Source of the DNA: Brevibacterium linens ATCC 9172
GTDB taxonomy: Bacteria; Actinomycetota; Actinomycetes; Actinomycetales; Brevibacteriaceae
Assembly: GCF_900169165.1 (NCBI RefSeq)
Contig: NZ_FXYY01000006.1
Coordinates: 1 to 64,000 of the forward strand
Reading direction: 5' to 3'
Length of the DNA stretch: 64,000 nt
A program made the translations under genes and the position numbers. Below are positions 1 to 64,000 of the stretch, piece by piece. Every line of letters starts with the position of its first letter. Within the stretch, counting starts at the first letter, position 1. Below the pieces are notes generated by a model, which was not told the origin of the DNA, did no database searches, and saw only the letters and a list, made by a program, of their open reading frames with translations.

Positions 1-2
1 CG

Positions 3-584
3 ATCTACGACGAAGAGACCAGGGCCTGGATTTCGAAGGCCGAAGTCGCCGAGGTCCCGTTCACCGCATTCACCTCGAAGAAGAAGTCCCTGCACGCCGC
101 CGGCCGCTTGGTGGTCCGCCGCATCCCTGAACTCAACGAGACCAAACGCACTGCCGGGCAGGACCCATTGTTCGACTTGTTCCGCTATCACGCGTTCTTC
201 ACCACGGTGGACAAAGACCGTTTCGACACCGTCGCTGCTGATCACATCCACCGCAAGCACGCGATCATCGAGCAGATCAATGCGGAGCTGAAGAACGGTG
301 CCCTGGCACATATGCCCTCTGGGGTGTTCAACGCCAACGCCGCCTGGGTAGCAGTCGCAGCGATCACACACAACCTGATGCGGGCTGCGGCCGGACTCAT
401 CGGTGGACGGATGAGCAAAGTGCGCGCTCAGACGCTGCGGACACGGATCATCGGCATCCCGGCCCGGATCGCTCACCGGGCCAGGAAGCTGATTGTGCAC
501 CTGCCGAGACGGTGGCCGTGGGCGACGGAATTCGCACGACTCTGGCACGCGGCTCTGAGCCCACCTACACGATCATTGTCCTGA
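3..584 (+). CDS. IS1380-family transposase, C-terminal part (cut by window edge)
   Basis: The frame is open from base 3, and its first residues (IYDEETRAWISKAEVAEV) lead into the C-terminal half of a DDE transposase of the IS1380 type. Recognisable family features are the VPFTAFTSKKK stretch, the LVVRRIP segment, the DHIHRKHAIIEQ helix and the arginine-rich tail ending HLPRRWPW. The 5' part and the first catalytic acids lie outside the window, so I cannot say whether the element is intact. The right terminal inverted repeat should lie shortly after the stop codon, between about 585 and 720, but it cannot be fixed without the left end. Family assignment is from memory of the family. Confidence 0.8.
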   Translation: MYDEETRAWISKAEVAEVPFTAFTSKKKSLHAAGRLVVRRIPELNETKRTAGQDPLFDLFRYHAFFTTVDKDRFDTVAADHIHRKHAIIEQINAELKNGALAHMPSGVFNANAAWVAVAAITHNLMRAAAGLIGGRMSKVRAQTLRTRIIGIPARIAHRARKLIVHLPRRWPWATEFARLWHAALSPPTRSLS

Positions 585-766
585 CCGATTCGCTCCTGCT
601 CGAGCACGACGCCGCAGGGTCTGGAGGAGACCTTGGGAAACATTTGTGGAAGAGACCGGTGAGAGACCGGGACACTACTTCCTGCCCTCGCACCGCGTTC
701 GCACTCGAATCCGAGTGAGCCCCTTGCCATCAAGCGAATCGGTGGATCAAGGCTTAGGGTGGGAGG

Positions 767-1561
767 GTGAGAATCGCTACGTGGAATGTGAACTCGATCC
801 GTGCCCGCCACGACCGCATCGGGGCCTGGCTGGATCGTTCTGATGTCGATGTCCTGGCCATCCAGGAACTCAAGTGCAAGGATGCCCAGTTTCCCGAGGA
901 GCTGTTCACCGAGCGCGGATACGAGGTCAGCTATCACGGCCTCAACCAGTGGAACGGGGTGGCCATCGCCTCGCGCGTCGGACTGGCCGACACCGAGATC
1001 GGGTTCACGGACATCCCTGTCTTCGGCTCGGAAGATCCCGTCGTCGAAGCCCGGGCGCTGTCGGTGACCTGCAACGATGTGCGCGTCTACTCGCTCTATG
1101 TGCCCAATGGCCGCGAACTCGACCACCCGCATTACGCGTACAAGCTCGACTGGTACAAGGCGCTGACGGCCGATATCGCCGCCCAGCTCAGTGCCGAACC
1201 GGAGAAGAAGCTCGTCCTCTGCGGTGACTTCAACGTCGCCCCGCTCGATGAGGACGTCTGGGATATGGCCGAGTTCGACGGCGCCACCCACGTCTCCGAT
1301 GCCGAACGCGCCGCCTTCGACGAACTGCTTGGCGCGGGACTGTCCGAAGTCACTCGACAGTTCACGCCCGGCCCCGGCGTCTTTACCTTCTGGGACTACC
1401 AGAAGCTGCGGTTCCCGAAGAAGCAGGGCATGCGCATCGACTTCCAGCTCGCCTCACAGGCACTGGCGAAGACCGCGACCGCAGGCGAGATCGACCGCGA
1501 GGAGCGCAAGGGCAAGGGAGCGTCCGACCACGCTCCCGTCATCGTCGACTACGACGTCTGA
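767..1561 (+). CDS. xthA: Exodeoxyribonuclease III (AP endonuclease, ExoIII family)
   Basis: This is a DNA repair enzyme that cleaves at abasic sites and has 3'-5' exonuclease and 3'-phosphatase activity. The 264-residue length is normal for the family. Visible motifs of the endonuclease/exonuclease/phosphatase fold are TWNVNSIRAR with Asn7, QELKC with metal-binding Glu34, SLYVPNG with Tyr111, CGDFN with catalytic Asp154 and Asn156, and SDHAP (253-255) near the C-terminus. The GTG start is preceded by GGGAGG. A possible -10 box TAGGGT (755-760) ends only six bases upstream, so the transcript may be leaderless. It stands alone between the transposase remnant and the RelA/SpoT-like gene. Confidence 0.95.
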   Translation: MRIATWNVNSIRARHDRIGAWLDRSDVDVLAIQELKCKDAQFPEELFTERGYEVSYHGLNQWNGVAIASRVGLADTEIGFTDIPVFGSEDPVVEARALSVTCNDVRVYSLYVPNGRELDHPHYAYKLDWYKALTADIAAQLSAEPEKKLVLCGDFNVAPLDEDVWDMAEFDGATHVSDAERAAFDELLGAGLSEVTRQFTPGPGVFTFWDYQKLRFPKKQGMRIDFQLASQALAKTATAGEIDREERKGKGASDHAPVIVDYDV

Positions 1562-1662
1562 GGCACCCTCGTCTCACCTTTCGGCACCCCGGCGCAACTT
1601 CAGCGTCGAAGCCATAGACATCTCCCCTCTCTTCTGGTGAAGTTGAATCAGGAGCTAGGAAG

Positions 1663-2586
1663 GTGACGAGGATGTCAGCAACTGTCCGTGAATTGGTCGA
1701 CGAAGCCTACGACCGGCGTGAGTCCACCTGGAGAGCCGCCCTCGAGACGGTCAACGACTGGGTCGAGTCCGTCCGTGCTCCGTCCGCTCTGCTCTCCGGG
1801 GACCGAATCCGCGTCGTCGACGGTCGGATCAAGGATCGGCTGCGCACGGGCGAGAAGCTGCGCCGCAAGCTCGCCGATGCCAATGACGAGATCCACGAAT
1901 CCGTCGAGGTCGAGAATCAGGTCATCGATGTCGTCGGGGCCCGCGTCATCTGCCGCACCGAACGCGAACAGTCGGCCCTGTGGGATCTGCTCACCGAGGT
2001 GAGTGACGATACGAACCTCTCCATCGCCGAGGTGCGCGACTACTCCGCGACCCCGAAGCCCTCGGGATACCGCGGCCGCCACCTCATCGTCGAGGTCCCC
2101 TTCGACTCCGAACCCTCCGTCCTCGTCGAACTCCAGCTGCGCACGATCATGCAGGACGCGTGGTGCGTGCTGGCCGAGGAGCAGCTGTTCAAACCCGGCC
2201 AGGCCCTGAAATCCGATCCCCAGCAGGAGCGGCTGTCGGTCATCCTCGCCGGACTCATGGCGCAGGCCGATTCCGTGGCCGGCTACATCGCCGATGACGT
2301 CGGCGCGTATCTGGGCATGGGCAATTCCGCCCCTCCGCGAGCCTTCGCCGAGGCGGACGAACCGACCGATCCGGCCATCGAGGTCACCATCCGCGAGCTC
2401 AACCACTCCTATGTCCTCGCCGCCGACGAGGTGGGCCGCCACGGCATCATCCGGCTCGAGACACTCGGGCTGACTCCCGACAATCCGGAGCGCTCGGCCT
2501 TCCCCCATCCCGGCGACAAGCTGCAGGTGCGCATGGACGAGTCGAACACCACGCGCTACTTCATCCCCGTCGGCCACGAGAGCTGA
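1663..2586 (+). CDS. RelA/SpoT-domain protein, small alarmone synthetase-like
   Basis: Probable cytosolic (p)ppGpp synthetase of the single-domain type, about 307 residues. The synthetase core is visible: RIKDRLRTGEKLRRKL (55-70) matches the ATP-binding basic segment, DVVGAR (89-94) carries the metal-binding Asp, SGYRGRH (134-140) and VELQLRT (155-161) are the signature strands, and Trp167 with Glu172/173 occupies the usual WA..EH region, where the usual His is a Glu. There is no HD hydrolase domain. A roughly 90-residue C-terminal extension follows the core. GTG 1663 has AGGAG seven bases upstream; ATG 1672 is an alternative. The substituted motif means the activity should be tested, although the family is clear. 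Confidence 0.82.
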   Translation: MTRMSATVRELVDEAYDRRESTWRAALETVNDWVESVRAPSALLSGDRIRVVDGRIKDRLRTGEKLRRKLADANDEIHESVEVENQVIDVVGARVICRTEREQSALWDLLTEVSDDTNLSIAEVRDYSATPKPSGYRGRHLIVEVPFDSEPSVLVELQLRTIMQDAWCVLAEEQLFKPGQALKSDPQQERLSVILAGLMAQADSVAGYIADDVGAYLGMGNSAPPRAFAEADEPTDPAIEVTIRELNHSYVLAADEVGRHGIIRLETLGLTPDNPERSAFPHPGDKLQVRMDESNTTRYFIPVGHES

Positions 2587-2710
2587 ACGGCCCCGCATCG
2601 GCTCGGACAGACTGTGCTCAGTCACATTCGATGCCTCTGACCCCGCCGCCACAGGCACGCCTGCGAACCCAACAGCCTGGCACGCGCTCCACCGACTAGA
2701 CTTGCGTCCC

Positions 2711-3589
2711 ATGGGAAAGAAGTCGAAGCGCTCCAAGGAAGAACTCATCGCCAAACGCCTCGCCAGGGCGCAGGCCACGGCATTCGTCGCGCGTCCGTTC
2801 GCGGACCTGCCGTTCGAAGCCGACCTCATCTGCCTGCGTGAGCTCGTGCCCGCGGCCACCGCAACCGCGAAGCTCACCGAGGAATACGGCGGCCACGAAG
2901 TGACCATCACGTCCCTGCTGCCCGCCGCATGGCAGGCCTGGCGCCGCGACGACGGTGAGATCCTGGCCGGAATGCAGGTGCCCGTATCCTCGACCGACGC
3001 CTCCCGCGACGTCGCCCGCGGCCTGCTGGCCGCCGTCGACGCCGAACCCGGCACCTCCATCGAGGCAACGACCGAACCCGGTGAGGGCCCGCGTCTGCAG
3101 GACATCCTCGACACCTCTCACCCGTTCGACGTCCGCGTGCTCGAGAACTTCGACTACTGGGCCCTGCCCGAAGCCGAGTCCGATGCCGACGTCGCCGCCG
3201 CACTACAGCAGGCCAACGACTCCGTGGCCCCGACCGAGAAGCTCGCCTCCGTCGACTCCGCCTACTGGACCGAGATGTCCGGCCGCACCTACGTCCGCTG
3301 GGCCCGCCCCGAAGGTGAGGACCGCGTCGTCGATGCGATGGCCCGCCTGCAGGCAGAGAACGCCAACGACCTCGGCGGAATCGGCACCTTCCTCGGCTAC
3401 TTCCGCGCCCACGGCATCATCGTTCCCGTCTGGGAACTCGAGTTCGGCACCCCAGTCGACGACGTCGACGAGCCCATCGCCGCGTTCGGCAAGCGCCTCG
3501 ACGAAGCGCTGAACACGACCGAGCCGATGAGCACCGAGGCCCGCCGCGTCCGCTCGGGCATCGTGTCCCGCCAGCTGACCATCCACTGA
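2711..3589 (+). CDS. DUF5926 family protein
   Basis: A 292-residue soluble protein beginning MGKKSKRSKEELIAKRLARAQ, a lysine/arginine-rich head typical of the actinobacterial DUF5926 family, whose function is unknown. No membrane segment or signal peptide is seen. The body is acidic and without a recognisable catalytic motif. I chose ATG 2711 rather than the upstream TTG, because a -10-like TAGACT (2697-2702) ends eight bases before it and no Shine-Dalgarno is present, which suggests a leaderless mRNA. A strong inverted repeat (3592-3658) follows the stop. Members are sometimes labelled SecA-like because of a short metal-binding tail in relatives; I see no such cysteine cluster here. Confidence 0.7.
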   Translation: MGKKSKRSKEELIAKRLARAQATAFVARPFADLPFEADLICLRELVPAATATAKLTEEYGGHEVTITSLLPAAWQAWRRDDGEILAGMQVPVSSTDASRDVARGLLAAVDAEPGTSIEATTEPGEGPRLQDILDTSHPFDVRVLENFDYWALPEAESDADVAAALQQANDSVAPTEKLASVDSAYWTEMSGRTYVRWARPEGEDRVVDAMARLQAENANDLGGIGTFLGYFRAHGIIVPVWELEFGTPVDDVDEPIAAFGKRLDEALNTTEPMSTEARRVRSGIVSRQLTIH

Positions 3590-3591
3590 TA

Positions 3592-3658
3592 TCCGTCACC
3601 ACTCCATCACCGAGGCGGGACCCGAAAAAGGGTGCCCCACCTCGGTGATGGTGACGGA
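3592..3658. terminator. Long hairpin between DUF5926 gene and glycosyltransferase gene
   Basis: TCCGTCACC (3592-3600) pairs with GGTGACGGA (3650-3658), and ATCACCGAGG (3606-3615) pairs with the complementary arm at 3640-3649, around a GAAAAA loop at 3624-3629. The left arm has a five-base bulge. It probably terminates the upstream transcript. It also ends one base before the AGGAG ribosome site of the glycosyltransferase gene, so it could affect that gene's expression. Confidence 0.6.
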
Positions 3659-3671
3659 CAGGAGAACCGAC

Positions 3672-4445
3672 ATGAGCGCACAGCCGCACCCCGCCCCCGA
3701 GGCAGTCGCCGCCATCATCCCCGCGATGAACGAATCCCAGCGGATCGGTGCCACCGTCACCGCGGCCAAGCAGATCCCCGGGGTCGACCTGGTCCTCGTC
3801 GTCGACGACGGATCGGCCGATGACACGGGGACTCGGGCCCGCCGGGCCGGCGCCGAGGTCATCACCCACCCGAAGAACAAGGGCAAGGCCGCGGCAATGA
3901 TGACCGGGGCCTTCGCCGTGCGCAATCGGGAGATCTCCGACGCCGATCCGGGCGTCGACCCGCACCACCGAGCGCTGCTGTTCATCGATGGCGACCTCGA
4001 GGACTCCGCCATTAACACCGCCCCCCTGGCCGAGCCCGTGCTCGCCGGTCGGGCGGACATGACGATCGCGATCCTGCCCGCGCAGAAACGCAAGGGCGGA
4101 GGCTTCGGCTTCGTCGTCGGACTGGCGAAGAAGGGCATCGCCGAACTCTCCGGATTCGACGCCACCCAGCCCCTGTCGGGAATGCGCTGCCTGTCGAGGG
4201 AGGCCTTCGACGCGGCCCTTCCCTTCGCCGCCGGATGGGGCGTCGAGGCGGCTATGACCATCGATGTCGTGGGCGCCGGTCTGCGCGTCGAAGAGGTCGA
4301 ATGCGACCTCCACCACCGCGTCACCGGGCGCGATCTCAAGGCGCAGCTGCACCGTGCCGCGCAGTACCGCGACGTCGCACGCGCGCTCCTCGTCCGCCGC
4401 CTCCGCGCGAAGCGGAACCGTAACCAGAAGGAGACCGGCAAGTGA
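3672..4445 (+). CDS. Family 2 glycosyltransferase
   Basis: A 257-residue GT-A fold glycosyltransferase. AIIPAMNES near residue 15 is the usual N-terminal strand, LVVDDGSADDT near residues 40-50 is the nucleotide-binding signature, HPKNKGKAAAM follows, and FIDGDLED near residue 103 is the DXD metal site. There is no clear transmembrane segment, unlike dolichyl-phosphate mannose synthases with membrane tails. ATG 3672 is supported by AGGAG at 3660-3664 with seven-base spacing. The stop overlaps the pheA start by four bases (GTGA), so the two genes are probably translationally coupled. The donor and acceptor sugars cannot be told from sequence. Confidence 0.85.
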   Translation: MSAQPHPAPEAVAAIIPAMNESQRIGATVTAAKQIPGVDLVLVVDDGSADDTGTRARRAGAEVITHPKNKGKAAAMMTGAFAVRNREISDADPGVDPHHRALLFIDGDLEDSAINTAPLAEPVLAGRADMTIAILPAQKRKGGGFGFVVGLAKKGIAELSGFDATQPLSGMRCLSREAFDAALPFAAGWGVEAAMTIDVVGAGLRVEEVECDLHHRVTGRDLKAQLHRAAQYRDVARALLVRRLRAKRNRNQKETGK

Positions 4446-5380
4446 GCCTCAACCGTTTCGCGTACCTCGGCCCTGAGGCCACTTTCACCGAGGCGGCCCT
4501 GCTCAGCTTCCTCGGCTCCCGGAACCTGCGCGCCGAGGCCACGACGCATCCGATGCGCAACGCCCCCTCGGCACTCGATGCGGTACTCGAAGGTGACTGC
4601 GATGCCGCAGTCGTGCCGATCGAGAACTCGCTGGAAGGCGGGGTGCCCGCCACGATCGATGCGCTCACCGAGAACGGGCGTCTGCAGATCATCGCCGAGG
4701 TGGTCGTGCCCGTCCGCTTCGTCCTCGCCGTCAAACCCGGCACCACCAGGGATGAGATCTCCTCCTTCGGTTCGCACCCGCACGGCGAGGCACAGGTGCG
4801 GGCGTTTATGAACGAGAACTTCCCCGAAGCCGTCTACCTGCCCACCTCCTCGACTGCCGCGGCCGCCCGGGATCTGGCCAATGACGCCGGTGACCATATG
4901 GCTGCCGTCTGCCCGGCCCTGGCCGCTCAGCGCTACGGACTCGAGATAGTCGCCGAGGACATCGGCGACCGCAAAGATGCCGTCACCCGATTCGTCGTGG
5001 TCACCCGCCCGGGTCCTCTGCCCGCTCCGACAGGGGCCGATAAGACGACCATCGTCGCGGCCCTACGCTCGGACCGTGCGGGTTCGCTGCTCGAACTGCT
5101 CGAACAGTTCTCCAGCCGCGGGGTGAACATGTCCCGCATCGAATCCCGGCCCACCGGTGACGGGCTGGGCCTCTACCAGTTCTCGATCGACCTGCTCGGA
5201 CACATCCATGAGTCACGGATGGCCGAGGCCCTGCAGGGTGTCCACCGGGCGGCCCTCAAGCTGCACTTCCTCGGCAGCTACCCGAGCTCCGACGGAGCAG
5301 CGGTGCCCGTCGACCCGACGACGGCGGACGAGTCCTTCGCCGCAGCCGCCGATTGGCTCGACCGCACCCTCGAAGGCTGA
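4442..5380 (+). CDS. pheA: Prephenate dehydratase
   Basis: Converts prephenate to phenylpyruvate in phenylalanine biosynthesis. At 312 residues it is the monofunctional actinobacterial form without a chorismate mutase domain. The catalytic domain starts with AYLGPEATFTEAA (7-19), contains VPIENSLEGGVPATID (about 60-75), and ends with the TRF motif in DAVTRFVVV (about 180-190), whose Thr is catalytic. A C-terminal ACT domain includes RAGSLLELLEQF and the ESRP motif that binds phenylalanine for feedback inhibition. It starts at a GTG overlapping the glycosyltransferase stop. No tRNA or other aromatic amino-acid genes are nearby. Confidence 0.96.
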   Translation: MSLNRFAYLGPEATFTEAALLSFLGSRNLRAEATTHPMRNAPSALDAVLEGDCDAAVVPIENSLEGGVPATIDALTENGRLQIIAEVVVPVRFVLAVKPGTTRDEISSFGSHPHGEAQVRAFMNENFPEAVYLPTSSTAAAARDLANDAGDHMAAVCPALAAQRYGLEIVAEDIGDRKDAVTRFVVVTRPGPLPAPTGADKTTIVAALRSDRAGSLLELLEQFSSRGVNMSRIESRPTGDGLGLYQFSIDLLGHIHESRMAEALQGVHRAALKLHFLGSYPSSDGAAVPVDPTTADESFAAAADWLDRTLEG

Positions 5381-5457
5381 CGCATTCCGACCGGCGGCCC
5401 CCGTCCCAATTCGGTCCGCCTGCCCCTCTTCTCGCCGGGAAAATCTGCAATACTGAA

Positions 5458-5475
5458 ACCTACTGGCAGGTAGGT
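5458..5475. promoter_or_regulatory. Perfect inverted repeat, likely repressor operator upstream of FAD dehydrogenase
   Basis: ACCTACTGGCAGGTAGGT has six-base perfect arms (ACCTAC/GTAGGT) around a six-base spacer. It lies about 100 bases before the start of the FAD dehydrogenase/SDR pair, where a TetR- or GntR-type repressor could bind. No regulator gene is adjacent, so the repressor is unknown. Confidence 0.5.
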
Positions 5476-5578
5476 GTGTCCAGATTGTCAGAGCCCTGAG
5501 CCCACCGGCCCAATTCGGACAATCCGAACCCACTTAACGTCGGTTCACACACCGGCGGAGACGACAGAGGAGTCGATT

Positions 5579-7345
5579 TTGGACACAGACAGCCACACGT
5601 CCCCCGATGCGATCGTCGTCGGGGCTGGACTCGCCGGTCTCGTCGCCGCCCACGAACTCACCCAGGCCGGCAAACGCGTGCTCATCCTCGACCAGGAGAA
5701 CCGGGCGAATCTCGGCGGACAGGCGTTCTGGTCCCTCGGCGGACTCTTCCTCATCGACTCCCCCGAACAGCGGCGACTGCGCATCCACGATTCGCTCGAA
5801 CTCGCCAAGGACGACTGGGCCACCTCGGCGGGATTCGACCGGGAGGACGATCATTGGCCCCGAAAATGGGCGGAGGCCTACCTCGAGTTCGCCGCCGGAG
5901 AGAAGCGCCGGTACCTGTGTGACCTCGGCTTACGCCTGACACCGATCGTCGGCTGGGCCGAACGCGGCGGGTCTGGCGCGGGCGAGCACGGCAATTCCGT
6001 ACCGCGGTTCCACCTCACCTGGGGCACCGGCCCCGAGGTGGTCCGGGTCTTCCGCGAACCCGTCGAGACCGCGGAGGCCGCCGGACTCGTCGAGTTCGCC
6101 TTCCGTCACCGCGTCGACGAACTCATCACCGAGGATGGGGCCGCCGTCGGGGTCCGCGGGCACACGCTCGCCCCCAGCCACACGGCCCGCGGAGTCGAAT
6201 CGAACCGCGACGAACTCACCGACTTCGAACTCCGCGCTCCCGCCGTCATCGTCACCACCGGCGGCATCGGACACAATTTCGAGCTGATGAAGAAGTACTG
6301 GCCGGTCGACCGCCTCGGCGAGTTCCCGGACACGATGCTCGCCGGAGTGCCCGCGCATGTGGATGGGCGGATGCTGCAGATCGCCGAGGATGCCGGTGCC
6401 AGCCTCATCAACCGGGACCGGATCTGGGCGTACACGGAGGGAATCGAGAACTGGAACCCGATCTGGCCGGAGCACGGCATCCGGATCATTCCCGGCCCGT
6501 CGTCGATGTGGTTCGATGCCGGGGGCAACCGATTCCCGGCCCCGAACTATCCCGGCTTCGATACGAATCGGACGATGCGCACGATCCTGGAGACCGGGCA
6601 CGACTATTCGTGGTTCGTGCTCAACGAGTCGATTATCCGCAAGGAATTCGCGCTCTCCGGTTCGGAGCAGAACCCGGACCTCACGGAGAAGGACATTCGG
6701 ATCACGCTCGATCGGGTTCGCTCCTCCGATGCGCCGGGGCCGATCGAGGCTTTGAAGAAGTACGGCTCCGACTTCGTCGTGGCCGAGACCACCGAGGAAC
6801 TGGTGGCGGGAATGAACGAACGCTCCCGCGGGCCGGTCATCGATCACGACCACCTCATCGCACAGATCCGGCAGCGGGACCGGCAGACCGAGCACGCTTT
6901 TTCGAAGGACGCGCAGGTCCAGGCCATCCACAATGCGCGGTCCTATCTGGGCGACAAGATCGTGCGTGCGGTCAAACCGCACAAGATCCTCGACTCGGCA
7001 CACGGTCCGCTCATTGCTGTGCGCCTGAGCCTGCTTTCACGCAAGACCCTCGGCGGGCTGGAGACGAACCTCGACGGGCAGGTGCTGGCGGGAGCCGTCA
7101 CTGGTGACAGCGCAGGTGGCACAGACTCGAACACACCGATCCCTGGCCTGTACGCGGCCGGCGAGGTCACCGGTTTCGGGGGCGGCGGAATGCACGGGTA
7201 CAACGCGCTCGAGGGAACGTTCCTCGGCGGGTGCATCTTCTCCGGCCTGCGTGCCGGGCGCGCTGCCGCCGAGCAGGCGGGCCGTGCGGTGACATCTGTG
7301 CGACCGGAAAGCGGGTCTGCACGAGACGAAGCAGCGCACTCGTGA
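5579..7345 (+). CDS. FAD-dependent dehydrogenase of the ketosteroid-dehydrogenase/fumarate-reductase type
   Basis: A 588-residue flavoprotein. DAIVVGAGLAGLVAAHEL near residues 8-25 is the Rossmann FAD motif, followed by a glutamate-containing helix and a GG-rich FAD_binding_2 segment (GGQAFWSLGG). The C-terminal GLYAAGEVTGFGGGGMHGYN motif is the second FAD contact typical of 3-ketosteroid dehydrogenase-like and fumarate reductase-like enzymes. Such proteins are usually annotated FAD-binding dehydrogenase; the substrate is unknown. I chose TTG 5579 because GAGGAG ends six bases upstream; an upstream GTG (5474) falls inside the palindrome. Its stop overlaps the following SDR gene by four bases, which implies joint use in an oxidation pathway. 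Confidence 0.85.
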   Translation: MDTDSHTSPDAIVVGAGLAGLVAAHELTQAGKRVLILDQENRANLGGQAFWSLGGLFLIDSPEQRRLRIHDSLELAKDDWATSAGFDREDDHWPRKWAEAYLEFAAGEKRRYLCDLGLRLTPIVGWAERGGSGAGEHGNSVPRFHLTWGTGPEVVRVFREPVETAEAAGLVEFAFRHRVDELITEDGAAVGVRGHTLAPSHTARGVESNRDELTDFELRAPAVIVTTGGIGHNFELMKKYWPVDRLGEFPDTMLAGVPAHVDGRMLQIAEDAGASLINRDRIWAYTEGIENWNPIWPEHGIRIIPGPSSMWFDAGGNRFPAPNYPGFDTNRTMRTILETGHDYSWFVLNESIIRKEFALSGSEQNPDLTEKDIRITLDRVRSSDAPGPIEALKKYGSDFVVAETTEELVAGMNERSRGPVIDHDHLIAQIRQRDRQTEHAFSKDAQVQAIHNARSYLGDKIVRAVKPHKILDSAHGPLIAVRLSLLSRKTLGGLETNLDGQVLAGAVTGDSAGGTDSNTPIPGLYAAGEVTGFGGGGMHGYNALEGTFLGGCIFSGLRAGRAAAEQAGRAVTSVRPESGSARDEAAHS

Positions 7346-8181
7346 CCGGCAGCGCGCGTTCAGCCCTCACCGTCTTAGTCACCGGCGGCACTTCGGGAAT
7401 CGGCAGAGCCGTCGCCGAGGCGCTGTCGGCGAAAGGCTGCACGGTGCTGGCAACCAGCCGGAACCCGGACCGTCTCTCCCCTGCCGATCGGATCCCCGGC
7501 GTCAGTTATCTTCGGCTCGATCTCGCCGACCCGGATGGCCCCGACCGACTGGCCGCAGAGCTCGACGGGCTCGGTCTGCTCGAGAGCCTCGATGTGCTCA
7601 TCAACAATGCCGGGGAGAGCCAGTCGGGTCCGTTCGAAGAGCTGCCGGCCGAGGCGATCGAACGGCTCTTCCGCACGAATGTGTTCGGGCCGGTTCGCTT
7701 GAGCCAGCTCGTTCTGCCCGGAATGCGTGCGAGGTGGGCGGGACGCATCATCATGGTCGGGTCGATGCTCGCCAGCTTCCCTTTGGCCCACCGCAGTTCG
7801 TATTCTGCGGCGAAGGCGGCTCTGCGCGCTTTCGCCACGGCGGCTCGGCAGGAGCTCTCACCCTTCGGCGTATGGGTGAGCACCGTCGAACCCGGATCGA
7901 TCGCCACAGGTATCGGGCTGCGACGGACGAAGTACCTCGACGAGGGGTCGCCCTATACGCAGGACGTGACGACGATGCTCCAGCATCTCGACGCCAACGA
8001 ACGCGGCGGCATTCCGGCCGCCGAGGTTGCGGCCACGATCGTCGATGCGATCATCGCGCCGAGGCCGCGAGGATTCTATGCCGTCGGCAGCAGAGCGCCG
8101 CTGCCGTTCCTGCTCCAGCGTGCGCTTCCCCGCGAGCTCGTATCGAAGATCGTCGCCGCCCAGCACGGGCTGAAGCGGTGA
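7342..8181 (+). CDS. Short-chain dehydrogenase/reductase
   Basis: A 279-residue classical SDR. It has the cofactor motif TGGTSGIG near residue 14, NNAG near residue 90, and the catalytic set Ser...Tyr-x-x-x-Lys in GSMLASF...YSAAK with the Ser exactly 13 residues before the Tyr. The acidic or basic residue that decides NAD versus NADP preference is not clear. The GTG start overlaps the FAD dehydrogenase stop (GTGA), so the pair is translationally coupled. It converges on the minus-strand epimerase gene, 41 bases away, with only a short GC-rich inverted repeat between. Substrate unknown. Confidence 0.85.
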   Translation: MTGSARSALTVLVTGGTSGIGRAVAEALSAKGCTVLATSRNPDRLSPADRIPGVSYLRLDLADPDGPDRLAAELDGLGLLESLDVLINNAGESQSGPFEELPAEAIERLFRTNVFGPVRLSQLVLPGMRARWAGRIIMVGSMLASFPLAHRSSYSAAKAALRAFATAARQELSPFGVWVSTVEPGSIATGIGLRRTKYLDEGSPYTQDVTTMLQHLDANERGGIPAAEVAATIVDAIIAPRPRGFYAVGSRAPLPFLLQRALPRELVSKIVAAQHGLKR

Positions 8182-8222
8182 GCGCCTCAGTCGCCGGGTC
8201 CGGCGGCGGAGTGGTCATCTGA

Positions 8223-9155
8223 CTACCGCAGGCGGGACGGGATGAGGTGTTGTGTAGTCGAGATGCCGAGCACCCGCTGCTGCCGCGACAGGTTGTACGT
8301 CCGATCGGACTGCAGGTACTTGACGAGGAAGAGCTTCGCTCGGTCCCCGCGCTTGAACACGCCCTTGATCTTGAGTCCGAGCTTCGCCGCGACCAGCGCC
8401 TTGTCCTTCGCCACGCCTTCGATGACGACTTGGTCGTAGCCCATCCGCGCGAAGTGCGTGACGATCGCCTCTTTGAGCCGGTACGGAATCGGGTCGCCGA
8501 TATTGAAGGGTCCCGCCGCCGACGGCACGTCGAGGCAGGCGAGAGCGGCTCGCACCACATTGTCGACATGCGTCAGGGTGAGCTTCTGCCGACCGCCGCC
8601 GGGCAGCCGCAGCACACCCTTCTTGGCCAGCCTCGACAGGAACGGCATGAGCATCGTCTCCCCCGGACCGTAGACCGACGCGGGCCGGAGAATCGCGGCA
8701 TCGGGGCGGATCCTCATGACAAGCTGCTCGGCGAGAGCGTGAGTGCGGGAGTAGGCGTCGGCGAATTCACTGGGGTCCTTCGGCCCGGCCTCCTCCCACA
8801 GCTCGGCGTGGGGTTCGGTCTGGGAGTACACCGTCGTCGAGGACAGGTGGACGATTCGGGCGACCGGGAAGGCATCGAGGACATGACGCGTGCCCGTCAC
8901 CTTCACGGCGTAGAGATCGTCGTCATCAGCGCTGACCGAAGAGATTCCGGCACAGTGGAAGACCGAAGTCACGCTCTTGGCCAACGAGGTCACCGACGCG
9001 GGAGCAGGTTGCGTGATGTCCCAGTACTGGAAGTTCACCCCGGGGATCTCGGGGTCTCTCCGGCACAGGGCATAGACCGTTTCGTCCCGATTGGCGAGCG
9101 CCCGTGCAATGGCACCACCGATGAAGCCGCTGGCTCCGGTCACTATCACCGACAC
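8223..9155 (-). CDS. NAD-dependent epimerase/dehydratase family protein with altered active site
   Basis: A 310-residue extended-SDR protein. The Rossmann motif TGASGFIGG is at 6-14, HLSSTTVYS (103-111) supplies the catalytic Ser/Thr, and Tyr135 stands in YSRTHALAEQ where YxxxK is expected. The lysine is a histidine (His139), so normal proton relay would be impaired. The RPASVYGPGE segment and the C-terminal substrate domain are otherwise family-like, and resemble OleD/3-beta-hydroxysteroid dehydrogenase-type reductases. The ATG is on the minus strand just upstream of the enoyl-CoA hydratase stop (34-base gap), so the two could form one transcript. Function unknown. Confidence 0.8.
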   Translation of the reverse strand: MSVIVTGASGFIGGAIARALANRDETVYALCRRDPEIPGVNFQYWDITQPAPASVTSLAKSVTSVFHCAGISSVSADDDDLYAVKVTGTRHVLDAFPVARIVHLSSTTVYSQTEPHAELWEEAGPKDPSEFADAYSRTHALAEQLVMRIRPDAAILRPASVYGPGETMLMPFLSRLAKKGVLRLPGGGRQKLTLTHVDNVVRAALACLDVPSAAGPFNIGDPIPYRLKEAIVTHFARMGYDQVVIEGVAKDKALVAAKLGLKIKGVFKRGDRAKLFLVKYLQSDRTYNLSRQQRVLGISTTQHLIPSRLR

Positions 9156-9188
9156 GACGGTCCTCTTCTCATCGTCACACCCTCCGCC

Positions 9189-9968
9189 TCAGCGGCGGTG
9201 CTGCCACTGCGGTTCCCTCTTGTTCAGGAAGGCATCGATCCCCTCCTGCGCATCGGCTGCGACGGCGTTGTCCGCCATCACCTGCGACATCCGCGCATAG
9301 GCATCGGCCACAGGCAGTTCCCGCTGTTCGTAGAACGCAGCCTTTCCTAGGGCAACTGTAGCCGACGAGGCGGACGCGACCTTGCGAGCCAATTCCAAGG
9401 TCGCCGACTCCAGATCGGCATCGGCGACGACATCCGAGACGAGACCGAACGTCAGCGCATCGTCAGCGGTCACGAAATCACCGGTCAGCAGCATCCGCAT
9501 CGCCTGCTTCGCCGGCACCGCACGGGAGACCGACACCATCGGCGTCGAACAGAACAGCCCGATCTTCACCCCGGGGGTCGCGAACCTGGCGGATTCGGCG
9601 GCGACGGCCAGATCACAGGTCGCCACAAGCTGGCAGCCGGCCGCCGTGGCCACTCCCTGGACCTGCGCGATCACCGGCTGCGGGATGGATCGGATGAGCT
9701 GCATCAGCCGTGCACAGGCATCGAACGTGACCTGCTGGGTCTCCAGATCCGCCCCGCGGATCTCGGTGAGGTCATGACCGGAACTGAACACATGACCGGC
9801 GGTCGACAAGATGACTGCGCGCACATCGGTGCGGTCGGCCACCTCGTTGAGGGTGTCGATGAGGGATTGCATCACCTTAAGCGACAGCGCGTTGCGCGTG
9901 GATGGCCGATTGATCGTCACGGACGCGACCCCGCCGTCGAGCTGCGCGAATACAATTGATTCCGACAT
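9189..9968 (-). CDS. Enoyl-CoA hydratase/isomerase family protein (crotonase)
   Basis: A 259-residue crotonase-fold protein beginning MSESIVFAQLDGGVASVTINRP. The fold landmarks are NALSLKVMQSL, the first oxyanion-hole segment SSGHDLTEI (about 65), and the second, GVATAAGCQLVATCDLAVA (about 105-123). The positions of the two catalytic glutamates of true hydratases are not conserved in an obvious way: the second region reads FATPGVKIGLFCSTP, typical of the ECHDC3-like subgroup, so hydratase activity is uncertain. The chosen ATG has GAGG four bases upstream. The gene is divergent from the antiporter gene, with 107 bases between. Confidence 0.85.
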   Translation of the reverse strand: MSESIVFAQLDGGVASVTINRPSTRNALSLKVMQSLIDTLNEVADRTDVRAVILSTAGHVFSSGHDLTEIRGADLETQQVTFDACARLMQLIRSIPQPVIAQVQGVATAAGCQLVATCDLAVAAESARFATPGVKIGLFCSTPMVSVSRAVPAKQAMRMLLTGDFVTADDALTFGLVSDVVADADLESATLELARKVASASSATVALGKAAFYEQRELPVADAYARMSQVMADNAVAADAQEGIDAFLNKREPQWQHRR

Positions 9969-10075
9969 AGCCTCATTCTGCCAAAGGCCACGGGCCCGGC
10001 GCGGAATCTGCGCCGACGATCTCCGCCCGCCTCCGGACCCATCCGCCCCGAGGGGAGCGGCACGGAAGGACTGGC

Positions 10076-11653
10076 ATGACCACACTGCTGATGATCATCG
10101 GATTCGGTGCCGCCACCTCGGTGGTGGTCGGTCTGGGGCAGAAGCTCAAGCTTCCGTGGCCGGCGCTCATGGTCCTCATCGGCATCGCCGGCGCGTTCAT
10201 CCCCACCTTCGCCGAGGTGGCCATCGATCCGGAGCTCGTCCTCCCCCTGTTCCTGCCGCCCCTGCTCTTCGCCGCCGCACAGAAGACGTCGTGGGCGCTG
10301 TTCGCGATCCGGTGGCGCACGATCCTCGGCATGTCCGTGGCCTTGGTCGGGGTGACCGTGGCCGCCGTCGCCGGGTCCGCGGTCTTCCTCATCCCCGGAA
10401 TCACCATCGCCGCAGCCATCGCGCTCGGCGCGATGCTCGCCCCGCCCGATCCCGTCGCCGTCGAAGCCGTGGCCAGCACCGTGTCCATCCCGCGCCGCAT
10501 CATGTCCACCCTGCAGAGCGAGGGCCTGTTCAACGATGCCGCCTCCCTGGTCATCTTCCAGACCGCGATGGCCGCGGTATTGGCCGGGACCGAGGTGGAC
10601 TACGCAGATCTGGCCGTGTCGTTCGTCGTCTCCGCCGTCGTGGCGATCCTCGTCGGTCTGGTCCTGTCCTTCGCCGCCTGGTGGGTGATGGAGAAGATCG
10701 ATCACACGATCGCTCGGTCCTCCCTCATGCTCGTCCTGCCCTTCGGCGTCTACCTCGTCGCCGAGCACTTCCACGCCAGCGGGGTCATCGCCGTCGTCGT
10801 TGCGGCCCTCGAAGTGCGGCGCCGCGATGTCGCGGGCAACTCGGCGGAGCGGGTGACGCAGAATTCGACGTGGCAGGTCCTCGAGATGCTCATCACGGGA
10901 ATCGCCTTCGGACTCATCGGCCTCGACCTGCGCCTCATCGTCGAATCCGAGCATGCCGACCTCGGGCGAGCGCTGCTCGTCGGCGGCTTCATCGCCGTCG
11001 TGGTCGTCGCCGTCCGTTTCGTCTGGCTGGTGCTCGGCACGGTCATCGAACGCAAGCGACGCGAGGAGGATCCCGACGCCGCCCCCTTGAGCGTCCGCGA
11101 TGCCACACTGATGACCTGGGGCGGGATGCGCGGCCTGGCCACAGTCGCCCTCGCCCTGTCGATCCCGGCCACGACGGCCTCCGGCGCCCCGTTCCCCGGC
11201 CGGTCGTATGTCGTCGTCGCGGCGGCGGTGGTCCTGCTGGTCACACTGGTGCTGGCGGGCCTGAGCTTTCCGACAGTCGTCGCCGCCCTCGGCATCGACG
11301 ACGAAGCGGAGAAGGAACATCAGGCGACCAGGGACATCGCACTGCGCGCCTACAAGGCCGCGATGCGCGAGATCAAGAACGATGACAGCCTGCCCGACGA
11401 CATCATCGAACCCCTGCGTGCGAGGTTCAAAGTCCTGCACGATCAGCTCAGCGGAACCACCGATGACCAGGCGAGTTCGGAGCAGGCGATGGCGTTCAAG
11501 GAACACCGGGAGCAGATGTTGGCCGTGCAGAAGAAGGCCATGCAGTCCGCCCGCGCCGAGGTGCTCAAAGCTCGTCGTGAGCGCGGCACCGATCCGGAGG
11601 TCGCGGACAAGGTGCTCCACCGCTTCGACCTGCAGTCGGTCATCACGAGGTAG
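10076..11653 (+). CDS. Na+/H+ antiporter, CPA1 family
   Basis: A 525-residue membrane protein with about twelve predicted hydrophobic segments in the first 420 residues and a charged cytosolic tail of about 110 residues. The CPA1 hallmark APPDPVAVEAV near residues 122-132 holds the ion-binding Asp, and SEGLFNDAASLVIF near residues 147-160 holds the second conserved acid. GGMRGLATVALALSIP near residue 350 is the conserved late segment. It exchanges cytoplasmic sodium or potassium for protons in pH and salt homeostasis. GGAAGGA precedes the ATG by about six bases. The tail is rich in charged helix and could be regulatory. Confidence 0.92.
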   Translation: MTTLLMIIGFGAATSVVVGLGQKLKLPWPALMVLIGIAGAFIPTFAEVAIDPELVLPLFLPPLLFAAAQKTSWALFAIRWRTILGMSVALVGVTVAAVAGSAVFLIPGITIAAAIALGAMLAPPDPVAVEAVASTVSIPRRIMSTLQSEGLFNDAASLVIFQTAMAAVLAGTEVDYADLAVSFVVSAVVAILVGLVLSFAAWWVMEKIDHTIARSSLMLVLPFGVYLVAEHFHASGVIAVVVAALEVRRRDVAGNSAERVTQNSTWQVLEMLITGIAFGLIGLDLRLIVESEHADLGRALLVGGFIAVVVVAVRFVWLVLGTVIERKRREEDPDAAPLSVRDATLMTWGGMRGLATVALALSIPATTASGAPFPGRSYVVVAAAVVLLVTLVLAGLSFPTVVAALGIDDEAEKEHQATRDIALRAYKAAMREIKNDDSLPDDIIEPLRARFKVLHDQLSGTTDDQASSEQAMAFKEHREQMLAVQKKAMQSARAEVLKARRERGTDPEVADKVLHRFDLQSVITR

Positions 11654-11753
11654 GGGCGGGTCGGTCCCGACCGGACGGGATTCCGGGCCGGTCCCGGTGG
11701 GGCAGGGGCACGCATCCGGGCGGGATGCTTCGACGAAGATTCCTCTGGAAATT

Positions 11754-11782
11754 CAAAGTTGAGCGGAATAGACTCAACTTTG
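11754..11782. promoter_or_regulatory. HAIR-type operator (HspR site) upstream of clpB
   Basis: CAAAGTTGAG (11754-11763) and CTCAACTTTG (11773-11782) are perfect 10-base inverted arms around a nine-base spacer. The inner part, TTGAGC-N7-ACTCAA, differs by one base from the HspR consensus CTTGAGT-N7-ACTCAAG, which in actinobacteria represses dnaK and clpB until heat stress. It lies 61 bases before the clpB start. No hspR gene is in the window, so HspR presence elsewhere is assumed. Confidence 0.85.
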
Positions 11783-11842
11783 TCGATGTTGTTCTAGGCG
11801 AGAGTTCAAATCAGCCCGGAATCTTAAGAAGGAGATGCGCAG

Positions 11843-14449
11843 ATGGACGCACAGATGACAACCAAATCCCGGGAGGCGCTGCAGACTGCGGTCAACGACG
11901 TCGTCGCCCGGCACAACAACCAGATCGAACCGGCCCACCTCGTGGCCGCGCTGCTCAAGCAGCCCGACTCCCTGGCCTCGGCCCTGCTGACGAAGGTCGG
12001 CGCCGACCCGCAGTCGGTGCTCACCGCGATTGAAGCAGTGATCGGCGGGTTCCCCACGGTCAGCGGCGCCTCGGTCAGCCAGCCGGGCCTGTCCCGCGCC
12101 GGACTCGAGATGATGAACCTCGCGCAGGAGGAGATGACCTCCCTGGGCGATCAGTTCGTTTCTACCGAGCACCTGCTGCTCGCAGCGGCGGCCGGAGATG
12201 ACGGCGCCGGAGAGACGCTGCGCGCGAATGGGGCGAACCGGGACGCACTGCTTGCGGCCCTGCCCGAACTGCGCGGAGGCAAGAAGGTCACTTCGGAGAA
12301 CCCCGAGGACACCATGCAGTCGCTGGAGAAGTTCGGCGTCGACCTCACCGCCACCGCCCGCGAAGGCAAGCTCGACCCGGTGATCGGCCGCGACAAGGAA
12401 GTGCGCCGCGTCGTCCAGGTGCTCTCGCGCAGGACGAAGAACAACCCCGTCCTCATCGGTGATCCCGGCGTCGGCAAGACCGCCGTCGTCGAGGGCCTGG
12501 CCCAGCGGATCGTGGCCGGAGACGTGCCCGAATCGCTGCGGGACAAGACGCTGATCAGCCTCGACCTGTCCGCCATGGTCGCCGGTGCGAAGTACCGCGG
12601 CGAGTTCGAGGAGCGGCTCAAGGCCGTGCTCGAGGAGATCAAGAACTCCGACGGGCAGATCATCACCTTCATCGACGAGCTCCACACTATCGTCGGAGCC
12701 GGCGCCGGCGGGGACTCCTCGATGGACGCGGGCAATATGCTCAAGCCGATGCTCGCCCGCGGCGAGCTGCGGATGATCGGCGCCACGACTCTGGACGAGT
12801 ACCGCGAGAACATCGAAAAGGACCCCGCCCTTGAGCGCAGGTTCCAGCAGGTGTTCGTCGGAGAGCCCAGCGTCGAGGACACGATCGCGATCCTCCGCGG
12901 GCTCAAGGAACGCTATGAGGCGCACCACAAGGTCTCGATCAATGACGGCGCGCTGGTGGCCGCGGCGACGATGTCGGACCGGTACATCACCGGCAGGCAG
13001 CTGCCGGACAAGGCCATCGACCTCGTCGACGAGGCGGCCTCCCGCCTGCGGATGGAGATCGACTCGGCTCCGGTCGAGATCGATGAGCTCCGCCGCGCCG
13101 TGGACCGCCTGAAGATGGAGGAAATGGCCCTGTCGAAGGAGACCGATTCCGCATCGGCCGAGCGCCTGACCGCCCTGCGCGCCGACCTCGCCGACAAAGA
13201 GGAGGAGTTGCGTTCGCTCGAAGCGACGTGGGAGTCCCAGCGTGCCGGCCTCAACCGGGTCGGTGAGCTGAAGACGAAGCTCGACGAACTGCGCTCGCAG
13301 GCCGAGAAGGCTCAGCGCGACACGGACCTCGAGACCGCATCCCGCCTGCTCTACGGGGAGATCCCCGCCGTGCAGAAGGAGATCGCCGAAGCCGAAGCAG
13401 CAGAGGCTCAGGCCGACGCCGGTCAGACCTCGGATCCGATGGTCTCGGACAAGGTCTCGAGCAGCGATATCGCCGAGGTGGTCTCCTCCTGGACGGGCAT
13501 CCCCGCAGGACGCCTCGTCCAAGGTGAGGTCGAGAAGCTGCTCGAAGCCGAGAACATCCTCGGTGAGCGCCTCATCGGTCAGAAGAACGCCGTCGCCGCG
13601 GTCTCCGATGCCATCCGCCGTTCGCGTGCGGGTGTCGCCGACCCCGACCGTCCGACCGGTTCGTTCCTGTTCCTCGGGCCCACCGGTGTGGGTAAGACGG
13701 AGCTCGCGAAGTCGCTGGCGGACTTCCTCTTCGACGATGAGAAGGCCCTGATCAGGATCGATATGAGCGAATACGGTGAGAAGCACACCGTGTCCCGCCT
13801 CGTCGGTGCCCCTCCGGGCTACGTCGGATACGACGAGGGCGGCCAGCTCACCGAAGCGGTCCGCCGTCGTCCGTACTCCGTCGTCCTGCTCGACGAGGTG
13901 GAGAAGGCGCACCCGTCCGTCTTCGACATCCTGCTGCAGGTCCTCGACGACGGCCGCCTCACCGATGGTCAGGGCCGTACGGTCGACTTCAGGAACACCA
14001 TCCTGATCCTGACTTCGAACCTCGGTTCGCAGTTCCTCGTCGACACGAACCTGTCGACCGAGGAGCAGAGGTCCAAGGTGCTTGATGTCGTACATTCGAC
14101 GTTCAAGCCCGAGTTCCTCAACCGGCTCGACGACATCGTGCTCTTCGACGCACTCAGCCAAACCGAGCTCGCGTCGATCGTCGATCTGCAGATCGCGCAC
14201 ATGTCGCGCAGGCTCTCCGACCGCCGGATCTCGCTCGAGGTCACACAGGGTGCCGAGGACTGGTTGGCCCTCGAAGGCTACGATCCGGCGTTCGGTGCCC
14301 GGCCGCTGCGCAGGCTGGTCCAGCGCGAAATCGGCGACAAACTGGCCCGCGCGCTGCTGGCTGGCGACATCGTCGACGGGGACACCGTGGTCGTCGACCT
14401 GCCCGAGGATCCCGAGGCCACCGGCCTGGAGCTGCGCCCCAAGCGCTGA
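11843..14449 (+). CDS. clpB: ATP-dependent disaggregase ClpB
   Basis: This Hsp100 chaperone is a hexameric ring that threads aggregated proteins out for refolding with DnaK. The 868-residue length is normal. Domains in order are the N-terminal Clp_N double repeat (about 1-150), AAA-1 with Walker A GDPGVGKT near residue 207 and Walker B IIMF-type strand TFIDELH, the coiled-coil M domain (about 400-525), and AAA-2 with Walker A GPTGVGKT near residue 612, the pore loop [19 protein letters not shown], and a C-terminal small domain. AAGGAG lies eight bases before the ATG. The HAIR palindrome upstream indicates HspR heat-shock control. The gene stands alone and is followed by a long hairpin. Confidence 0.98.
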
Positions 14450-14470
14450 GTCTCCCGGCCACGCGGGTTC

Positions 14471-14530
14471 AGCCCAGTCTGAGTTGGAAAGCACATGTTT
14501 GAACATGGGCTATTCAACTCAGACTGGGCT
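14471..14530. terminator. Perfect 16-bp-arm hairpin after clpB, nested
   Basis: AGCCCAGTCTGAGTTG (14471-14486) is matched by its exact complement CAACTCAGACTGGGCT (14515-14530). The 28-base interior contains a second short palindrome, CATGTT-tg-AACATG. It sits 21 bases after the clpB stop. Likely the clpB terminator, although no T-run follows. Confidence 0.65.
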
Positions 14531-14663
14531 GTTCCGCCTACCGATGCCGGCCGAACGCGGGAACTGCGAATGTCTTCGCCGACAGGAGGAGTGGCTGAGA
14601 GTCGTTGCGGCGCAGTTCCCTCAGGCGGCACAGAACGAGGGCACTGAACTGGAGCACAGAGTC

Positions 14664-14731
14664 GAATGGGACATGTTCTTCCGAATCGCTCACTTTCTTC
14701 GGTGAGCATTTCAGAGAAACATGTCCCATTC
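14664..14731. terminator. Second nested hairpin in the clpB/HTTM convergent gap
   Basis: GAATGGGACATGTT (14664-14677) pairs exactly with AACATGTCCCATTC (14718-14731), and inside it GCTCAC (14688-14693) pairs with GTGAGC (14702-14707). The gap of 331 bases between clpB and the minus-strand HTTM gene holds this and the preceding hairpin and no credible gene. It probably terminates the transcript arriving from the minus strand. Confidence 0.6.
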
Positions 14732-14780
14732 TGCGCCTGCAGGACGCTGAGCACCGTCTGCTGGAGGCTGTGCGCGCGGT

Positions 14781-15974
14781 CTACTTGCCGCGGGAGCCTG
14801 CGGAAGTCCGTGCGCCGGCCTTCGCGGCATTCCCACCGGCCACTCGACCAGCCGAACCGCCCGAAGCCTCACCAGCACCCCGCGGCGCCGATGACGTCCA
14901 CCAGTGCCGCAGGTAGGCGGAGACCTTCGCGAACGAACGGTCGCGGATGAAGATCGCATCGACGGCGATCATCGTCAGCGAGAACCACGGCAGGCCCATG
15001 AGCAGCGCGATGCCCAAGTGGAAGGACAGGATGCCCAGCAGCGCGATGATGCGGGTGTAGCGGTTGAAGAGCATGAACGGGAAGGCGCACTGGAAGAGGA
15101 TCGAACCCCACGAGATCGCCACGACCATCGGCCCCCACGCCGTGACCAGGTCCGACAGCACCGGCCACGTCCCGAACTGCTGAGTGTGCAGCGGGTTGTA
15201 CACGGCGAAACCGTGCTGCCAGGCTTCACCTCCGGCCTTGTACAGACCACCCGACATGTAGATCGCACACACCTGGAACGCGAGCACGACGATCGCCAGA
15301 TTGTTGGCCATGATGAGCGCCCAGCGACACTGACCGCCGTCGGTGTCCGGGAACTCCGGATTCCGCGCCCGCCGCCTGGCATCGAGGGACCACCGGCGTG
15401 TCGTATCGGCGAAGAGCATCGCGATCATGAACATCCTGTAGGCGTTGTCGCCCTGGTCGCCGGCCCCGTCGTTGAGCTCGATGAAGCTCACCCACAGCAC
15501 GAGGTAGATCGGCAGGACGATGCGCGTGCGCCAGCCGAGGATGATGACGATCGCCAACAGCGCGAGTCCGATCAGCATCGCGGTGAACAGCGGCGGCACA
15601 GTCACCGCCCGGTGGAAGAGGGAGAAGAGCCAGATGTTCGGGAAGTCGCTCTTCGGTTCGGCGATCTCCCCGTTCCAGGCCGCCCCCACCCCGAAGGCGT
15701 AGTGCCGAGCGCTGAAGTTCGTGAGGATGAGGCCGAGACCGGTGAGGCCGATGAGGATCCGCGTCACCGCCAGACCGTACGTCGCGTGGTACCGGCCGGT
15801 GAGCATCTCCTCGAGCCAGTTCCACCCCTGCGCGAGCTTTGTCCGCACGAGGGCCGTCACCGGGACGAGCCCGAATTCGGGGGCGGAGACCTGCGCCGAG
15901 GCGGTCGTACCGGTCCGCTGGTCCGTGACCTCTGCGTCACGGTCGTCCCTGCCGGTCGTGTTGTCACTGTTCAC
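14781..15974 (-). CDS. HTTM-domain membrane protein
   Basis: A 397-residue polytopic protein with the HTTM (horizontally transferred transmembrane) domain shared by vitamin-K-dependent gamma-carboxylases and bacterial SdpB. After a polar 55-residue N-terminus come about seven membrane helices, with conserved blocks TRILIGLTGLGLILTN, a GWRTRI loop, FIELNDGAGDQGDNAYR and a helix-flanked ISWGSILFQCAFPFMLFN segment. The C-terminal 40 residues are Ala/Gly-rich and soluble. The GTG start overlaps the upstream DUF5819 gene by 11 bases, so the two are certainly co-translated. No cognate peptide gene is visible. In Bacillus, SdpB works with SdpA in maturing the SdpC toxin; whether this pair does anything similar is unknown. 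Confidence 0.82.
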   Translation of the reverse strand: MNSDNTTGRDDRDAEVTDQRTGTTASAQVSAPEFGLVPVTALVRTKLAQGWNWLEEMLTGRYHATYGLAVTRILIGLTGLGLILTNFSARHYAFGVGAAWNGEIAEPKSDFPNIWLFSLFHRAVTVPPLFTAMLIGLALLAIVIILGWRTRIVLPIYLVLWVSFIELNDGAGDQGDNAYRMFMIAMLFADTTRRWSLDARRRARNPEFPDTDGGQCRWALIMANNLAIVVLAFQVCAIYMSGGLYKAGGEAWQHGFAVYNPLHTQQFGTWPVLSDLVTAWGPMVVAISWGSILFQCAFPFMLFNRYTRIIALLGILSFHLGIALLMGLPWFSLTMIAVDAIFIRDRSFAKVSAYLRHWWTSSAPRGAGEASGGSAGRVAGGNAAKAGARTSAGSRGK

Positions 15975-16752
15975 CGACGCACCTCACTTCGTCGGAGGCG
16001 CAGAAGTACTTCGTGAATTCCTCCTGGGACTGGTCGTCTTCGACGACGAGTGCGCGCCAGCCCACGGGGACGGGCTGGATGTTCGGACGTTTCGCGCCTT
16101 TGTCGTTGCGGTCGGCGAACGGTACGACGTTCTGGCGGGCGGCCTGGTATTGGACGCGCTGGACATCGTCGCCCCAGATGGCCTTGGCCACCTGGGTCGC
16201 ATAGGCCGTGGCCAGGTGTTCGCTCTCGAGATAGGCCGGGATCGCGTTCTCCGGGTCGTCGTACTCCTTCATCTTCGTCTCCAGTCGGTCGACGGAGTCA
16301 TCGCCCTTGAAGTAGTCGAGTTTGACGATCGCCTTCTGGTCGTCGGGCAGATCCTCCCACGAGCCCTTGATGTCCGAGGCCACTCCGATGCCCAGTCCCG
16401 CCGACCGCGGCGGGAAGAGCTTGTAGGTGGAGTGGTCGAGTTCGACGTCGGTGGCCCGCACCCACTGAGTGATCTCTTCGCCGCTGTCGGTTGTGATCAC
16501 CGCGCGCACGTCGAAGTAGTAGTCTCCGTTGATCGGTTCGGGGGCGAACACGCTCCACGACTGTCCCCACAGCGGGATCATGTATTTGGAGAGCAGATCA
16601 CCGGGAATCACCTCCCGCATCGTCGACGCAGGGGCGATCCACAGGAAGCTGGCGAAGATATGGAACCCCGTGATCGCCATCGCGATGACCATCAGGGTCC
16701 GTTTCACCGCCGAACGTCGCCGAGGTGTGACCTCGGTCGGCTCATTGTCCAT
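15964..16752 (-). CDS. DUF5819 family membrane-anchored protein
   Basis: A 262-residue protein with a basic N-terminus (RRRSAVKR) and one membrane helix at about residues 19-41, followed by a long extracytoplasmic domain. The conserved segment MIPLWGQSWSVFAPEPINGDYYF (about 58-80) is the mark of DUF5819, and its WxxFAPxP pattern is reminiscent of the W-F-F-P segment in SdpA-like proteins. Cysteines occur only near the C-terminus (FCASDEVRC). It overlaps and precedes the HTTM gene in the same operon. The conserved pairing in actinobacteria suggests a two-subunit membrane complex. No enzymatic motif seen. Confidence 0.75.
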   Translation of the reverse strand: MDNEPTEVTPRRRSAVKRTLMVIAMAITGFHIFASFLWIAPASTMREVIPGDLLSKYMIPLWGQSWSVFAPEPINGDYYFDVRAVITTDSGEEITQWVRATDVELDHSTYKLFPPRSAGLGIGVASDIKGSWEDLPDDQKAIVKLDYFKGDDSVDRLETKMKEYDDPENAIPAYLESEHLATAYATQVAKAIWGDDVQRVQYQAARQNVVPFADRNDKGAKRPNIQPVPVGWRALVVEDDQSQEEFTKYFCASDEVRCVGEQ

Positions 16753-17057
16753 CTCGGTTCCGGATTTCTTTTGGGAGTACGACAGTCGTCACCGCTGGTC
16801 CCACACCGCGCTGGTCGCTTCGCAGTTCCCTCGGTGACAACGCACAGTCAATAGCGTACTTCAGCTGTGGCAGTGCCCGCCCGGGTGTCGGCACAATCAT
16901 TCGCGGTCATCAGACGCACGATGACCCATCATCCGTGACCACCGCACACACGATGTCCCACCTTTCGCGGTCGCAGGCACGATGGCTCGCCGAACCACGG
17001 CAGACCGACCACGGCCGCCTCGCCGGCCCACGGCAGCCGACCACGGCAGAGCGCCGC
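16753..17057. other. 305-bp gap with short direct repeats, no gene seen
   Basis: Between the DUF5819 start and the CoA transferase stop no credible reading frame is present. Four copies of CCACGGC(A/C)G lie between 16995 and 17047. The DUF5819 promoter should lie near 16753-16860, where AATAGCGTACTT is the most AT-rich stretch. Confidence 0.4.
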
Positions 17058-18233
17058 CTATTCGCCGGCTCGCAGCCACGCCTTGACCGCTTCGGTGGAA
17101 TCGCCGAGCGTCGGCGGGGCCAGTTCGTAGCTGGGCGGGGTCTCGGACAGTCGGATCGGGTTGGCCACGGTGGGGATGACGCGATCTCCCTGACCCGCCT
17201 CGGCGACGGGTTTGAGCCCCAGCGACGATGCCAGGTCCACGCCCTGGGCGATCGAGTTGATCGGTGCGCAGGGCAGCCCCGCCTCGGTGAGGATGTCGAA
17301 CCATTCCTGATTCGTCTTCTCACTCAGCGCGGCGATGAGCTCGGGTTCGAGGTCATCGCGGTTGACGTTGCGGTCGGCGAAGTTCGCGAACCGTTCATCG
17401 GCAGCCCATTCGGGGTGGCCGAGCACCTCGGCGAGCCGGGCGAACTGCTTGTCGTTGCCGCACGCGATGATGATCTGCCCCTCGGCCGTGGGCATCGGCT
17501 GGTACGGGTAGAGGCTCGGGTGCTTGTTGCCCATCGCCTGCGGAGTCACGCCGCCGGCCACGTACGCCGAGGTCTGGTTCGCCAGACCGGACAGCGCCGA
17601 GGACAGCAGGTTCGTCTCCACCAGCTGACCGACCCCGGTGTCCTTGCGATGGTTGAGCGCACCGAGGATGCCCACGGCCGTGTGCAGCCCCGTGATCACG
17701 TCGACGACGGCGACACCGGCCTTGACCGGGCCCGATTCCTCGGATCCGGTCACCGACATGAATCCGGACAGACCCTGGATGAGCAGATCGTAGCCGGGCT
17801 GCGGGTTGCCTCGACCGAAACCCGTCACCGAGGCGTAGACGATTCCGGGATTGACCGCGCTGACCGTGTCATAGTCGAGGCCGTACTTCGCCAGTCCCCC
17901 GGCCTTGAAGTTCTCCACGAGCACGTCCGCACGAGCGGCCAGCTGCTGCGCGAACGCGAGATCATCCTCGTCCTTGAAATCGAGGACGACGGAGTGCTTG
18001 TTCCGGTTCGCCGTGAGGAAATACGTCGCATCATCCCCTCGCCGAGGCGGCGCCCAGTGACGTGTATCGTCCCCGGTCGTCCCCTCCACTTTGATGACCG
18101 TGGCACCCAGGTCCGCAAGCATCATCGTCGCGTAGGGGCCGGCGAGGACTCGCGAGAAGTCGGCCACGACGGTTCCGGCCAGCGGCCCCGTCCCCTGCCG
18201 ACCGAATGCTGCGTCTGCGTCCGCTGCTGACAA
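17058..18233 (-). CDS. CaiB/BaiF-type (family III) CoA transferase
   Basis: Transfers CoA between carboxylic acids. The 391-residue length is standard for family III. The N-terminal PLAGTVVADFSRVLAGPYATMMLADLGATVIKVE is the family signature (about residues 17-50), followed by NRNKHSVVLDFK and LVENFKAGG. The catalytic Asp is in VAVVDVITGLHTAVGIL (about 170). The start is TTG 18233, supported by GGGAGG six bases upstream. The gene is divergent from agmatine deiminase, with about 200 bases between. Substrate pair unknown; neighbours give no clear pathway. Confidence 0.88.
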   Translation of the reverse strand: MSAADADAAFGRQGTGPLAGTVVADFSRVLAGPYATMMLADLGATVIKVEGTTGDDTRHWAPPRRGDDATYFLTANRNKHSVVLDFKDEDDLAFAQQLAARADVLVENFKAGGLAKYGLDYDTVSAVNPGIVYASVTGFGRGNPQPGYDLLIQGLSGFMSVTGSEESGPVKAGVAVVDVITGLHTAVGILGALNHRKDTGVGQLVETNLLSSALSGLANQTSAYVAGGVTPQAMGNKHPSLYPYQPMPTAEGQIIIACGNDKQFARLAEVLGHPEWAADERFANFADRNVNRDDLEPELIAALSEKTNQEWFDILTEAGLPCAPINSIAQGVDLASSLGLKPVAEAGQGDRVIPTVANPIRLSETPPSYELAPPTLGDSTEAVKAWLRAGE

Positions 18234-18433
18234 CTGATGCCTCCCTTGGCACGTTCGACTTGTCTGTTCTCCGCCCGACTATACGGAATCGACATGGCTG
18301 CCCTGGACTGCGGGTTGCGCGAGAGCGGAAACGAGTCGAGAGCCGGGCAGGTCGACAACGAAATCCGTCGACCGCCGTGGCGAGATTCTGGCTACACTCG
18401 GCCTCAGTGACCGGCCAAGCGAAGGGACGAACG

Positions 18434-19468
18434 ATGACGTTGCACATGCCGGCGGAGACCGCCGCCCAGGATCGAGTCTGGATGGCGTTCCCGTCGTCGG
18501 GCTACGCCCTCGGCGATACGGAAGCAGAGGCCGAGGCCGCACGCGCCACCTGGGCCGCCGTCGCCCGCGCCACCAGCGAATTCACCCCAGTCACGGTCGT
18601 GGTGACCAGGGCACAGACCGATCATGCCAAGCGCCACCTCGGCGAGGGGATCACCCATGGGATCACGATCGTCAACGCCGACCTCGACGATGCGTGGATG
18701 CGCGATATCGGGCCGAGCTTCGTCATCGACGAGGCGGGCGCGCTGCACGCGGTGGACTGGGTGTTCAACGGCTGGGGTGCGCAGGAGTGGGCGAGTTGGG
18801 ATCACGACGAGCACATCGGGAAATTCGTCGCGGACCTCGCCGGGACACCCGTGGTGTCTTCGGATCTGCGCAACGAAGGCGGCGGAATCCACGTCGACGG
18901 TGCGGGCACCGTGCTTGCCACGCGCAGCGTCCAACTCGATCCCGGGCGCAACCCGGGGCTGACGGAGGCCGATGTGGAGGCCGAATTCGCGCGCACGATC
19001 GGGGCGAAGAAGGTCATCTGGCTCGACCGCGGACTCCACCGGGACAACCAGACCTTCGGCACCCGAGGACACGTCGACATCGTCGCCGCGATGCCCAGCC
19101 CAGGCGTCGTGCTCGTCCACGATCAGCGCAATCCCGAGCATCCGGACTTCGAATTCAGTCGCGGACTCAAGGAGCAGTTCGCGGCCGAGACCACGGCCGA
19201 CGGCACACCGTTCGAGGTCGTGCCGATCCCGGCCCCCGAGGTGCTGCGCGACGAGGAGGGATGGGTCGACTACTCGTACGTCAATCACCTCGTCACCAAC
19301 GGCGGGGTCATCGCGTGCACCTTCGATGATCCGATGGACGCCGAGGCGGCTGCCGTGCTCGAACGCGTCTACCCGGGCCGGAAGGTCGTCGGGGTCGATG
19401 CTCGCGAGCTCTTCGCCCGCGGCGGCGGAATCCACTGCATCACTCAGCAGCAGCCGAGTCTCGGCTGA
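18434..19468 (+). CDS. aguA: Agmatine deiminase
   Basis: Hydrolyses agmatine to N-carbamoylputrescine and ammonia (peptidylarginine-deiminase fold). The 344 residues begin MTLHMPAETAAQDRVWMAFP. Family motifs are the WMRDIGPSF segment (about residue 92) with the substrate-binding Asp, NEGGGIHVDG (about 150-160), RGHVDI (about 210) with the catalytic His/Asp, and GGGIHCITQQQP at the end, whose Cys is the nucleophile. GAAGGGAC lies five bases before the ATG, and a -10-like TACACT stands about 40 bases upstream. No carbamoylputrescine amidase (aguB) is adjacent, so the second step must be encoded elsewhere if it exists. Confidence 0.92.
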   Translation: MTLHMPAETAAQDRVWMAFPSSGYALGDTEAEAEAARATWAAVARATSEFTPVTVVVTRAQTDHAKRHLGEGITHGITIVNADLDDAWMRDIGPSFVIDEAGALHAVDWVFNGWGAQEWASWDHDEHIGKFVADLAGTPVVSSDLRNEGGGIHVDGAGTVLATRSVQLDPGRNPGLTEADVEAEFARTIGAKKVIWLDRGLHRDNQTFGTRGHVDIVAAMPSPGVVLVHDQRNPEHPDFEFSRGLKEQFAAETTADGTPFEVVPIPAPEVLRDEEGWVDYSYVNHLVTNGGVIACTFDDPMDAEAAAVLERVYPGRKVVGVDARELFARGGGIHCITQQQPSLG

Positions 19469-19680
19469 GCCGGACAGGGCACAATCGCAATCACCGCGTG
19501 CCGGCCCGGTGGCCGTGGGGAATCCGCTTCAGCGGCGCAATCCATACCCGTACGGGCCCCACTCGGTATAAGGTGGTTCCAGAGGGCACAGAGCCCGTGC
19601 GCGGCCACATCGTTGCCCGGACCTGTGTCGCACAGCAGAGCCGAATACGGTGACGTCGAGTTGCGAAGAGGAGCAAGACC

Positions 19681-20076
19681 ATGAAGAAGAGATTGATTCT
19701 CCTGGCCGGTCTCGGAGTCGGATTCATCCTGGGATCACGCACCGGGCGCCAGAGCTACGAACGGCTGAAGGCCCAGGCTCAGGAACTGTGGACCGACCCG
19801 CGCGTCCAGGACACCGTGGAAAAAGCCAACCAGTCGATCCGCGAGAAGTCGCCGGCCGTCGCCGATGCCGTGCAGACCGCGGCCGACAAGGTCAATGCCG
19901 CCGCAGCCACGAATACTCCGGTCTCCGAATTCGACGGTGACGAGGATTCGGCCGGCGCGAAGGCATCGGGCGGTGCCGCCAAGCACTCGCCGTCACCGAA
20001 GGCGAAGGACACGATTGCCGATCCCGAGCGTCACCTCGACGACGAAGGCCCGGCCGGAGTCGCCGACGACGACTGA
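19681..20076 (+). CDS. YtxH-like small membrane-associated protein
   Basis: A 131-residue protein with a short hydrophobic N-terminus (LILLAGLGVGFILGSRTGR, residues 5-23), the glycine-rich YtxH-like motif, followed by a helical segment ERLKAQAQELW and an Ala/Lys/Asp-rich disordered tail. GAAGAGGAG lies seven bases upstream of the ATG. Such proteins are stress-associated in Gram-positives, but their function is poorly known. The gene is preceded by about 210 bases of GC-rich, inverted-repeat-containing DNA after aguA and followed by the strongest hairpin in the window. Confidence 0.65.
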   Translation: MKKRLILLAGLGVGFILGSRTGRQSYERLKAQAQELWTDPRVQDTVEKANQSIREKSPAVADAVQTAADKVNAAAATNTPVSEFDGDEDSAGAKASGGAAKHSPSPKAKDTIADPERHLDDEGPAGVADDD

Positions 20077-20101
20077 GAATCGGCTGGCTGAGTCAGTCGG
20101 C

Positions 20102-20167
20102 AACAGCACAGAAAAAGGTGAACAGCCCATGTTGGAAACTGGGCTGTTCACCTTTTTCTGTGCTGTT
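20102..20167. terminator. Perfect 28-bp-arm bidirectional terminator
   Basis: Bases 20102-20129 are exactly complementary to 20140-20167, leaving a ten-base loop TGTTGGAAAC. The arms hold A5 and T5 runs, so RNA from either strand forms a hairpin with a weak A/U block. It lies between the convergent YtxH-like and cardiolipin synthase genes, 26 and 16 bases from their stops. Confidence 0.88.
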
Positions 20168-20182
20168 CGCGGATTCCGGCGT

Positions 20183-21679
20183 CTACAGCAGTGAGCTCGT
20201 CAGGCGGGCCACGTTCTCCACATACTTCTTCAGCATCGGCCGCGCCTCCCATTCCTCGGCATTGAGTTCGACCGAATTCGGCGCGTAGCGTTCGGCTTCG
20301 AGGTCATACATGCGCTGCGTGAATTCCTTGTTGACGATGAAGAGGGTGACCTCGAGGTTCATCGCGAATGACCGTTCGTCCATATTTGACGAACCGATGA
20401 TCGAAACGTCGTCGTCGATGATGAGGAACTTCGAGTGCAGCACCGTCGGAGCGTGGTACATGAAGATCCGCACCCCGGCCCGCACCAGCTCGTCATAATA
20501 GGATTGCTGCGCCTTGTGGGTCAGCCAATGGTCGCTCGTCTCACCGACGTACAGGCGCACATCGACCCCGGATCTGGCCTCCGTCGTCAGCGCGTGCAGC
20601 AGCGATTCGTCGGGCACGAAATACGGTGAGCAGACGACGACCCGGTGATTCGCGTTGTAGATGAGGTGGTTGAACAGGCGCAGATTGTTCTCGTCTTCGA
20701 ACCCCGGACCCGACGGCACGATCTGAGCCTGGATGCCACCGAACTCGGGGGCCTCGAGTTCGAAGCTGTCGGGTTCGTCGAGGATCTCATCGGTCTCCGA
20801 ATACCAGTCTGCGATGAACACGGCATCGAGCTCTTCGACGACCGGCCCCCGGCATTCCACCGACAAGTCCTTCCACTGGAAGCCCTTCCGACGGTTGCGG
20901 GCCTTGTTGTACGTGCGGTCGATGATGTTCTGCGAACCGGTGAACGCGACCTGCCCGTCGACGACGAGGATCTTGCGGTGATTGCGCAGGTCGGGCCTCT
21001 GGTATTCGCCCTTCCACGGTCGGATCGGCAGGGCCCGGCGCCAGCTGACGCCCGAGCCGTCGAGCTTCTTCACCAGCTCCGAATATCCCGGGTAGCCCAG
21101 CGACCCCACATGGTCGATCAGGATCCGCACATTCACGCCGCGCCGGTGCGCGTCCACCAGCGATTCGAGCAGCCGCCTCGTCGTGTCATCGATGGCGACG
21201 ATGTAGAACTCGAAGTGGACGAACCGCTGCGCGCGGTCGACGGCGTCGGCCATCGCCTCCACGCAGGCATGGTTGTCGACATGGAGGTCGAAGGAGTTGC
21301 CGTGCGTCATCGGCAGGGCACCGAGGTCGAAGTTGAGCTGCGCAGCCGTGCGCAGCGGCTCGGGCATATGGTCGTTGCGCCCGACGATCGCCTGGTAGCG
21401 GGTCTGATCACGGAAGAGATCGTTCATCTTCGACTGTTTGTCCCGCCGCCGCTTCGGCAGCTTCGCCGAACCCAGCAGCAGGAACGCCGCGATGCCCACA
21501 TAGGGGATGAGGAAGATCGCGAGCAGCCAGCCGAGCGCGACCGACGGCCTGCGGTTGTGCGGAATCCAGCCGAGCGCGATGATGCGGATGATCAGGTCGA
21601 TCAACAGCAGGATGATGATCAGCCAGTTCGGCCACGCCTGGTCGATGGTGAAGAACGGATAGATCCCGAAACTGCTCAT
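20183..21679 (-). CDS. cls: Cardiolipin synthase (phospholipase D family)
   Basis: Makes cardiolipin from phosphatidylglycerol at the membrane. The 498-residue protein starts MSSFGIYPFFTIDQAW and has two N-terminal membrane helices (about 15-33 and 43-63, the PLDc_N domain). Two HKD motifs follow: NHRKILVVDGQVAFTGSQN near residue 240 and LHSKFLIIDDDVSIIGSSNMDERS near residue 420, with the paired His/Lys/Asp of phospholipase D catalysis. The length and layout match bacterial ClsA/ClsB-type synthases. Several open upstream codons exist, but the conserved N-terminal helix begins at this ATG. It ends at the bidirectional terminator. Confidence 0.93.
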   Translation of the reverse strand: MSSFGIYPFFTIDQAWPNWLIIILLLIDLIIRIIALGWIPHNRRPSVALGWLLAIFLIPYVGIAAFLLLGSAKLPKRRRDKQSKMNDLFRDQTRYQAIVGRNDHMPEPLRTAAQLNFDLGALPMTHGNSFDLHVDNHACVEAMADAVDRAQRFVHFEFYIVAIDDTTRRLLESLVDAHRRGVNVRILIDHVGSLGYPGYSELVKKLDGSGVSWRRALPIRPWKGEYQRPDLRNHRKILVVDGQVAFTGSQNIIDRTYNKARNRRKGFQWKDLSVECRGPVVEELDAVFIADWYSETDEILDEPDSFELEAPEFGGIQAQIVPSGPGFEDENNLRLFNHLIYNANHRVVVCSPYFVPDESLLHALTTEARSGVDVRLYVGETSDHWLTHKAQQSYYDELVRAGVRIFMYHAPTVLHSKFLIIDDDVSIIGSSNMDERSFAMNLEVTLFIVNKEFTQRMYDLEAERYAPNSVELNAEEWEARPMLKKYVENVARLTSSLL

Positions 21680-21868
21680 ATAGTGCCCGTTCAGCTCCGC
21701 CCTGTTCGTCACAGCTGAGGTATTCGGCCTCCGCTGGAGGATGTCAGATTGTCCCCCATCGTATCCTGCCCGTCCCGGGCCCATCCGGCCCACCCCGCCG
21801 TCGGCCGTCTGACCGATCCCGGGCATACTGGACGGTGACATCAATTGCTGAGAGCGAAGGTGCTGAAC

Positions 21869-22570
21869 GTGATTCGAGACATCAACCCCGAGGGTTCCGA
21901 CCGTTCGGATACCGCCGACAGCGCGAGCCGCGGACCCGATATCGCCGACGCCGAGGCGGTCCCGATCAAGCCCGCCGTCAGCGTGCTCATGCTCCGCGAC
22001 GGGGGCGAAGGACTCGAGGTGTTCGTCCAGCACCGGGTGTCGACGATGGATTTCGCCGCCGGCGTCGTCGTCTTCCCCGGCGGTCGCGTCGACCCCATCG
22101 ATCACACGATCGCACCGACCATCACCGTCCCCGATCCGCAGGTGCACACCTCCGCATGGTCGGCATCGACCATCGCCGAGGATGCCGAGGGGTGGCGTGT
22201 ACTGCTCGCCACCGCTGTGCGCGAGGTCGAAGAGGAGACGGGCGCGGTCCTCGACCCGGCCGGGCTCAGACCGTGGGCGAACTGGGTGACTCCGGTTGGT
22301 CGGCCCAAGCGCTTCGATACGTATTTCTATACGATCGCGGCTCCCGAACTCGCCGCCGCCCAGCATCAGACGACGGAGGCACACACGAGCGAGTGGCGTT
22401 CCGTGACCGGGATCCTCGCCGATGAGGGGGCCCGACGGCTGAAGCTCATGCGTCCGACGTTCGTGCTGCTGCGTGAGCTCGCGGGGTTCTCCACCGTCGC
22501 CGAGGTGGTTGCCGCCGAGAGGATCATCGACCCCGTCCGCCCGGAGTTCCCCTCCAACCGCGGTTCTTGA
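21869..22570 (+). CDS. Nudix hydrolase
   Basis: A 233-residue Nudix-fold hydrolase. PAVSVLMLRDG near residue 35 starts the fold, VVVFPGGRVDP follows, and the Nudix box acids are in REVEEETGAVL near residue 116. The box is split by about 36 residues between the FPGGR and REVEEE parts, typical of the NUDT7/NUDT19-like coenzyme A pyrophosphatase or acyl-CoA diphosphatase group. GTG 21869 is preceded by GAAGG; TTG 21845 is an alternative. It stands between divergent cardiolipin synthase and convergent enoyl-CoA hydratase genes. Substrate could be CoA esters, which would fit the fatty-acid content of the region, but that is inference. Confidence 0.82.
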   Translation: MIRDINPEGSDRSDTADSASRGPDIADAEAVPIKPAVSVLMLRDGGEGLEVFVQHRVSTMDFAAGVVVFPGGRVDPIDHTIAPTITVPDPQVHTSAWSASTIAEDAEGWRVLLATAVREVEEETGAVLDPAGLRPWANWVTPVGRPKRFDTYFYTIAAPELAAAQHQTTEAHTSEWRSVTGILADEGARRLKLMRPTFVLLRELAGFSTVAEVVAAERIIDPVRPEFPSNRGS

Positions 22571-22588
22571 GTTCGGCTCTTCGCCCGA

Positions 22589-22637
22589 GTCCTGCTGCCC
22601 GCATCTGAGCCCAGCATCCCGCTGGTCGCAGCAGGAC
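22589..22637. terminator. Hairpin between Nudix and enoyl-CoA hydratase genes
   Basis: GTCCTGCTGC (22589-22598) pairs exactly with GCAGCAGGAC (22628-22637). It lies in the 83-base convergent gap and probably serves both genes. Confidence 0.6.
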
Positions 22638-22653
22638 GCGGGAGTACCCGACT

Positions 22654-23544
22654 TCAGGCCTTGGCGCGAGCCTTCATCGCGGCCAGGCGAGCGGCAACGA
22701 CCTGCTTCTGCTCGTCGGTGCCCAACAGTTCGGCCAGTGCTTCCTGTTCGGCATCGAGTCCGGTGCTGAGGTCGGAGTCATACGACAGGTCGACGAGACG
22801 CTTCGCCCACACCAGCGCCGACCGAGACCGGGCGGCGATCTGCCCGGCCAGCTCGAGCGCCCGGGCCATGGGATCCTCGACGACCTCGTCGACGAGGCCG
22901 ATGCGCAGAGCTTCCTCGGCACCGATCGTGTCGGCGGTGACGATGAGCTTCTTCGCCTGAGCCGGTCCGACGAGGCGCGGCAGCAGCTGCGTGCCGCACA
23001 TATCGGGGATGATGCCCCAGTTGAGTTCCATGAGGGAGAGCTTCGCATCGGGTCCGGCCACGCGCATGTCCGCGCCCAGGGCGATCTGCAGTCCGCCTCC
23101 GAGTGCCGGTCCGCGTACCGCCGCGATGACCGGAACCTCGACGAGCGACCACACATGCACGGCCTTCTGTGCCAGCGCCCGGGCCGAGCCGAGTCGCTCT
23201 CCGAGATCGACGGCGGTGGCCACGGAGTCCGACTCCCCGCCCTCCCCGCCCTCGGCGGCCGCTTCCCCGGCGGCCGCCTCCTCAGCGGATGAGCGGGTCG
23301 CGGCTCCCGCCTCGGCGATCCGGGCGAGCTCGGTGAAGTCGAGGCCGGCGCTGAAGGCACGACCGCGACCGGACAGGACCACGGCCTTGATCTCGCTCGA
23401 ACCTTTCAGCGCCAGCCCCGCCTCGACGAGGTCTTCGAAGACCTCACGGGTGAGCGAATTGAGTGTGTCGGCACGGTCGATCTCGACGTGGGCGACGCCG
23501 TCGGTGATCGCATAGACGACGGTCGAGTTGGTGGTCTCGGGCAT
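22654..23544 (-). CDS. Enoyl-CoA hydratase/isomerase family protein with acidic insert
   Basis: A 296-residue crotonase-fold protein starting MPETTNSTVVYAITDGVAHV. Oxyanion-hole segments are SAGLDFTELA (about 63-72) and GPALGGGLQIALGADMRVA (about 135-153). The catalytic glutamate region SLMELNWGIIPDM has Glu in the second position but lacks the full hydratase pair. Between the first oxyanion segment and the next helix lies a low-complexity insert of about 35 residues rich in Glu, Gly and Ala (EEAAAGEAAAEGGEGGE), probably a surface loop. AAAGG precedes the ATG. The MFS gene lies upstream on the same strand, 107 bases away. Substrate unknown. Confidence 0.85.
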   Translation of the reverse strand: MPETTNSTVVYAITDGVAHVEIDRADTLNSLTREVFEDLVEAGLALKGSSEIKAVVLSGRGRAFSAGLDFTELARIAEAGAATRSSAEEAAAGEAAAEGGEGGESDSVATAVDLGERLGSARALAQKAVHVWSLVEVPVIAAVRGPALGGGLQIALGADMRVAGPDAKLSLMELNWGIIPDMCGTQLLPRLVGPAQAKKLIVTADTIGAEEALRIGLVDEVVEDPMARALELAGQIAARSRSALVWAKRLVDLSYDSDLSTGLDAEQEALAELLGTDEQKQVVAARLAAMKARAKA

Positions 23545-23651
23545 GAGCTGGCCTTTCGAAGACGTGACCGGCGCGAGGGCAGCCGGCGGATGAGGAACAC
23601 GCTGCGATCGCAGGCTCCGCGGTGCCGGCCCCGGCGCCGCTGAACGAGCGA

Positions 23652-25043
23652 TCAGCTGCGTTTCCTGAACCCTATCGGAGCTGCCGTCAACGTCAAGACC
23701 AACACGGCGATCAGCGACGCCGCACACATGCCGACGACCCCGGACCAGGCGAAGTGAGCGAAGAGGACCGCCGAGAGCCAGGCGCCGAGACTCGTGCCCA
23801 GGTAGTAGACGGTGAGGTAGATGGCCGCGGATCGGGTCGAGTCGACCCCCGGCCGAGCCGCGCTGGCTGCCGCGGAGGCACCCGTATGGCCGAGGAAGAA
23901 TCCGGCGGTGAGCAGCGACATGCCGATGACGATCACCACGAGCGAATCGACGAGCGTGAGTCCCGCGCCGACGAGCGCGATGACCATTCCCGCCAAGGTG
24001 ATCCGGACGCGCGGGTACTGCGTGGCCAGGCGGCCGTAGTACGTGGTGACGACGGTGCCGACGAGATAGATGAGGAAGAACAGGGCGACCGCGCCCTCGC
24101 TCAGGTGCCACGGATCCTGCTGCAGGCGGGTGCCGAGCATCGTGAACGATCCGCCGAAGACGATCATGCACAGGAACCCGGTGAGATAGATCCGCCACAG
24201 TCCCCCGCGCAGCGGAATCGCTCGCCGAGGCGGCCGCGCACTCCCGGCCCCACCGTCGTCGGCGGCGGTGCCGGCAGAGAGGGAAGCGTCGTCGGCGGGC
24301 TCATCGGTGGCGGCCGGGACGCCATCACCGTCGACGAGAGCATTGCTGGCACTGCCGTCACCTGCGGTGACAGCGTCGGGGTCGGCCGCCTCGGTGAAGG
24401 TGGGATCCGCATCGGGCGGACCGGAATCGTCCGTGTCGAGGACGGCGCGGCTGCGGCCGGTGGAGAAGAGGTCGTGGCGCAGCAGCCAGACGACGATGAG
24501 GCCGAAGGCCAGCGACACGATCGCGGTGAATGCGAGTCCGCCGTGCCAGCCGAGGAGCTCGGAGGCCAGCCCGGTGAGCAGCCTCGAGCACAGTCCGCCG
24601 ATCGTGTTGCCGGCGATGTAGACCCCGATCGCTCCGGGCAGCGCGGCCGGCGGCAGGCGCAGGGACAGATAGGCCATGGCCGTGGCCGGCACCGAGGCGA
24701 TCGCCAGTCCCTGGAGGAACCGGACGGCGATGAGCAGCTCCGGGGTCGGGGTGAAGGGAAGGACGAGCGCGAGGATCGCCGCAACGATCACTCCCGCACC
24801 GATCTGGCGAGCGTGGCCGATGCGCGGGGCGAGCATCGAGAACGGGATGAGGAAGCAGGCCATGGCCACATTCGTCGCGGACACGGTCAGGCTCGCCGTC
24901 GGACCGTCGATTCCGTAGGCGTCTCGGATCGCCGGCAGCAGCCCTTGAGTCTCGTAGAGGACGAGGAAGACGGCGATTCCCGCGAGGAAAACTGCAGCGA
25001 CGGTTCGCCGAGTGCTCGTCGGACTCGGCTCACCTGTGCTCAT
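23652..25043 (-). CDS. MFS transporter (YnfM-like)
   Basis: A 463-residue major facilitator with twelve predicted helices in two sets of six. The conserved MFS loop after helix 2 appears as APRIGHARQIG. The central cytoplasmic loop (about residues 205-285) is unusually long and acidic, rich in Asp, Ala and Gly (DTDDSGPPDADP, ADDASLSAG), and would be disordered. The closest look is the YnfM/MdtL-like arabinose or drug efflux group; substrate cannot be predicted. It precedes the enoyl-CoA hydratase gene on the same strand with a 107-base gap, so they may or may not be one operon. Confidence 0.88.
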   Translation of the reverse strand: MSTGEPSPTSTRRTVAAVFLAGIAVFLVLYETQGLLPAIRDAYGIDGPTASLTVSATNVAMACFLIPFSMLAPRIGHARQIGAGVIVAAILALVLPFTPTPELLIAVRFLQGLAIASVPATAMAYLSLRLPPAALPGAIGVYIAGNTIGGLCSRLLTGLASELLGWHGGLAFTAIVSLAFGLIVVWLLRHDLFSTGRSRAVLDTDDSGPPDADPTFTEAADPDAVTAGDGSASNALVDGDGVPAATDEPADDASLSAGTAADDGGAGSARPPRRAIPLRGGLWRIYLTGFLCMIVFGGSFTMLGTRLQQDPWHLSEGAVALFFLIYLVGTVVTTYYGRLATQYPRVRITLAGMVIALVGAGLTLVDSLVVIVIGMSLLTAGFFLGHTGASAAASAARPGVDSTRSAAIYLTVYYLGTSLGAWLSAVLFAHFAWSGVVGMCAASLIAVLVLTLTAAPIGFRKRS

Positions 25044-25250
25044 GAGTCCAACGCTATGCCTCCGAGAAGCACCCGCTCAAACGATTCCGAGTCCCGGACC
25101 GCGTGAGTCCGGACACCGCGGATGCCTGTGGGCCCTCGATGTCTGTGCACCCGCACGATCGCACGGCACCGCGGGGATGTGGAGGATAACCCCATCGCCG
25201 AGGCGGCCCGACGTTTCATAGGCTGAAACCAGAAGTTCGACGAGCAGTGA

Positions 25251-25706
25251 ATGGACGTGCCAGCGATGACGGCGACCAGCGAGATTCCCGCACTCAGCGC
25301 AGACCCCGCAAACCGCCCTGCCGCGCCCTCCCCCGGCGTCCCCACCTCGTCCCTGGAATCGCTCGCGCCGACCGACGGTCGGCACACGGACGTTCCCGGC
25401 AACCGCTCCTTCGTCATCACCTGGCTGTTGTCGATGCTCTTCGGCGTCCTCGGTCTTGACCGGTTCTACACCGGCCGGTACCTCACGGGCGCGCTCAAGC
25501 TGCTCAGCCTCGGCGGGTTGGGGATCTGGTGGATCATCGATCTCGGCATCGTTCTGGCCGGCGGTCTGCGCTATGGGCGGGCTCCGCTGCGCGGCTACGC
25601 TCAGGACAAGGAGATCGCGTGGATCGCCACCGGTTTCACCCTCATCGTCGCCTATTCGATGCAGGTCGACGAGCTGGTCACGGCGCTGCTGAGCTCCCTG
25701 TTCTGA
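25251..25706 (+). CDS. TM2-domain membrane protein
   Basis: A 151-residue protein with a disordered Pro/Ala-rich N-terminus of about 50 residues, then two membrane helices and a third hydrophobic segment. The TM2 signature is in FVITWLLSMLFGVLGLDRFYTG (about 55-76), with the conserved aspartate-arginine-phenylalanine-tyrosine DRFY turn, followed by GALKLLSLGGLGIWWIIDL. TM2 proteins are common in actinobacteria; function is unknown. Upstream, GTTTCA-TAGGC-TGAAAC (near 25214) is a short palindrome that could be an operator, and GCCGAGGCGG lies before it. Confidence 0.8.
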   Translation: MDVPAMTATSEIPALSADPANRPAAPSPGVPTSSLESLAPTDGRHTDVPGNRSFVITWLLSMLFGVLGLDRFYTGRYLTGALKLLSLGGLGIWWIIDLGIVLAGGLRYGRAPLRGYAQDKEIAWIATGFTLIVAYSMQVDELVTALLSSLF

Positions 25707-25829
25707 CGCATTACCCACGCCTGTTCCGATGCGCTTCGCCGACTGTTCACAACCGTCTCAGGTCTGCCTTTCCTGAAATCTGCGTCTCCCGGGTCTAGGC
25801 TCGAAGTCAGAACAGTTCAAGGAGGCACA

Positions 25830-27413
25830 ATGAAACGGCAATTCCCCATTGTCAGGATGGTCACCGGTGACTCGGCAGGCAAACAGATCGCGGGGGCGGC
25901 GGCGGCCGCCTCGGCGCTCGGGTTCGGCGCACTCGCCGCATGGGATCTCACGCAGAAGAAGCACTCGATCCTGCGCAACTATCCGATCGCCGGGCACGCC
26001 CGATTCCTGCTGGAGTCGATCCGGCCGGAGATCCAGCAGTACTTCATCGAACGCAACTGGGACGGTCGCCCATTCAGCCGCGACACTCGCACCACCATCT
26101 ACGAACGGGCCAAGGGCACCCACTCCGAGCACGCGTTCGGCACCGAGCGCGATGTCGACCGTGCCGGCTACGAGTCGCTCATGCACTCGAATATGCCGAT
26201 CCCCAATCCGCCGCGTCCGCCGCGAGTGCGCATCGGCGGTGACGACTGCACTCAGCCCTACGACATCTCGCTGCTCAATGTCTCGGCAATGAGCTTCGGT
26301 TCGCTGAGCAACAACGCCATCCGTGCCCTGAACAAAGGAGCGGCACTGGGCGGATTCGCCCACGACACCGGTGAGGGATCGATCTCGCCGTATCACCGTG
26401 AGCACGGCGGCGACCTCATCTGGGAACTCGGCACCGGATACTTCGGCGCCCGCACCCCGGAAGGACAGTTCTCCCCCGAGGTCTTCGCCGAGAAGGCTCG
26501 GGACCCCCAGGTGAAGATGGTCTCGCTCAAACTCTCTCAGGGAGCGAAGCCGGGCATCGGCGGTGTGCTGCCCGGGGCCAAGGTGACCGAGGAGATCGCG
26601 GAGATCCGCGGCATCCCCGTCGGCCAGACGTGCATCAGCCCGCCCGGACACACGGTGTTCTCGACCCCGATCGAGCTGCTCGTGTTCATCCGGCAGATGC
26701 GTGAGCTCTCCGGCGGCAAGCCCGCCGGCTTCAAACTGTGCATCGGTTCGCGCACGGAGTTCCTCTCGATCGTCAAGGCCATGGTGGAGACGAACATCCT
26801 GCCGGACTTCATCATCGTCGACGGCTCCGAAGGCGGCACCGGTGCGGCACCGCTGGAGTTCGAGGACAATGTCGGTCTGCCGCTGACCCAGGGGCTGATG
26901 ATCGTGCACAACGCGCTCGTCGGCGCGGGGCTGCGGAAGAAGATCAGGGTCGGCGCCTCGGGCAAGATCGCCACCGGCACCGATATCGTCAAACGCCTCA
27001 TCCAGGGTGCGGACTTCACGAATTCGGCCCGCGCCATGATGATGGCCGTCGGCTGCATCCAGGCCCAGGTCTGCCACACGGGCAAATGTCCCGTCGGCGT
27101 CGCCACTCAGGATCCGCGGCGAGCCCGCGCCATCGACGTGCCCACCAAGGCCGAACGGGTGCGCAACTATCACGACGGAGTCGTCGCCGAGGCGGTCCGG
27201 CTCATGGCGTCGATGGGTGCGGCCGCACCGGATGAGCTCGAACCGACGATGCTGCGTCGCAATGTCTCGGCCTCCGAGTCCTGGTCCTATGCCCGCCTCT
27301 ACGACTGGCTGAAGCCCGGCGAACTCCTCGACGACACCCCCTCGGAGTGGGCCGACGACTGGTCCACGGCTCGCGCCGACACATTCTCGATCCCCCGCGG
27401 ACACAGCCGCTGA
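25830..27413 (+). CDS. FMN-binding glutamate synthase-like protein
   Basis: A 527-residue protein of the stand-alone FMN-binding glutamate synthase domain family (archaeal-type GltB domain). After a hydrophobic segment at about residues 18-35 comes the conserved NYPIAGHARFLLESIRPE block, then the FMN barrel with SAMSFGSLS (about 150), GEGSISPYH, KLSQGAKPGIGG, VDGSEGGTGAAP and GASGKIATGTDI. The Cys cluster CIQAQVCHTGKCPVG (about 407-420) binds the iron-sulfur cluster. No glutaminase or NADPH subunit gene is adjacent, so it is not a full GOGAT. AAGGAG precedes the ATG. The physiological reaction of this stand-alone form is not established. Confidence 0.88.
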   Translation: MKRQFPIVRMVTGDSAGKQIAGAAAAASALGFGALAAWDLTQKKHSILRNYPIAGHARFLLESIRPEIQQYFIERNWDGRPFSRDTRTTIYERAKGTHSEHAFGTERDVDRAGYESLMHSNMPIPNPPRPPRVRIGGDDCTQPYDISLLNVSAMSFGSLSNNAIRALNKGAALGGFAHDTGEGSISPYHREHGGDLIWELGTGYFGARTPEGQFSPEVFAEKARDPQVKMVSLKLSQGAKPGIGGVLPGAKVTEEIAEIRGIPVGQTCISPPGHTVFSTPIELLVFIRQMRELSGGKPAGFKLCIGSRTEFLSIVKAMVETNILPDFIIVDGSEGGTGAAPLEFEDNVGLPLTQGLMIVHNALVGAGLRKKIRVGASGKIATGTDIVKRLIQGADFTNSARAMMMAVGCIQAQVCHTGKCPVGVATQDPRRARAIDVPTKAERVRNYHDGVVAEAVRLMASMGAAAPDELEPTMLRRNVSASESWSYARLYDWLKPGELLDDTPSEWADDWSTARADTFSIPRGHSR

Positions 27414-27425
27414 TCCGCCGAGGCG

Positions 27426-27540
27426 GTCACTCGGCTCCGGCCTCCCCAGCTACCGGACGCGTGACGCTGAACTGACCATTCGGCTCCGGCCGCACGGCCG
27501 GTCACTCGGCTCCGCCGATTGACGTCGACCATTCGGTTCC
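27426..27540. repeat. Cluster of alternating short direct repeats
   Basis: Four related units lie in the gap: GTCACTCGGCTCCGGCC (27426), GACCATTCGGCTCCGGCC (27474), GTCACTCGGCTCCGCC (27501) and a shorter GACCATTCGGTTCC (27527-27540). They alternate between a CACTCGG and a CCATTCGG form and are preceded by a GCCGAGGCGG motif at 27416. Possible regulator sites or a relic of slippage. Confidence 0.55.
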
Positions 27541-27581
27541 AAGCGCCTTGTCGACTTCGCCGATCCTCCGAAAGGAACTCG

Positions 27582-28151
27582 ATGACCACCCTTGTCCTTC
27601 TCCACTCGGCTCTGGGACGGACGTCCGGAATGGATGCCGTCGCCGAACGCTTCGCACTGGCCGGGTATGCCGTCCACACTCCCGACGTCTACGCGGGCAG
27701 AACCTTCGACACCGCCGAAGCGGGAGTCGCCCACTCCCAGGAGGTCGGGTTCTCGAGCCTCGTGGATCGGATGAAGGAGGAGTGCGAGGATCTCGGCGAC
27801 GACCTCGTCTTCGGCGGGTTGTCGCTGGGAGCCGCGCTCGCGCAGCAGATGGGCAAAAGCGATCCGCGCGCTCGCGGCGTCCTGCTCTTCCACGGCGGCG
27901 GATTCCCGAAGCCGACGCGCTGGCAGGCCGGTGTGCCGGTGCAGGCGCATTTCGCCGTCGACGACTCGTGGCGCAGCCCGGGCACGATCGAGACCCTGAT
28001 GGAATCCGCTGCGAGGGCCGGCGCGCAGGCAGAGTACTTCCTCTACCCGGGCAACACCCATCTGTTCAGCGACCCGACGACCCCGGATTACCGCGAAGAC
28101 AGCGCCGAACTCCTCTTTGAGCGGGCCCTGGCCTTCCTCGACCGCTTCTGA
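27582..28151 (+). CDS. Dienelactone hydrolase-like alpha/beta hydrolase
   Basis: A 189-residue alpha/beta hydrolase starting MTTLVLLHSALGRTSGMD. The nucleophile elbow is GLSLGAALA (about residue 83), which has Ser where classical dienelactone hydrolases have Cys; the Asp lies in HFAVDDSWRSPG and the His in YPGNTHLFSD (about 165). It is therefore more likely an esterase-type relative. AAAGGAAC lies before the ATG. The alternating repeat cluster lies immediately upstream. Substrate unknown; it does not lie beside other aromatic degradation genes. Confidence 0.85.
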   Translation: MTTLVLLHSALGRTSGMDAVAERFALAGYAVHTPDVYAGRTFDTAEAGVAHSQEVGFSSLVDRMKEECEDLGDDLVFGGLSLGAALAQQMGKSDPRARGVLLFHGGGFPKPTRWQAGVPVQAHFAVDDSWRSPGTIETLMESAARAGAQAEYFLYPGNTHLFSDPTTPDYREDSAELLFERALAFLDRF

Positions 28152-28457
28152 GGTCCTCCACTCACCATCGGGGTCGTCCTCGCTGGCCGGCCTCCTCGCG
28201 GTGGAAGCGCCCAGCGCTCACGTCAGCGCCGAGCGCTCATGCTGCCGTCGACCGATCACCTCAGCACTCCACCTCCTTGCCGACCGCTCGAGTCAGCGCC
28301 GAGCGCTCGACGCATACCTTGATACAGCGGCGTTGAGTCGAGCGGTCGGCGAAATCAGTCCCTTGCAGATGAGAGCTGACCACCCTCATATGCATTCGTT
28401 TGATTCCATTTGCTGAATTTTCTTGCCATTTGACTTCCATGAAGGCACAGTGTTGTC
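28152..28457. repeat. Gap with duplicated and palindromic repeat sequence
   Basis: The 306-base gap has no credible gene. GTCAGCGCCGAGCGCTC occurs twice in direct orientation (28222-28238 and 28292-28308), and the second copy forms part of an imperfectly palindromic 72-bp unit at 28279-28350. The last 60 bases are AT-rich and hold the promoter of the next gene; CACAGT (28446-28451) may be its -10 box. Confidence 0.7.
28279..28350 (+). repeat. 72-bp imperfectly palindromic repeat, copy A
   Basis: GCCGACCGCTCGA (28279-28291) and its exact complement (28338-28350) bound the unit. Its reverse complement matches copy B (29455-29526) at about 61 of 72 bases without gaps. Together the copies bracket one gene in inverted orientation. 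Confidence 0.8.
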
Positions 28458-29441
28458 ATGGTGACCGTCTTCAGCACCAAGAGACTTCGCAGCCTCGGCT
28501 TCGCGCACAAGGACATCGTCAAGGCTCTGCAGTGCTGTCTGCAGAGGGTCCGACGTGGCCAATTCGTCCTCACCTGGTCTTGTGATCAGCAGGCTCACGC
28601 CGTGCTGCAGGACGTACACTCGGCATCCTCGACCTCGTACCCACAGGTCTTCGGTGACATCCGAGACGCATCCGAGAACCTCAAGTCCCTGATCCGGTCG
28701 TACGCTGATGACCGGCTGCCCGACGCAGTCTTCTCCCATGTGTCAGCGGCCTTGTTACATGGTCTCGATCCACCGTTCCCCGCAGTCGACAAGTGCGAGA
28801 TGATCCGGCCCGGAACTCGCCGGAGCAGCGACACTCTCCACATTCGTGATCGGCACCTGCCTCCAAGCGACGTCGGTTCGATCGGAGGACTCCCCGTCAC
28901 GACATTGCTCAGGACTCTCGTGGACATTGCTCGCGAATACGACCCCGAGTTCTCGGTCCCATTGCTCTCGGACGCACTTCGCCGGCGGCTGGTCACCAAA
29001 GCAGCACTGCGAACCGCCCTTCCACCGGCCCACCGAGGCTGTCGCACCGCCGCTCTTGCCATCAGCCTCGCGGATGCGAACCACGAGTCGGCCGCAGAAT
29101 CGATCACTGCCGTCAAGTTCTATCGCTTCGACATCACCGGAATGATCCCCCAGGTCGAGACCTGCGACGCGGCTGGAAATCTCCTCGGCCGCAACGACTT
29201 CCGCCATGAGAAGTACGGACTGATCGTCGAATGCCACGGTGTCGGAAAGTATTTCATGGGGCGCAACAGCCCCGATGAGGCCAGCAAGAAGAACCATGAA
29301 CGGCACATGAAGCTGCTCAACGCGGGGTTCCGCATCGTCAATCTCGTCTGGGCGGACCTGTTCCGACCCCATGAGTTCATCAAGATCAAAGCTGAGCTGG
29401 ACACGCTGGCGAAGAATGAACTCAACCAGCACGGCAAATGA
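28458..29441 (+). CDS. AbiEi-antitoxin-like/DUF559-type protein
   Basis: A 327-residue protein of a family common in actinobacteria. Its middle carries the AbiEi-like segments HVSAALLHGL (about 94-103) and LPVTTLLRTLVDIAREY (about 140-156). The C-terminal third matches the DUF559/Vsr-like endonuclease fold (GRNDFRHEKYGLIVECHG, followed by KKNHERHMKLL and LVWADLF), but the usual EFDG core reads ECHG, so nuclease activity is doubtful. No partner toxin gene is adjacent. No Shine-Dalgarno is seen; CACAGT ends six bases before the ATG (leaderless). The gene is less GC-rich than its neighbours, and is bracketed by inverted 72-bp repeats, so recent acquisition is possible. Confidence 0.65.
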   Translation: MVTVFSTKRLRSLGFAHKDIVKALQCCLQRVRRGQFVLTWSCDQQAHAVLQDVHSASSTSYPQVFGDIRDASENLKSLIRSYADDRLPDAVFSHVSAALLHGLDPPFPAVDKCEMIRPGTRRSSDTLHIRDRHLPPSDVGSIGGLPVTTLLRTLVDIAREYDPEFSVPLLSDALRRRLVTKAALRTALPPAHRGCRTAALAISLADANHESAAESITAVKFYRFDITGMIPQVETCDAAGNLLGRNDFRHEKYGLIVECHGVGKYFMGRNSPDEASKKNHERHMKLLNAGFRIVNLVWADLFRPHEFIKIKAELDTLAKNELNQHGK

Positions 29442-29454
29442 CCACGGCTTCTCC

Positions 29455-29526
29455 GCCGACCGCTCATCTCAGCGTCGCTGTATCAAGTTATACGCCGCGC
29501 GCTCGACGCGGAGTCGAGCGGTCGGC
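29455..29526 (-). repeat. 72-bp imperfectly palindromic repeat, copy B
   Basis: GCCGACCGCTC (29455-29465) and GAGCGGTCGGC (29516-29526) bound the unit, and the interior holds CGCTGTATCAA, shared with the reverse complement of copy A. It starts 14 bases after the AbiEi-like gene's stop and would also act as a terminator hairpin between convergent genes. Confidence 0.8.
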
Positions 29527-29564
29527 GAGCTGAGTTGGTTCGCTCTACGTTGCGGCGGGACCGG

Positions 29565-30368
29565 TCACCCCATGACGAGGCCGTTGTCGACGATGAGATT
29601 CTGGCCGGTCACCGCACGCGAAGCGGGAGAGGCGAAGAACACCACCGCCGAGGCGAAGTCCTCCGGAGTCGTCACCCGTCGCAGAGCGCTGGCGGCGGCG
29701 ATCTGGTCGAAGACCGCTTCGGGTGTCGCCGAGGAGGCGTCCGTGGTGCGCAGCAGTCCGCCGGAGACCATGTTCACCCGCACCCCGGCCGGGCCGAGAT
29801 CCTTCGCGAACGTCCTCGTCAGCGACAGCAGCGCCGCCTTGCCGGCCGTGTAGTCGTGGTACGGCACGACCGGATGCTGGAACAGGTTGGTGCCGATGTT
29901 GATGACGCGGCCGGAACCGAGCTCGCGGAAGCCGTGCATCGCGGCCTGGATCGTGTTGACCGCACCTTCGACCGAACCGCGGAACTGGTCGGCGAAATCC
30001 GAATAGTCGATCTCGTCGGCCGGCTGGCGCTCATCGCCGTTGAACGAGAAGTCGGCGAGGGCGTTGTTGACGACAGTGGATACCGGAGCTCCGAACTCGG
30101 CTGCCGCGGTCTCGAACATGGCGTCGACGGCGCGGGAGTCGGTGACGTCGGCCTCGATGGCCACGGCGCGCCCACCGCGAGCGCGGACCGCCTCGGCGAG
30201 CTCTTCCGCGGCCTCGGCCGAATACCGGTAGTTGATGACCAGCGCCGCACCCTCCGGCGCGAAGGCCTTCGCGATCGCGGCGCCCAGGCCGCGTCCGGAT
30301 CCGGTGACAAGCACGACCTGCTCGTCGAGAGGCAGGGCCTCGGAGGTGAATGCCTGGGGGTTGCTCAT
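29565..30368 (-). CDS. SDR family oxidoreductase (3-oxoacyl-ACP reductase-like)
   Basis: A 267-residue SDR starting MSNPQAFTSEALPLDEQVVLV. The cofactor motif TGSGRGLG is near residue 21, and the active-site segment is YTAGK with the usual Tyr and Lys. Thirteen residues before the Tyr is Thr (GTNLFQHP) where Ser is normal, and the NNAG loop reads NNAL, both found in the FabG-like subgroup with this NNALADFSF sequence. It probably reduces or oxidises 3-hydroxy/3-oxo compounds with NADP(H). AAGGAG precedes the ATG. The gene lies just upstream of the ole region but on the opposite strand, so it is not part of that operon. Confidence 0.87.
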   Translation of the reverse strand: MSNPQAFTSEALPLDEQVVLVTGSGRGLGAAIAKAFAPEGAALVINYRYSAEAAEELAEAVRARGGRAVAIEADVTDSRAVDAMFETAAAEFGAPVSTVVNNALADFSFNGDERQPADEIDYSDFADQFRGSVEGAVNTIQAAMHGFRELGSGRVINIGTNLFQHPVVPYHDYTAGKAALLSLTRTFAKDLGPAGVRVNMVSGGLLRTTDASSATPEAVFDQIAAASALRRVTTPEDFASAVVFFASPASRAVTGQNLIVDNGLVMG

Positions 30369-30609
30369 CGCGTGTCTCCTTCGGACGTCGGTGGGCGGAT
30401 CCTGACCCCACCATACCCAGGAACCGCATACGCCAGGACGGAGCTGCGCCAGCACGGAGTCATGCGCGAAGGCGATGTTCGCATCCCCTTCAGCACGGAG
30501 CCGATCGCTCCGAGCCGCGCGCATATGCGCCGCGAAACGTGCTCTGAGCGGCATGAGTCCATAGACTGACAAGAAGACCACCGTTGTCCATCCCCAGGAA
30601 GTCACCCTT

Positions 30610-31638
30610 ATGAACGAGCTCGGCGCCGGCATCTCCATCGGAGTCCTCGCGGCTCTCGTCGTCTTCGTCATCTACTTCATCGGAGCGAAGCTCGGACGAT
30701 GGCAGCCCCGGAATCCCAACGGCGGAGCCGGTGCTCAGGACGGCTACCCGCAGGCACAGTATGGTCAGAACCCCTACGGCCAGTCCGGCTACTCCCAGTC
30801 CGGTCGCCCGTGGAGCAGCGAGGATGAGACCCGTGTGCTTCCCAACAACGCACAGGGCTACGACGCCCAAGGCTACGACGACGTCGACGCCGATCAGCCG
30901 CGGGCCACGAAGAGAGAACTCGCCGCCAACATCCAGTACTCGGGCCAGATGATCGAAGCGAACCGGCGGGCCGCGACCTCCTCCAACGGTGACACCCTCG
31001 CGGTGTTCACCTACATCTTCGGCGCCGCGCTCATCGCCGTCGTCGCCTTCGTGTTCTTCAACAACCTCCTGCTCCCGGCCACCATCGGTGCCCTGACCGG
31101 AGCGATCATCTGCGTGGCGCTGTCGGCGACCTACACGCTCAAATCGCTGGACTTCTGGCCCGACAATGCGACGATCACCATCATCAACCTCCTCGTGGCC
31201 CTGGCGGCCTCGATCTTCATGTACATCGGTGCCGTGCAGACCCAGCGCGATGGCACGAGCCTGAACTCCATCACCGACTCCTTCGCCCCGCTTCCCTTCA
31301 GCGAAGGGTTCTCCGGGTTCGCCATGGCCATCGGAGATCGGGTCGTGACGTTCTTCAAGGACTTCGGCTTCCTCGGCTTCGTGTTCCTGCTGTTCATGGG
31401 CATCGGCTGCATCATCGTGTTCACCCTGGCCGCGAAGTCGCTCGTCGACGTCATGGACTGGCGGATCTTCGCCCAGTTCGGCCACAACGTCACCGACCGC
31501 CCGATGTCGTATTCGCGTGCCGTGCGCTTTCAGACCTCGAAGGTCTCGCACACCGTGACCTCGCTCGTTCTCGCCGTCATCGCCGTGCTCGCGGCCACAG
31601 GATTGCTCTATGACGGCTTCACCTGGTTCACACGCTGA
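30610..31638 (+). CDS. Integral membrane protein of unknown function
   Basis: A 342-residue protein that I do not recognise. It has one N-terminal membrane helix (about 5-25), a Gly/Gln/Tyr-rich disordered linker (about 35-100, with repeated YGQ/YSQ elements such as QYGQNPYGQSGYSQSGRP), then about five helices between residues 130 and 340. No catalytic motif is seen. The gene is 123 bases before oleA on the same strand, and a TAAGAT -10-like box lies in that gap, so oleA probably has its own promoter. The linker resembles those of actinobacterial envelope proteins with DUF-type membrane domains. Function unknown. Confidence 0.7.
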   Translation: MNELGAGISIGVLAALVVFVIYFIGAKLGRWQPRNPNGGAGAQDGYPQAQYGQNPYGQSGYSQSGRPWSSEDETRVLPNNAQGYDAQGYDDVDADQPRATKRELAANIQYSGQMIEANRRAATSSNGDTLAVFTYIFGAALIAVVAFVFFNNLLLPATIGALTGAIICVALSATYTLKSLDFWPDNATITIINLLVALAASIFMYIGAVQTQRDGTSLNSITDSFAPLPFSEGFSGFAMAIGDRVVTFFKDFGFLGFVFLLFMGIGCIIVFTLAAKSLVDVMDWRIFAQFGHNVTDRPMSYSRAVRFQTSKVSHTVTSLVLAVIAVLAATGLLYDGFTWFTR

Positions 31639-31761
31639 GGAACATCTCAGAAACCGGGCGGTAAGATAGGTCCGGAATTCCCCGTCGTGACGCGTCACGC
31701 GCGCGCCTCTGCGGCCGATATCGACACCGACGAACGACCCGAAAAGGGATGAGTTACTCAA

Positions 31762-32790
31762 TTGGCGAATGGCAACGCAACATTCCGGCACTCGAACGTG
31801 GCCCTGCTCGGCCTGACCGAGACCCTGGCCCCGAACGAAGTGACCTCCCAGGAATTCGACGACCGCCTCGCCGATACGCTGTCATCGCTCAAACTGCCGC
31901 AGGGTCTGCTCCGACGAGTCGCCGGCGTGTACGCCCGCCGCAACTGGGATGAGCCCCATCAGTTCGCCGCGGGTGCGATCACGGCCGGAAAGAAGGCCCT
32001 CGCCGAGGCGGGGGTCCCTCCCGATTCCATCGGACTGATGGTCAACACCTCCGTGACCCGTGAGCACCTGGAACCGTCCGTGGCCGTCGGCGTCCACGCC
32101 GGCATCGGGCTCGGCCCGCAGGCGATGAACTTCGACATCGCCAACGCCTGCCTGGGATTCGTCAATGGGATGACCCTGGCCGCGAACATGATCGACGCCG
32201 GGCAGATCGAATACGCCCTCATCGTCGCCGGCGAAGACGCCTCCCGCGTCCAAGACGCGACGCTGCGCCGCCTCAACCGTCCGGAGATCACCCGCGAGGA
32301 GTACCTCAACGAATTCGCGTCCCTGACCCTGGGTTCCGGCGCTGCCGCGGCCGTCCTCGGGCCGGCCGACAAGCATCCGGAGGGCCACCGCATCCTCGGC
32401 GGGATCACCCGTGCGGCCACCCAGCATCACGAACTGTGCGTCGGCGACCACAACGGCATGTTCACCGACACGAAGGGGCTGCTCTCCGGCGGCATGGAAC
32501 TCGTCGTCGCCGCGTGGGAGGAAGCCCACGAGACCGGGTGGGACTGGCGGGAGATGGACCGCTACGTCATGCATCAGGTCTCCGATGTGCACACGAATTC
32601 GATCACAAGGGCCGCGAACCTCGACCCCGACCGGATCCCGGTGACCTACCCGGAGCTGGGCAACGTCGGCCCCGCCTCACTGCCCATCACCCTGTCCCGT
32701 GAGGCCGAGAACCTCAGACCCGGCGACCGCATCCTGTGCATGGGCGTCGGATCCGGCCTCAACACCGCCATGACCGAGATCGAGTGGTAG
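31762..32790 (+). CDS. oleA: OleA, acyl-CoA head-to-head condensing enzyme
   Basis: First step of long-chain olefin synthesis: non-decarboxylative Claisen condensation of two fatty acyl-CoAs to a beta-keto acid. It is a thiolase-fold protein, 342 residues, beginning MANGNATFRHSN like actinobacterial OleA. The nucleophile is Cys130 in NACLGF, with His271 (YVMHQVS) and Asn301 (ELGNVGPASLP). Glu104 lies 26 residues before the Cys, the same spacing as Glu117-Cys143 of Xanthomonas OleA, and His-Asn spacing is 30 in both. It starts at TTG with GGGATGAG upstream. A TAAGAT box near 31662 may be its promoter. It heads the oleA-oleBC-oleD operon. Confidence 0.93.
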   Translation: MANGNATFRHSNVALLGLTETLAPNEVTSQEFDDRLADTLSSLKLPQGLLRRVAGVYARRNWDEPHQFAAGAITAGKKALAEAGVPPDSIGLMVNTSVTREHLEPSVAVGVHAGIGLGPQAMNFDIANACLGFVNGMTLAANMIDAGQIEYALIVAGEDASRVQDATLRRLNRPEITREEYLNEFASLTLGSGAAAAVLGPADKHPEGHRILGGITRAATQHHELCVGDHNGMFTDTKGLLSGGMELVVAAWEEAHETGWDWREMDRYVMHQVSDVHTNSITRAANLDPDRIPVTYPELGNVGPASLPITLSREAENLRPGDRILCMGVGSGLNTAMTEIEW

Positions 32791-32798
32791 AGACCTTC

Positions 32799-35585
32799 AT
32801 GAGATTTCCTGCACGGCCGGCCACGATTCCCCCGCAGCTGCCCGAGTGGGACCGCGCCTGGTCCCGGATCGTCGAGGCGAGAACCTCCGACGGGACGCAT
32901 GCGTTCCATGTGCTCGACACGCTGCCCGCCCTGACCGCGGCCGGTGTGAAGCCTGCGGGCACGATCGTCGCCCTCCACGGCAACCCCACCTGGTCGTACC
33001 TGTGGCGTCGGCTGGCCAGCGCCACCATCGCCGCCGCTCTGTCGGGCGGACGAGCCTGGCGGCTCATCGCCCCCGACCAGCTCGAAATGGGCTTCTCCGA
33101 ACGGCTCGCCCACTCTTCCATGCCGGCCCCGAAGTCCGCCGAGGTCCGTCGCATCGCCGATCGCCTCAATGATTTCGATGCGGTCGTCTCCAACCTGTTC
33201 GCCGAGGTGGCCGCCACCGGATCCGCCACCCACCCGATCGTGACGATCGGTCACGACTGGGGCGGAGTCCTCTCTCTCGGTTGGGCCGCCCGAAATACCG
33301 ACAGGGTGTCCGCGGCGATCAGCCTCAATACGGCCGTCCACCAGCCCGAGGACGCCCCGGTGCCCGCGCCGCTGCGTGCGACCTTGGCCGGGCCCATGCT
33401 GCCTGCGGCCACCGTGCTCACCGACGGGTTCCTGCGCGCGACTTTGGGACTCGGCGATCTCGCTGCCGAAACCAAGGACGCCTTCCGCGCCCCGTACCGC
33501 ACACCTGCAGACCGGTGGGCGATCGGCAACTTCGTCGCCGACATCCCCGTCGACGACACGCATGCCTCCGATCCCGAGCTCCAGCGCATCGGCCGGGACA
33601 TCGCCGCCTTCGGCAAACCGGCGCTGCTCGTCTGGGGCCCGAAGGACCCGGTGTTCCTCGAACGCTATCTGCGGGACCTGCGCCGGCGCCTGCCGCAGGC
33701 CGATGTGCATCGGTTCGAAACGGCGTCCCACCTCGTCAGCGAAGATCACGATGTGGCCGGACTCGTCCTCGACTGGCTGGACGCGCAGTTCGATACACCC
33801 ACCACTGCGAACACCCCCACCGAGGCGGCCCCTGCGGAGGGATTGTCCGCGCGGTCGGGCACAGCCGCGTCGGCGAGGAGATCGGCGTCCGATATCGCGG
33901 ATGACTCCGCCGCCGGCGACGGATCCGCGGATGTCCGCTCGGTCACGGCGATCCTCGATGCCCGCCGTGACGACGAGGCGATCGCCTCGGTGGACTTCGC
34001 GCAGAACCCGGCGCAGCAGATCAGCTGGCGGCACCTGTGGCACGTGACGACGTCGATCGCGAACGGCCTCCTTGACCTCGGCGTGAAGCCCGGGGACCGG
34101 GTGTCCATGCTCGTGCCTCCGGGCAACAATCTCACCGCCGCCCTCTATGCGTGCCTGAAGATCGGTGCGGTCGCCGTCGTCGCCGATGCCGGACTCGGCC
34201 CGAAGGGAATGACTCGGGCGATCACCTCGGCCGATCCGCAGTGGATCGTCGGCGAGCTGCCCGGACTCACTCTGGCGCGGGCCTTCGGCTGGCCGGGACG
34301 ACGCATCTCCGTGCGTCCGCTCGGACCTGTGCGCTCGCGGATGTTCAAGGCGGAGACGAGCCTGACGGAACTCTCCCGCACCCCGCACCGGGCCGAGCTG
34401 CCGACCCCGTCACCGGATGCCGATGCGGCGATCCTCTTCACCTCCGGGTCGACAGGACCGGCGAAGGGCGTGCGCTATACGCATGCGGACATCTCCGCGC
34501 TGGCGGCCGTGCTGACCAGGACCTTCAATGTCACCGAAGGCACCGGTCTGGTGGCTGGGTTCCCACCGTTCGCCCTGTTGGGACCGGCCATCGGGGCCAC
34601 CTCGGTGACACCGGACATGTCGGTGACGAAACCGAAGACGCTCACGGCCGCTGCGATCGCCGATGCGATCATCGCCGGACGGGCCACCATGGTCTTCGCC
34701 TCCCCTGCCGCATACACGAATGTCGCCGCGACCGCCGGCGAGCTCGACGACCAGCAGCGGGCAGCGTGTGCGGGGGTCGAACTCGTGCTCTCGGCGGGTG
34801 CGCCCGTGCCGCTGGACCTCATGGATGCCATCGCCGAGGTATTCCCGAACGCCTCCATCCACTCCCCCTACGGCATGACCGAGGGACTGCTGCTCACCGA
34901 CATCGACCGCGACGGGGTGGCCGAAGCCGATGCCACCGGTGGTCTCGGGGTCTGCGTGGGGCAGCCGATCGACGGCGTCGAACTCGCCCTGGCCCCCATC
35001 GATGAGTCGGGACGTTCGGCCGATGAGCTGCTGCAGGGCGCGGCCGTACAGGGCCGCCTCGGCGAATTCGTCGTCAGCGCCGCCCATATCAAGTCCGGCT
35101 ACGACAACCTGTGGCGCACCACTGCGGCTTCGGCGCGTGATGATCTGCACGGTCTGACCTGGCACCGGACGAACGACATCGGCCATATCGATGACGCCGG
35201 TCGGGTGTGGCTCGAAGGACGACTGCAGCATGTCGTCACGACGCCACGTGGGCCGGTCGGACCCGGTGGTCTCGAGGCGCTCATCGACGCCGACGCACAG
35301 GTCAGCCGCAGCTCCGTCGTCGGAATCGGACCCGTCGGCACTCAGGCTCTCGTGGCGGTGCTCGACGCCGAGGGCACCTCGCTCGCACCGGGTCTTGCGC
35401 CCTTGGACCTGACGGAACGTCTGCGGGAGACGGTCGCCGAGGCTGGCGGTCATGATCTGGCTGCGGTGCTCGTGGCGCCCGAATTCCCCACCGACATCCG
35501 CCACAATTCGAAGATCGACCGTTCCCGCCTCGCCGCCTGGGCCGACAGCGTCCTTGCCGGTGGGCCGGTGCGTGGAAGCGTCTGA
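32799..35585 (+). CDS. oleBC: OleBC fusion: beta-lactone decarboxylase plus beta-lactone synthetase
   Basis: A 928-residue fusion. The N-terminal OleB part (1-330) is a haloalkane-dehalogenase-like alpha/beta hydrolase with HGNPTWSY (60-67), nucleophile Asp153 in GHDWGG, and His311; it decarboxylates the beta-lactone to the cis-olefin. A linker of about 55 residues rich in Ala, Thr and Asp (about 332-385) follows. The C-terminal OleC part is an AMP-forming adenylating enzyme (LFTSGSTGPAKG near 546, PYGMTEG near 690) that converts the beta-hydroxy acid to the beta-lactone. The fused form is known from Micrococcus-type actinobacteria. ATG 32799 lies eight bases after the oleA stop; GTG 32784, overlapping oleA, is an alternative. 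Confidence 0.93.
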   Translation: MRFPARPATIPPQLPEWDRAWSRIVEARTSDGTHAFHVLDTLPALTAAGVKPAGTIVALHGNPTWSYLWRRLASATIAAALSGGRAWRLIAPDQLEMGFSERLAHSSMPAPKSAEVRRIADRLNDFDAVVSNLFAEVAATGSATHPIVTIGHDWGGVLSLGWAARNTDRVSAAISLNTAVHQPEDAPVPAPLRATLAGPMLPAATVLTDGFLRATLGLGDLAAETKDAFRAPYRTPADRWAIGNFVADIPVDDTHASDPELQRIGRDIAAFGKPALLVWGPKDPVFLERYLRDLRRRLPQADVHRFETASHLVSEDHDVAGLVLDWLDAQFDTPTTANTPTEAAPAEGLSARSGTAASARRSASDIADDSAAGDGSADVRSVTAILDARRDDEAIASVDFAQNPAQQISWRHLWHVTTSIANGLLDLGVKPGDRVSMLVPPGNNLTAALYACLKIGAVAVVADAGLGPKGMTRAITSADPQWIVGELPGLTLARAFGWPGRRISVRPLGPVRSRMFKAETSLTELSRTPHRAELPTPSPDADAAILFTSGSTGPAKGVRYTHADISALAAVLTRTFNVTEGTGLVAGFPPFALLGPAIGATSVTPDMSVTKPKTLTAAAIADAIIAGRATMVFASPAAYTNVAATAGELDDQQRAACAGVELVLSAGAPVPLDLMDAIAEVFPNASIHSPYGMTEGLLLTDIDRDGVAEADATGGLGVCVGQPIDGVELALAPIDESGRSADELLQGAAVQGRLGEFVVSAAHIKSGYDNLWRTTAASARDDLHGLTWHRTNDIGHIDDAGRVWLEGRLQHVVTTPRGPVGPGGLEALIDADAQVSRSSVVGIGPVGTQALVAVLDAEGTSLAPGLAPLDLTERLRETVAEAGGHDLAAVLVAPEFPTDIRHNSKIDRSRLAAWADSVLAGGPVRGSV

Positions 35586-35594
35586 GGAGTTGAA

Positions 35595-36560
35595 GTGAGA
35601 ATCACCGTCACCGGAGCCTCCGGACTGCTCGGTTCGTCCGTCGCTCGTGAGCTCGTCACCGCTGGTCACGAGGTCACGACCCTGCAGCGTCGCCCCTCTG
35701 GGGTCGACGGCGCCACCGATGTGGTGGGGTCGGTGACCGATGCGGCTGCCGTTGAGAAGGCGGTCACCGGCGCCGAGGCGGTCGTGCATTTGGCCGCGAA
35801 GGTCTCCATGATGGGTGACCCCAAGGAATTCGAGGCCGTGAACATCGGCGGCACCCGCACTCTCGTCGATGCGGCTCGGGCCGCCGGCGTACAGCGCCTG
35901 GTCCATATCTCATCGCCGTCGGTGGCCCATACCGGTGAGTCGATCATCGGCGACGGCGCCGAACCCGCGTCTCCGGAGTTCGCTCGCGGTGAGTATGCGC
36001 GGACGAAGGGCGCCGGTGAGCGGATCGCCCTGGGCGCCGACTCGCCTGACTTCCGAGTGCTCGTCCTGCGTCCCCACCTCATGTGGGGACCGGGAGACAC
36101 TCAGCTCACGGAGCGGGTCATCGATCGCGCCCGTGCGGGGCGGATGCCGGTGCTCGGATCGGGCGCGGCGCTGGTCGACACGCTCTTCGTCGACAATGCC
36201 GTCGAGGCGATCGTCGCAGCGGTGACCGCGGTCGATTCCACTCATGGTGAGGCGCTGGTGGTGACGAACGGTCAGCCGCGACCCATCGGCGAGCTGATGT
36301 CACGCATCGCAATCGCCGGCGGTGCGTCGGAGCCGAAGCTGCGCATTCCGGTGTCGCCGGCGCTGGCGGCCGGAACCGTGGTCGAGAAGGTGTGGGAACT
36401 CGGAGAGCACGACGACGAACCGCCGTTGACCAGGTTCCTCGCCGAACAGCTGTCGACCGCGCATTGGTTCGATCAGCGGCGGACGCAGGAAGTTCTCGAC
36501 TGGACTCCCCGCGTCAGCATCGAAGAGGGTATGCGGATCCTCGCCGCACACTACGCCTGA
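35595..36560 (+). CDS. oleD: OleD, 2-alkyl-3-oxoalkanoate reductase
   Basis: NADPH-dependent reduction of the OleA product to the beta-hydroxy acid used by OleC. It is an extended SDR of 321 residues: VTGASGLLGSS (4-15) binds the cofactor, HISSPSV holds the catalytic Ser, and YARTK (Tyr at about 134) is intact. LRPHLMWGPGD is the usual late conserved block. The GTG start is preceded by GGAG, nine bases after the oleBC stop. The order A-BC-D is complete for the known pathway, so the host should make head-to-head monounsaturated hydrocarbons. A weaker paralog lacking the lysine lies at 8223-9155. Confidence 0.93.
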   Translation: MRITVTGASGLLGSSVARELVTAGHEVTTLQRRPSGVDGATDVVGSVTDAAAVEKAVTGAEAVVHLAAKVSMMGDPKEFEAVNIGGTRTLVDAARAAGVQRLVHISSPSVAHTGESIIGDGAEPASPEFARGEYARTKGAGERIALGADSPDFRVLVLRPHLMWGPGDTQLTERVIDRARAGRMPVLGSGAALVDTLFVDNAVEAIVAAVTAVDSTHGEALVVTNGQPRPIGELMSRIAIAGGASEPKLRIPVSPALAAGTVVEKVWELGEHDDEPPLTRFLAEQLSTAHWFDQRRTQEVLDWTPRVSIEEGMRILAAHYA

Positions 36561-36652
36561 GCGGGTTCGCCAGCAGAGTTCGACTGTTCAGCTCCGGCAG
36601 CGACGCGGGCCAGTAACGGCTCAGGCCAGCTGCGGCTTAAGTCAACTGCGGC

Positions 36653-37936
36653 TCAGAGCCGGTACTGGTTGTTTTCCTCGGCTGAGGGACCCTTGCGTTC
36701 CGGAGCCTCAGCATCAACGGCGTCGTCATCGGCGGCCTCTTGTCCGGCCGTGTCGGCGGACTCGTCGGCCTCGTCCGGCAGCTTGCCGGAGAGCGCGTCG
36801 GCCGACATTCCGGGCTCGCCGGTCGGAGGTGCCTCGAGCGAGGATCCGCTGGCGGATTCGTCGTATTCCTCCGGGTCGAGCGTCACTGGGTCATCGGCCG
36901 GCCCTTCGGGATCCGGGTTGGAAGCCGGAACGGACCCGCTGTCGCTGACACCGTCCTGATTCAGCGACGGAGCCGCGGACTCGTCATCGTTCGTCGCGTC
37001 GCCGCTATCGGCCTGCGGTGCCTCGGCGACATCGGCCTGCGGGGCGGCGGTGGGTCGGGCGGGGAACGACGGCGGCATCGGCGGAGGTGGCGGCAGTTCG
37101 GACGAATCCCCTGTCTGGACGGTCGGCTTCTCAGCGGGCCGAGAGGGTTCATCAGCGTCAGCGCCGGTGTCTCCGGCTTCGGTGTCACCGCCGGCGTGGG
37201 CCTTGGCGGCGTCGGTGTCGCCCGGCTGTGCGGATTCGGCGGAGTCTGTCGGCTCTGCGGGTGCGGCCGGCTCCGCGGTCTTCACGACCACTGCGGGCTT
37301 CGCTGACTCGGCGGGTCGTTCCTCATCCGTCGAGGCCTCGTCACCTTCGGCTCCGTCGGATTCCAGGGAGGAATCTGACTCATTGTTCTGCTCGGCTGCA
37401 TCGTCAGCCGCTTCGCCCTCTGAGACCTCCCCCTCGGGAGGAGACGCTGCGGCGGACTCACCGCCTGCTCCTTCTTCCTCGGCGGTTACCTCCTCTGCAT
37501 CGGCACCCTCGAAGCGAGACATCTCCGCGTCGGCGCCCTCGGTGGAAGCCGCCTGAGCATCGGCACCCTCGGTGGGGGCCGCCTCAGCGGTGTCCGTCTC
37601 ATCCGACGAGGTCGCCTCGGCGGACTGGGCGGTCGATCCCGGCAGGGCACCGTCGATGCCTTCGAGGCTCACTCCCGCCTCGGCGGCGAGTCGGGCACGT
37701 CGGTCGGCACGTGCCTGAGCGCGCTCCTCTTCGCTTTGCTGAGCCTTCGCCAGCTCGCCCTTGGGCTGAGTCGGGCGGACGACCTCCCAGATGAGGAGGA
37801 CGATGAGCATCGTGACGCCGACGGTCGCGCCCATGAGGATCGAGCCCAATGGCCGCGACATCGAGAAGAAGTCGAAGAGGGCGTTCAGGCCGAACATGAC
37901 GGCCAGGCCGAGGATCAGTGCAACCAGGAATCTCAT
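36653..37936 (-). CDS. Membrane-anchored, highly acidic low-complexity protein
   Basis: A 427-residue protein. Two membrane helices (about 2-22 and 32-55) precede a charged helical stretch (EEERAQARADRRARLAAEAG) and then some 340 residues rich in Glu, Ala, Asp, Ser and Pro. An EGADA repeat occurs three times in TEGADAQAASTEGADAEM...FEGADAEE. A polyproline run (LPPPPPMPP) lies near residue 280. It is probably disordered on the cytoplasmic side. No recognisable domain. A -10-like CACAAT ends six bases before the ATG, so it is probably leaderless, and the same sequence stands before prpE across the divergent gap. Function unknown. Confidence 0.68.
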   Translation of the reverse strand: MRFLVALILGLAVMFGLNALFDFFSMSRPLGSILMGATVGVTMLIVLLIWEVVRPTQPKGELAKAQQSEEERAQARADRRARLAAEAGVSLEGIDGALPGSTAQSAEATSSDETDTAEAAPTEGADAQAASTEGADAEMSRFEGADAEEVTAEEEGAGGESAAASPPEGEVSEGEAADDAAEQNNESDSSLESDGAEGDEASTDEERPAESAKPAVVVKTAEPAAPAEPTDSAESAQPGDTDAAKAHAGGDTEAGDTGADADEPSRPAEKPTVQTGDSSELPPPPPMPPSFPARPTAAPQADVAEAPQADSGDATNDDESAAPSLNQDGVSDSGSVPASNPDPEGPADDPVTLDPEEYDESASGSSLEAPPTGEPGMSADALSGKLPDEADESADTAGQEAADDDAVDAEAPERKGPSAEENNQYRL

Positions 37937-38090
37937 AACCCCATTGTGCCCTCTCCTGGTCCGAGTGCAGGGAAATGGGTCCACTTTCGTGCCGCACCGA
38001 TCCTTCTCAGCCCCGCGGCACCTCACGCGCAGGACGAAGAATCCGGGCCCCACCTCGGCGAGATTCTGTGCCGTGGGTCACAATGGGGAT

Positions 38091-40022
38091 ATGGATACGC
38101 AACCCGACACCGCCGCCCCCAGCTACGACGACGTCGTCGCCCGCATCGCCGCCGATGCCGACGGATTCTGGCTCGAGCAGGCCAGGAACCGCATCGACTG
38201 GATCACCGAACCGACGAAGGCCGTCGACAATTCGAATGCGCCGATCTATCGCTGGTTCCCCGACGGCGAACTCAACGTCTGCTACAACGCGATCGACCGA
38301 CATGTCGAGGGCGGCCGCGGCGACCAGGCCGCCATCATCTACGATTCGCCCGTCACCGACACCGTCCGTTCGATCACCTACGCCGAACTGCTCGATGAGG
38401 TCTCCCGCTTCGCCCGCGCCCTGGCCGACAAGGGCGTGGCCAAGGGCGATCGCGTCGTCATCTACATGCCGATGATCCCCGAGGCAGCCGTGGCCATGCT
38501 CGCCTGCGCCCGCCTCGGCGCGATCCATTCGGTCGTCTTCGGCGGCTTCGCCCCGAACGAGCTCGCCGTGCGCATCGACGACACGGCACCGAAGGCCGTC
38601 ATCTCCACCTCCTGCGGGGTCGAGAAGAGCCGAGTCCTCGAATACAAGCCGATGCTCGATGAGGCGATCGAGATCGCTGCGAACAAACCGGACTTCACCG
38701 TCATCGTCCAGCGCGACGAACATCGCTGCGAACTCGGCGAGAACGACCTCGACTACGCCGAGCTGCTCGACCAGACGCCCGAGGGCATCGATCCGGTGAC
38801 CGTCAGGGCCACCGACGAGCTCTACGTCCTCTACACCTCGGGCACCACCGGCAAACCGAAGGGAATCGTCCGCGACTCCGGCGGCTACGCGGTGGCCGGC
38901 GCGTTCTCGATGCCGACCGTCTTCGGGCTGAATCTGGGCGACACGATGTTCACCGCCTCCGATGTCGGCTGGGTCGTCGGGCACACCTACATCGTCTACG
39001 CACCCCTGCTCGCCGGCGTCACCTCGGTGCTCTACGAGGGCAAACCCGTGGGCACACCCGATGCCGGAGCCTTCTTCCGCGCCATCGAGCAGCACAAGGT
39101 CAACGTCCACTTCACCGCCCCGACCGCCATGCGCGTGGTGCGCAAGGAGGACCCGAACGGCGAGCTGATGAAGAAGTACGATCTGTCGAGTCTGCGTGCG
39201 GAATTCCTCGCCGGCGAGCGCCTCGATCCTGACACGTATGAGTGGACGACGACAATCCTCGCCGAGGCGACCGGACGCGACGTCCCCGTCGTCGACAATT
39301 GGTGGCAGACGGAGACCGGCTGGCCGATCACGGCGAATCCGCTGGGACTGACCCGGTTCCCGCTCAAGGCGGGGTCCTCGACGAAGCCGAATCCCGGCTT
39401 CCACGTCGAGGTCGTCGACCCCGGCGGTCAGCCCGTTCGCGCTGGGGAGGAAGGACTCATCGTCATCCGGCTGCCGCTGCCTCCGGGCACCATGGCCACG
39501 GTGTGGGGTGACGACGAGCGGTTCATCTCCTCCTACCTCGCTGCCTTCGACGGCTATTACCTCACCGGCGATTCCGGCTATCTCGATGAGGAGGGGTACG
39601 TCTTCGTCATGGGTCGCACCGACGATGTCATCAACGTCGCCGGCCACCGCCTGTCCACCGGAATCATCGAGGCGGTCGTCGCCTCCCATCCAGCCGTAGC
39701 CGAGGCCGCTGTCATCGGCGTCCACGATGACGTGAAGGGGCAGATCCCACGTGCGCTGGTCGTGCTCGGGGATTCCGCCGAGGCGGCCGATCCGGACACC
39801 GTCATCGACGAACTCGTGGCGCTCGTCCGCAGGGAGATCGGGCCCGTCGCCGCGTTCAAACGCGTCGACATCGTCGCGGGTCTGCCGAAGACCCGTTCGG
39901 GCAAGATCCTGCGCAAGACGATGCGCCAGATCGCCGATGGCGTCGACGATCCGGCAGTGCCGTCGACGATCGAGGATCGCAGCGTGCTCGATGACATCGG
40001 GGCGGTGCTCTCCCGCGGCTGA
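38091..40022 (+). CDS. prpE: Propionyl-CoA synthetase / acetyl-CoA synthetase-like ligase
   Basis: An AMP-forming acyl-CoA ligase of 643 residues. VLYTSGTTGKPKGIVRD (about 243-260) is the P-loop-like motif, WWQTETGWPI (about 404) is the acyl-pocket segment with Trp conserved in acetyl/propionyl-CoA synthetases, YLTGDSGYLDEEGYVFVMGRTDDVINVAGH is the A8 region, and RSGKILRKTMRQ holds the catalytic Lys, which acetyltransferases often regulate. The overall pattern, without the longer N-terminal extension of Acs, favours PrpE. A -10-like CACAAT ends six bases before the ATG with no clear Shine-Dalgarno. It is divergent from the acidic membrane protein gene. Confidence 0.88.
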   Translation: MDTQPDTAAPSYDDVVARIAADADGFWLEQARNRIDWITEPTKAVDNSNAPIYRWFPDGELNVCYNAIDRHVEGGRGDQAAIIYDSPVTDTVRSITYAELLDEVSRFARALADKGVAKGDRVVIYMPMIPEAAVAMLACARLGAIHSVVFGGFAPNELAVRIDDTAPKAVISTSCGVEKSRVLEYKPMLDEAIEIAANKPDFTVIVQRDEHRCELGENDLDYAELLDQTPEGIDPVTVRATDELYVLYTSGTTGKPKGIVRDSGGYAVAGAFSMPTVFGLNLGDTMFTASDVGWVVGHTYIVYAPLLAGVTSVLYEGKPVGTPDAGAFFRAIEQHKVNVHFTAPTAMRVVRKEDPNGELMKKYDLSSLRAEFLAGERLDPDTYEWTTTILAEATGRDVPVVDNWWQTETGWPITANPLGLTRFPLKAGSSTKPNPGFHVEVVDPGGQPVRAGEEGLIVIRLPLPPGTMATVWGDDERFISSYLAAFDGYYLTGDSGYLDEEGYVFVMGRTDDVINVAGHRLSTGIIEAVVASHPAVAEAAVIGVHDDVKGQIPRALVVLGDSAEAADPDTVIDELVALVRREIGPVAAFKRVDIVAGLPKTRSGKILRKTMRQIADGVDDPAVPSTIEDRSVLDDIGAVLSRG

Positions 40023-40040
40023 GCGGTCTCAGGCTTCAGC

Positions 40041-40074
40041 AGGCGGACCGGAGCGAACCCGCTCCGGTCCGCCT
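40041..40074. terminator. Hairpin after prpE
   Basis: AGGCGGACCGGAGC (40041-40054) and its exact complement (40061-40074) flank a six-base loop. A third partial copy of AGGCGGACCGG follows at 40091. It lies in the convergent gap between prpE and the disordered-protein gene. Confidence 0.75.
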
Positions 40075-40111
40075 CTGCGCGCTGGATCGGCAGGCGGACC
40101 GGCCGATTCGG

Positions 40112-41059
40112 CTACGAGTTGCGTCCCTGTTCGAAGCCCGCGGCGAATCCGCGTTCGAAGGCCTCTTGGACCTCCTGCTCGCGGCTGCGGCGCTCATCGG
40201 CCCAGCCGAAGGGGTCGAATCCTCGTCGGCCCGGGCCGAAGCCGGGACCGAAGTTCGAGCCGAACCCCCGCCGTCCGCGGCCTCCCCCGCGGCGCCGGTT
40301 GCGGTCGCCGTTCCCACCCCGGGGTCCATGGGGCCCGTGACGGTCAGGGCCGCCTCGGTGATCGTCATGGTCGTGGGGGTGTTCGCGGTCGTGCGGTCCG
40401 TCATGGCGGTCCGAGTCGTCTCCGCAGCGGTCGGAACCGAAGTTGTCGACGATCTTCGACAGCGAGGCCTTGAGGTTCGCGAACTCTTCGGAGGTGAGCA
40501 CCTCTTCGAGGCGATCGCCGACTCCGTCGCGCATATCCCGGAAGCGCTGGCGCAGCTCTTCGGGATCGATGTTCTTCGATGGTCCCCATCCACCTCGGCC
40601 ACGCGGCGGACCGTAGGTCACAGGCTCTTCCGGGTAGGCGGCACCGTCGGCGACTACCTCATCGGAATCCCAGCGGCGACGTCCTCGCCGCATACGTCCG
40701 AATTCGCGGGGGTCGAATCCGGAGTCGGCGGCGGCCGCACGGAATTCGCGACGCAGCACGTGGCTGAACTCGCGCAGCAGCTGCGGCAGGTCGGTGTCGG
40801 TGTCTTCGCCCTTGCCGTCGCCGGATTCGGCGTCGTTCACGGGCTCAGTGCGTGCGGCCGAATCATTCTCTGTCGCCTCGGCCTTGTCCGCTTCGCCGGA
40901 TCGGTCGCGATCGGCCTCGGGGCGCGATGCATCGCCGGCGGCAGTGTTCTCGTCGGTATTCGGCGAGTCCTTCCGGTCATCGGCACCTGCCGCGCCGGCT
41001 CCTCCGGTCTGGGTGGTGAAGTCGTCATTGTCGTCATTGAAGCCATTGTGTGCAGTCAT
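40112..41059 (-). CDS. Low-complexity acidic and Gly/Arg-rich protein
   Basis: A 315-residue hydrophilic protein with no recognisable enzymatic domain. Residues 1-85 are Asp/Glu/Ala-rich, a helical segment (LPQLLREFSHVLRREFRAAA, about 88-107) follows, and a second helical segment with a DPEELRQRFRDMRDGVGDRLEEVL pattern lies near residue 170. The C-terminal third is extremely rich in His, Asp, Gly, Arg and Pro (for example HPHDHDDHRGGPDRHGPHGP and RRGGGRGRRG). It is divergent from the Gly-rich MarR gene, sharing an operator region. The MarR neighbour has a similar Gly/Phe-rich region, suggesting a functional pair. ATG chosen as the first in frame, next to the operator. Confidence 0.65.
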   Translation of the reverse strand: MTAHNGFNDDNDDFTTQTGGAGAAGADDRKDSPNTDENTAAGDASRPEADRDRSGEADKAEATENDSAARTEPVNDAESGDGKGEDTDTDLPQLLREFSHVLRREFRAAAADSGFDPREFGRMRRGRRRWDSDEVVADGAAYPEEPVTYGPPRGRGGWGPSKNIDPEELRQRFRDMRDGVGDRLEEVLTSEEFANLKASLSKIVDNFGSDRCGDDSDRHDGPHDREHPHDHDDHRGGPDRHGPHGPRGGNGDRNRRRGGGRGRRGFGSNFGPGFGPGRRGFDPFGWADERRSREQEVQEAFERGFAAGFEQGRNS

Positions 41060-41098
41060 CTCATCTCCTCAGTTGTCATCTGACATGTATATGCAGAA

Positions 41099-41123
41099 TG
41101 ACATGCACTTCGATTGCATGTCA
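41099..41123. promoter_or_regulatory. Palindromic operator between MarR regulator and divergent gene
   Basis: TGACATGCA (41099-41107) and TGCATGTCA (41115-41123) are perfect inverted nine-base arms around a seven-base spacer. Half-sites TGACATGT (41081-41088) and GGCATGTAA lie on either side. The palindrome falls between the two starts and over the probable -35 region of the MarR gene, whose -10 box TAAAAT (41133-41138) ends six bases before its ATG. MarR self-regulation and control of the divergent gene are likely. Confidence 0.78.
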
Positions 41124-41144
41124 AATGGCATGTAAAATCGAATC

Positions 41145-41732
41145 ATGAGCACGAACGATGACATTCAGGCGATCGCCGAGGCGCTCACCCGCCTGCAGTG
41201 GCGGCGCGGGCCCGGCGGTTCGCGCGGATTCGGGCCCTTTGGCGGGTTCGGTGAGCACGGCGGCCCTGGCCAGCGCGGGGGCTCTGGTGAACACGGTGGA
41301 TTCGGAGACCGTGGTGGATTCGGCGGCGGCCGGAACTCAGACGACTTCCCCTTCGGCGGCAAGCGTCATCCCGGTGGACCGTTCGCCGCACACGGCCGTG
41401 GGCGTGCGCTCATCCGTCTGCTCGTCTCACTCGTCCAGGCGGGCACGGCGCTGGGAGTCAGCGCACTCGGCGATGCGATCGGCGTCGATCAGCCGCGCGC
41501 GTCCAGGCTCGTATCGCAAGGCGTCGAGCTCGGTCTACTGCGTCGCGAGGCAGACCCGGATGATGCCCGGCGAACCCTCATCGCGCTGACTGACAAGGGC
41601 CGCGCAATCACCAACAGATTCCGCGGCGCCCAGCGTGACAACGTCGATCAGGCATTGAGCACATTCACCGAGGACGAACGGGCACAGCTGGCATCGCTGC
41701 TCACGCGCCTCGCCGACGCCTGGCCGAAGTGA
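41145..41732 (+). CDS. MarR-type regulator with Gly-rich N-terminal region
   Basis: A 195-residue MarR-family protein. The wing-helix part is at about residues 85-195 (SALGDAIGVDQPRASRLVSQGVELGLL recognition segment and wing RREADPDDARRTLIALTDKGR), followed by a C-terminal dimerisation helix. The first helix (about 5-20) is separated from it by about 60 residues rich in Gly, Phe, Arg and Asp (GFGPFGGFGEHGGPGQRGG...), very unusual for MarR. TAAAAT ends six bases upstream of the ATG, so the mRNA is probably leaderless. It likely represses itself and the divergent low-complexity protein gene at the palindrome. Ligand unknown. Confidence 0.85.
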   Translation: MSTNDDIQAIAEALTRLQWRRGPGGSRGFGPFGGFGEHGGPGQRGGSGEHGGFGDRGGFGGGRNSDDFPFGGKRHPGGPFAAHGRGRALIRLLVSLVQAGTALGVSALGDAIGVDQPRASRLVSQGVELGLLRREADPDDARRTLIALTDKGRAITNRFRGAQRDNVDQALSTFTEDERAQLASLLTRLADAWPK

Positions 41733-41839
41733 GCGCCGCTATCCGTCTGTTCCGACCGGACTGCTGTCCCGGCGGAGCGGGCACTCGGATGCGGTAAGCG
41801 GTCAGGCCTCGGCCGCGGCTGTCTGCCAGGCGCCTGATC

Positions 41840-42325
41840 TCAGCCTTCGGCGAGCTGCTTGAGTCTCTTGAGCGAGGCGAGCAGATTCGCCGCGGTCGTC
41901 GACTGCGCCCGCGACAGACGCTTCGGATCGCGCAGCTCGGTCCAGTCATAGGTGTGACGAACCAGGACCGAGTCGTCGCCGGTCGGTTCGATGTCCCACA
42001 CCCACTTCTGACCGAACGGCTCTCCACCCACTTCGGAGGGCTTCCAGGCGATGAGCCTGCCCTCGGCGAAGTCGACGATGTGGTTCTCCCGGTCCACGCC
42101 CTTGGTCAGAGTCGTGACGAACGAGCCCCCGGCCCCCTGCACTCGCTGGCCCTCGACGGCCGAGCCGAGGTTGTCGTTGCCGTCCCATTCCGGCTGTCGC
42201 TGCGGGTCGGCGATGAGTTCGAAGACCGCCTCGGCGGGAGCTGAGATCTCGATCTCGGCAGTGACGACCTTGAGGACCGGGTCGATCGAATCGAACACGG
42301 AAGCATCGGGGGTCTGCTCGGTCAT
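41840..42325 (-). CDS. SRPBCC-family protein
   Basis: A 161-residue START/Bet v1-like (polyketide cyclase-type) protein. The N-terminal strand EIEISAPAEAVFELIADPQRQPEWDGND is the signature, and there are no membrane segments. Such proteins bind hydrophobic ligands or lipids, and many are annotated only as polyketide cyclases without evidence. No polyketide genes are nearby. The ATG at 42325 starts just before the typical strand; an upstream frame extension has no family similarity. It lies 154 bases from the LssY_C gene on the same strand. Function unknown. Confidence 0.8.
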   Translation of the reverse strand: MTEQTPDASVFDSIDPVLKVVTAEIEISAPAEAVFELIADPQRQPEWDGNDNLGSAVEGQRVQGAGGSFVTTLTKGVDRENHIVDFAEGRLIAWKPSEVGGEPFGQKWVWDIEPTGDDSVLVRHTYDWTELRDPKRLSRAQSTTAANLLASLKRLKQLAEG

Positions 42326-42479
42326 GGAGTCCTGCCTTCGTGTGTGGTCCAGCCTCGGCGTCAAGCTGAAGTGCGGAGTGCGGAGTGGATCGGACACGTT
42401 CAGAATACACGGACCCGCCGCCTCAGTCCTCGAGCGCGTGAGCCACCGCTCCAGTCCCCGCGTGCGCGGGCCCGCCACC

Positions 42480-43928
42480 TCAGTCCTCGAGGGCGCGGTC
42501 CTGCCGCTCGGCGCGCAGCGCGGCCGTGCTGAAGCGGGTGAACATCCGGGAGGAGTCGCTCGACAGCGCCAGCAGCACCGCCACCTGCATGGCGATCGTC
42601 GTCAGCGCATACATATTCGTCGCCAGGTCGCGATCGCCGGTGAAGTAGTTCGTCATCGACACGATCACGGAGATCGTCGAGAGAGTGAGGATCCACAGCC
42701 TCGCTCGGTTGCTGCCGCGGAACACCGACGTCGAGGCGATGACCTGCAGACACCCGATGTGGAGGCTGAGACCGACGAGGAATCCCGCGACGATGCGCGT
42801 GGCCGTGTCGTCGCTGACGGCCGCGATGTCCGAGCTGTAGTCGACGACTTCAGACCGCAGCCCGTTCCAGTCGAGGAGCATGCTGATCACATCCCACGCC
42901 TGGAAGAGCAGCAGAACGAGCACGAGGGCGGCCCCGACGACCGTCTGCAGGGGGCGCTGTCGCCACAGCGTCTTCGTCACTTCGGACACGCTGTGTGAAT
43001 CGGAGTAGATGCGGGTGGCGTCGAGGGCCAACTCCAAGCGTTCGGGGTGGTCGGCTTCGTCGGCGACCACCTCGGTGACGTCGACGATCGGCAGGTGCCC
43101 GTCGGTGATGATCGCATCGCCGCCGCCGTTGCGGGAGTGGTATCCGGTGGAGAAGTCCTTGATCCGATCGACCGAGATCACCTCGTCGGCACCGGTGACA
43201 GTGTCGACGATGTGGTCGCGTTCGACGTCGGTGTTCTCTTCGATCTTGTGGGTGAACTGGAGGGTGAACAGGGAGATGCCGACGGCTTTGTCATAGGTTC
43301 CGGCGGCCAGCCAATCGGCCTGGTGTCCGCCGGGCAGCAGCCATCCGTGCGGGCATTTCCAGAACCGCACGTGGTGACGCTGTCCCGGATCGCCGTCGAC
43401 TTCCTGCTGGTAGGCGAAGTCGTGACGGCGGCCGAAGAGCAGCAGCGGGGACACCGGCGCCTGCGGGTAGCTGCGCTTCGTCACCGTCGAGCGGATGATC
43501 TCCCACGTCGATGCGGGAGTGATGCTGTCAGCAAGGGTACACCCTGCTTCGCGCATCGCATGGTGGATCTGCGCTTCCTCACCGCGCCAGGCAAGGTTGA
43601 CCGGATCGCCGAGCAGACCGTCGGAGGTGCGGGTGCGGCCGATGAAGTAGTTCGGCACATAGATCTGGGACAGAATGCGGTGCAGCCGGGGCAGAGCCAG
43701 GTAGGACACGACTGCCCAGAACACGAGCAGCGTGAGCACCTGCCACCAGCCGAGGCTGAATCCTTTGAGCAGGATGAGCAGTGCCAGCCAGGTCGAGGCC
43801 GCGCCGGCGAAGAGGAAGAACAGGTAGTCGAGCACCCCGGTGGGCGTGAAGTGGTGTCGTCGATAGACGAACGGCTGCCTCAGCCGCCGCTTCTGCCCGA
43901 CCGCCGCGTCCGTTCCGCCCGAAGTCAT
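42480..43928 (-). CDS. LssY_C-domain membrane protein
   Basis: A 482-residue protein. Two N-terminal helices (about 30-80) precede the LssY_C domain: DPVNLAWRG, HHAMREAGCTLADSITPAS, RSYPQAPVSPLLLFGRRHDFAYQQ and RHHVRFWKCP (about 95-210). After a soluble portion, four further hydrophobic segments occur between about 335 and 465. The LssY_C domain was first noted with type I secretion genes of Legionella, and is also fused to PAP2 phosphatases; its role is unsettled. No secretion ABC transporter is adjacent here. TTG 43946, with AGAGG next to it, is an alternative start. Confidence 0.78.
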   Translation of the reverse strand: MTSGGTDAAVGQKRRLRQPFVYRRHHFTPTGVLDYLFFLFAGAASTWLALLILLKGFSLGWWQVLTLLVFWAVVSYLALPRLHRILSQIYVPNYFIGRTRTSDGLLGDPVNLAWRGEEAQIHHAMREAGCTLADSITPASTWEIIRSTVTKRSYPQAPVSPLLLFGRRHDFAYQQEVDGDPGQRHHVRFWKCPHGWLLPGGHQADWLAAGTYDKAVGISLFTLQFTHKIEENTDVERDHIVDTVTGADEVISVDRIKDFSTGYHSRNGGGDAIITDGHLPIVDVTEVVADEADHPERLELALDATRIYSDSHSVSEVTKTLWRQRPLQTVVGAALVLVLLLFQAWDVISMLLDWNGLRSEVVDYSSDIAAVSDDTATRIVAGFLVGLSLHIGCLQVIASTSVFRGSNRARLWILTLSTISVIVSMTNYFTGDRDLATNMYALTTIAMQVAVLLALSSDSSRMFTRFSTAALRAERQDRALED

Positions 43929-43980
43929 GGGCGTCAGTTTAGCCAACCTCTTCCAGCGCCCGGACTGCGGATTCCCGCCG

Positions 43981-44100
43981 TCCTCCGCCTAGGCGGCCCG
44001 GACGGAATCAGTCAGGCTCGCCCCTCCCAGGGCGGCTGCTCCCCTCGCCGAGGCGGCCCGGCCGGAATCGGTCAGGTTCGCCCTGTGCGGGGCGGCCGAT
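43981..44100. repeat. 60-bp imperfect tandem duplication
   Basis: Bases 43981-44040 and 44041-44100 match at about 46 of 60 positions with no gap. Shared blocks are AGGCGGCCCGG and CGGAAT-GTCAGG. The first copy has CCGCCTAGGCGG, a perfect palindrome; the second has the commoner GCCGAGGCGG. It lies between the LssY_C and MerR-HEAT genes. Confidence 0.75.
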
Positions 44101-44116
44101 CCGCATCCGTTCATGT

Positions 44117-45160
44117 TCACCGTCGCCGGCGCTCGAGGGCGGCACGTGCGGTGGCCGCGAGTTCCGGACTGTCGTCATTGCTGAGCTCGGCGATGAGTTC
44201 GTCGCTGCGGTCGCCGGAGATTTCGAGGAGGACTTGGAGCACACGGAACCGTGTAGCCGTCTCGCTCGAGTCCGCGTGCCGGTGCAGTTCGGTGAAGACC
44301 CGTTCGCTCATGTCGGCTCTCGGCCCGGCCGCGTCGACGATGGAGCCGATTGCCTCTGCCGCCTCGATGTCCTTCGGTCCGTTCATCGCCATGTCGAGCA
44401 GCACGGGCACAGCCTTCGCATCACCTGAGCGACCGAGGGCGAGCGCGGCGATGCTGCGGATGTCGGGGACGGCATCGTCGAGTGCGAGTTCCAGGGCCTG
44501 CTGGATCATCGACGTCGAGCGTGAGTCGAGTTCCTCGTCCGGTGTGGTTCGGCGGATCTCGTCGAGGGTGAGCAGTGCGTTGCGGCGCACTTGGGCCGAT
44601 GCGTCGTCCATTCCGACAACCACATGGGGCACGGCCTCGGCGCCGGCTTGGGCAAGTGCCCACCGCATAGCCCCAGCCGCGTTGAGCACGGTCTCCTGCA
44701 GGACCGCCTGCGAAAGGGCCTCGATCGGCATTCCTCCGTCGACTCCGCTGCCGAGTGCGGCCTTGTGCCGTTGGATGACATCGCCGGATTCGAGGGAGCG
44801 CATGAGGTCGATGGTGTACAGGAGCGATTCGCCATCGGTCCGGCCGAGCCGAGCGACGGACTCGAGGTGGTCGAGCAGTCGCTGCTCGGCCGCAATCCGC
44901 TCACGTGCCTGGTCGATGAGGTCCCCGAGCACGCTGCCGGGGTCGAAGTCCGGCTCGGACAGCACCCGCCCCACTTCGCTCAGAGACATCCCGAGTCTGC
45001 GCAGACCCTCGATATGGAAGATTCGACCGATATCGGCATCGGAGTATTCGCGGTAGCCGCCGGTCGTCCGCTGGCTGGGCGCGACGAGTCCCAAGGATTC
45101 GTAGTGGCGCAGCATGCGTGCGCTTACACCGGAGCGCCGGGCCACCTCGCCGATGAGCAT
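44117..45160 (-). CDS. MerR-family regulator fused to HEAT repeats
   Basis: A 347-residue regulator starting MLIGEVARRSGVSARMLRHYE. Residues 1-70 are a MerR winged helix-turn-helix (GGYREYSDADI, FIEGLRRLGMSLSEV-type follow) and residues 75-110 a coiled coil. The rest (about 130-347) is built of HEAT-like helical pairs, for example SAQVRRNALLTLDEIR, PDIRSIAALALGRSGD and SPELAATARAALERRR. MerR sensors usually bear a ligand pocket; here HEAT repeats replace it. The adjacent upstream gene is a separate HEAT protein behind a MerR-type operator, so a regulator and its target are implied. AGAGG precedes the ATG. Confidence 0.85.
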   Translation of the reverse strand: MLIGEVARRSGVSARMLRHYESLGLVAPSQRTTGGYREYSDADIGRIFHIEGLRRLGMSLSEVGRVLSEPDFDPGSVLGDLIDQARERIAAEQRLLDHLESVARLGRTDGESLLYTIDLMRSLESGDVIQRHKAALGSGVDGGMPIEALSQAVLQETVLNAAGAMRWALAQAGAEAVPHVVVGMDDASAQVRRNALLTLDEIRRTTPDEELDSRSTSMIQQALELALDDAVPDIRSIAALALGRSGDAKAVPVLLDMAMNGPKDIEAAEAIGSIVDAAGPRADMSERVFTELHRHADSSETATRFRVLQVLLEISGDRSDELIAELSNDDSPELAATARAALERRRR

Positions 45161-45396
45161 TGCCACCTCTTCTCTGCTGTCAGCCACTCTATGCCGCAGT
45201 CGCGGCCCTCCGGGTGCAGTGTCCCGAAATTCGTCGGTGCCGGGGGACCGTTCGGACGTCGCTCACCGTTCGCAGGCGGTTTTCGCACAGGTGCTAGAAC
45301 CACCCACTGAAGGAAGGGATCCGAGACCTCGGCCGTGTGCCGACGGGCTTGCCCCACCTGACGGCACACGCACGATCGGACCTTCCCTGTGCCGAT

Positions 45397-46206
45397 CTAG
45401 ACCGCGGTCTCGGACCCCAGTGCGACCAACCGCTTGGCTGCGTCCAAGGCGTGGGCGAAGCCGGCATCCGGGTCATCGAACATGTCCCGGGTCGCCATGG
45501 CGTGAGCCCGCACTGTGTCGTCCTCTGCATGAAGCCTCTCATCGACCACTGACACGAGGTCCTCACCGAGGGCCACGATCGCTCGACTGAGGCTCTTCTG
45601 CACCTCGACTTCACCGCGTCCCAGCTGTGTCACCAGGGCGGATGCCAGTTCTGCGCGATTGTCACCGGGGACAAGGGCAACGGCGGCTCTCCACGCACTG
45701 CGGGCCACCTCGGTGTCGGTGTGGGCGATGAGGGCCGCGCCGATCCGGGCCGGGTCCATGGCCGGCCAGGCACGGACGTCGCCGATCTTCGACAGGGTGT
45801 GCAGGGATTGGCTGATCGCCTGCGGCAGCGGCGAGTCGAGTTCGGCGATGAGGCGGGGAACGGTGTCGTCGGCAGGCAGCCGAGTGAGCGCCCAGGTGAC
45901 CATGTCGCGGGCGAAGAAGTCCGGTTCGATGCGGCACCGGGCGATGACCACGTCGAGGTCACGGGGTTCGGCCCGTGTGCCGATGGCCATCGCCGCCTGC
46001 AGGCGCTTCTGCGGGTTCGACGCACTCAGCGCGTCGATCATGGGATCGCCGGTATCGTCCCGAAGGCTTCCGGTGTCGTTCTGAACGTCGCCGGCGCCTT
46101 TCCGAAGGTTTTCGGTGTCGTTCCGAACGTCGCCGCCGGTCTGTTGGTCAGCCTCGGTCGGGGGTTCCGGTCCGCGAGTCTGATGGTGCCCCAGTGGATG
46201 TGTCAT
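45397..46206 (-). CDS. HEAT-repeat protein
   Basis: A 269-residue protein of HEAT-like helical repeats (about 55-260), for example NPQKRLQAAMAIG, FARDMVTWALTRL, PQAISQSLHTLSKIGD and TEVARSAWRAAVALV. The N-terminus is low-complexity with a duplicated element: DVRNDTENLRKGAG and DVQNDTGSLRDDTG. There is no signal peptide. ATG 46206 is chosen since ATG 46245 lies inside the probable MerR operator. The MerR-HEAT gene lies 236 bases downstream on the same strand; a GTGTGCCG/CGGCACAC inverted repeat separates them (near 45340). A target protein recognised through HEAT surfaces is plausible but not shown. Confidence 0.8.
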   Translation of the reverse strand: MTHPLGHHQTRGPEPPTEADQQTGGDVRNDTENLRKGAGDVQNDTGSLRDDTGDPMIDALSASNPQKRLQAAMAIGTRAEPRDLDVVIARCRIEPDFFARDMVTWALTRLPADDTVPRLIAELDSPLPQAISQSLHTLSKIGDVRAWPAMDPARIGAALIAHTDTEVARSAWRAAVALVPGDNRAELASALVTQLGRGEVEVQKSLSRAIVALGEDLVSVVDERLHAEDDTVRAHAMATRDMFDDPDAGFAHALDAAKRLVALGSETAV

Positions 46207-46234
46207 GGTCTCAAGCTTCTTGTCACCCAGTGAA

Positions 46235-46257
46235 GACCCTGACATCGTGTCAAGGTC
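46235..46257 (-). promoter_or_regulatory. MerR-type operator/promoter upstream of HEAT gene
   Basis: GACCCTGACA (46235-46244) and TGTCAAGGTC (46248-46257) form a 10-base near-perfect inverted repeat (one mismatch) around a three-base spacer. Read on the minus strand it overlaps a TTGACC -35-like hexamer, the arrangement expected for MerR proteins that activate from between -35 and -10. The adjacent MerR-HEAT regulator is the natural candidate. Confidence 0.65.
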
Positions 46258-46300
46258 AAGGAGGCTGGACTCGCTTCCTTCTCATCCTCAGTGCGGAGCC

Positions 46301-46567
46301 TCAGCCTCCGCTCGACCAGCCCCCGCTGACCGGAGCAGTGGTGCTCGGACCGGGGCCGCCGTCCGAGTCGGAATCGGAGGATGAGGATCCGATCGACGAG
46401 GAGTCCGAGGTCGGCGATGAACCTGTCGACGACGATTCCGAGGACAGAAAGATGACGGCGACGAGGATGCCGGCAACGGTCAGGATGCCGAGAGCGACGA
46501 AGGAGAAGACCACAATGAGGCAGGTCATCAGAGGTGGGCGGTTGTTGCGCCGAACGATTCTCACCAT
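46301..46567 (-). CDS. Small single-pass membrane protein with Ser-rich tail
   Basis: An 88-residue protein. A basic start (MVRIVRRNNRPP) precedes one hydrophobic helix (LIVVFSFVALGILTVAGILVAVIF, about 17-40) and a Ser/Asp/Gly/Pro-rich tail without structure. No recognisable domain. It lies just upstream of the HEAT gene on the same strand but is separated by that gene's operator, and is divergent from the lysozyme-like gene. The weak translation signal and low-complexity tail mean the call is tentative. Function unknown. Confidence 0.5.
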   Translation of the reverse strand: MVRIVRRNNRPPLMTCLIVVFSFVALGILTVAGILVAVIFLSSESSSTGSSPTSDSSSIGSSSSDSDSDGGPGPSTTAPVSGGWSSGG

Positions 46568-46718
46568 GGTTCAAGCCTAAGCTGTGCGGGGTCATCCGAA
46601 ACCGGTCCGCACTCGGCTCCGCTCGCCCCCTCAGCGCCACTCGGCCGTGACCTTCCTGTGATAAGAACCTCGGCGTTGCCCCATGCAGTCTTAAGTTTGT
46701 TGCATTATCGTTATATTC

Positions 46719-47306
46719 ATGCCTCGTCTGACATCATCTCGCAAGGGCCGCCGGTCCGTGCTCACTGGTGCCCTCATCGGGCTCGGGGCTGCAGTGATGG
46801 CACTGGTCGTGGGCGCCGTCATCATCCTCAATTCCCCCATTTCGTTCGGGTCCACGAAGATCAGGCAGATGCAGATGGCTTCGGTCAACCAGCTCAGCGA
46901 ACAGCAGATCGACAATGCTCGGCTCATCATCGGCGTCGGCCGCGGGGGCAACTTCGACGACCATGCGATCAGGATCGCCCTGATGACAGCGCTGCAAGAG
47001 TCCTCGCTGCGCAATCTGGATTCCGGCGACCGCGATTCGGTCGGCCTGTTCCAGCAGCGCCCGTCACAAGGCTGGGGCGAGCCCCATCAGCTCACCGATC
47101 CCATCTACGCGGCCAAGGCGTTCTACGGGATTAACCCCGAGGTCGAGAACCCCGGCCTCAATCAGATCGACGGCTGGGATTCGATGTCACCGACCGAAGC
47201 CGCGCAGTCCGTGCAGCGGTCGGCACTACCCGACGCCTACGGTCAGTGGGAGACCTTGGCCGATGACCTCCTCGGATCGCAGGCCGACGTCGAAGCCCTC
47301 GACTGA
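46719..47306 (+). CDS. Exported lysozyme-like protein
   Basis: A 195-residue protein with a signal-anchor helix at about residues 15-37 and a small domain carrying the actinobacterial motif TALQESSLRNLDSGDRDSVGLFQQRPSQGWG (about 90-120), ending in AAQSVQRSALPDAYGQW. This motif resembles the lysozyme-like fold with Glu93 as the probable catalytic acid, so a peptidoglycan-cleaving role in the envelope is suggested but unproven. No Shine-Dalgarno precedes the ATG; the upstream stretch is AT-rich (CATTAT, TTATAT), compatible with a very short leader. It stands between the small membrane protein gene and the ArsR gene. Confidence 0.75.
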   Translation: MPRLTSSRKGRRSVLTGALIGLGAAVMALVVGAVIILNSPISFGSTKIRQMQMASVNQLSEQQIDNARLIIGVGRGGNFDDHAIRIALMTALQESSLRNLDSGDRDSVGLFQQRPSQGWGEPHQLTDPIYAAKAFYGINPEVENPGLNQIDGWDSMSPTEAAQSVQRSALPDAYGQWETLADDLLGSQADVEALD

Positions 47307-47406
47307 GACGCGGGCAGCTCCGACCGCCCGAACCCCGCGACAGCCACGACCACTCCACAGTGCCGGATATCGCATGACCACCCCGGTTGTCCGGTAATCT
47401 GCACTC

Positions 47407-47766
47407 ATGGCTTCCGTTCCCGATTCCGTTCCCGTCAATGACGACGTCGAGCAGCTCCTGCTCAATCCCGAGGACCATCTCGAAGCCATCACCGAGACTG
47501 CCGACCTCTTCAAGGCACTTGCCACACCCTCCCGGCTGAAGATGCTGCTCGTCCTCACCCACGGCGAGGCCACTGTCACCCACATCGTCGAGGCGACCGG
47601 ACTGTCCCAGCCGCTGGTGTCCCAGCACCTGAAGTTCCTCCGCGGACTCCACCTCGTCGGAGTCAATCGGATCGGCCGCGAAGCCTACTATTCGCTCAAG
47701 GACGACCACGTCGCCCACATCATCGTCGACGCCATCGCCCACACGATCGAGGCCCACGAACACTGA
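47407..47766 (+). CDS. ArsR/SmtB-family metal-sensing repressor
   Basis: A 119-residue winged helix-turn-helix dimer. The recognition helix is LSQPLVSQHLKFLR (about 66-79). The C-terminal alpha-5 helix holds Asp99, His101, His112 and Glu115, with spacings identical to the zinc site Asp104-His106-His117-Glu120 of SmtB; there are no cysteines, so it should sense zinc or a similar divalent metal. TAATCT ends six bases before the ATG, which suggests leaderless mRNA. The CDF exporter gene at 56587-57495 is a plausible target, 9 kb away. Start chosen as the ATG immediately after the -10 box. Confidence 0.9.
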   Translation: MASVPDSVPVNDDVEQLLLNPEDHLEAITETADLFKALATPSRLKMLLVLTHGEATVTHIVEATGLSQPLVSQHLKFLRGLHLVGVNRIGREAYYSLKDDHVAHIIVDAIAHTIEAHEH

Positions 47767-47864
47767 GTCCCGCCTGGGGCGGGGCTTCCACAGCGATTCC
47801 TTCGCCGAGGCGGCCCACCGTTCCCAGCCCACAGCAGCGCATCTCTAGCCGAGGCAGCCCACCC

Positions 47865-48800
47865 CTACCGACGTCGCCGACGTGTCAGGGCCGCGGGTCC
47901 TCCACCGACGACCCAGACGATGAGGGCCACGAGGACGGCGCCGATCCACTGTCCCGCCTGCAGCCGCTCCCCGGCGACGAGGGATCCGAGCACCACTGCG
48001 GACAGCGGTTGGAGCAGCATGAGCGCCGCGGTCATCGGCACCGGCACCAACGGGCTGGAGATGCTCAGCAGCACCCATGACAGGGCCTGACCGCAGACGG
48101 CCAGGGCGATCATCCAGCCCCAACCGGCCCAGCCGAGGTCGAAGTCGAGGCCGCCGAGGGTCAGCCCGGCGACCGCGGTCATCACCCCGGCGGAGATCGT
48201 GCCCACTTGGACCGGGGCGACGACGAAGTCTCCGGCGACCTTCCGGCTGTGGTGGATGCCGAAGATGTAGACGCCGTAGAGCACACCGGACAGGACCCCG
48301 AAGATCGCTCCCCGCATCGGATTCGCTGCCGTCTCGTCGGCGCCGAACACTCCCCCGGTCAGCAGCATGCCGATGATCATGACCGGCACACAGCAGATGA
48401 ACAGCCATCCCGGCCGGGACCCGCCGAACACCCACACCAGCGCCGGGAACACGATGACCTGCACGCTGATGAGGACCGTGGACACGCCCAGGCCGGCGTC
48501 GAGCACGCTCTGCGCCCACAGCACATAGTCGATTCCGAGCGCCGCTCCGGAGACCGCGGCGATGAGGATCGCCTTCGGCGGGAAACGGCCGTGCCGGCGC
48601 AGCTCGAGCACCGCCAACGGGGCGAGCACAATGACCGCTATCCAACACCGCAGGAAGGCAGCGGTGGGAGCGGTAGCCTCGGCGAGGATGACGAGCAATC
48701 CGGCCGATCCGAGCAGGACGGCGGCCAGGATGACGCCGAGCACCGGCAGGGCTTTCGGGGCGGGAGGCGGCCCTCCCGACGGCGCATCCTCGGCGCTCAT
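47865..48800 (-). CDS. EamA/DMT-family transporter
   Basis: A 311-residue membrane protein with about ten predicted helices in two EamA repeats (roughly 15-150 and 160-300). The N-terminal helix includes LGVILAAVLLGSAGLLVILAEA, and the second repeat ends in VLGSLVAGERLQAGQWIGAVLVALIVWVVG, the usual DMT pattern. Probably exports amino acids or metabolites; substrate unknown. It ends ~100 bases from the ArsR gene in a convergent gap that contains two direct copies of GCCGAGGC(G/A)GCCCACC (47803 and 47852) and the CCCGCC-TGG-GGCGGG hairpin at 47769-47783. The aminotransferase gene lies 40 bases upstream on the same strand. Confidence 0.9.
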   Translation of the reverse strand: MSAEDAPSGGPPPAPKALPVLGVILAAVLLGSAGLLVILAEATAPTAAFLRCWIAVIVLAPLAVLELRRHGRFPPKAILIAAVSGAALGIDYVLWAQSVLDAGLGVSTVLISVQVIVFPALVWVFGGSRPGWLFICCVPVMIIGMLLTGGVFGADETAANPMRGAIFGVLSGVLYGVYIFGIHHSRKVAGDFVVAPVQVGTISAGVMTAVAGLTLGGLDFDLGWAGWGWMIALAVCGQALSWVLLSISSPLVPVPMTAALMLLQPLSAVVLGSLVAGERLQAGQWIGAVLVALIVWVVGGGPAALTRRRRR

Positions 48801-48840
48801 CGGATCCCCTCGTCGGAACTCATCTCACGACGTTCGGGGC

Positions 48841-50103
48841 TCAGCCCACGAAGTCGAGGATGCGGTCGATGGCTTCGGCCGTCCGGTCCGCTCCGACGGC
48901 CAGCGACAGGCGCACCGACCTGGATCCGTCGACGGAGTCGAAGTCGTCACCGGGGGCGAGCGCGACGCCGGTCGCGTCGAGCACCTGCTCACACCACTGC
49001 CCGGAGGTGGCCAGACCCGCACGGTCGAGGATGTCGTCGACGCGGGCGTACATGTAGAAGGCGCCGTCGGGTGGGGCCATCTCACCGAAGCCGAGGTCGG
49101 CAGCGGCGTTCAGCACATGCTCGCGAGCCCCGGCGAATGAGGCCACGGCCGCTTCGCATTCGGCATAGGACTCGTCCGCGAAGGCCGCGACCGCCGCGTA
49201 CTGCGCCGGAACCGGGGCGCACAGGGAGAGATTTCCCGTGACGTTCTGGGCCGGGGCGACGAGCGCTTCGGGCAGGATCGCCCAGCCGAGGCGCCACCCG
49301 GTCATGCCCCAGTATTTGGAGAACGAGGAGATGACGATGGCAGTGTCGTCGTGGGCGAGTGCGCATTCGCCGCGGGTGCCGATGTAGCTGATGCCGTGGT
49401 AGATCTCATCGGAGATCACCTGCACCCCGTTGTCTCGGCACCAGTCGACGATCTGCCCGAGCGCCTCGGGGCCGATCATCGTGCCCGTGGGGTTCGCGGG
49501 TGAGGCGAGCATGAGCCCCTTGAGCGGGGCCTTCGCATGGGCGGCGGCCAAGAGGTCGACGGTGGGCTGGAACCCTTCGTCGGCACCGCAGTCGAGTTCG
49601 ACGACCTCGCAGCCCAATGCGGCGAGAATGTTCTTGTACGCGCCGTATCCGGGCCGGGCCAGAGCCACCCGGTCGCCGACGTCGAAGCAGGTGAGGAACG
49701 TCGTCTGGAAGGCGCCGGAGGATCCGGTCGTCACGGCGATGCGGTCGGGTGCGATGTTGAGTCCGTACCAGTCGCGGTAGTGGGAGGCGATGGCTTCGCG
49801 CAGTTCGGGGATGCCGAAGATCGGCGAGTATCCGAGTCCCGTACCGTCGGTCATGACTTCGGCGGCGCGGGTGAGCACTGGGCTGGGCGCGCCCTGGGTC
49901 GGTTCGCCCAGGCACATGGCGATGGTGTCGCGACCGGCGCGCTGCATCTGCCCGACGGTGGCGACGATGCCCATCGCGGCGAACGGTTTGACGAGCCCGG
50001 ACCGGGCGGAGGCAGCCGGGATGTTTTTGGCGGAGGCGGCCGGACCGGACACGGCGTTGGCACGGGTGGTGGGGTCCGCCTCGGCGGGGGTGGATGAGGT
50101 CAT
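48841..50103 (-). CDS. PLP-dependent aminotransferase (class I/II)
   Basis: A 420-residue fold-type I aminotransferase. A flexible Ala-rich N-terminus of about 40 residues precedes the catalytic body. Conserved blocks are GLGYSPIFGIPELREAI, ASPANPTGTM with the conserved Asn, ISDEIYHGISY with the Asp that contacts the pyridine nitrogen, and SFSKYWGMTGWRLGWAI, where SxxK carries the cofactor Lys. Residues ARxxLS near the C-terminus include the carboxylate-binding Arg. The gene starts four bases after the stop of the AhpD-like gene, so the two are co-translated. The specific amino-acid substrate is unknown. Confidence 0.9.
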   Translation of the reverse strand: MTSSTPAEADPTTRANAVSGPAASAKNIPAASARSGLVKPFAAMGIVATVGQMQRAGRDTIAMCLGEPTQGAPSPVLTRAAEVMTDGTGLGYSPIFGIPELREAIASHYRDWYGLNIAPDRIAVTTGSSGAFQTTFLTCFDVGDRVALARPGYGAYKNILAALGCEVVELDCGADEGFQPTVDLLAAAHAKAPLKGLMLASPANPTGTMIGPEALGQIVDWCRDNGVQVISDEIYHGISYIGTRGECALAHDDTAIVISSFSKYWGMTGWRLGWAILPEALVAPAQNVTGNLSLCAPVPAQYAAVAAFADESYAECEAAVASFAGAREHVLNAAADLGFGEMAPPDGAFYMYARVDDILDRAGLATSGQWCEQVLDATGVALAPGDDFDSVDGSRSVRLSLAVGADRTAEAIDRILDFVG

Positions 50104-50107
50104 CGGT

Positions 50108-50689
50108 TCACTTCTTCTCTCGCGGGAGGCGGCCGAGGGTGTAGAACTCCGGGTTCGGGAGCATTCCGGAGATGTGGGCCATGCGGTTGGACAGGCCGAA
50201 GAAGCCGGTGATCGCGGCGATGTCCCAGGCGTCTTCGGCGTCGAATCCGTGGTCGGCAAGCCTCTGGTGGTCGGCGTCGCCCACGGCCCATGGTTCCTCG
50301 CAGACCTTGACGGCGAAGTCGAGCATAGCCACCTGACGTGGGCTGATATCGGCTTGCCGGTAGTTCGTGGCGACGACATCGGCGATGAGCGCGTCCTTCT
50401 GGAAGATCCGCAGCATCGCTCCGTGCGCGACGACGCAGTAGAGACAGTGATTGATCGCCGAGGTGGCCACGACGATCATCTCCCGATCGGCCTTGGTCAG
50501 GTTCCCCGTCTCCTTCTCCATGAGCGCGTCATAGTAGGCGAAGAAGGCGCGGAATTCGTCCGGTCGGCGGGCCAGGGCGAGGAAGACGTTGGGCACGAAG
50601 CCCGACTTCTCGGCGACCTCGAGGATCTGGGTGCGGATGTCATCGTCGACGTCGTCGATGTCAGCAAGTGGGTATCGCATATCACTCAT
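50108..50689 (-). CDS. Peroxidase-related AhpD-like protein
   Basis: A 193-residue carboxymuconolactone-decarboxylase/AhpD-fold protein, starting MSDMRYPLADIDDVDDDIR. The active-site motif is NHCLYCVVAHG (about 88-98) with CxxC and the following His, as in alkylhydroperoxidase-type and peroxidase-related (CMD) enzymes. It is the first gene of a pair with the aminotransferase, which follows after four bases, so a shared pathway is likely but not identified. It may function in peroxide or redox defence. Predicted cytosolic; no signal peptide seen. Confidence 0.88.
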   Translation of the reverse strand: MSDMRYPLADIDDVDDDIRTQILEVAEKSGFVPNVFLALARRPDEFRAFFAYYDALMEKETGNLTKADREMIVVATSAINHCLYCVVAHGAMLRIFQKDALIADVVATNYRQADISPRQVAMLDFAVKVCEEPWAVGDADHQRLADHGFDAEDAWDIAAITGFFGLSNRMAHISGMLPNPEFYTLGRLPREKK

Positions 50690-50853
50690 GCTAGCCCGGG
50701 TGGCTCGGGCTGCGTCGAGCCCTCTCGCCGTGAGGGCAGGTGGCGGTGTGCGTCCGTGAGATGCCCAGACGGAGCGGTGCGAGCGATACAGTGAAGGCGT
50801 CAGGTCCGTCCCGGCTTCCGCCGCAGGCCGTTCGCGCATCGAAGGAGATCACC

Positions 50854-51159
50854 ATGACCGCAGACAATGCAGCAGACACCGGTTCGACCGGCGAGGTCCA
50901 GCTCGACAACGGCGTATTCCGGGTGACGAAGTGGACGATCCGGCCCGACGGCGTCATCCCGATGCACAAACATGAGTATGAGTACGTCGTGGTGCCGATG
51001 GTCACGGACACGATGCTCGTGCACAATTCGGATGGCACCGAGATCCGTGCCGAGCTCGAGGCCGGAGTCTCCTACACGCGTCCGGCAGGGTCCGAGCACG
51101 AGGTCTCGAATCCCGGAGGCTGCGCCGACGTCGTCTTCGTCGAGGTCGAACGCCTCTGA
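50854..51159 (+). CDS. Small cupin-domain protein
   Basis: A 101-residue single-cupin protein. The metal-binding motifs are HKHEYEYVVVP (about 38-48) and the later GSEHEVSN (about 84-91). It is a beta-barrel dioxygenase- or binding-type fold; function cannot be predicted. AAGGAG lies close before the ATG, and a -10-like TACAGT stands about 65 bases further upstream. The gene is divergent from the AhpD-like gene and ends at a compound inverted repeat that separates it from glutamate-cysteine ligase. Confidence 0.85.
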   Translation: MTADNAADTGSTGEVQLDNGVFRVTKWTIRPDGVIPMHKHEYEYVVVPMVTDTMLVHNSDGTEIRAELEAGVSYTRPAGSEHEVSNPGGCADVVFVEVERL

Positions 51160-51184
51160 GCCTCGTCGACTGAGTCCGAGAAGT

Positions 51185-51262
51185 GGTCGCTATCGGATAC
51201 TTTCTGCGTGGCGAAGTGTCCGATTGCGACCTACGTTTAGCGCAGAATGTCCGATAGCGACC
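51185..51262. terminator. Compound inverted repeat between cupin and GCL genes
   Basis: GGTCGCTATCGGA (51185-51197) pairs exactly with TCCGATAGCGACC (51250-51262). Inside, TTCTGCG (51202-51208) pairs with CGCAGAA (51241-51247). A third, slightly different copy, TGTCCGATTGCGACCTA (51218-51234), lies in between. Probably a terminator for both convergent genes. Confidence 0.7.
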
Positions 51263-51284
51263 TATTTTCGGCAGAGGCCGCGAC

Positions 51285-52766
51285 TCAGCGGGTGGGGATC
51301 TCCCAGGTGTGGACGGGCTTCCCGGTCGCCTGGTTCGCCAGGTAGGCGTCCATCATCGCTTTGAGGCCCTCGCTGCGTTCCGGCGAATCCGGTCGGCTGC
51401 CCGGCGCGAGACTCTCGAGCGTCCGCAGCTGCCAGGTCGCCCCATTGATGCGGCTGGCCGCCCGGCCCTCGATGATCGACATGTACTCGTCGATGACGTC
51501 CTTGTCGATGTTCAGCCGCGCCAGCCCGCGCCTGGCCTGGGGCGCAAGCACATCGATGACGAGGTCGGCCACGCCGATGCGACCGATCTTCGGCCACGTC
51601 ACTCGCGCCTCGATCCCGTCCTTGGCGCAGGCGTTGAAGTTCTCCTCCGCCTCGGCGAACGACATCCGCGACCACACGGGACGGTTCTCACCGACGAGGA
51701 ACTCGGCCAGTCCGTAGTAGAAGGCCGCATCGGCGACCATGTCGACCGGGGTCGGGCCGGCCGGCAGCAGCCGGTTCTCGACACGGATATGAGCGCCGCC
51801 GTCACCGGAGTTGTAAATGGGACGGTTCCAGCGCCACACGGTGCCGTTGTGCAGATTGAGTTCGAAGAGCTTCGGAGCGTCGGCGGCACGGAATTCGACG
51901 AAGTCCTTGATCTCCGGCAGCAGCGGCGGGAAGTAACGGACGTTCTCCTCGAAGAGGTCGAAGACGCTGGTGATCCACCGTTCGCCGAACCATACGCGGG
52001 GTCGCACACCCTGGTTGACCAGTTCGGGCGTGCGAGTGTCGATGGACTGCGCGAAGATCGGGATCCGGGATTCGTGCCACAGCTTGCGGCCGACGAACAG
52101 CGGCGAGTTCGCCGCCATCGCAACCTGCGTCCCGGCGATCGCCTGCGAGGCGTTCCATGCATCGGCGAACCGATTCGGCGCCACCTGCAGGTGCAGCTGC
52201 ATCGACGTGCAGGAGGATTCCGGAGCGATATCGGAGAACTCCGCCCTGTACCGCTCTTCACGGCCGAGTTCGATGCGGACGTACTCGCCGCGGGCGTCGA
52301 TGACCGAGTTGCTCAGCGCCTCGTACCGGTTCTCCTCGGTCATCCACTTCTCGTCGGTGAGGAACTCGGTGGTCAGGGTCGGCAGGGTGCCGATCGACAC
52401 CGCTTTGAGTCCGTCCTGCTCGGCGGCCTTCTGCGCTTGCTCCAGACGGTGGGCGACACCGGCTTCGAGTGTTTTGAGCCCACGGCCCGCGACCTGAAGC
52501 ACCGGGTGGTTGAGTTCGAGGTTGAACGCGCCGATCTCGGGCTGATATTCGTCATCGAGTCGGGCGAGCACTTCCTTGTTCCGCAGGCTCGGCTGATTGC
52601 CGTCGCCGACGAGGTTGAGCTCGAGTTCGAGCCCGATCGTGCCCGCCGATTTGAAATCCGCATGGCGAAGGTAGGTATCGAACAGCTCGAGGTTCTCCGC
52701 GAGCTTCTCCCGATACAGTGTGCGTTCCTCCGGCGTGTACCGCTTCGAGCTGACTGCCTCACCCAT
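51285..52766 (-). CDS. Glutamate-cysteine ligase family protein
   Basis: A 493-residue GCS2-type ligase beginning MGEAVSSKRYTPEERTLYREKL, followed by GTIGLELELNLVGDG (about 44-58), the start of the ATP-grasp-like active site, and YFPPLLPEIKDFVEFR. In actinobacteria this family makes gamma-glutamylcysteine for ergothioneine or other thiols, and is otherwise annotated simply as glutamate-cysteine ligase; which product is made cannot be judged, since no egtB/egtC/egtD genes are near. The ATG at 52766 matches the conserved N-terminus. It diverges from the M20 peptidase gene with 149 bases between. Confidence 0.85.
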   Translation of the reverse strand: MGEAVSSKRYTPEERTLYREKLAENLELFDTYLRHADFKSAGTIGLELELNLVGDGNQPSLRNKEVLARLDDEYQPEIGAFNLELNHPVLQVAGRGLKTLEAGVAHRLEQAQKAAEQDGLKAVSIGTLPTLTTEFLTDEKWMTEENRYEALSNSVIDARGEYVRIELGREERYRAEFSDIAPESSCTSMQLHLQVAPNRFADAWNASQAIAGTQVAMAANSPLFVGRKLWHESRIPIFAQSIDTRTPELVNQGVRPRVWFGERWITSVFDLFEENVRYFPPLLPEIKDFVEFRAADAPKLFELNLHNGTVWRWNRPIYNSGDGGAHIRVENRLLPAGPTPVDMVADAAFYYGLAEFLVGENRPVWSRMSFAEAEENFNACAKDGIEARVTWPKIGRIGVADLVIDVLAPQARRGLARLNIDKDVIDEYMSIIEGRAASRINGATWQLRTLESLAPGSRPDSPERSEGLKAMMDAYLANQATGKPVHTWEIPTR

Positions 52767-52915
52767 AGGACAAGCAAACCACAGACGGCTGGGTTTGTGC
52801 GCGGTGATCTCCGTCCCGCATCCAGGCACACATCTGGTGCCGTCACCGGTCATGCATCGATCACACCATCCGGACACCGCGGGAGACGGCAACCGGTCTT
52901 CCGTAGACTCGCACC

Positions 52916-54088
52916 ATGACTTCCACCGCATCATCGTCGTCCCGGCCCGCTGACTTCGTCGAACAGGCGAAGCGACGCCTGCCCGACATGCTCGCCGACA
53001 TCGAACGGGTCATCTCCCGCGAGACCCCCTCCCACGACAAGGCGGCCGTGGCCGCGGGCGCCCGGGACTTCGCCGCGCTCCTGGGCGACCGCCTCGGCGC
53101 CGAGGCGGAGCTGCTCGACGTCGACGGCACCACCCACGTGCGCCTGCGCTTCGGCACCGGTCCCGCCCGCGTCGTCCTGCTCAACCATCAGGACACGGTG
53201 TGGCCGCACGGCACGCTCGAACGCCTCCCGTTCTCCACCGAGGACGGCGTCCTCCGCGGTCCCGGCAGCTTCGACATGCTCACCGGGGCGATCATGAGCG
53301 TGCACGCGACCGCGATCGTGGCCGACCACCTCGGCGAGGGCGGACTGGACGGTCTGTCGATCCTCGTCACCGGTGATGAGGAGATCGGCTCCGTGTCCTC
53401 GTCGGACCTCATCCGCGCCGAGGCGGCCGAGGCGAAGGCCGTGTTCGTCATGGAGGCGAGCGCCGGCGGGGCGCTCAAACTCGAGCGCAAGGGCACGAGC
53501 AACTACGTGCTGAAGTTCACCGGCAGAGCCTCGCACGCCGGCCTCGAACCGGAGAAGGGCATCAACGCAGGCATGGCCCTGGCCCTGACGCTTCCGTTGG
53601 TGGCGGGTCTCGCCGACGCCGAGGCGGGGACGACGGTGGTGCCGACCGTGATCAGCGCGGGGACGACGTCGAACACCGTGCCGGCCGAAGCCCGCGTGGA
53701 CATCGATGTGCGGGCCCGGACGGCGGCCGAACTCGAACGCGTGGATGCGCAGATCCGTGAGTTGGCCGCGAAACCGCAGGTGGAGGGCTCGACGACGGAG
53801 GTGCTCGGCGGGATCAACCGGCCACCATTCGAACGGGAGCAGTCGGCTGCGCTCTTCGACCGGGCGACGGCCCTTGCGGGCGAACTCGGACTGCCCGCGC
53901 CGCAGGGAGTGTCGGTGGGCGGCGCCTCGGATGGGAACTTCACCGCCGGTGACGGCATCGCCACCCTCGACGGTCTCGGTGCCGTCGGCGATGGGGCGCA
54001 CGCCGAACACGAGCACGCCGTCATCGACGAGATCGCTCCGCGCACCGCGCTGCTGGCCGCCCTCATCGCCGATCAGCTGCAGGGCTGA
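52916..54088 (+). CDS. M20-family metallopeptidase (glutamate carboxypeptidase-like)
   Basis: A 390-residue zinc peptidase. Metal ligands are visible in NHQDTVWPHG (His/Asp, about 86-95), GDEEIGS (Glu-Glu, about 158-164), and the late EHEHAVIDE (His). The lid/dimerisation domain spans about 205-310. The overall pattern resembles CPG2 glutamate carboxypeptidase, which removes C-terminal glutamate. TAGACT ends six bases before the ATG, and no Shine-Dalgarno is seen, so the mRNA is probably leaderless. Neighbour glutamate-cysteine ligase is divergent; a joint role in glutamyl-peptide metabolism is possible but speculative. Confidence 0.86.
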   Translation: MTSTASSSSRPADFVEQAKRRLPDMLADIERVISRETPSHDKAAVAAGARDFAALLGDRLGAEAELLDVDGTTHVRLRFGTGPARVVLLNHQDTVWPHGTLERLPFSTEDGVLRGPGSFDMLTGAIMSVHATAIVADHLGEGGLDGLSILVTGDEEIGSVSSSDLIRAEAAEAKAVFVMEASAGGALKLERKGTSNYVLKFTGRASHAGLEPEKGINAGMALALTLPLVAGLADAEAGTTVVPTVISAGTTSNTVPAEARVDIDVRARTAAELERVDAQIRELAAKPQVEGSTTEVLGGINRPPFEREQSAALFDRATALAGELGLPAPQGVSVGGASDGNFTAGDGIATLDGLGAVGDGAHAEHEHAVIDEIAPRTALLAALIADQLQG

Positions 54089-54178
54089 GACGGATCGGCG
54101 CCGGCGGCTAGTCGACCAGTCCCGCTGTCAGTGCGCTGGGGCCTCCCCTGCACACAGTTGACTGTCGGCAGCAGAGCA

Positions 54179-55189
54179 TCAGTCGACCGGGTAGCCGGCG
54201 GCGCGCATCTGATCCGGTGACTTCAGCGTGAACAGCCAGTCGCGCAGGTGCGCATCGGGCCGGATCACCGTCCGTGCGTACAGTCGGTCTTCGCCGACAA
54301 GATAGTAGTGGTAGCTGTGCTCGCCGAGGTGGCTCATGAGTTCTCGTGGCTTTGCGCGGTCGAAGAGGACTTCGCACAGAATGTCCGGACGGAAGGCCGA
54401 GAGGAATTCCCGCCCGTGGGCGAGGACGTCGTTCTCCCCGCCCTCGACGTCGATCTTCACCGTCACACGTGGCGTCTCGCCCCGTACTGAACCGTCGGGG
54501 AGGCCCTCCCCTGGCTGCGACTGCGTGTCTCGGTCCGGCACTTCGGCCAGCATCTCAGGCAGGAGGGCGTCGAGAGAGGTGAAGCGCACCTCGGCGTCGG
54601 AGTCGAAGTGCATGGCCGAGGAGTAGAACGACGGCAGCGCCGATCCCCCGTCCCCGATGGGCACCTTCATCCAGGTGTCGGGACTGCCGACACCGGTCGG
54701 GTGGACGGTCACGCGGGCGTTGAAGCCGTTGCGGTCGATGTTCTTCTCCGCGCCGGCGACGACAGCAGGGATGATCTCGAAGAGGTGGGCGCGCACATTC
54801 TCGTTCGCCGCGAGGACGGCCATGGTGAAGACCCCGGTGTAAGCGCCGATGTCGAGGAAGACGTCCGCGTCCGCACTGAGCGCGACCATGAGATCGAGGG
54901 CGAACGCGTCTTCGGGTTCGGTGCGTCGGCCCTTGCCCCAGTAGAACTCCTTGGCGATCTCGCAGCGGAAGGGCTCGACGAGGACGAAGTCCGCTCCGCC
55001 GGCTCGTCCGCGCACCTCGGTGAGTTCGATCGGTGCTGGGAGGCGACCGACCTTCAGCCCTCTGATCCGGGGCGCGATCGTTCGCAGCAGCGGGTGGAAC
55101 GCCGGTTGCGCGAGGGCGGTTTTGACCGGCAGCTTGAGGCCGAACCAGGACTGTCTGCGCGCGGTGAGAGTGCGCAGGTGGTCGTTCAC
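54179..55189 (-). CDS. FkbM-family methyltransferase
   Basis: A 336-residue SAM-dependent methyltransferase. The SAM motif I is VFLDIGAYTGVFTMAVLA, and the FkbM signature is VKIDVEGGENDVLAHG near the middle of the C-terminal half. A relaxed N-terminal region of about 95 residues is rich in basic residues (RIRGLKVGRLP). GTG 55189 has AAGGGGG eight bases upstream and is chosen over GTG 55228; no family similarity supports the longer frame. It lies divergent from the OSBS-like gene. FkbM methyltransferases modify sugars or polyketides; no such cluster is here. Confidence 0.82.
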   Translation of the reverse strand: MNDHLRTLTARRQSWFGLKLPVKTALAQPAFHPLLRTIAPRIRGLKVGRLPAPIELTEVRGRAGGADFVLVEPFRCEIAKEFYWGKGRRTEPEDAFALDLMVALSADADVFLDIGAYTGVFTMAVLAANENVRAHLFEIIPAVVAGAEKNIDRNGFNARVTVHPTGVGSPDTWMKVPIGDGGSALPSFYSSAMHFDSDAEVRFTSLDALLPEMLAEVPDRDTQSQPGEGLPDGSVRGETPRVTVKIDVEGGENDVLAHGREFLSAFRPDILCEVLFDRAKPRELMSHLGEHSYHYYLVGEDRLYARTVIRPDAHLRDWLFTLKSPDQMRAAGYPVD

Positions 55190-55399
55190 GACGGTGGCCC
55201 CCTTGCTGACAGGAAGACTTTTGTTCACATTATCAATCCCCGGACCGCCGCTCCAGGGTTTCTTTCCCGGAGGTATTGCAATGAGGCTCCAGAGTCCTTC
55301 CCGACCTGAATCGCGATACTCGCCTCCTTGTTGCGGACCGCTGGCATAAGGTGGAGGCGAAGACCCATCCGCCCCGTTGCGAAGCAGGAGCCCCGGCAC

Positions 55400-56524
55400 A
55401 TGAAGCTCAAGTCAGTCACCCTCCACCAAGTCTCGATTCCTCTCGTCACCCCGTTCGAGACCTCGTTCATGCGGGAGACCGAGAAGGACTGCTACCTCGT
55501 CGAGGCGGTGTTCGACACTCCGAAGGGCGAGATCACCGGGTGGGGTGAGTCCGTCGCGATGATCTCCCCGCTCTACTCTTCCGAATACGTGGCCGCCGGC
55601 ATCGACGTCACCCGCCGCTGGCTGGCACCGCTGCTCTTCGACGTCGAGGACCTCACAGCGGAGACCGTCGGGTGGCATCTCCGCCACGTCATCGGCCACC
55701 CGATGGCGAAGTCCGCACTCGAGATGGCCGTCATCGAAGCTCAGCTGAAGCTCAACGACCAGTCGTTCAAGGACTACTTGGGCGGAGTCGTCGATACGGT
55801 TCCCTCGGGCGTATCGGTGGGCATCCAGGATTCCGTCGAGGAGACCGTCAAGGTCATCGGCGACTACCTCGACGAGGGGTACGCCCGGATCAAGCTGAAG
55901 ATCAAACCCGGCAAGGACATCGCCCCCGTGGCCGCCGTGCGCAAGGCCTTCGGCGACGACTTCGGCTTCCAGGTCGATGCCAACGCCGCCTACACCCTCG
56001 TCGACGCTGCTCATCTGCGGCGCCTCGACGAATATGGGCTGCTCCTCATCGAACAGCCCCTCGGCGAAGCCGATATCCGCCAGCATGCGGAGCTCGCGAA
56101 GCTCATGGACACCCCGATGTGCCTTGATGAGTCGATCGTCTCCGCCGAGGCGGCCGCGGACGCGATCATGTTGGGAGCCACCTCGGTGATCAACATCAAA
56201 CCCGGACGAGTCGGAGGGTTCATCGAGGCGAAGAAGATCCACGATCTCGCCGCGGCCCACGGCGTCGCCGTGTGGCACGGAGGAATGGTCGAAACCGGCC
56301 TGGGGAGGGCTGCGAATGCAGCGCTGGCATCGCTGCCGGGCTTCACCCTGCCCGGCGATATCTCCGGCTCGAACCGCTTCTTCCATGAGGACATCACCGA
56401 GGAGATCGTCATGTACGACGGCAAGGTCGATGTGCCCACCGGCGTCGGCTTCGGCGTCTCCATCGACCCGGCCAAGCTCGAACGCTTCCGCACCGAATCA
56501 GTGGAGATCCTGCCCGGACAGTGA
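55400..56524 (+). CDS. menC: Enolase-superfamily enzyme, o-succinylbenzoate synthase / N-acylamino acid racemase
   Basis: A 374-residue muconate-lactonizing-type enolase. Catalytic residues are the KxK motif (IKLKIKPG, Lys about 164), metal ligands Asp in FQVDANAAY, Glu in LIEQPL and Asp in CLDES, and Lys in NIKPGRVGG. Sequence style and length match the actinobacterial OSBS/NAAAR group, where annotation as menaquinone synthesis or as racemase is often ambiguous. No men genes are adjacent, so the symbol is provisional. AGGAG lies ten bases before the ATG. The CDF gene converges on its end. Confidence 0.85.
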   Translation: MKLKSVTLHQVSIPLVTPFETSFMRETEKDCYLVEAVFDTPKGEITGWGESVAMISPLYSSEYVAAGIDVTRRWLAPLLFDVEDLTAETVGWHLRHVIGHPMAKSALEMAVIEAQLKLNDQSFKDYLGGVVDTVPSGVSVGIQDSVEETVKVIGDYLDEGYARIKLKIKPGKDIAPVAAVRKAFGDDFGFQVDANAAYTLVDAAHLRRLDEYGLLLIEQPLGEADIRQHAELAKLMDTPMCLDESIVSAEAAADAIMLGATSVINIKPGRVGGFIEAKKIHDLAAAHGVAVWHGGMVETGLGRAANAALASLPGFTLPGDISGSNRFFHEDITEEIVMYDGKVDVPTGVGFGVSIDPAKLERFRTESVEILPGQ

Positions 56525-56537
56525 TCCGAATCCCGCC

Positions 56538-56588
56538 GAGGCGGCCCGCCCTTCACCGGCCACGGACCGATGATGGGCGGGCCGCCTC
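56538..56588. terminator. Hairpin between menC-like and CDF genes
   Basis: GAGGCGGCCCGCCC (56538-56551) pairs exactly with GGGCGGGCCGCCTC (56575-56588). The right arm overlaps the CDF stop codon. It includes the recurrent GCCGAGGCGG motif at its left end. Acts as a bidirectional terminator. Confidence 0.75.
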
Positions 56589-57495
56589 AGTCGTGGGTGT
56601 GGGTCTCCTCGGCGGCGTCCTTCGCCCGGTCGAACTGGAAGGTCGAGTGTTCGATCGCGATCTTGTGGTGTTCCGTCAGGCACTCCTGCAGAGCCTTGAG
56701 GATGCGCGGGGCATGCCCGTCATAGAAGCATTCATCGGCGAGAACGACATGAGCGGTGAGCACCGGCAGGTTCGAGTCGATGCGGGTGATGTGGAGGTCG
56801 TGGACTTCCTGCACATGCTCGACCGCCTCGAGATGCTCGCGGACCTTGTCCAGATCGAGCTCCTTCGGTGCCTCTTCCAGCAGGATCGACCCGGTCTCGC
56901 GCAGGATGGCGAACGCCCGCGGGACGATGAGCGCCGCAATGACCAGGGCAGCCACCGCGTCGGCGCGCTCCCACCCGAAGAGCCAGATCGCCAGAGCTGC
57001 GAGAATCACAGCCACGGAGCCGAGCGCGTCGGCGATGACCTCGAGGAACGCCGCTTTGAGATTGAGGGAGTCTTCCTTCGATGAGCTGAGGATGACGATG
57101 GAGACGAGATTGCCCACGAGACCGATAGCGCCGAAGAGCAGCAGGCCCGGCCCGGGCACCTCCGGCGGGACGAAGAATCGCCGGATGCCTTCGATGAGGC
57201 TGTAGACGCCGAGCCCCAGCAGCAGTGTTGCCTGGGCCCCGGCTGCGAACACTTCTGCCCGACGGAACCCCCAGGTCTTCTGTCCGCCCGTCGGTTTGCT
57301 GACCAGACTCGCCGCGAAGAGTGCGATCCCGATGCCGATGAGATCGACGGCATTGTGGCCGGTGTCGATGAGCAGCGCCAGGCTGCCCGTGACGACGGAC
57401 CCGATGAGCTGGAAGACGAAGATCGTCGCGACGATGCCGAAGACGATCCTCAGCTGCCGCCGTGAACCTGAACCATGCGCATGATCATGAGCCAT
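56587..57495 (-). CDS. Cation diffusion facilitator (CzcD-like metal exporter)
   Basis: A 302-residue CDF. His-rich termini (MAHDHAHG and EETHTHD) flank six helices and a cytoplasmic domain. In helix 2 the metal site DTGHNAVD (His47, Asp51) is intact, while in helix 5 the usual HxxxD reads EVIAD (Glu152, Asp156), so one ligand is changed. Zinc or cobalt export is the family role; the change may shift preference. GGAGGT lies close before the ATG. AT-rich palindromic DNA upstream suggests metal-dependent control, and the ArsR repressor at 47407-47766 is a candidate. Function inferred. Confidence 0.9.
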   Translation of the reverse strand: MAHDHAHGSGSRRQLRIVFGIVATIFVFQLIGSVVTGSLALLIDTGHNAVDLIGIGIALFAASLVSKPTGGQKTWGFRRAEVFAAGAQATLLLGLGVYSLIEGIRRFFVPPEVPGPGLLLFGAIGLVGNLVSIVILSSSKEDSLNLKAAFLEVIADALGSVAVILAALAIWLFGWERADAVAALVIAALIVPRAFAILRETGSILLEEAPKELDLDKVREHLEAVEHVQEVHDLHITRIDSNLPVLTAHVVLADECFYDGHAPRILKALQECLTEHHKIAIEHSTFQFDRAKDAAEETHTHD

Positions 57496-57518
57496 AGATA
57501 CCTCCTCAACTCAACACA

Positions 57519-57546
57519 TTAACATATGCACATTTATTTATGCATC
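57519..57546 (-). promoter_or_regulatory. AT-rich operator-like dyad upstream of the CDF gene
   Basis: Upstream of the CDF start lies the plus-strand sequence ACATTAACATATGCACATT followed by TATTTATGCATC. It contains ATGCA/TGCAT arms (57530-57546, about) in an otherwise GC-rich genome. The placement suits an ArsR/SmtB-type operator, but the standard consensus is not matched. Confidence 0.35.
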
Positions 57547-57702
57547 TGATCGACCTCGACGAAGCATCGGAGCCGCCCGACCCCAGCTGCGTCTCCTGCT
57601 GGTGAATTCACCTCGAAATCGTTCGGAGAATCGAGGTGGATCCACCCGCAGGACACATCACCGCCCGGCCGGTCGGCACCTCGGCGCGCTCCATGCACGA
57701 AA

Positions 57703-57730
57703 CGGCCGCCGAGGAAGTCCTCGGCGGCCG
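57703..57730 (-). terminator. Terminator of the SPFH gene
   Basis: CGGCCGCCGAGGA (57703-57715) and TCCTCGGCGGCCG (57718-57730) are perfect 13-base arms with a two-base loop, 38 bases beyond the SPFH stop codon. No T-run follows. The rest of the 273-base gap up to the CDF start (57496-57768) holds no credible gene. Confidence 0.7.
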
Positions 57731-57768
57731 CTGTCTGCGCGTTGTGGGCGCCCCGGCACCCGCTGCTG

Positions 57769-59577
57769 TCAGCTCTGAGTGTCCTGACCGTCGTCGTCCT
57801 GACCGCGGGTGCCCCTGCCGTCGGTGCTCTGACCGCCGCCGGGCTCATCGCCACCGGGCGCGGCTTCGCCCGAGCCGGCCCCGGCCTGACCGGTCCCCGC
57901 CGCGCCTGCGCCGCTTTCGTCGAGGCGGCGCTTCGCCTCGTCGATATAGGCCTGGACATCGAAGCCGGTGGCCTTCTTCACCTCGTCGCCAATGCGGTCG
58001 AGATCGACCCCGCTGTCATCGAGGAAGGCCTTCGGGTCGAATCCGGAGCGGTTCGATCGCGGTCCGGAAGCCGCGCCGTCTGCCACGACCCCGTCGACGA
58101 CCTCGCCTGTTCTCGCATCCGTGGCGGAGGCTCCGTCAGGTCCCCCGCTGTCGGATCCGCCGGACCCACCAGGTCCTTCCGACCGACCGGAGGACCCGTC
58201 CGACCCAGCACCACTCGAACCGCCCTCGCCCGAGCCCTTCGCCTTGGCCACGAGGTCGGTGAGGTCGACACCGGTCGTTCCGCGCACCACCTCGAGGACC
58301 TGCGAGAGGTTGTTCGACACGGAGTTCGCGAGCTTCGACTCGCCATCGGTGGACACGATGGAGAGGTCCTTGATGTTCGCATACGGCGCCACCAGCTCCC
58401 CGGCAACCGAGGGCAGCACCTCGAGCACCTTCGACAGCACGGCTGCATCATTGAACTGCTTGTAGGCCTCGGCCTGTGCCCGCAGCGCCTCGGCTTCCGC
58501 CTCACCGCGGGCACGAATCGCATCGGCCTCGGCTTCACCTTCGAGGCGGATCGCCTCCGCGTCCTTCGACCGCCGATGCAGTTCGGCAGCGGCCTCGGCT
58601 CGGCCCTGCGCCTCGATCTCATAGGCCCGGGCATCGGCCGCAGCCTGCTGCCGGTAGCGTTCGGCGTCGGCCGGTCGGCGCACTTCGGCGTCGAGCTGTT
58701 CGGCACGCAGCTCCGCGGCCTCCTTCGCCACGATCCGGTCCTTTTCGAGCAGCTTCTGCTTCTCGGCTGCCGCCGCCAGCGGGCCCGCATTGTCGGCCGT
58801 CGCCTGACGCTGATCGGCCTCTTCCTTCAGCGCGGCCCGCCGCAGAGCCAGCTGCTGCTGCTGTTCGGCGATTGCCTGGTCGGTCAGCGCCTGCTGCTTC
58901 TGGGTCTCCTCGTTCTGCTGCGCCTGCTCGACGGCCGATGCGCGGCCGGCGTTCGCCTCGGCGATGGCGGCGTTCTTCGCCACCTCGGCGGCCTGCGGGC
59001 GGCCCCAGTCGCGCAGGTAGCTGCCTTCGTCCTCGACCGCCGAGATCTGGAACGTGTCGATGATGAGGCCCTGATTGTTCATCGAGTGCGCGGACTCCTC
59101 CTGCACCTGCGCGGCGAAGGAAGCGCGATCCTGGATGATCTGCTCGACGGTGAGCGTGCCGACCACGGCGCGCAGGGTACCCGAGAGGATCTCCTTCGAG
59201 TAGTGGTCGATCTGATCCTGCTGGTCGAGGAAGCGCTGCGCGGCCTTGCGCACATCATCCTCGGTGCCGCCGACCTTGACCTGGGCGACTCCGCGCAGAC
59301 GCAGGGCGATGCCGTTGATGGAGATGCCGTCGATCTCGACGGAGATCTGCCGCGAGGACAGCGACAGGATGAACGCCTTCTGCACGATCGGATAGACGAC
59401 CGAGCGACCGCCGATGACGATGCGACCGGTGCCGGACGACCCCGAAGCGTTCCGGCCGGTGATGATGAGCGCCTCGGACGGTGAGGCGATCTTGTAGGAC
59501 CTGAGGATCACGAGCAGGGCAATGAGAATGATGACGACGAGGATGCCGATTCCTCCGACGCCGAAGAGCAGGTCCAT
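57769..59577 (-). CDS. Flotillin-like SPFH/band 7 protein
   Basis: A 602-residue membrane-anchored protein starting MDLLFGVGGIGILVVIILIALLV, one N-terminal helix. The SPFH domain (about 27-200) has IASPSEALIITG and ISVEIDGISINGIALRLRGVAQVKVGG. A long Ala/Glu/Gln-rich coiled coil (about 200-400) follows, then an Asp/Gly/Ser-rich disordered tail of about 180 residues, ending in NDDDGQDTQS-type repeats. Flotillins organise membrane domains. AAAGG precedes this ATG; ATG 59592 is an alternative. A 72-bp tandem repeat lies upstream. The DUF3817 gene further upstream is on the same strand. Confidence 0.88.
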   Translation of the reverse strand: MDLLFGVGGIGILVVIILIALLVILRSYKIASPSEALIITGRNASGSSGTGRIVIGGRSVVYPIVQKAFILSLSSRQISVEIDGISINGIALRLRGVAQVKVGGTEDDVRKAAQRFLDQQDQIDHYSKEILSGTLRAVVGTLTVEQIIQDRASFAAQVQEESAHSMNNQGLIIDTFQISAVEDEGSYLRDWGRPQAAEVAKNAAIAEANAGRASAVEQAQQNEETQKQQALTDQAIAEQQQQLALRRAALKEEADQRQATADNAGPLAAAAEKQKLLEKDRIVAKEAAELRAEQLDAEVRRPADAERYRQQAAADARAYEIEAQGRAEAAAELHRRSKDAEAIRLEGEAEADAIRARGEAEAEALRAQAEAYKQFNDAAVLSKVLEVLPSVAGELVAPYANIKDLSIVSTDGESKLANSVSNNLSQVLEVVRGTTGVDLTDLVAKAKGSGEGGSSGAGSDGSSGRSEGPGGSGGSDSGGPDGASATDARTGEVVDGVVADGAASGPRSNRSGFDPKAFLDDSGVDLDRIGDEVKKATGFDVQAYIDEAKRRLDESGAGAAGTGQAGAGSGEAAPGGDEPGGGQSTDGRGTRGQDDDGQDTQS

Positions 59578-59694
59578 CGGTGGGCCTTTCATCGCGGTTG
59601 GGCGGCCGTTGTCCGGCCCGTCCCACTCATCCTATGCGAGCCCACGGACACAGGACAGGGAGGATGTCCGCCGAGGCGGCTCTTCACGCCCGCC

Positions 59695-59838
59695 GTCCGT
59701 CCGGATCCGCACCTGCCGCCCCTCGCCGAGGCGGTCGGTCAGAGCCGTCCGCGCTGCGGGCTCGCGGTCCGTCCGGATCCGCACCTGCCGCCCCTCGCCG
59801 AGGCGGTCGGTCAGAGCCGTCCGCGCTGCGGGCTCGCG
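59695..59838. repeat. Perfect 72-bp tandem duplication
   Basis: Bases 59695-59766 and 59767-59838 are identical. Each unit holds a GCCGAGGCGG motif, starts GTCCGTCCGGATCCG and ends GCTGCGGGCTCGCG. It sits between the DUF3817 stop and the SPFH start, so it may hold the SPFH promoter region. A third GCCGAGGCGG (59670) precedes the pair. Confidence 0.9.
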
Positions 59839-59853
59839 GTGTCGATCAGTCGA

Positions 59854-60315
59854 TCATCTGCCCCAGTCGCCGGGAGGGCCCGCCAGCAGCAGCCCGGAGA
59901 AGACGAGAACGACGAAGATGATCCCGAGGCCGACTGCCAGCCACGGCGACCGGATGCACCAGGAGGTGAGCTTCTCGAACCAGGTCTGCGGGGTGCGGCC
60001 GTTGCGGCCCAGTCCCCAGTCGCCTTCGAGGGACCCGGTCTTCTCCACCGAGCGTTCGAAGGGAATCGTGGCATAGGGAATGATCGCCGACCCGAGGCCC
60101 GTGGCGATACGACGCTTGCTCCACTGCTGCGAGGTGCCGACCCCGATGACGGCGATGACGAAGCAGATGAAGACGAAGCCGTGGATGCCTCCGCCGATCC
60201 GCACCCCCACCTCGGTGGTGTGGGTGACGTATTTGAGGAACATGCCGATCAGCAGCAGAGTCCAGGTCACGGTCTCGGCGATGGCGAAGAAGGTGAAGAA
60301 GCGTTTGGGAGTCAC
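59854..60315 (-). CDS. DUF3817 membrane protein
   Basis: A 153-residue protein with about four hydrophobic segments (near residues 6-22, 35-55, 60-75 and 125-148). FFTFFAIAETVTWTLLLIGMFLKY is the DUF3817 opening, and GGIHGFVFICFVIAVIGVG is the second conserved block. GTG 60315 is chosen because CACAAT ends eight bases upstream, matching the leaderless pattern of other genes here; GTG 60351 is the alternative. Function unknown. The 72-bp tandem repeat lies between this gene and the SPFH gene. Confidence 0.75.
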   Translation of the reverse strand: MTPKRFFTFFAIAETVTWTLLLIGMFLKYVTHTTEVGVRIGGGIHGFVFICFVIAVIGVGTSQQWSKRRIATGLGSAIIPYATIPFERSVEKTGSLEGDWGLGRNGRTPQTWFEKLTSWCIRSPWLAVGLGIIFVVLVFSGLLLAGPPGDWGR

Positions 60316-60560
60316 GGAAGACCATTGTGCCCGGACAAGGTGAACGCCCACTGAGGAGCGCCGCCAGGTGAGTCGCTCGATCTCAGATCTGGGTCAGTGC
60401 CGACTCAGCTGCGCCATCCGAGCTGCGCCGCCGGATCACTCCGCAGCCATCGCCATCTTCGCAGACGAGAACGACCCGATACGGGCCGGTGACCGTTACC
60501 AGTCACCGACCACGCATCGGGCCGTCCGTGCCGATCAGGGCACGTCGTCTCGGCTGCCCC
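60316..60560. other. 245-bp gap between DUF3817 and M28 peptidase genes
   Basis: No credible gene is seen. GGTGAC-CGTTACCA-GTCACC (near 60490-60510) is a six-base-arm inverted repeat and probably terminates the M28 transcript. Confidence 0.35.
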
Positions 60561-62681
60561 TCAGCTGCGGCGGCGGCGTGAACCCAGCGTCATCGCCAGA
60601 CCGAGCGCGATGAGCGCTCCGGCCGAGAGAATCAGCGGCAGGGCTTCGTTACCGGTCCGCGGCAGGTCTCCTCCACCGCCGCCGTTGCCACCGTCACCGG
60701 CTCCCGGCCCATCACCTTCGGCGACGACCTCGAAGGATCCGGTCAGCGGGTCTCCGCCTTCGCAGTCGACGGTGACGTCGTAGGTGCCGATGTAGCTGTC
60801 GACCATCGACGCGTCGAGTCCGCGGACTCCGAATCGGGCAGTGCCGTCGGCTCCGACCTCGGCGGTCTGCTCGAACGTCTCGATCTTCCCGTTGTTCGGG
60901 GTCACCGTCATCGTCGCCGTGGTGTCGGCGGCGCAGCCGGTGGCCGCAACCTGGACGCCCTTCTCACTGACGAAGTCCGGCGCTTCGATCGTCTTGGGAT
61001 CGATGCTCAGTGCTCGTTCATCAGGGGCCTCGGTCGGTGTCTCCGTGGGCGGATCGGTGGGGTCCGTGGGCGGAGTCGTCGGATCGGTCGGTGGATCCGT
61101 CGGCGCGTCGGCCAGCTCATAGGCCAGCGTGTGGACGGCGAAGCCGATGGCGGGAGCGAAGATGTCGATGGACTCCTTGCTCACGTTCTCGATCGTGTCC
61201 GTGGGCTGGTGGTAGTTCGTGTCGTGCTTCTCGCCGACGGTGCCGCCGAACATCTCAGCCTCTTCAGCCGTCTTCGTGCCGTCTGCTCCGGAGAACAGTC
61301 CGCTGGCCGGGATGCCGTTGTCGATGAACGCCTGGTAGTCCGAACGTCCGGAGAAGGCGGTGCCGACGTTGGGCTGGTCGATGTCGGCGAAGTAGTCGGT
61401 GAAGACCTTCTCGAGTTCGGCCGAACCTTCGGGGACGTTGACGCCGTCGGGGATCGGCACATCGGAGCCGTCGGAGTCGAGCGTGCCGACGATGTAGTTG
61501 TCGGAGCCGATCATGTCGAAGTTCATATAGGACTTGATCTTGCCCAGCTCGGCATCGTCGAGGCTCGCGACGTACTCCGTCGAACCGACGAGTCCGACTT
61601 CTTCCGCGCCCCACCAGCCGAAGCGGATGGCGTTGTCGACCTCGGTCGGCTGCTCGGCGAGCGCCTCGGCCGAAGCGAGGAGTGCTGCGGATCCGGATCC
61701 GTTGTCGTTGACGCCGGGGCCCTCTTCGACCCCGTCGAGGTGGGCGCCGAACATCTGGACGTTGTCATGGTCGCCGGCCTTGGTCTCGGCGATGACGTTC
61801 CAGGTCGTCTCGGTGACGAACTCGGTCTCGAGCGTGAAGTCGGCGGTCAGGGCCGCGGCTTCGGCCGCCGCGTCGTCGGCGGCGGCTTCCTCGGTCTCGT
61901 CGGCACCCTGCCCGAGGCCCGCCTCGGCGTCAGTCTGGCTGCCGGCTTCTGCGCCGGCCTCGGCACCTGCGGCTTCGACCTTCTCGACGAGGTCGGTGCC
62001 GACGTTGTAGGTGACCGTCACCGTCGGGGCACTGCCTTCCATCCGCTCACCCAGGGTGGCGTTGAGCTCCTCGTCCGGGTTGTCCTTGTCGTTGTTGTAG
62101 ATGATGACCGCTGCGGCACCGGCCTCGGTGGCGGCCTTGGTCTTCTCACCGAAGGCGCATTCGCCGCGGGACACGAGCACAAGCGCACCTTCGGCGCTGG
62201 AGTCGAAGTCACTGGCCTGACAGCCGAGCTGTCCGCCGGCCAGGTCGCTGTTGTCGTCATCGACCGGCAGCACCACCGGCAGATCGGTCAGCGGCTCAGT
62301 GGTTCCCTCTGTGTATGAGGCGGTCGCAACCTTGACCGCTTCCCCGTCGACCTTGACGTCGACGGTGCCGAAGTTCTGGCCCTCGACATCGAAGGCCTGA
62401 CGTTTCACATCGAAGGCTCCGGTCGCCTCGAGGGTGGATTCGACGTATTCCACGGCTTCTTCGTAGCCGGGGGTTCCCAGCGCACGGTGACCTTCATCCG
62501 CGTGCGAGGTGGAGATGTCGGAGATCTTCTGCAGATGCTCCATCACGGCGTCGCCGTTGACGCCCATATCGGTGTGTTCGGTCGGTCCCGCGGTGCCCGC
62601 TGCCAGCGCCGGGCTCACCCCGCCGAGGACCAGTCCGGCTGTGGCGGTGACTGCCAGCCAGCTCTTCGTTCGCAACTTCAT
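60561..62681 (-). CDS. Wall-anchored M28-family metallopeptidase with PA domain
   Basis: A 706-residue surface protein. A signal peptide (about 1-28, SPALAA) precedes the body, a PA domain lies near 150-220 (ALVLVSRGECAFGEKTKAA), and an M28 aminopeptidase core near 300-520 shows zinc ligands HLDGV and GVNDNGSG, GAEEVGLVG and FDMIGSDN, and YHQPTDT. An acidic Ala-rich insert sits near 250-295. A Pro/Thr linker (TDPPTDPTTPPTDP) joins a beta-rich domain to the sortase signal LPRTG at about 672, with a hydrophobic helix and basic tail. AAAGGA precedes the ATG. It digests peptides outside the cell. Confidence 0.93.
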   Translation of the reverse strand: MKLRTKSWLAVTATAGLVLGGVSPALAAGTAGPTEHTDMGVNGDAVMEHLQKISDISTSHADEGHRALGTPGYEEAVEYVESTLEATGAFDVKRQAFDVEGQNFGTVDVKVDGEAVKVATASYTEGTTEPLTDLPVVLPVDDDNSDLAGGQLGCQASDFDSSAEGALVLVSRGECAFGEKTKAATEAGAAAVIIYNNDKDNPDEELNATLGERMEGSAPTVTVTYNVGTDLVEKVEAAGAEAGAEAGSQTDAEAGLGQGADETEEAAADDAAAEAAALTADFTLETEFVTETTWNVIAETKAGDHDNVQMFGAHLDGVEEGPGVNDNGSGSAALLASAEALAEQPTEVDNAIRFGWWGAEEVGLVGSTEYVASLDDAELGKIKSYMNFDMIGSDNYIVGTLDSDGSDVPIPDGVNVPEGSAELEKVFTDYFADIDQPNVGTAFSGRSDYQAFIDNGIPASGLFSGADGTKTAEEAEMFGGTVGEKHDTNYHQPTDTIENVSKESIDIFAPAIGFAVHTLAYELADAPTDPPTDPTTPPTDPTDPPTETPTEAPDERALSIDPKTIEAPDFVSEKGVQVAATGCAADTTATMTVTPNNGKIETFEQTAEVGADGTARFGVRGLDASMVDSYIGTYDVTVDCEGGDPLTGSFEVVAEGDGPGAGDGGNGGGGGDLPRTGNEALPLILSAGALIALGLAMTLGSRRRRS

Positions 62682-63197
62682 GGAGTTCCTTTCGCTCCTT
62701 TGTCTGTGTCCAGAGGAATCGCACATGACGGCGCACCGGAAATGACCGCCACGGCATGACTGCTCGTCCATACCGGTGTCGGCCTCTTTACAGCTGCGCT
62801 TGCGGGGAAGCTCGATTCTGACGCTTCGCTATGACTCGTCATTGGTAACGAATCACATGCTTCTATAACGAAACGGTGACACAACTCACATTGGTCATAA
62901 ATCTAACGCACACCAGCCGGCTTTTATGTTACGAATTGATAACAACCGGTCACTGATCGATTTCGCACACGCGGACGGCCTGCGGTCGCGATGCGGACTC
63001 TCTGCGGTCATTGCCTCCGCGCCGACGATCGCTCCCGCGGCACCCCAGCCGCACCGGAACCGCGCCCACACGCGCCAGACCGAGCAGCACCAGACCGAGC
63101 AGCGCCGGCCCAGCGTCACGGTCACTCGACCGAACCCGCCCGGCCGCTCACCGCCCATCCAGTGCCGAGATCAGACCGCACGACTAGACTCGGACCA
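62682..63197. promoter_or_regulatory. 516-bp AT-rich intergenic region with palindromic elements
   Basis: This divergent region between the M28 gene and the VIT1-family gene holds no credible gene. The block 62840-62960 is the most AT-rich in the window: TGTTA-CGAATTGA-TAACA (near 62928-62945) is a palindrome, and the ACGAA element occurs in TAACGAAT, TAACGAAA and TTACGAAT. These may be binding sites for a regulator of the peptidase. Confidence 0.5.
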
Positions 63198-64000
63198 GTG
63201 ACGACCGATGACTCCGCAGGAGCGACTCCGCCTGCGCCCCCCGACAGACGAACCGTTCGCCGCTGGCAGCGCTACCTCGCCAACGAACGGCTCGAGGAAC
63301 GGGTTTACCGCAACCTCGCCGAACGCCGCAGCGGAGAGGATCGTGAGATCCTGCTCAGCCTGGCCGCCGCGGAATCCCGGCACCAGGAGCATTGGATCAC
63401 GCTGCTCGGCGAGCATGCCGAGAAGCGCCGTTCCGCCGATCTCCTCACCCGCTGCCTGGCCTTCCTCGGCGGTCTGTTCGGCTCCGTGTTCGTCCTCGCT
63501 CTTGCTCAGCAGTCGGAGACGAGCTCGCCGTACGACGAAGACGAAGCCGCCTCGGCCGAGATGGCCGCCGACGAACGCATCCACGCCGAGGTGGTCCGCG
63601 CTCTGGCTGCCCGTTCCCGCGCCCGCCTGTCGGGAAACTTCCGTGCCGCCGTCTTCGGCGCCAACGACGGACTGGTCTCGAACCTCGCACTCGTCCTCGG
63701 CGTCGGCGCGGCGGGAGTCTCGAACACCGTCATCCTGCTCACCGGCGTCTCTGGGCTGCTGGCCGGCGCCTTGTCGATGGGAGCCGGCGAGTACATCTCG
63801 GTGCGCTCCCAGCGCGAACTCCTCGACGCCTCCACCCCGGACCCCGAGTCCCGGCACGCCCTGGCCGACCTCAACATCGACGCCAACGAGCTCGCCCTCG
63901 TCTTCCGCGCCCGCGGCATGAAGACCCACGAGGCCGAGGCTCGCGCCAACCGCACGATCGCGGCGGCGAAGAACAGACAGGCGCCGCGCCTGCCGAACCT
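63198..64000 (+). CDS. VIT1/CCC1-family transporter with rubrerythrin-like domain (cut by right edge)
   Basis: The 267 residues in view begin VTTDDSAGATPPAPPDRRTVRRWQ. Residues 25-140 look like a ferritin-like domain (VYRNLAERRSGEDREILLSLAAAESRHQEHW with an ExxH-type metal pair), and AAVFGANDGLVSNLALVLGVGAAG (about 155-180) is the VIT1 motif, followed by LLAGALSMGAGEYISVRSQRE. Family members transport iron or manganese across membranes. TAGACT ends seven bases before the GTG start and no Shine-Dalgarno is seen, so the transcript is probably leaderless. The C-terminal helices lie beyond the window. Confidence 0.88.
   Translation, partial: MTTDDSAGATPPAPPDRRTVRRWQRYLANERLEERVYRNLAERRSGEDREILLSLAAAESRHQEHWITLLGEHAEKRRSADLLTRCLAFLGGLFGSVFVLALAQQSETSSPYDEDEAASAEMAADERIHAEVVRALAARSRARLSGNFRAAVFGANDGLVSNLALVLGVGAAGVSNTVILLTGVSGLLAGALSMGAGEYISVRSQRELLDASTPDPESRHALADLNIDANELALVFRARGMKTHEAEARANRTIAAAKNRQAPRLPN

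Follow-up and report, generated by a model that had tools for sequence, protein, structure and literature searches.

A MerR-type regulator with a HEAT-repeat sensor and a free HEAT-repeat protein are encoded next to each other in the window (the whole 64,000-nucleotide stretch of Brevibacterium linens DNA that was analyzed), behind a conserved promoter that carries a palindromic operator. We propose that the pair is a self-contained, autoregulated two-gene module, in which a HEAT sensor activates a HEAT effector that shares its ligand, in a TipA-like manner; we put the probability of this reading at about 0.58. The parts belong to known families; what appears new, as judged from listed titles and abstract starts, is the combination of a MerR protein with a HEAT sensor, a free HEAT protein, and an operator of its own.

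Results

The first gene of the pair encodes the free HEAT-repeat protein (269 amino acids; window positions 45,397–46,206, minus strand), which has a HEAT solenoid from about residue 51. The second encodes the MerR-HEAT regulator (347 amino acids; 44,117–45,160, minus strand), which consists of a winged helix-turn-helix (HTH, residues ~1–70), a long helix (74–103), and a HEAT solenoid (~108–347). Both starts were set by relatives: 45,160 (MLIGEVARR) rather than 45,187 for the regulator, and 46,206 (MTHPL) rather than 46,245 for the HEAT gene, the ATG at 46,245 lying within the operator palindrome. Pfam searches matched MerR_1 (2.7e-17, above its cut-off) and HEAT_2 (5.8e-9) in the one regulator protein, and HEAT_2 (2.9e-7) in the free HEAT protein. 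With the gene starts corrected, these matches bear out the original prediction that a MerR regulator with a HEAT part adjoins a free HEAT protein, and that the HEAT domain occupies the usual position of the MerR sensor. The ribosome-binding site of the HEAT gene (46,210–46,221, minus strand) is degenerate in the window, reading AAGAAGCTTGAG as against AAGGAGGTGGAG in near relatives. Downstream of the pair is a gene encoding an LssY_C-domain protein (42,480–43,946, minus strand); in one genome (G014), the regulator is without its start and runs into the frame of this neighbor, and its HEAT gene is broken across two frames.

AlphaFold2 modeled residues 51–269 of the free protein with a pLDDT of 92.7 and a pTM of 0.87, and the regulator with a pLDDT of 91.5 and a pTM of 0.71. 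In the regulator model, which is of a monomer, helix 74–103 follows the HTH at the position of the dimerization helix of MerR activators. Fold comparison matched the DNA-binding part to MtaN (1jbg; Z 14.0, rmsd 2.9 over 105 residues) and TipAL (2vz4; Z 13.4, rmsd 3.4 over 99 residues), and by sequence TipA was the best PDB MerR match to the regulator (9.4e-19). The C-terminal part, modeled as a helical solenoid, showed no TipAS-type antibiotic-binding domain; HEAT families matched it instead, and no TipAS family did at E up to 0.1. For both solenoids, fold comparison returned general HEAT/armadillo solenoids.

The putative operator, the palindrome GACCTTGACACGATGTCAGGGTC (46,235–46,257, minus strand), is located ahead of both genes, exactly between a −35 element, TTGACC (46,259–46,254), and a −10 element, TTCACT (46,234–46,229), and the promoter as a whole (46,229–46,259, minus strand) forms a conserved block. 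Spacers of 19–20 bp are typical of MerR promoters, according to passages of a review of the family (PMC9909328), and the arrangement found here, TTGACC-N19-TTCACT with the palindrome in the 19-bp spacer, is that of a MerR-activated promoter. The site had been predicted to be a near-perfect MerR operator. It stood up as a conserved operator site but not as a near-perfect one: its arms agree at 9 of 11 positions (scored on the identical site of locus L113), which makes the palindrome good rather than perfect. The string is unique within the 64-kb window.

Each of the 30 loci scanned in the genus carries the operator once, with no more than four mismatches, followed in most cases by an AGGAGGT-like ribosome-binding site and an ATG. 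The operator was also present, at 16 or more of 22 bases, in 78 of 80 actinobacterial loci from many genera; the exceptions are a Frankia locus (L143), whose score of 14 falls inside the null, and L165, which has none. The null, consisting of the best scores in 1275 random stretches from the same loci, ranged from 9 to 15 except for three stretches at 18–21, which may overlap real operator sites. Over 66 non-Brevibacterium sites, the conserved block spans the −35 to the −10 region and then fades, with TTGAC at −35 in 63 and TTCACT in 49 of them. Within the genus, the operator (≤3 mismatches) was found in 36/57 genomes versus 1/57 for the reversed pattern, more than expected by chance.

As judged by co-occurrence, the operator tracks the regulator, not the HEAT gene. 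At three or fewer mismatches, the site was present in 36/43 genomes of the genus sample with MerR-HEAT versus 0/14 without it, and, in a chosen set of 34 genomes with the HEAT gene, in 18/26 with the regulator versus 0/8 without it; the genomes in these counts are related, and the counts describe association rather than binding. They uphold the predicted MerR-type operator as real, conserved, and following the regulator. The seven regulator genomes missed in the genus sample are one in which the contig is cut (G012) and six divergent members, in which a site of 16–19/22 lies close to the start of the HEAT gene (26 nt inside its estimated start in L101). Both arms are altered together, to CCTCACA/TGTGAGG, in L097, L100, and L101. 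One genome without the regulator (G288) has a degraded-looking site (16/22). A single close site (≤3 mismatches) was found in 34/36 operator-bearing genomes of the genus and in 16/18 of the chosen set, so the module seems to be mainly self-regulating; on the former count, a larger regulon was rejected as the main reading, although weaker targets may lie beyond the limit of three mismatches. Extra matches to the operator pattern occur in G005, G016, and G271, and in L231 (G163:C52) a short HEAT fragment is preceded by a second copy of the operator.

The two genes are linked. MerR-HEAT lies directly downstream of the HEAT gene, on the same strand, in 78 of the 80 loci fetched by HEAT alignment (all but L143 and L165); its gene is cut by a contig end in L147 and L156 and spread over two frames in L178. 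These loci are the best 80 of at least 584 HEAT relatives, a choice that favors close relatives. A class sample of 296 genomes yielded the HEAT gene in 57 (E 1e-15) and the regulator in 47 (E 1e-50), and all 47 regulator genomes also carry the HEAT gene on the same contig and strand, with the matched parts no more than 255 nt apart. The original prediction would have been refuted had the pair not been conserved as neighbors; on these two counts (78/80 and 47/47), the genes are conserved neighbors. In the genus sample of 57, the HEAT gene gave matches in 45 genomes (a fragment alone in G037 and G050) and the regulator in 43 (E 1e-30). The HEAT gene occurs without the regulator in 10 of the 57 HEAT-bearing class genomes, one of which (G279), an assembly of 1310 contigs, may be incomplete; the HEAT protein thus seems to work alone there.

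The pair and its strongly conserved promoter were found in Streptomyces, Nocardia, Amycolatopsis, Micromonospora, and Brevibacterium. Outside Brevibacterium, the two genes meet or overlap to within 14 nt in 63/65 pairs when starts are called mechanically, and in 13 Brevibacterium loci 142–235 nt lie between the two genes; in another member of the genus (G054, locus L097), the gap is ~1.3 kb and holds one or more extra open reading frames (ORFs). Neighbor families were built from mechanical ORFs of at least 110 amino acids by blastp at 1e-20, with out-of-frame ORFs over the pair excluded, and none is conserved outside Brevibacterium. The widest, MFS-type transporters by eye, occurs within ~5 kb in 8/67 loci (L140, L141, L151, L161, L172, L180, L181, and L186), on both strands and at varied distances. 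Since the widest family among the non-Brevibacterium loci is this narrow and scattered, a conserved biosynthetic or resistance neighborhood was rejected.

Several HEAT genes stand apart from this arrangement. Three very small genomes (1.3–1.4 Mb; L223, L224, and L225) have the HEAT gene without the regulator; its neighbors encode a DinB-family protein in L223 and a 3-dmu-9_3-mt-family (PF06983) protein and a DUF1801 protein in L225, with L224 similar by eye. The neighbors in L223 and L225 would fit detoxification, though the cases are few. In L165, a metagenome-assembled genome labeled Gammaproteobacteria, an ORF encoding an HTH_17 domain precedes the HEAT gene, and the locus has no MerR-HEAT match besides the HEAT repeats themselves. 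The Frankia gene (L143), also without a MerR-HEAT match, is flanked by what we take, from the look of the letters, to be a Clp N-domain-like ORF and a pyridoxamine-phosphate-oxidase-like ORF.

A structured RNA element seen in the Brevibacterium group (45,294–45,401, minus strand) follows the HEAT stop codon, in the gap before the regulator gene. It has two covarying stems, a GGGGCAAGC loop, and a possible pseudoknot. Across 16 sequences, two-sided changes occur in 14 of the 26 proposed pairs, giving a covariation score of 0.319 versus at most 0.128 with the partners slid; the structure was drawn from the window's own copy, and relatedness among the sequences lifts such scores. The pseudoknot helix (loop GGAAGG with CCTTCC) is proposed from conservation, with no two-sided change, and the lowest-energy fold of the window copy pairs these two strands and not the first stem. 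A covariance model built from the 16 sequences, some of them from genomes that it then matched, gave one strong match in each of 38/57 genus genomes, namely, in 37 of the 43 with the regulator and in G050, which has a HEAT fragment and no regulator match. In G050 the element persists beside the fragment (L109:1746-1856), with AGGGCAAGC instead of GGGGCAAGC in the loop. Weak second matches appeared in G023 (7e-4) and G009 (0.002). In the class sample, the window's genome alone gave a strong match; G324 gave a weak one (3.1e-4), and G019, the other genus genome of that sample, gave none. A known RNA family was rejected, as no Rfam row reached its gathering score: the rows returned (miRNA, SAM-Chlorobi, and snoRNA) fell below it, those of one search lying outside the element and two of another not being placed against it. 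A scan found no intrinsic terminator. The role of the element may be to terminate or process the HEAT message, or it may control the gene that follows.

Ahead of the regulator gene, a candidate −10 element, TAGAGT (45,186–45,191, minus strand; TATAGT in many relatives), lies ~25 nt from the start, and TAnAnTG columns are conserved in the alignment; a sigma-70 scan found no promoter-like site ahead of this gene. The TATAGT-like element hints at a separate promoter for the regulator in Brevibacterium, and given the gaps of 142–235 nt, the regulator may be off the regulated transcript there.

The HEAT domain of the regulator is probably a divergent copy of the free HEAT protein. By hhalign, the sensor domain and the free protein align from start to start (probability 95%, E 3.2e-8), with lower scores in other registers (2.2e-6 and 4.5e-4). 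When 20 genomes were searched with the sensor domain, the partner was the best non-self match in 12 (weakly in two of them, at 0.003 and 0.008), another HEAT protein scored best in 3, and no non-self match was found at E 0.01 in 5, including the window's own genome. HEAT repeats resemble one another, so paralogy is probable rather than proved.

The two solenoids differ in conservation. Polar or aromatic residues of the free protein that are kept in at least 90% of rows number 27/89 in the B helices (the second helix of each repeat, assigned by order in the model) versus 6/85 in the other helices (p 8e-5); by HEAT convention, we take the second-helix set to be the concave side. Those on one helix set include R18, R50, D51, W55, R59, H86, K90, R119, W122, R123, R158, R183, and H185. 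The HEAT part of the regulator has fewer such residues (9/96 versus 1/93), and the mean frequency of the commonest residue is 73% in the free protein versus 62% in the sensor, over slightly different row sets. For most of the charged residues conserved in the free protein, no conserved equivalent is listed for the sensor domain; this may reflect different ligands or an enzymatic role and counts against a module with a shared ligand.

The head of the free HEAT protein had been noted to hold a duplicated NDTxxLR element. The duplication is present: NDTxxLR occurs twice, within a ~42-nt repeat at 81% identity (46,046–46,129, minus strand). An importance of the repeat is not supported, as only the window's head has two copies among 38 distinct Brevibacterium-group heads, which are 9 to 73 residues long, and one other head has a single copy. 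NDTxxLR was therefore rejected as a functional motif; it is a lineage-specific linker repeat.

Discussion

Comparison across genomes shows that the parts of the proposed module are present and linked, that the operator goes with the regulator, and that there is one main close site; operator binding, activation, a shared ligand, and a protective role are what we infer. In this mechanism, a MerR-HEAT dimer would bind the palindrome in the promoter spacer, and uptake of a ligand by its HEAT solenoid would distort the promoter in the MerR fashion and thereby activate it. Activation would turn on the free HEAT protein, plus the regulator itself where the genes abut. The free HEAT protein would then bind the same or a related ligand in its conserved groove and titrate, neutralize, or process it, as TipAS does beside TipAL.

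TipAL/TipAS is a thiostrepton-induced MerR system of Streptomyces. Passages of PMC7762955 describe TipA as a minimal autoregulated multidrug-resistance system, in which a sensor, an activator, and a neutralizer come from one gene via two translation products. Our pair resembles it in the MerR DNA-binding domain, in the autoregulation proposed here, and possibly in a free form of the sensor made alongside, for which the probable paralogue in the adjacent gene is the candidate; it differs in that the sensor is a HEAT solenoid rather than the TipAS fold, and this candidate free form is encoded by a separate upstream gene. By analogy, the module would work like TipA at most. BmrR, Mta, SkgA, and CueR share with the regulator the N-terminal winged HTH, the dimer helix, and an operator in an over-long spacer, and differ from it in the C-terminal domain. 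The bacterial HEAT proteins CpcE and NblB, which act in phycobilisome chemistry, have HEAT repeats and gave weak profile matches, but they are not known to have a MerR partner.

The sensor had been suggested to read a protein or large ligand, as it may, and the free HEAT protein to be a rival or delivery factor, which is plausible. The genomes with the HEAT gene alone suggest that this protein is an effector able to stand alone, and by analogy with TipAS and TipAL we favor a partner that shares the sensor's ancestry and is the module's own target. An unlikely alternative is protein-protein feedback, in which the free HEAT protein switches the regulator off by binding to its HEAT domain or to the MerR-HEAT dimer, so that the signal of a homeostatic loop is a protein partner of the solenoid. 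The adjacent genes and their probable shared ancestry would fit such a loop, as would the top structural matches, which include protein-binding solenoids such as alphaReps; however, alphaReps are a generic match for HEAT solenoids, and a HEAT gene without its regulator in 10/57 HEAT-bearing class genomes (G279 perhaps incomplete) speaks against it. Slightly less likely still, the free HEAT protein acts as an enzyme or binds nucleic acid, for which AlkD-like repair is a precedent, and the corresponding damage or metabolite is what MerR-HEAT senses. This would agree with the many conserved Arg, Lys, His, Asp, and Trp residues on one helix set and with the better conservation of the free protein; against it, HEAT_2 is the sole Pfam match of the solenoid at E up to 1. 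That search gave no row for DNA_alkylation, the domain of AlkD-type HEAT DNA glycosylases. Neither AlkD nor another glycosylase was among the fold matches listed, an absence that excludes nothing. That the operator belongs to another MerR protein, with MerR-HEAT a passenger gene, is very improbable: the genome has other MerR-like proteins (five weaker matches) and the operator is of a general MerR type, but the site was absent from all genomes of both samples that lack MerR-HEAT (0/14 and 0/8, ≤3 mismatches) and looks degraded in the regulator-less G288. PADLOC matches (MerR-like mad1, 2.1e-9; HEAT-ARM_XIII, 2.1e-6; DruH, 0.0077) were read as generic domain matches, and anti-phage defense was rejected.

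Among the titles and abstract starts listed by literature searches, mostly outside the subscription journals, none described a MerR protein with a HEAT sensor that is paired with a free HEAT protein behind an operator of its own. By term search, the word HEAT is absent from the main text of the MerR review cited above (PMC9909328), and passages of PMC11272600 speak of HEAT repeats and, in a separate place, of a MerR-like protein; PMC3482391 contains both words, HEAT and MerR. More tentatively than the TipA-like module itself, and with odds that we would place below even, the pair may represent a class of minimal autoregulated sensor-effector modules that is widely conserved among actinobacteria and has gone undescribed. 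In it, a HEAT solenoid would take the place of the MerR ligand pocket, the same compound would be captured or processed by a free solenoid that arose by duplication, and, in Brevibacterium, a new structured RNA would have been added between the two genes to set their ratio.

With one close site and a promoter strongly conserved across the genera named above, the module probably answers a common signal, and having one operator and one target makes its inducer directly testable with a reporter. Collectively, the conserved pair and its promoter DNA suggest an uncharacterized, self-contained sensing or protection module; if the TipA-like reading is true, it would give the MerR family a new sensor fold and the TipA principle a second design.
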